20,839 nt of DNA from Cephalothrix simula (Eukaryota; Nemertea; Palaeonemertea; Archinemertea; Cephalotrichidae): assembly GCA_035591015.1 (NCBI GenBank), contig JAXIUW010191401.1:1-20839 (forward strand), in the 5' to 3' direction. The position numbers were made by a program, and so were the translations under genes. Within the stretch, counting starts at the first letter, position 1; the number at the start of each line of letters is the position of its first letter. Shown here piece by piece: positions 1 to 20,839 of the stretch. A model generated the notes under the pieces. It saw only the letters and a list, made by a program, of their open reading frames with translations, had not been told where the DNA came from and did no database searches.

Positions 1-420
1 TCATTTTGAATGTTGGTCTGTTACGCAAAAATGCACCCTGTTTCAACGGGGTTTTAATGAGGATTGATGTATCCTTCCGAATCGGCTGAAGCAGGTTGGC
101 AAAAATGGGGTGCCCTCTACATTTTATTGAGTTTGTCACCTAAAACAGTTTTATATTTGACAATGTCACATAAACAACTTTTGGGTTTGAAATCCCCATC
201 GCTATGTGTGGGGCTAGCAGCATATAGATTTGGCGCATAGCGTATTTTACCCTTTTCAATCCCCCCCCGTGGGATGGAATAACGGGTGGATAACGTGCAG
301 TTACGACCTCATCTTATTTCTTCATGCCATAAAGTGTATTGTTTAATAGAGGCAGTGACAATTTATATCACCCAAAAAGATCAATTTTCGACCAGTTTTG
401 CAGCCCCTTTCCGGTGAGGG
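1..420. other. Non-coding upstream stretch, no gene recognised
   Basis: I see no convincing exon here. All three forward frames are broken by stops, and the reverse strand shows no recognisable protein. The stretch is AT-rich with a run of eight C at 261-268. It could be part of the decayed retroelement whose coding tail begins after the stop at 415-417, or plain intron or intergenic DNA. Reading the frame of that tail backwards gives no reverse-transcriptase motif that I recognise. Confidence 0.5.
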
Positions 421-627
421 TTGAACAATGTAACTACGCATTCAACTCGTAACAACTGTGACTCTTGCAAAAACATTAAAATAGACAAGTGTTTTAGCAT
501 TATTGATAAATCAAATAGTGACTTTGATTTAAATATTCTAGAAGCAATTCATATTTTAAAAAACAGACCGGCATTAAATAAGCAGTTGATGAACGATGGT
601 AGCTTTTACATGCTAAACATCTTCTGA
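421..627 (+). pseudogene. C-terminal remnant of a retroelement GIY-YIG-type endonuclease (Penelope-like element tail)
   Basis: The frame is open from just after a TGA at 415-417 to the TGA at 625-627 and has no proper ATG near its start, so it is a fragment rather than a gene. The readable part runs from a CDSC motif through 'FDLNILEAIHILKNRPALN' to 'GSFYMLNIF'. The pattern of a Cys pair, then a segment like F-x-I-I, then 'ILEAIHI..NRPALNKQL' resembles the end of the GIY-YIG endonuclease domain fused to reverse transcriptase in Penelope-like retroelements, where a conserved glutamate and a 'P-x-LN-x-Q' tail close the domain. The GIY and YIG strands and the RT are not visible upstream, so the 5' part is lost or too decayed to see. 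The ribozyme-like motif about 120 nt downstream independently supports the assignment. It is recognised from memory of the family pattern, not by a search. It is unrelated to the coiled-coil gene that follows. Confidence 0.55.
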
Positions 628-717
628 TTATAATTTGTCGGGATGTTTGGCATTATCAATTACTTATATAATTCAATTTTGTACAATATTTAAAATTAAG
701 CTTTATATGTGAACATA

Positions 718-739
718 TGACGTCATAAAATTACGTCAC
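718..739. promoter_or_regulatory. Palindromic CRE-type site with a second half-site
   Basis: TGACGTCA lies at 718-725, the full 8-bp palindrome bound by CREB/ATF bZIP factors. A second TACGTCAC follows at 732-739. Whether it is used is unknown. It sits in the presumed retroelement 3' region rather than in front of a recognisable gene, so it may be part of the element's own promoter (Penelope-like elements carry promoter activity in their terminal repeats) or simply a chance match. Confidence 0.3.
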
Positions 740-749
740 GAATTTTTTA

Positions 750-826
750 ACGTCCATTTTGAATTTTAAAAATGAACTGATGAGGAATCTAGGATAGATT
801 CGAAAGAATCTAGGATAGATTCGAAA
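750..826 (+). ncRNA. Degenerate hammerhead-ribozyme-like motif
   Basis: The hammerhead core is visible in order. ACGTC at 750-754 would hold the cleavage triplet GUC. A candidate stem I follows, with CATTTT (755-760) pairing with AAAATG (769-774) across an 8-nt loop. The invariant CTGATGA box is at 777-783. Stem II is seven perfect base pairs, GAATCTA (785-791) with TAGATTC (795-801), closed by a GGA loop. The conserved GAAA is at 802-805. The layout would be the one open at stem III. Defects: two unpaired A between stem I and the CTGATGA box, one extra G (784) between the box and stem II, a stem II-plus-GAAA block duplicated in tandem, and no ACGT-like strand after either GAAA to form stem III. 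It is therefore probably an inactive relic. Hammerheads are known companions of Penelope-like elements, which matches the GIY-YIG tail upstream. Confidence 0.5.
785..826 (+). repeat. Two exact tandem copies of a 21-bp hairpin-forming unit
   Basis: Copies at 785-805 and 806-826 are identical. Each consists of the dyad GAATCTA-GGA-TAGATTC followed by GAAA, that is, stem II plus the 3' core strand of the hammerhead-like motif. Exact identity suggests a recent local duplication, such as replication slippage. Confidence 0.9.
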
Positions 827-1112
827 TATATTTTCCTTTTTTCAAATAAAACAATTTTCGCCTTGGGATTTTTGCTATTGACATTCATAAAGTTGTATAC
901 CTTACCTGAAATTTATCATCTCACTTTTGCATGGATTTTCCAAATAGTTATTGTTTTAAAGAGGGTTACTTTTTTACCTATTTTAGCTCCAGGGGGTGGG
1001 GTGCGGAAAATAAAAATTTGAATGCCTCGTCCAATATTTCCGTTCATGGAAGTATATTATAAATGTATTAAATTGAACTCCTTAAAATATCAGTTAATTT
1101 TACATTAATATA

Positions 1113-1485
1113 CACAAATGGATGAAAAAATTTGATCAGCAACGTAAAATGTAACTAGAAGGGGCATCGGTACCCCTTAACCCTATTCATTTTTGGAAAG
1201 GGCATGAAAAGGTTTTCCGATTTTTCCCCACCTGGTGGGGGGAGTGATGGCGCAAAATGTGCAAAAACTCGGCATGTAATTACTTCTTTTTTCGAATTTA
1301 TTGCGCATTTTTCACCACCACTCCCCGCCATGTGGGGCAAAAAATTTAAAAACCCTCCCGTGATGTGTAAATTTTCATGCCCTCTCCAAAAATGTATAGG
1401 GTTAAGGGGTTCCGATGCCCTTTCTAGGAGATCTCGATGGGGGGGGGGGCGAAATTTTTACATTTAACGGTGCCTTCCATTTGTG
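1113..1485. mobile_element. Foldback (MITE-like) element with nested inverted arms
   Basis: An outer 12-bp perfect inverted repeat lies at 1111-1122 and 1476-1487, and both ends can be read as TA followed by CACAAATGGA. That would fit a TA target duplication of the Tc1/mariner or related kind. Inside are much longer arms, 1155-1210 against the reverse complement of 1372-1427, agreeing at 52 of 56 positions without a gap. The region between has weaker complementarity and two small local hairpins (CCCCACC/GGTGGGG at 1226-1240 and a related one at 1323-1337). An 11-G run at 1439-1449 lies in the right flank of the inner arms. No transposase is encoded. The open frames on both strands here simply reflect the palindrome. 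The exact termini are inferred; the inner arms are seen directly. Confidence 0.7.
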
Positions 1486-1487
1486 TA

Positions 1488-1679
1488 GTCTGCAAATATT
1501 TATGAACTGTGCTGTGAGAGGCCTGCTCCTGGATACGGAATAAGAGACTATAACTTTGAGCTGTCAGGGCCGACGTAGATGAATATTTATTTTGTGAAAA
1601 ATACATTCTCTTTAGTTTATTTGGCAGCTTGAAATATAAGACCGTTAAATTAATGAATGATTTTCCCTTTTTCTTGCAG
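1488..1679 (+). other. End of the intron before the giant exon, with splice acceptor
   Basis: No coding sequence is recognised between the foldback element and the exon. The last 19 bases (1661-1679) are a pyrimidine tract ending in TTGCAG, and AT-rich TTAATGAATGA just before it could supply the branch point. The frame also stays open upstream of the acceptor, back to an ATG at 1629, but the 17 residues encoded there are unlike the rest of the protein: they have no heptad pattern and include FPFF, encoded by the pyrimidine tract. I therefore place the exon start after the AG. Confidence 0.75.
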
Positions 1680-4600
1680 AATTTGGTGGCTCAAATGGGA
1701 ACGTTCAAAGAACAAGTTGTGATAAAAGATGACGAGATTAAATCGTTACAGATGCGTCTCGAGTCTAATCAGAAAGTAGCTGATCTGTCGTCAAACCAGA
1801 ATGATAAAGATGAGATAATACAAACTCTCAAGCTCAATTTTGAGTCCATACTTGAGCAAAAGGAGTCGTCCTATAATAGTCTCAAAGAATCTTTCGAAAA
1901 TTTACAGTCTCAATTAATAAGTAAAATTGAGGCTGTGGAAGTGACTCTTAAGGAGCTTAATTCTGTGCAAAGTCAACTTACCAGTGCTCAATCGGATATT
2001 GACTCACTTAAGTCTCAAAATGAATCACTTAAGTGTGAAAACGAGACTTTAAAATCGGAAATTCATAATGGAAAAGATATTGGATCATCCAATGAATCTC
2101 AAATTGTGACTTTAGAAAACCGGATTTCAGAATTTGAATCAAAGTTAACTGTAAAAGATTCTGAAATTTTGAAATTAAATTCAGATTTGGAAAATTTAAA
2201 AATTCAGTTGTCCGAAAAAGACGTTCGTATTCGTGATTTAGAACTTGTTGAAAATGTGGTATCCGAAAAAGAGTCTGTGATTGAAAGTTTGCAAACGGAA
2301 CTCTCTAATACTGTTGAAAAACTTTCAAATATTAATGAAAAATTATCTGAAGGTCAAAGAGCTATTAGTGATTTACATACTGATCTAAATAGTGCTAATG
2401 AATTGCAGTCAAAAACCTCTGCTGATCTAAAGACTGCCTGTGACAATCTACAATCTAGTCAAGAAAAAGTATTCCATCTCGAAAAAGAACTAAGAGACGG
2501 GGAATTGACAATTAATAGCTTAAACGATCGAATAAACAGTTTGAAACGTGAAGCTGATGTCCTAAAACAAGGTCAAACCGATCAGGGTCAACAAATCGAA
2601 ACGAAACTTCAGGACTTACTCTCGCAATTAACGGAACGTGAATCCGAAATAACCAAATTGAATGCCACCAAAAGTGACCTTGAACTATTAGTTAATCAAT
2701 TAACATCTGATTCTGATGCAAAAAGTGCTGAAATCAGTAAACTAAACAGAGAACTTTCGAACAGGATTAAACAGTATGAAGACCAGATTAATTGCAAACA
2801 ATCTGAAATTAATGACATATCAGCTCAGTTAAATGAGGTGGAAAAGTCATTTATAGAAAAGGAGAAATATGTAACTGAACTTAGAACCGAGTGTGATGAT
2901 TATAAATCCCAGTGTGAAAAACTGAACTCTCGTATTCGTGATTTAGAGTCCCAAAACGTTGAAATAGATTCTACCTTAAATTCACTGAAATCTGATTTAT
3001 TAAATGCCAAAACTGATAATCAGGCATTGCAATCGCAAATATCTGAAAAAGATTCCAAAATCAGTTCTATAGAAACTAATTTAATCGACGCAGAAGAAGT
3101 TCTTCACGATAAAAATGCCAAAATCTTAAAATTAGAAACCGAATTATTAGATAAAATTACCGAAATTTCTAATTTAAATCATGAACTTGAATTATTACTT
3201 AGTGATAACGAAGAAATTAAAGGATTAAATTCGTCGTTTAGTTCACAAGTAGAGACTTTAACTAGTGATTTAAGTACTGTTAAACAGTGTGTAACTGATC
3301 GTGATTCGGAAATTCATGAACTTAGACATTCTCTCGAAGGATTACATTCCACAGATTCTGAAAAGGACGCTAAAATTAGTGAATATTTATCGAAAATAAC
3401 TGAATTAAATGAACTTATAAATGAAGGAGTCTCAAAAGTTGATTCATTGGATAATGATCTTATGGCAGCTCACGATAAGATATCGCTACTTGAAACTGAA
3501 ATCACCGAAAAATCGTCTCAAATATCGTCACTAACTGGTGACTTAGGAGAAGCAATTGACGATAGGGAAAAATTAAAACATTCTGTTAATGAACTAAGTA
3601 CCAAATTTAAGGAATTATCTGATAGTGTTAGTGAAATAAAAACAATTAATAATAATAATGTTGAGACGTTAAAATTAGAGCTCAAAAATGTATCTAGTAG
3701 ACTATCAGAGCGAAACGTGGCAATTCAACAAAAACATGATGAAATAGACTTATTAAATTCTGCATTGATTATTTACAAACAGAATCTGTTTTCAATGAAA
3801 GAATCATTCCAGGAATCCCAAAAAGCTTACCAAGAACAGTTGTCCCAATGTACTGCTGATTTCGAAGGTGCAAAATCCCAAATTGACTCCCTAACTACTG
3901 AACTCGATTTAACAAATAGTGATTTGAAAAAAGCTAATGAGCAACGAGGGTCACTACATATTCAGGTAGATGCTTTAGAAAAACATCTTCGTGAAAAGGA
4001 TACCATTGAACATGGATTAAATGACCAAATCAATAGTCTCAGACGCGAGATTGATATCCTGAAAGAAGGCCAGACTGAGCAGGGTCGTCAGGTTGAGACT
4101 AAGCTTCAAGACCTTTTGTCTCAACTAACTGAACGTGAAGCAGAATTAACGCAAACAAATGCAGCTAAAAAGGAACAAGAAGTTAAAATCAGTCGCCTTA
4201 ATTGTGATATAGAAACTCAATCTTCTGAAATCAATAGATTAAAGAATGAGTTTTCAATCGAAATAAACAATCTCGATGACCAATTAAGTCAAAAGCAAGA
4301 TACTATTGTATCCCTGTCGAATGATCTTGAGTCTCAAAGAGAAATTTCCGCTTCTCTGAAGTCACTGAATGATACAACTAATGAGGATTATAAATCACAA
4401 TTAGATTCTCTGAACTCTAAAATAAGTGATCTTGAAGTTCAATGTGCTGATAAAGAATCTGTGATTGAAAATCTCAAAACCGAATGGGAGAAAGAACGTA
4501 AAACTCATGCCGACGAACTGCATTCGAAAGATGAAATCAACCAGTCTATAATAACTGAACTTGAAGCTTCAAAAGTCACTTGTCAAAAACTTGAGGCGGA

Positions 4601-7600
4601 TTTGAAGGTAAAAACTGATGATCTCGTAGCAACAACCCAGGAACTAGAGAGTGAGCAACAAAAATTGTTCGAGAGGTCATCGGAAACCGAACGGTTGGAT
4701 ATTGATTTGAATGTCCTTCGTGAAAAGTTCCAGACCTCAATTCAGGAGAAGGATGAGCAAATGAATGGTTTGATTGATGACCTCGCTAGTATGAAAAAGG
4801 AGTTATTGACCTACGTTGATGATAACAAACTATTGAAAACAATGATTGAGGTTGATCTAAAAGGTTCTGTTGATGAGAAGGATAAAGTAATCGATATGCT
4901 TGATTTGACTATTGAAAATCTCAAATCTGAGATTAAAAGTTTTGACATGGAGATTTCGGAATTGAGGTCAAGCGTTACTCGATTATCTGAGGAAAAGGAT
5001 AGTCTTGATAAAGAGTTAACTGAAAAAATCAATAAATTGATAGAGCTTGAATCTAAGTTCTCGGAAGTTGATGAAAAATATAAACGATGCTCAGCTGAGC
5101 TTGAAGAAACGAAATTCTGTCTCAGCAGCGCAACCGATGAGCTTGATAAGCAGAATTCTGATCTTTTTGGTCGTGACGAACAGGTCAATCAGTTAACTCA
5201 ATCAATTGATACGTTGACGACTGAAAAAACGAAGTTATCAGCTGATCTAGACGAGCACGTTTCCAAGAACAAGTCTTTGACTGAAAAAGTCGAGACTCTA
5301 ACTAAAGAGAAGTCTAGACTTGATGAGTTGTTAACCAAAACTCAAGATGATGTATTGGAGCTTAAGACTGCTCTTTTGGATTTAAACCATGAACGAGATA
5401 ATCTTCTCTCTGATAAGGATAATGTAACAGTTCAACTGCAATCTGAACTTGATAGATATAAAAAAGAAATAGAAGACCTTAAGTATGAAAATGAAGAGTT
5501 GAATAATAGATTAGAGGAAAGTAACATTAAAATAATAAATATGAAAGAAGATATTGACTTGATGGTTAGCGATTCATCGGAATTAAGTTCGAGAAACGAG
5601 GAACTTCATGAAGCCAAAGAAAGTCTAGAAAACATCGTCAGTCAGTTACAGAAGCAAATTGAGATAGTAACCAAGCAACGCCAGGAGGCTTTGAAGGAAA
5701 AAGATGGAGAAACGTCAACACTCATAACCGAAAAGCAAGAGTTGGAAAATAAGTGCCGAATTCTGGAGGAGCATCTTACAAGCGTTGCTACTGAAAATGA
5801 GAGCATCAAAAACCAAGTTCAAGACCTGGTAGCTGAGGTTGAAAATCTTATTGAAATCAAAACGGGACTTGGTGATGAAATTGAAAGTTTACAAAAGGTG
5901 ATCTCTGATCAAAAAGATGATGTTGCTGCTCATGTTAATGAGAAAAAAGAACTTAAAGATCTAATTAATGAACTTGAAAAGGCTAGTGCTGAATTCAAGT
6001 TACAGATAGCTGAACTTGAGAGTCAGGCTAGTTCTCATGTTGAAAGAGTCACAGACCTTGAAAACCAAGTATCGTCCATAGCAACTGAAAATGATGCACT
6101 AAAAATTGAAGTTTCAAGATTAACTGATGAGTTGAGTGATAGTAAAGGCACTCATTCTACATTGAATGAGTCTTTGAATGATATGGCTGCAAAGATACAA
6201 GAAAAAGATCTGGCAGTGACGTCACAAGTTGAAAACCTCTCAGCTAATTTGTCTGAAATGGTTGAGAATAATAAAGATCTTTCACAAAAACTTGCTGAAG
6301 CTTTAATGAAAGATGAAGACCGGTCTTCTAAAATGAGTGCATTGAAAGCTGATAAAATGAGCTTAGAGTCGCAGGTTTCTAAGTTAACATCTGAAATGAC
6401 AGAGGAACGAGCTCAAAATGAAGTAAAGTGCCAAGAATTGATGACAAATTATGAAAATCTGTCCAAGCACTTGAAAGAAAGAGATTCTGAAGTAAATGAC
6501 CTTACTGAACAAGTACAAGAGCTGACTGATAAAGTTCTCACTCAAACAGCTGATTATGAGAGTCTTTATGCTAACCTGGCCTCTCATAAGGAAGTCTCCG
6601 AAGATCTGAAGGAAAAATACACTTCTGCCCAATCAACAATCGATCAGCTGGAAACTTCTCTTTCCACTTTAAAAGCTGAAAATGAAGAATTAAAGTCTCA
6701 AATCGAAAATGTAACTGAACAATTATCAGTTCAGTTATCTGATAATGAAGGTGCTAATGAAAATCTCAACGTCATAGCATCTGAACTTGAGAAGTCTCAA
6801 GCCAAAAATCAAATTCTACTTGACCAGGTACAGAATCTGACCGATCAAATTTCGTTGGAAATGGATGAATCGCATAACTTGGCTCAAGAGTTAGCTGATA
6901 TAAAAGTAGGGTTAGAGAATGCACAAACTCTAATAAGTGACAAAGACCAAGAGATTCATAACCTAACTTCTCAAGTCCAAAACTTGAGTGATCAGCTCTC
7001 TGAACAAAGATCGGAAAATTCTGATTTGAGTGAAAAATTGGGTGACATGGTCTTACATCGTGATCGTACTAATAGCTTGCTTAAGGACCGTGAATCTCAA
7101 GTTCAAACCCTTCGTGACCAAGTTTTAGAAATGACAGAGCAAGTTTCAACTCAAGCTGAAGAATATAAAGAGCTCAATGGAAAGTTATCAGATTCAGGAA
7201 AGGATTACGAACGTCTTCAGTATCAAATCGAATCACTACGAAATGAGTTAAAGAAACAGAAAGATGAGAACACAGAAAAAGACAGCCAGTTCAAAATGAT
7301 TGCTGGACATTTACACGATAGAGAAGTTGATGCCACAAAACTTGAAGAGGAAGTGCAACGTTATCAAGATCAGATTGCATCTATCAGTAAAGAATTGTCG
7401 CAGACTTTGGAAACACTTCGTGATGTTCAAGAAACCCTTAAAACTCGTGAAAGTCAAGTTTTACAAAATCAAGAAGTCATTCAAGATCGAAATGATGAAG
7501 TTGAATCCTTAAGATTAGAGCTCCAAGCCAAGAATCATGACTTTTTCTCACTTGAGGAGGAACTGAAAGTTACCAAGGACTCTCTTGTTGCTAAGGATTC

Positions 7601-10600
7601 AAGTATCAAAGAAATTGAGTCTGATCTCCTTCTAAAATCCGAATCTTCCAAAGAGTTAAAACAATATATTGAGTCGCGTGATAATGAGCTTACTGATTTA
7701 CGTGGCCTACTCCAGCAAAAAATAGCTGAAGTGATTAGTTTAAATGAAGAAATGTTAGTAATGAAAGAGCATCGTGAAGATGTAGAAAATGAGCTAAAAA
7801 GTACCATTCAAACGTTGACTGCTCGTGAAAATCAGTTAACTGATACCCAAAACCTGCTGCAAGAAAAGATGCTATATTTTGAACAGATGCAAGGTGAAAT
7901 GACGGCTTTAAAGGATATTTGCCGTTCATCACAGAATGACCTAAGAAGTGTCAATGCTACTTTGCAAGCTCGTGAAGTCCAGTTAATTGACGCACAAAAT
8001 GTTCTTCAGTTAAGAAACGAAGAAAACGAAAATCTCAATGAGGAAATTCAGCAATTGAAGTCTAATTGTGATAAATTAGGTGAGAATTTTGTTTCAACAA
8101 AAACAACTCTTGCTGAAAAAACTGATGAATTGGAAAGCATGAAAGCAGCTCTTTGTGAAGAACAAGAACGTGTCACCAGTCTTGACCAACAGCTAGAGGA
8201 ACTGATTCAACAAACCCAATTTCAGTTCAAAGAACTTCAAAGAAACATCAGTGATAAAGAGCAAGAATTGAAGTCCAAAACATCTGAACTAGAACTTTCT
8301 ATTCGTGAAGTCGAGACATTAACATCCGACCTTGAACAAGCAAGAAGTGACCTCGAAACTAGTCTTGATGAGAAAAACAAACAGGCTCATGATTTGGATG
8401 AAAGTTCCGAAAATTTAACAATATCTAATGATAAAATAGAGAGACTAGAATTGGAAGTCGAAACTTTGAAGTCTGAAAATTCAGCATTAAAGAATAAAAT
8501 TGAAGAAAACAACTTGAAGGTCGAAGCTTTGACTGCAAATTTGAATGAAGCTGGGCAGCAACTAGAGTTGACTTCAGCTACAGTCGATGTTCTCAAACAG
8601 CAAGTTGAGTCAGCATCTCAAAGTGAAAGTGATGTGATGTCAACTCTGAAAAATAAGGATGATGAGCTGCTGAAATTGACTGAAAGGCTGCAGCAGTCAA
8701 ATGCAAAACTTCAAGATAGTGCTCAGACGATAAGTTCTCTTGAAAACGATGTGAAGTCTACATTACGGCGTGAAGTAGAACTTAAAGAGACAGTAGCTGA
8801 AAACAATCACGTGATTCAAAGTCTTGACGAAAAAATTCTTCAACTTAGCTCTCAGTTAAAAGACTTTGATAAAAACGAGGAGTTAGTCGAAAAATTAAGA
8901 AAAGAATTGAAAGAAAGTTTGAACACAATTGAAGAGAAAGATCTTAAGATTGAAAACCTTAAGGACAGTCTAAATGATACTTCAGCCAAAATTGAGGAGT
9001 TCATTAGGAGACTGCATGAAGTAGAGATTGATCTTGATCAGTCTCGACAAGAAGCCGACGTTATGAAGCAGGAACTTGAAAAAGCATCGGCAGTTGAAGA
9101 AAAACTCCTCCAGTCACTTAAAGATAAAGAGTGTAAGATATTGTCTGTGTACGACTGTCTCAATGAGTCTCAATCGAGTATAAATGACTACAATGAGATG
9201 ACCGAACAATTAAAGGCTGATATTGATAAATTGCAGCGTCAAAATCAAAACTTAGTTCTTGAACTTGAAAGCGTCAATTCTGACTTAGAAATGCATTCTG
9301 AAAGAGATGATGAAGTGAATAAAAGGTTCCATGAAAATGAAGAACTCCTTCGTGAATTAAGTGATGAAAAACAAGGTCTTCTTAGTCAGATTGAAGCATT
9401 GCAGATTGGTTTAAAATCAGTTGGAGCTGAACTTAGTGAAGAAAAGTCAAATGCTGTAATAATAAATGAAGAGAATGAGGCAATGAAGGGTGAAATATCT
9501 GATTTGACAAAAGAATGTTACGAACAGAGTCTAACGATTGGTGAGTTACAAGATGACGCTAGAGAAGCACGTGACAAGATTGAAAATTTAACGGAGCAGT
9601 TGAAAACACAGATGCAGTTAACTGACAAACTCCATCTACAGTTCAACGAAAAAGATGAATTGATAAGTCAATTAACTGAAGAATTAAAGGAAACTAAAGC
9701 CGAGTTGGTTAAGACGCTTGATGGCTCTGATACCCGAATTCAAGACTTGAGGGCTGAGTTAGCTGATACGGCTGCTAAGATAAAAGAGCTTGAAGCGGCT
9801 CTTTTACAAGGTACAGAATCGCATAATTTATCCATCCTTGAACTAGATGAGAAAGAGAATCAACTTTCCGAGCTTAAAAACATGTTACGTGAAAGTTGTA
9901 ATGAGGCTGAAGATGCAAAAAGGATAAAAGATGCTCTAGATGATGAAATCAATCAATATAAAGAACGTGAAATAAAATTAGTCGAAAAATTATCTGAAAA
10001 AGAGAAAACTGTTCTTGAAGTACAGAAGGAAATCGAATCATTAAAAGATATGAATATGAAATTAGTTTCTGAGAAAGATGAGGGTGCATCTTCAAAGGAT
10101 GAGTTAGTGCAGAAGAAAGATGAAGAAATTAATTCTTTGAATAAGTACATCGGTGAGCTAAGAAATCAATTCGAAGTTTATACCAATGAGTTTGAGAAAA
10201 TGCAGGGTGTTGTTGATGCCTACAAGAAACGTGAAGATGGTCTTCTTGATGATCTCCAAGAAAAAGATAAGAAATTAAATGAAGCTCAAGTTGAACTTGA
10301 AAATAGAGACAGTGGTTTATCTTCGTTACGAGATAGCATTGAGTCATTCAGAACAAGTGACGCTGAATTAAAAACTGGTGTTTCTCAGACCCAGAATGAA
10401 AATGTTGATCTGAGAGATAAGATGTCTGTGATGCTCCGTGTTGAAAGTGAATATATGGAGAAACTAGATGAAAAAGATTCCAAAATATTCCATCTTGATA
10501 CTGTTATAGAAGAACTGAGGAGAGATGCATCTTCTCAGCTCGAAAAATATAATGAAATGAATATTCTTTGCACATCATTAAAAGAAACTATCGAGAACTA

Positions 10601-13600
10601 TGCAGATGCCATGAATGAGAAGGAGACGAGAGCTAAAGAACTTGAAGATCTGAATCGTGACCTAGTTAGTGAAATCGACTCTCATAAATCAGGGTTAAAA
10701 GATGCTCATGCAAAGGTGTTTGATTTGGAAGCTTTAGTGAATGAAAATAATGCAGTGATTTTTGAAAAGGACAAGTTGATAGCTGATTATGTAAATATTT
10801 GCAAGTCTTTCGAATCTGATGTCCAACTTCATAAGGATCAGCTGTCTGAAATACGCCATCTTTTGTCTGAAAGTGAAAATAAAGTGGCATCTTTGGAAAC
10901 CGATTTATCTAGTAAGGAAGACATTATATCTGAACTAAACATCAAATTGGATAATTTAGCAGTTGAAAATAAATCAATTAAGAATGAACGTGATCATTTA
11001 CATTCTCAAATTAGTCTGACAGACAAGAACGACAGTGAAAAAGATCATCAAATTTTAGAGCTTGAGGAATTAGTTCGTAATTTAAGAGAACAGACTGCTC
11101 TAATGTCAAATGAAAGAGCTGATTTGCTGAAAAACCAAAGTGAGCTGTCAGAGAAATTAGGATATCTAACGGAACTAGAGAATGAATTAGATCAGAAGTC
11201 TAAGTTAATAGCGGAGCGTGATGATCACATAAAACGTTACAAAGATTTTTCTGATAATCTTAATGCTGATGTTCAAAGGTATGCTTATGGAATGGAAAAT
11301 CTTGAGATACAACTTACAGAATCATCAGCTTTGATTAAAGAAAAGGAAGATGTTATCCATACTCTTGATGATACGATCATGTTACTTAAGAGTAAAGTCG
11401 AAGCTTACGAGGTTGAATACAATGATTTGAGTGATAAGTTGGCTGAAAAAGATGCAATTGAAAAACAGCTTAATGAAAAGATGAGCATCATCTTGTCGAA
11501 AGAGTCCGAAATTGCAGCTCTCTCTGCTACAATTGAGTCCTGTAGAGATGAAATGATGAATTCATCTGGAGCTAGTCACTTTTTGATTCAGGAGAAAGAT
11601 GCAAGAATAAACGAGTTGGCTGAATCAATTAATATTATGAACTTGCAAATTGCGGACTATGCTAAAGAGTATGAAAATGCTATGTCAGTTATCAGCAACC
11701 TTGAAGAACAAATTGAGATGATGAAAACTGAAAATGATGTGAAAGACAAGGAGCTGAAAACCCTTAAAAACAATGCGGAAGAAAAAGAAATGAAATTGGC
11801 TTCGCTAACGGAAAATTTAATTGAAATGACTCAAGAACTACAAAGTAAGGAAGAAGAGTTAAGAACTGTGCAGTCTCAATCTCCTGACCCCGAAAAGATG
11901 AATGAAAGAGAGAAAAAATATGCCCTCTTGACTCAGAAAGCCAAAGCATTCAAAATTCAAAATACGAATCTTCAGGCTGAATTAACTCGTATTCGAGATG
12001 AACATACTGAACTAATGAATGAACGAGCTTATCTGACTGAATTAGTGCTGGAAAAAGAAACTAAAATAAACACGATGCAGTCAGAAAGAGAACAGATCGC
12101 CCTCGAAATTCAAAATCATATCAAAGGATTGAAAGTTGAGCTTGAAAATACCAAAATAGCTAAATCAGAAATTGAAGATGTTTTGAAGTTAAGAGAAGAG
12201 GAGTTGGTATGCCTGAAGCAGTCTTTCTTTCTTCAGGAGAAAATGACTGAAGTTCCGATTCAGAAAGAAGTTATGGCTGTACAGATGGCTTCACCTGATT
12301 CAGCCGATACAGTGGCAGATGTAATGACTGACTTAGCTGAGAAAGATACTCAATTAGCTGAACTAAGGTCAACCATTTTGGAAAAAGACTCAACTATTCT
12401 TCGACTCAGTGACTCACTTAAAGAGCTTAATCATCAGACTGCAGAATACTGGAAAGAAAATGAAAGCTTGCAGATTCGTCTCCGGTCAACAAACGCTCAT
12501 TTAGAATTGGTAATGAAGTCCTCTCCTTCTGATGAAGAACGCATTTTAAAGGAAGAAACGATTATGCAAGTAAGAACAGAAATTGACCAACATATTGCCA
12601 AAAATGATAAGCTAACAGCTCAGTTAATCAAAGCTAAGAAGGTGATTGAAAATCTTAAGTCCAAGCTAAATGATCGTGATGCCAAATTGGCTGATTTAAA
12701 CTCAAGGTTCCATCATCTTTCTAATCAGATTGACTCAAAGAAATTAGGTGATCAAATAGACTCTAGCACAAACACAGATCCTCTGTATAATGAGATGGTC
12801 TCAAATATATTAGCTGATCGAACGGATTCGAGTACAAACACAGATCAAATGTTTGACTCGAATCATACTGAAGGTGACAATATTGAAGGAAAGTTGTTGA
12901 CAGACAAAATAGCTGCACTTCAAGACTCAGAATTACGCTACGAAGAAATGGTAGCATCATTAAATTCAAAACTAACAGCTGCTCAAAAATCCAGCTCTAA
13001 ATTTGAAGATTCAATAAAACTCCTAAATGAAGATTTAAAATTCAAGGAAACCGAATTTGAGGCGATTCGATCGGCTTTAGAAAACAAAGAAATCACATTA
13101 TTGGCTTCCACAGAAAAGGTTGAGAACTTAACCGATGAAAACCGATTCCTAAAGTCCTCACAAGCCAAATTAGAAGCCGACATCGCTGAAATAAATAACC
13201 GTTTGAAGTCTAAAGATGATGAGATATCGGAACACCTGATGCGATATGAAAATCTGAAGAAAGATAATTCAGAAAAGTTAATGTCCCTTTCTGAAAATCT
13301 AACCGAGGTTGAATCTCAGTTGGAAATTTACATGGGTAAGGCAGAAGAGTATGAAAACAATGCTCAGATATTCAGAGAAAAATTCATGACTAAGGATAGT
13401 GATTTTGACAATCTCAAAAAAGTGATTACTGCTAAGGATCTCCAGATATCAGAATTAATGGAATCAATAACTGAAAAAGATGCTCAGCAAAAGAAGTATA
13501 TAATCCTATTAAAGAAGATGAAGCAAAAGATGAATGATGGAAACCGCAGCAGCCCTGAATTTGAGATTAAATCAAAATTCAATGACTTTGAAAGCCAGCT

Positions 13601-16600
13601 ACTTGACAAGAATAGTGCTATTGAAAATTTACAGCGTCAAATAGAAGAGCTACAGGCAACCAATCGAGGTCTCGCAGATGAGAAAAACCAACTAACTGCA
13701 TCTTCGAAATTTCTTGAAGAACAGTGCAAGATGCTTGAAAGCCAATTATCTGATTCTGAATCGTTTCAACCAATTGGGGAGCACAAAGCAGAGATTTTGG
13801 AAAACCAGTTAGCTCATGATTTAACTTCTAAATTATCAATAGCACACTTCAATGTTTTGAATGAACAAGTAAAATTGTTAGAAACAGAGCTCTCTGAAAA
13901 GTCAGCTGTTTGCAAAGTTCAAGAATCAAAATTGAAGATCTTTGAGCAGCAAATGGAAATAATCGAAAATGAACCTTCCTCACCAAAAAGTAAAATCAAG
14001 TTAAGGTTCTTGGAGGAACAGTGCAAACTGTTGGAAGCGGAATTGATGGAAAGCAATTCAAAGTGTGCTATCCAATCTATTCGATTAAAGGTGCTTGAAG
14101 AACAGTGTAACATGCTTGAAGATGATGCCAACAATCAAGAGGTAATCAGTAAAGTGAAAGTATTAGAACAGCAGTGTTCTATTCTTGAAGATGAACTTTC
14201 TGAGAAGTCGAAGATTGATTCTCAAAATCTGAAAGTAAAGGTTTTGGAAGAACAGTTCGAGATCGTTGAAGCTGATCTAAGAGCTGAGAGTGCTAAAGTG
14301 AAGCTTTTGGAAGAACAGTGTAAAATTGCTGAAGCTGATGCTGCAAGAGTGAATGTGCTTGAATCTCAACTGGAGATGCTTGAATCTGAATCGACTTCTC
14401 AAAGGGAGATTGATGCTAAGGTTATCAGTGATTTTGAGTATGAAGTTGAAAACACTAACTCTAAAATAAAATCTCTTGAGCAAGAATTAGAGATTTTAGA
14501 CGAGGAATCAAAATCTTTAAAATCGGAATTGACTTTACAAAGGGAGAATGCTGATAAAAATATTCAAGAAGCTAGTTCCAAAATTAAATTGTTGGAGCAG
14601 GAATGTGAAATACTCGAAGAAGAATCAAGAAATTTGGAAGTTCAGTTGATGATGGCCAATAAGAAATCAGCTCAGAGGAATAATGCCGTAACTAACGTTA
14701 TGGAAACACAATGTGATTTGATAGAATCAGAACTTTCAGAAAAAGTGAACGAAAATGATGTTAAAATGAAGTTTTTGGAGGAACAGTGTCGAATGCTTCA
14801 ATCAGAGTTAGATACAATGAAAGAAAGGGAGTCTTCTAAAGCTAAGCTTTTAGAAGCTCAGTACAATTTGTATGAAACGGAACTTAATGAAAGCTTTGAC
14901 TCTGATAAAGTAAAGTTGCAGTTCTATGAAGCACAGTTTGCATTGCTGGAAGAAGAACTTATGGAACGACAGAAAGAAATTGCTGAAAATAAACCTCGAA
15001 TGAAAATGCTTGAAGCACAATGCGATATGCTTGAATCTGAGTTAGCTGATGTTAATAAAGAAAAGGCTAAAGTTAACATTCTCGAACAGCAATGTAAAAT
15101 GCTTGAAGGTGAACTTGCTGAAGCTGAACGAAGAAATCCTCATGATCCTGAACTTCGCTATCGTGTGATGCTCAAATCCCAATGCCGTATGCTTGAAGGC
15201 CAGCTAAAAGAAAAAGATAAGGTTATTAAAGAATTAAAATCATTTGGATCGCCAAAGAAGGGAGGAGATAAATCTAAAGACTCTTCTAAGAAAGGATCTA
15301 GAGAATCTCCCAAGAGAGGAATTGATAAATCAACAGCGGTTAGTGGTTTAGAGTTGAAGTGGCAACAGCTTCTAGATAAAGTATCAGAAAAGGAGGAGCA
15401 TATCATGAAATTAAAGTCTGAACTCCACTCCGTGAAAAAGGATTATGTCGATGTTCAGACTGAATTAGACGCAGTACGTGGTGAAGTCAAAGCTGGAGGT
15501 GTTACTATAAAAAATGAAGCTCAACGTATCCAAGAAGAGCTTGATAAAATGCAAACAAGTATGGACTCAAGGAAGGGTGAATTAAGTCTCAGTTCATCAA
15601 TGTTGGATACATCTGATGGGTCTCCCACTCGAGATGGCATGTTTAAATCACTTCAAATCGGGTTGAGACAGCACAAAGATTTCGTCAAGAAGGTAAAAGG
15701 TGAAAATAAGAACTTGACTAAAAAGAATTCTGATTTAGAACTAAAGAATATTGAACTTCAGCAGAAAGTTAGTGATTTTATTGAATTGAAAAATGAAAAT
15801 GACGTTTTGAAAGAAGAAAATCATAAGATGAAAACTGATATAAGTCACTTATTGGCTCAGTTTGATCAAGTAAAAGCAGAAAGGCACCGCATTCAAGGTA
15901 CATTCCATAAGATGAAGGCTGATCTTGATCGTATTCGTAGTGAGAGACGTAACATCCACAAACAGTTTGATAAGTTACGAAAAGAACATGCTAAATGTGC
16001 TAAACAACAAGAAACTCATCTTGCCGAAGTTCATGTTGATATGGGGCCCCTCATGGAAGAAGAACAACGCCAGTGCTCAGAGAGTCCAGAAAGAGTTATG
16101 TCGCCTACATCAACAACAGGAGGCTCTCCAACTCCAAGTCTTTCCTCTGTTACTCCTCCAGGATCAAATGCAACATCTCCGTTACCTATTGATCCAGAAA
16201 TAGAGTCCAAGTACAACATTCTTCAGGATGATTTCGAAAAGATGAAGAACCAAATGGTTGTGAAAGAGTTAAAACTTCAGAAGTTAGTTCCAAAGCTTCG
16301 TGAGTTAAAAGAAAGGAATGATCGTTTAGAAATTCAGGTTCAGAACCTGACTGCTCAACTCGCCGAGACACAACTTCAGTCTGTATCTACTGGAAAAGAG
16401 AATGCTGAGCAGATCAAGATGCTTCAAATGATTGCAGACCTAAAGATGCAACTTAAATCAGCAGAAGAAAGAGTCATCGTGATGCAAACCGAGTCAAAAC
16501 ATCGTGGTAGTGATTTTACATCTGATGGCATGAATAAAATAATGGAAGCCTGGAAGTCTGAAGTGGAACAGCTTAGAAGGGAGAAAAATCACATCACTGG

Positions 16601-19085
16601 TGATTTCAAAGATGATCGAATACATGCTGAGGGAAGGATTCAAACTTTGGAGAATTACAATAGCAGTCTGGAGGAACAGAAAAAGGATCTGATGGAGCAA
16701 TACAACCTCCTTGATTCTGATAACAAAGAGTTGATAAAAACAGTTGAAAGACTTGAGTCAGCAAATAAGATCATTGAAAAGAAACTCCAGGAGCAAAATG
16801 AAACGACGGAGCAACAGGAAAATGTTATCAGTGCCTTGAAAAAGGAGCAAAAGAAGTTGAAAGAACGACTTGAGGAATTTGAAGACCTTGAGACTAAGAT
16901 CACTGAAACTGACTCAGTAAATGAACGTCTTTTTACTCAAGTTGAAGTTGCCCGAAATGAGTTAGCGCGTTTGCAGAGAGAAAACGCTAGCTTAAGACAG
17001 GAAATTGAAGGGTTAACATGGAAAGTTGATGAGTTTACTCAGTTAGAAGAAGATCTTCAGGATCTTCAGAACGAGTTACATCAATTGAAAGCTGAAAATG
17101 GTTCATTAAAAAATGAGCTATCTAAGATGAATTTGAAAGCTACTCAACTTGAGAGTGCTGAAGCTGAATTGGCTACGGTTAGGGAGCAACACAGTTCAAC
17201 TTTGAAAGCAAATGAAGAGTTAATTGAAAAATTGGATATTTTGAAATCGAGGCTGATGGATGCTGATGAAACAGTACTCCTTGGACCAATGACTTCGACA
17301 CCGGAGAAAAGTGCTGCTAGGGAGGAATTAGAAGTGTTACAAGACAAACACAAAACCTTGACTGCTGAAACTGAAACACTTCGTCAGCAGCTTAATTTCC
17401 AAGATTCAGCATCAATCGAAGAATTACAAAAACGTATAGATTTCTTATCGAATGAAAATACAGCCTTAAAAACAGAAGCTCTTCAGTGTAAAGCAAAACT
17501 GATACAGTATGGAAATATTGAAGGTGAATTTATGTCATTGAAAGAGCAGTATGAACACTTTGTTGAAGAGAATGACATTCTGAAATCCCGTGTTTCTGAG
17601 CTTACAGAACGATTAGCTGAGTCTGATAGTGAAACTAGCATCCCTGGACATTCTGATGTTGAGTTTGAAACTTTGAAAAATAATCTTGAATCTTTACAAT
17701 ATCGTTATTCAGAACTACAAGCTGAAAAACAGGCATTAGAAGATAAGTTAGAAGATTTCTCACAGTCTGAAACACCTGATTTGGAAATGCGACTGAATGA
17801 AATAACTGAAGAGAATATAGCTCTGAAAAATGAAGCGTTAAGTTTCAAAGCTAAGATACTTCAGTTCGGAAATATCGAAGAGGAGTTAAAAGATATGAAA
17901 GAGAAGTATGACAAGGTTGTACAAGAGAATGACATCCTACACGAAGACATCTGTGATATGCATGACCAACTGCTTGACTTGAAGAATGAAGTTGATGAAC
18001 TTACTCGTATTAAAGAAAACTTTGATATCGTGAAAGAAAAGCAAGATCATATGAAGGAAGATCATGAAAAGCAATTAAATGAATTAGAGAATGTCATCAT
18101 CGATTTGAAAGAGAAGCTCCAGGCTTTGAAAGAGGAAAAGGAAAGTTTAGAAAAATGGAATGATGACTTTGATGCTTCTGAAAAATTAGAAAAACTTCAG
18201 GAGGAAAATACAGAGCTCAAAAACCAGTTCTTGCAAGTTAAAGCCAAGCTAGTCCAGTATGGAAATATCGAAACTGAATTTAAGGAATTGAAAAAGAAGC
18301 ACGAGGACTTAATGGCGGAGCACGATGACTTGTTAGAAGAAGCTAGTGATTTTGATGATATGATCAAGACATTAAAAGCTGAAAAGCTTGCTTGGGAAAC
18401 TGATAAAGCAGTTTTCCAAGATAATATAGATATTTTGACTAATGATAATGAGTCGCTTATGAACGAAAAGATAACATTAGAAGAAAAACTTGAGGAAACT
18501 ATTGATAAATATGAAGATCTGAAGGCTGAATATGATAGCCACATTAAAGACCGTGCTGAATTGTTACAACAGATAGCAAATTCCGATCATGCTCTTAGAG
18601 TTGAACAAGAACGGTCTAAAATAGAGATTTCAGAACGTCAAATGTCAGCTACTCAGAGTAATCAAGAAATTGATTCACTCAAGTCGGAAATTGACAATTT
18701 GAAATCCGAAATTATCGAACTTGAAAAATCAAAACACAAACTTGTACTTCAACATTCCAGTGATTTAGAAGAGATATCTAATCTTACTGAACAATTAGAT
18801 CTCTTGAATGAGCAATTTGAGGATCTCATGTCTAGTCAAAAGAAGTCTAACGAAGAAGCAACACGTCTTAGGGATCTCCATGACCATGTATCAGCTGATA
18901 ATGCCAGTTTACGATCTCAATTGAATTTGTTGAAGAAGGATGAGTCAGATAAGGCTGTTATTGAACGGCTACGTGCTGAAGCAGATGCTCTGCTGGAGCA
19001 AAAAGCTCGAATCGAAGCAGAGCTTCTTCAATCAGAACAGTCCTATCATCAGTCAGAACTGCGTTACCAACAACTCTCTCTAAAG
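1680..19085 (+). CDS. Giant coiled-coil protein, 17.4-kb internal exon (golgin/lava-lamp-like, tentative)
   Basis: One uninterrupted reading frame of 5,802 codons lies between an acceptor (TTGCAG at 1674-1679) and a donor (AAG|GTAAAT at 19086), both in phase 0. Almost the whole length is heptad-patterned and rich in E, K, S, L, N and D, with about seven tryptophans. Visible order by residue: long rod, with no proline at 1-3401; a 'SPDPE' break near 3401; basic 'KYALLTQKAKAFKIQ' near 3412; two DSSTNTD motifs (3694, 3716); an array of LEEQC-type units (4011-4513); SPKK/SPKR linker (about 4520-4560); SPTR (4648); Ser/Thr/Pro linker (4788-4838); KAKLxQYGNIE repeats (5271-5530). No catalytic domain, signal peptide or membrane segment is seen. 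Such proteins act as long tethers or scaffolds at Golgi membranes, centrosomes or kinetochores. Lysine-rich 'KKYIILLKKMKQKM' and 'LIKAKKVIENLKSKL' segments recall golgins, but this is inference. The protein probably begins in an exon outside the window; the first internal ATG (1695) has C at -3. Family assignment is weak, the exon itself is very secure. Confidence 0.93.
2532..2666 (+). repeat. N-terminal internal duplication, copy 1
   Basis: The 45 encoded residues, starting INSLKRE and ending TKLNA, match those at 4029-4163 (starting INSLRRE) at 34 of 45 positions with no gap. The core 'ETKLQDLLSQLTERE' is identical. The spacing is 1,497 nt, or 499 residues. Most substitutions are conservative (K/R, V/I, D/E). 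This is far more than two coiled coils share by composition, so it points to an old duplication of a rod segment of about 500 residues. Confidence 0.85.
4029..4163 (+). repeat. N-terminal internal duplication, copy 2
   Basis: This is the partner of the segment at 2532-2666. Outside the 45-residue core the similarity fades, although both copies are preceded by an 'LEK-x-LR' turn and followed by Glu/Ser/Asn-rich heptads and a 'DYKSQ...LNS+I+DLE' stretch (+ = K or R). That suggests the original duplication was larger than the part still recognisable. Confidence 0.85.
7434..8040 (+). repeat. Three related 'TLxAREsQLxDxQNxLQ' rod segments
   Basis: Three segments beginning at 7434 (TLKTRESQVLQNQEVIQ), 7812 (TLTARENQLTDTQNLLQ) and 7959 (TLQAREVQLIDAQNVLQ) share the same pattern, each followed by an acidic heptad stretch. 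The second and third are closest. They are 126 and 49 residues apart, so they are not a regular array. They are better explained by local duplication within the rod than by heptad convergence alone, but this is less certain than the pair at 2532 and 4029. Confidence 0.55.
12759..12845 (+). repeat. Paired DSSTNTD motif in the coiled-coil protein
   Basis: DSSTNTD is encoded twice, starting at 12759 and 12825, exactly 22 residues apart, in a short segment with weak heptad character and a proline (DSSTNTDP). The pair sits between two coiled-coil blocks and is likely an exposed linear motif. It loosely resembles the T-Q-T peptides that bind dynein light chain LC8, but asparagine replaces the key glutamine, so I do not assign that function. 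Confidence 0.6.
13710..15219 (+). repeat. Degenerate array of about 18 'LEEQCKMLExEL' coiled-coil units
   Basis: Units of the form [FVLIM]-LE-[EQA]-Q-C-x-[ML]-LE-x-EL recur from residue 4011 to 4513, spaced mostly 17-40 residues apart. Examples are FLEEQCKMLESQL (13710), FLEEQCKLLEAEL, VLEQQCSILEDEL, FLEEQCRMLQSEL, MLEAQCDMLESEL and MLKSQCRMLEGQL (15168). I count about 18, of which about 11 have cysteine at the same place; the others have F, Y, V, M or L there. If the leucines take heptad position d, this residue falls at core position a, so the cysteines would face each other in a parallel dimer. The unit is confined to this part of the protein. I do not know a named domain with this pattern. 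Confidence 0.85.
15237..15350 (+). other. Encoded basic SPKK/SPKR linker
   Basis: Immediately after the cysteine array, the protein leaves the heptad pattern for about 38 residues rich in K, S, G and D, including SPKK (residue 4524) and SPKR (4543). These are proline-directed, CDK-type phosphorylation sequences in a positively charged, probably unstructured hinge. Such segments in other proteins can bind microtubules, membranes or nucleic acid, but no partner can be read from the sequence. Confidence 0.65.
16041..16205 (+). other. Encoded Ser/Thr/Pro-rich linker
   Basis: Residues about 4788-4838 form a second break in the coiled coil, with several S/T-P pairs (ESPE, MSPT, GSPTP, TPPG, TSPL). 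It follows a Lys/Arg-rich helix (HRIQG...DRIRSERRNIHKQFDKLRKEH) and precedes another long coiled coil. It is a likely flexible hinge with multiple proline-directed kinase sites. Confidence 0.7.
16971..18300 (+). repeat. C-terminal 'LQxENxxLKxExxxxKAKLxQYGNIExE' repeats: three clear copies and one divergent
   Basis: KAKLIQYGNIE (17490), KAKILQFGNIE (17847) and KAKLVQYGNIE (18240) each follow an 'ENxxLKN/TE' helix and precede a 'K-x-x-Y/H-x-x-x-x-x-E-N/H-D-x-L' helix. Copies are 119 and 131 residues apart. A fourth, divergent copy begins at 16971 (LQRENASLRQEIEG) with WKVDEFTQLEEDL at the matching place. The codons of QYGNI in copies one and three differ only in the last base of the Ile codon. 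These are true modular repeats of about 120-130 residues, not generic heptads. A G-N pair in the middle of a helix predicts a local kink. Confidence 0.85.
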
Positions 19086-19299
19086 GTAAATTGACATTTA
19101 TATGTCAATCAAAATTTTAAAATAAATAAACTTTATGTTTAAAAATAAATAAACATGACGTTAAAAAAAAATAAACATGACCTTTAAAAAAAAACATGGC
19201 GTTTAAAAAAATAAACATGTCGTTTAAAAAAATAAACATGACGTTTAAAAAAATAAACATGACGTTGAATTATTATTTCAATTTTGTTATTCTTTTCAG
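19086..19299 (+). other. Intron of 214 nt with alternative in-frame stop
   Basis: The donor is AAG|GTAAAT and the acceptor is TTATTCTTTTCAG (ending at 19299); the phase is 0. If unspliced, the reading frame adds only Val-Asn before TGA at 19092-19094. Most of the intron is the 21-bp-type tandem array, which repeatedly carries AATAAA. Confidence 0.85.
19121..19266 (+). repeat. Short tandem repeat, about 7 copies of an 'ATAAACATGACGTTTAAAA' unit
   Basis: Copies are spaced 19-23 bp apart. The last three are the most regular (starting at 19211, 19232 and 19253, period 21). The first (around 19125) and the fourth (around 19191) are the most divergent. Most units contain AATAAA and a TGACGT-like core. 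Eight AATAAA hexamers occur between 19121 and 19257. It is probably a minisatellite grown by slippage inside the intron. Confidence 0.9.
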
Positions 19300-19446
19300 T
19301 TGAATCAAATCGTTGAAGATCGTAATCATCTGTTGATTCGAATGAATGATTCCATGAGAGGTCTTAATGAACGTGATGAGCTAATACAAAACCTGAAAAT
19401 GCAAATAGAAGGCCTCATTAGCAAGGAAACGGTTATACATGAAGAG
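19300..19446 (+). CDS. Coiled-coil protein, next exon (49 codons)
   Basis: This exon lies between the acceptor TTTTCAG and the donor GAG|GTAAAC, and is phase 0 at both ends. It encodes LNQIVEDRNHLLIRM and continues the heptads of the preceding exon (…ELRYQQLSLK|LNQIVEDRN…) through 'ERDELIQNLKMQIEGLI' to HEE. The frame would stay open past the donor to a TAA at 19492, but the residues encoded after it lose the pattern. It encodes only coiled coil and gives no functional clue. Confidence 0.88.
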
Positions 19447-19535
19447 GTAAACAAAAATTTAACTTTGAAGCGTATTAAAGAATTATCCTCCTAAATTGGT
19501 TTTATTTTTGAATATTTTTAAAATTTATATTTTAG
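19447..19535 (+). other. Intron of 89 nt
   Basis: The donor is GAG|GTAAAC and the acceptor ATATTTTAG; the intron is AT-rich and in phase 0. Its small size suggests short introns are normal in this genome, which makes the 17.4-kb exon stand out further. Confidence 0.82.
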
Positions 19536-19660
19536 GTTGTACCCGACTTGACTGTACCATTAACGAATGAATCTCCAAAACCTACTGAATCTCAAGAATT
19601 AAAAATTCCTGACGGAATGAAGCTAGTCTCTGAAGATCACCTTGCAGAGTTATCACAAAG
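19536..19660 (+). CDS. Coiled-coil protein, third visible exon (41 codons plus 2 nt)
   Basis: This exon lies between the acceptor TTTTAG and the donor AAG|GTAAAG. It encodes VVPDLTVPLTNESPKPTESQ, then ELKIPDGMKLVSEDHLAELSQ, and ends two bases into a codon (phase 2). The residues leave the coiled coil for a Pro/Thr/Ser-rich linker with five prolines, then a short helix, so it probably joins the rod to a C-terminal region encoded beyond the window. No stop codon, polyadenylation signal or terminal domain (GRIP, GRAB or membrane anchor) is present, so the protein continues. Confidence 0.8.
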
Positions 19661-19722
19661 GTAAAGCCATTACGAAGCTTCGATATCGCGGTTATTGACA
19701 TGACATGCCTATGCGCCTTTTT

Positions 19723-19792
19723 GTGATGTCGCTGGTATATCGACGCACCTTTGATGCGCGATTGCGCTAACACAATGTCTCAGCGACATCAC
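19723..19792. repeat. Inverted repeat, 12-bp perfect arms
   Basis: GTGATGTCGCTG (19723-19734) and its exact complement CAGCGACATCAC (19781-19792) enclose 46 bp of CpG-rich sequence. It may be the end of a decayed element. No target duplication is evident. Confidence 0.75.
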
Positions 19793-20544
19793 TATGAAAC
19801 TATGATCCCTCAATGTGACGGAAAAATCAGATTCTTCGCATTTGGTTTTTTAAAGATAAAACTTTATTAGAAACCCCCTTACAAAAGACTGATCTGCCGG
19901 GTTTCATTAGCCAGATCGTCATACATTTATAAAAACTTAAATTTAAAAATACATAAACATTAACGCAGATAAAGTTTCTATTACTAGAAATTATTCAAAT
20001 TGAAATTCTAATGTATAGTTTTGTTCATCTATTCTCATATGATTAAAATTGTATAATCTCTAAATTTGTTTGGAGGTAGTGGCAATTGATCGGTGATATC
20101 ATCATGCTCATTGGGACAACGATGCAAATTCATGTTAGGAGTACATCGGCTTAACGCAAACCTATCGCGCAGCTTTTTCAGGACTGAAAACGCGTAATCG
20201 CAGGCCGGTACATCGATTCGCTATGTCGCTGCGATTTTGACCGCAAAATATCATTCGCAATACCTTTTGGGGACAGCAATATCGTGGAGACAGCGATGTG
20301 CCTTGTCGCTGCCACCGGATTATCGCGAGACAATCGCGATTATCGATGCTTTTCTGTCCATACCTCCTATGCATTTTGATGACTGTGGTGACCCTGTTGC
20401 AAGAAACTTAATCAAAGTATCGGTGTTATGCCTTATCAGGGTAGCCATTCACCTGGAAATCAGGGAAAAGTCAGGGAATTTCAATTTAGGCTTTAAAATA
20501 TTTCACTCACCGGTTTAAGGCATATTCCTCTCTTGATTATCCTC

Positions 20545-20592
20545 CAAATGAACTAAAACACACATATTGCAAATGAACTAAAACACACATAT
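20545..20592. repeat. Direct repeat, two 23-bp copies 25 bp apart
   Basis: The copies are at 20545-20567 and 20570-20592. They share the core AATGAACTAAAACACACAT and are separated by two bases. No function is suggested. They lie about 45 bp before the foldback element at the window end. Confidence 0.85.
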
Positions 20593-20635
20593 AAAGCTTC
20601 CTTACCAAGTGTCAGACGAAATGTATATCTCCGAT

Positions 20636-20839
20636 TTTCTAACAATTGATTTGTTTTGAAACATAGGACGATTTTATTTTGACATACAAATTTCATAATC
20701 TGAATCGACTGCCATGTTCATTGGGTTGTGTACATTGATTATTACTATCGGGCCATAAATAATGGTCAATTCAATATTATGAAATTCGTATGTCAAAATA
20801 AAATCGTCTTGTGTTTCAAAACAAATCAATTGTTAGAAA
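20636..20839. mobile_element. Foldback (MITE-like) element, cut by the window end
   Basis: The arms 20636-20699 and 20776-20839 are inverted copies of each other, agreeing at 61 of 64 positions without gaps, around a 76-bp spacer that encodes nothing. The right arm runs to the last base of the window, so the true termini and target duplication cannot be seen. The left arm may extend a few bases further out. No transposase is present. The structure is that of a non-autonomous DNA transposon or a long hairpin. It shares no obvious sequence with the foldback element near 1113-1485. Confidence 0.85.

Follow-up and report, generated by a model that had tools for sequence, protein, structure and literature searches.

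The window (the whole 20839-base contig from Cephalothrix simula that was analysed) is most of a single gene encoding a giant coiled-coil protein. Within this protein lies an array of 18 old repeat units that share one heptad register and combine a core layer, usually cysteine, with two hydrophobic residues at c positions. It is proposed, with a probability of roughly 0.45, that the array forms a row of 18 quasi-equivalent segments for docking, with weak packing at the core cysteine and a sticky surface at c.

Gene structure and the repeat units

The longest frame of the contig (1629-19094, + strand) comprises 5821 residues, referred to here as protein P0001. A splice acceptor (TTGCAG/AAT) ends at 1679 and a donor (AAG/GTAAAT) starts at 19086, both read by eye from genomic DNA rather than from a transcript. 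Both signals lie inside the frame, whose outermost bases are intronic, so the start and stop of the frame do not mark the termini of the protein. The terminal exons of the gene lie outside the contig, and hence any signal or membrane segment does too, as would a GRIP or GRAB domain. The exons recognised are as follows:

1680..19085, + strand: one giant coding exon of 5802 codons that begins and ends in phase 0 (splice signals and open reading frame)
19300..19446, + strand: next exon, 49 codons, phase 0 (splice signals and translation, no transcript)
19536..19660, + strand: further exon, 125 bases (splice signals and translation, no transcript)

The giant golgins (giantin, GMAP210 and lava lamp) are very long coiled-coil tethers, and giantin has a large exon like that of this gene; the protein is likened to them by architecture.

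Other repeats occur in the same gene and contig. A 66-base tandem duplication at 12722-12846 encodes the motifs DSSTNTDP and DSSTNTDQ (residues 3713 and 3735), which in our view resemble dynein light chain sites. A basic Ser-Pro-rich stretch (SPKKGG..SPKRG; 15240-15332) begins 11 residues past the last unit of the array; it contains a 24-base repeat (15272-15320) and is non-coil in the heptad model where that is shown. A second repeat family, KAKxxQ(Y/F)GNIExE, is found three times (at 17511, 17868 and 18261; residues 5295, 5414 and 5545). In the intron behind the giant exon there is a 21-base minisatellite of about 7 copies (19116-19266), and an inverted repeat at 20636-20839, with a 28-base exact arm up to the contig's last base, represents either the edge of a mobile element or an assembly fold-back. 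The same assembly includes a 16203-base mitochondrial contig in which TGA encodes Trp, nad6 lies between nad5 and cox3, and the recognised protein genes are on one strand (by eye; atp8 not identified). The TGA usage points to an animal and the gene order may suit a lophotrochozoan, on the assumption that this contig and the window come from one organism. It also includes a bacterial oxidase operon with a cox1 of 599 aa and cox3-like and CtaG-like neighbours (named by eye), probably from a bacterial associate of the animal.

The array was originally predicted to hold about 18 units, about 11 of them with cysteine. A gapless weight matrix confirmed 18, three of them weak, spaced 17-48 residues apart, and Cys occupies the marked column in 11. 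The consensus of the unit is KφKφLExQCxφLExEL, in the register g-a-b-c-d-e-f-g-a-b-c-d-e-f-g-a. Columns are numbered from the first consensus Leu (L0), whose residue number in P0001 is given for each unit:

13701..15206, + strand: the whole 18-unit array, P0001 residues 4025-4526 (gapless weight matrix)
13701..13748, + strand: unit 1, L0 4029, Cys at a
13845..13892, + strand: unit 2, L0 4077, Val at a; weak member
13911..13913, + strand: linker Cys4095, also at a
13929..13976, + strand: unit 3, L0 4105, Met at a; weak member
13998..14045, + strand: unit 4, L0 4128, Cys at a
14064..14066, + strand: linker Cys4146, also at a
14082..14129, + strand: unit 5, L0 4156, Cys at a
14151..14198, + strand: unit 6, L0 4179, Cys at a
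14232..14279, + strand: unit 7, L0 4206, Phe at a
14295..14342, + strand: unit 8, L0 4227, Cys at a
14346..14393, + strand: unit 9, L0 4244, Leu at a
14463..14510, + strand: unit 10, L0 4283, Leu at a; weak member
14580..14627, + strand: unit 11, L0 4322, Cys at a
14688..14735, + strand: unit 12, L0 4358, Cys at a (posterior 0.75)
14763..14810, + strand: unit 13, L0 4383, Cys at a
14838..14885, + strand: unit 14, L0 4408, Tyr at a
14913..14960, + strand: unit 15, L0 4433, Phe at a
14997..15044, + strand: unit 16, L0 4461, Cys at a
15069..15116, + strand: unit 17, L0 4485, Cys at a
15159..15206, + strand: unit 18, L0 4515, Cys at a

With the 18-unit matrix, the top score among 5282 windows outside the array was 9.9. 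An iterated matrix, which had absorbed one outside window (5170) and so differs slightly, gave every unit at least 20, compared with a maximum of 11.5 in 20 shuffles. Leave-one-out scores ranged from 7.7 to 38.6 and exceeded 11.5 in 15 of the 18 units; those at 4077, 4105 and 4283 are weak members because they fall below this shuffle maximum, which comes from the slightly different iterated matrix.

Mean pairwise amino-acid identity of the units is 42%. Glu+1, Gln+3 and Glu+8 are each found in 16 of 18 units and Leu0 in 15. The flanking d positions, expected to hold Leu or Met, do hold Leu (15/18 and 13/18), whereas Met sits at c. At identical residues, third-position identity between units is 0.527, where codon usage predicts 0.480 (1017 comparisons), and the Cys codons, too, vary at the third base from unit to unit. 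Synonymous sites between units are by this estimate near saturation, which suggests that the units are old and that the protein motif has been maintained by selection.

This bears on the possibility that an ancestral unit with Cys was duplicated 18-fold and that its Cys is decaying without function to other hydrophobic residues, the array being a spacer. Duplication is evident from a higher-order repeat of 51 residues (4077-4127 against 4128-4178, 18/51 identical), and of the seven residues that stand in for Cys two are Phe and one is Tyr, the codons of which are one base from a Cys codon. However, Glu+1, Gln+3, Glu+8 and the c positions have been kept despite the near-saturation of synonymous sites. 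Moreover, the a column at -3 is freely mixed (V, L, I, M, A and F among others, the commonest residue in 5/18 units), while the Cys column is far less so (11/18). Such a founder effect is regarded as rather unlikely.

Register, core cysteines and hydrophobic c positions

The register was obtained with a heptad HMM of seven coil states and one non-coil state, trained with the array excluded; three starts converged. In the core that it learned, a is filled by Leu, Ile, Val and Asn and d by Leu, which is a core of the parallel-dimer type. For all 13 Cys of the array (11 in units, 2 in linkers) a is the likeliest state, with a posterior of at least 0.97 in 12; for Cys4362 the posterior for a is 0.75 and the single best path leads to b. 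The core position a named in the original prediction was therefore right. The concentration of Cys in the array was likewise confirmed, at 13 per 504 aa against 29 per 5317 in the rest of the protein (Fisher p 3e-5, overstated since the units are paralogues), and it is specific to the column. Of the 69 a residues within the array 13 are Cys, compared with 11 of the 724 outside (1.5%; Fisher p 6e-9, paralogy lowering the effective n), an odds ratio of about 15.

The hydrophobic c positions, absent from the original prediction, are the strongest feature of the unit and, together with Cys, its most distinctive columns. Position c faces outward in a two-stranded coil and is normally exposed. In the array, the two c positions of the unit are hydrophobic in 17/18 and 18/18 units, and the hydrophobic share at c is 48.5% over the whole array as against 10.7% outside. 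Measured against a heptad-matched background, c+6 is the most informative column (3.50 bits), followed by the Cys column (a+4, 2.68) and c-1 (2.63). Adjacent heptads that both have hydrophobic residues at a, c and d were seen at 11 of 51 positions in the array and at only 1 of 644 outside. The next d positions lose core hydrophobicity (strongly hydrophobic in 5/18 units at +14 and in 2/18 at -7); hence each unit is a two-heptad cassette and no part of an even stripe.

Lys or Arg at g(-4) is combined with Glu or Asp at e(+1) in 14/18 units. Charge pairing between g and e' is usual in parallel coiled coils, and with the learned core these pairs would favour an in-register parallel dimer. A low-confidence structure prediction of a single chain, made with no alignment (mean pLDDT 71, pTM 0.26), gave eight helices of 16 to 97 residues.

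In such a dimer the 13 core Cys of each chain would face their own copies and could cross-link on oxidation, as a disulfide ladder or redox switch. That all 13 are placed at a, with about 15-fold enrichment over other a positions and with codons differing at the third base between units, is in keeping with this. A precedent exists in the solved structure of PLVAP CC1, a parallel dimer whose chains are joined by five disulfides (PMC10083539). An engineered lamin Cys at the core after the coil 2 stutter locks the coil when oxidised, and the interaction with coil 1a is abolished only in the oxidised state (PMC7824274). The PLVAP coiled coil, with its Cys paired across chains, is extracellular and disulfide-bonded; the passages of the PLVAP report drawn on here describe neither a repeated unit nor a c-position patch (PMC10083539), both of which are present in the array. 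In addition, the lamin mutation Y45C, which puts a Cys in the coil 1A core, forms the disulfide only partially, and its effect on assembly persists under reducing conditions (PMC7407374).

Free exchange of Cys for Leu, Val or Ala in orthologues had been named at the outset as evidence against a thiol role, and among the paralogous units such exchange is partly seen. A hydrophobic residue is always kept and neither Ala nor a charged residue ever occurs, but the thiol is lost in 7/18 units (replaced by V, M, F, L, L, Y and F in array order). The 29 Cys outside the array lie at a (11), at d (5), at positions predicted to fall outside the core (b, c, e, f, g; 12) and in a non-coil stretch (1), and the last 13 would suit a reducing compartment. 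A regular ladder in one continuous register does not agree with the 17-48 residue spacing or with the 8 register jumps that the best path makes in the 521 residues of the array (46 over the whole protein). Overall, a disulfide ladder is judged unlikely; a PLVAP-like ladder would be possible if the protein were secreted or oxidised. Metal binding had also been suggested, but the smallest Cys-Cys distance within the array is 14 residues, or two heptads, which makes a Cys4 site within one dimer unlikely; a metal cluster, which would need close Cys ligands (CxxC or stacked layers), was rejected on the same spacing. Taken together, the original prediction is partly supported, with the core position upheld and the thiol-specific roles weakened.

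Relatives and the resemblance to coil 1A

Three protein-database searches, in which the 1009, 7979 and 7993 best word-sharing candidates were scored, gave no relative at E 0.001, 0.01 and 0.01, respectively, in collections with little animal sequence. Scans of viral and genome contigs, again from collections poor in animal sequence, returned 3 and 22 pattern-matching stretches and no relative. With a one-unit DNA pattern, 4 and 10 stretches (14 contigs) were obtained, of which 8 had one unit-like window above 10 and 6 had none; a tblastn search of phages gave no match. In its own assembly the DNA pattern was confined to the array (6 forward, 0 reverse, 0 control). The lack of an orthologue in animal-poor collections is not evidence for a lineage-specific domain, and near-genome records may be left out of them. 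In the literature on LEEQC, LEQQC and LEAQC, the titles and abstract openings of the best 10 of 26 records mention nothing on the array.

It had been proposed that the array is no described domain, and this stands, with no Pfam family above its cut-off and no significant match in the PDB. The ERM alpha-helical domain (PF20492) was rejected at 21.8 bits against a cut-off of 40, as was a relationship to crescentin, also below the Pfam cut-off. A GRIP search of the assembly found no match, and its 14 controls were likewise empty.

The 18-unit profile retrieved seven PDB sequences at E 0.22 to 8.6, none significant: three are fragments of surfactant protein B (11 columns), one is a designed peptide of 29 residues, and three are vimentin (16 columns; E 0.55, 8 and 8.6). 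The best vimentin match, which scores below the surfactant protein B fragments, is coil 1A of PDB 3G1E, where a gapless 16-residue segment, KVRFLEQQNKILLAEL, aligns with the unit; at E 0.55 this is resemblance and not homology. The segment has hydrophobics at the a (except in the Cys layer), c and d columns of the unit, and in the a layer that Cys occupies in the array it has Asn. This comparison assumes that vimentin numbering serves to carry the lamin register onto the segment, putting Asn at a and a hydrophobic residue at either c. Position d is taken by Tyr45 and Leu59 in lamin A (PMC6704074), and lamin Tyr45 corresponds to vimentin Tyr117 (PMC7407374).

On the unit matrix the vimentin segment scores 25.5, within the leave-one-out range of the units and reached by only 1 in 2,000,000 random in-register coiled-coil windows, in a test made after the match had been found. 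The gapless match and its rarity could indicate that the units are descendants or mimics of intermediate-filament coil 1A and bind intermediate filaments or lamins. However, the E value is 0.55 over the PDB, the random-window test is post hoc, and the Filament rod (PF00038) is absent over the array among Pfam families at E up to 1. In this assembly, where a single candidate was scored, Filament gave no match up to E 0.001 (the control was found in 5/14 genomes, none over the cut-off). The Filament profile does reach 48.7 bits (cut-off 40) in the first 2000 residues of the protein (best stretch 722-941), beside other coiled-coil families, which we read as a generic coiled-coil signal. Coil 1A, the helix initiation motif, is present in a single copy per intermediate-filament protein, as opposed to 18 units in an array in which no filament rod is recognised. 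Descent from or mimicry of coil 1A is considered very improbable.

Proposed docking segments along a tether

The unit is no member of the families tested, and in function it would come closest to a weak docking segment of a coiled coil, here repeated. The coil 1A dimer is marginally stable and unzips (PMC7407374), and the interaction between coil 1A and coil 2 requires coil separation (PMC7824274). In the actin sites of tropomyosin, surface consensus residues are needed along with a poorly packed interface (PMC2710508). Tropomyosin is like the array in that quasi-equivalent surface sites recur along its coiled coil and go together with a weakly packed core; it has seven periods, compared with 18 units 17-48 residues apart. 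The unzipping of coil 1A and the combination of weak core and surface consensus in tropomyosin are the grounds on which the unit is read as a soft, sticky site.

According to the docking proposal, each segment would pair in parallel through a and d, with one core layer holding a small, weakly packing residue, usually Cys, and the two additional hydrophobics at c would form an exposed patch. The segment may thereby be a metastable site, at which the local two-stranded coil loosens and accepts another helix through the c patch, either from a partner or from a second molecule. Eighteen such soft, sticky sites would stand in a row along the tether. Exposed hydrophobics at c need a use, and lateral docking of another helix is the economical reading of them. 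Cys would serve chiefly as a small hydrophobic residue in the core, probably reduced in the cell, for which lamin Y45C is a precedent.

The docking proposal is strained by the Cys itself, kept in 11/18 units as against 1.5% of a positions elsewhere, which a role open to any hydrophobic residue does not explain. A further drawback is that the PMC passages drawn on say nothing of what the c positions do in coil 1A. In a more specific form, which we hold to be quite unlikely, the array would consist of 18 coil-1A-like switch segments that unzip at the Cys layer and re-pair with partner helices, providing graded and possibly redox-tuned capture sites. Such a coil-1A-like switch array, if real, would add an as yet undescribed repeat domain to the coiled coils of animals. 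Long coiled-coil tethers are mostly regarded as featureless, whereas this array keeps a precise unit with a buried Cys layer and an exposed greasy seam, despite synonymous change that is close to saturation; should the seam serve for docking, the unit would provide a short peptide directly testable for a partner and for dimer opening.
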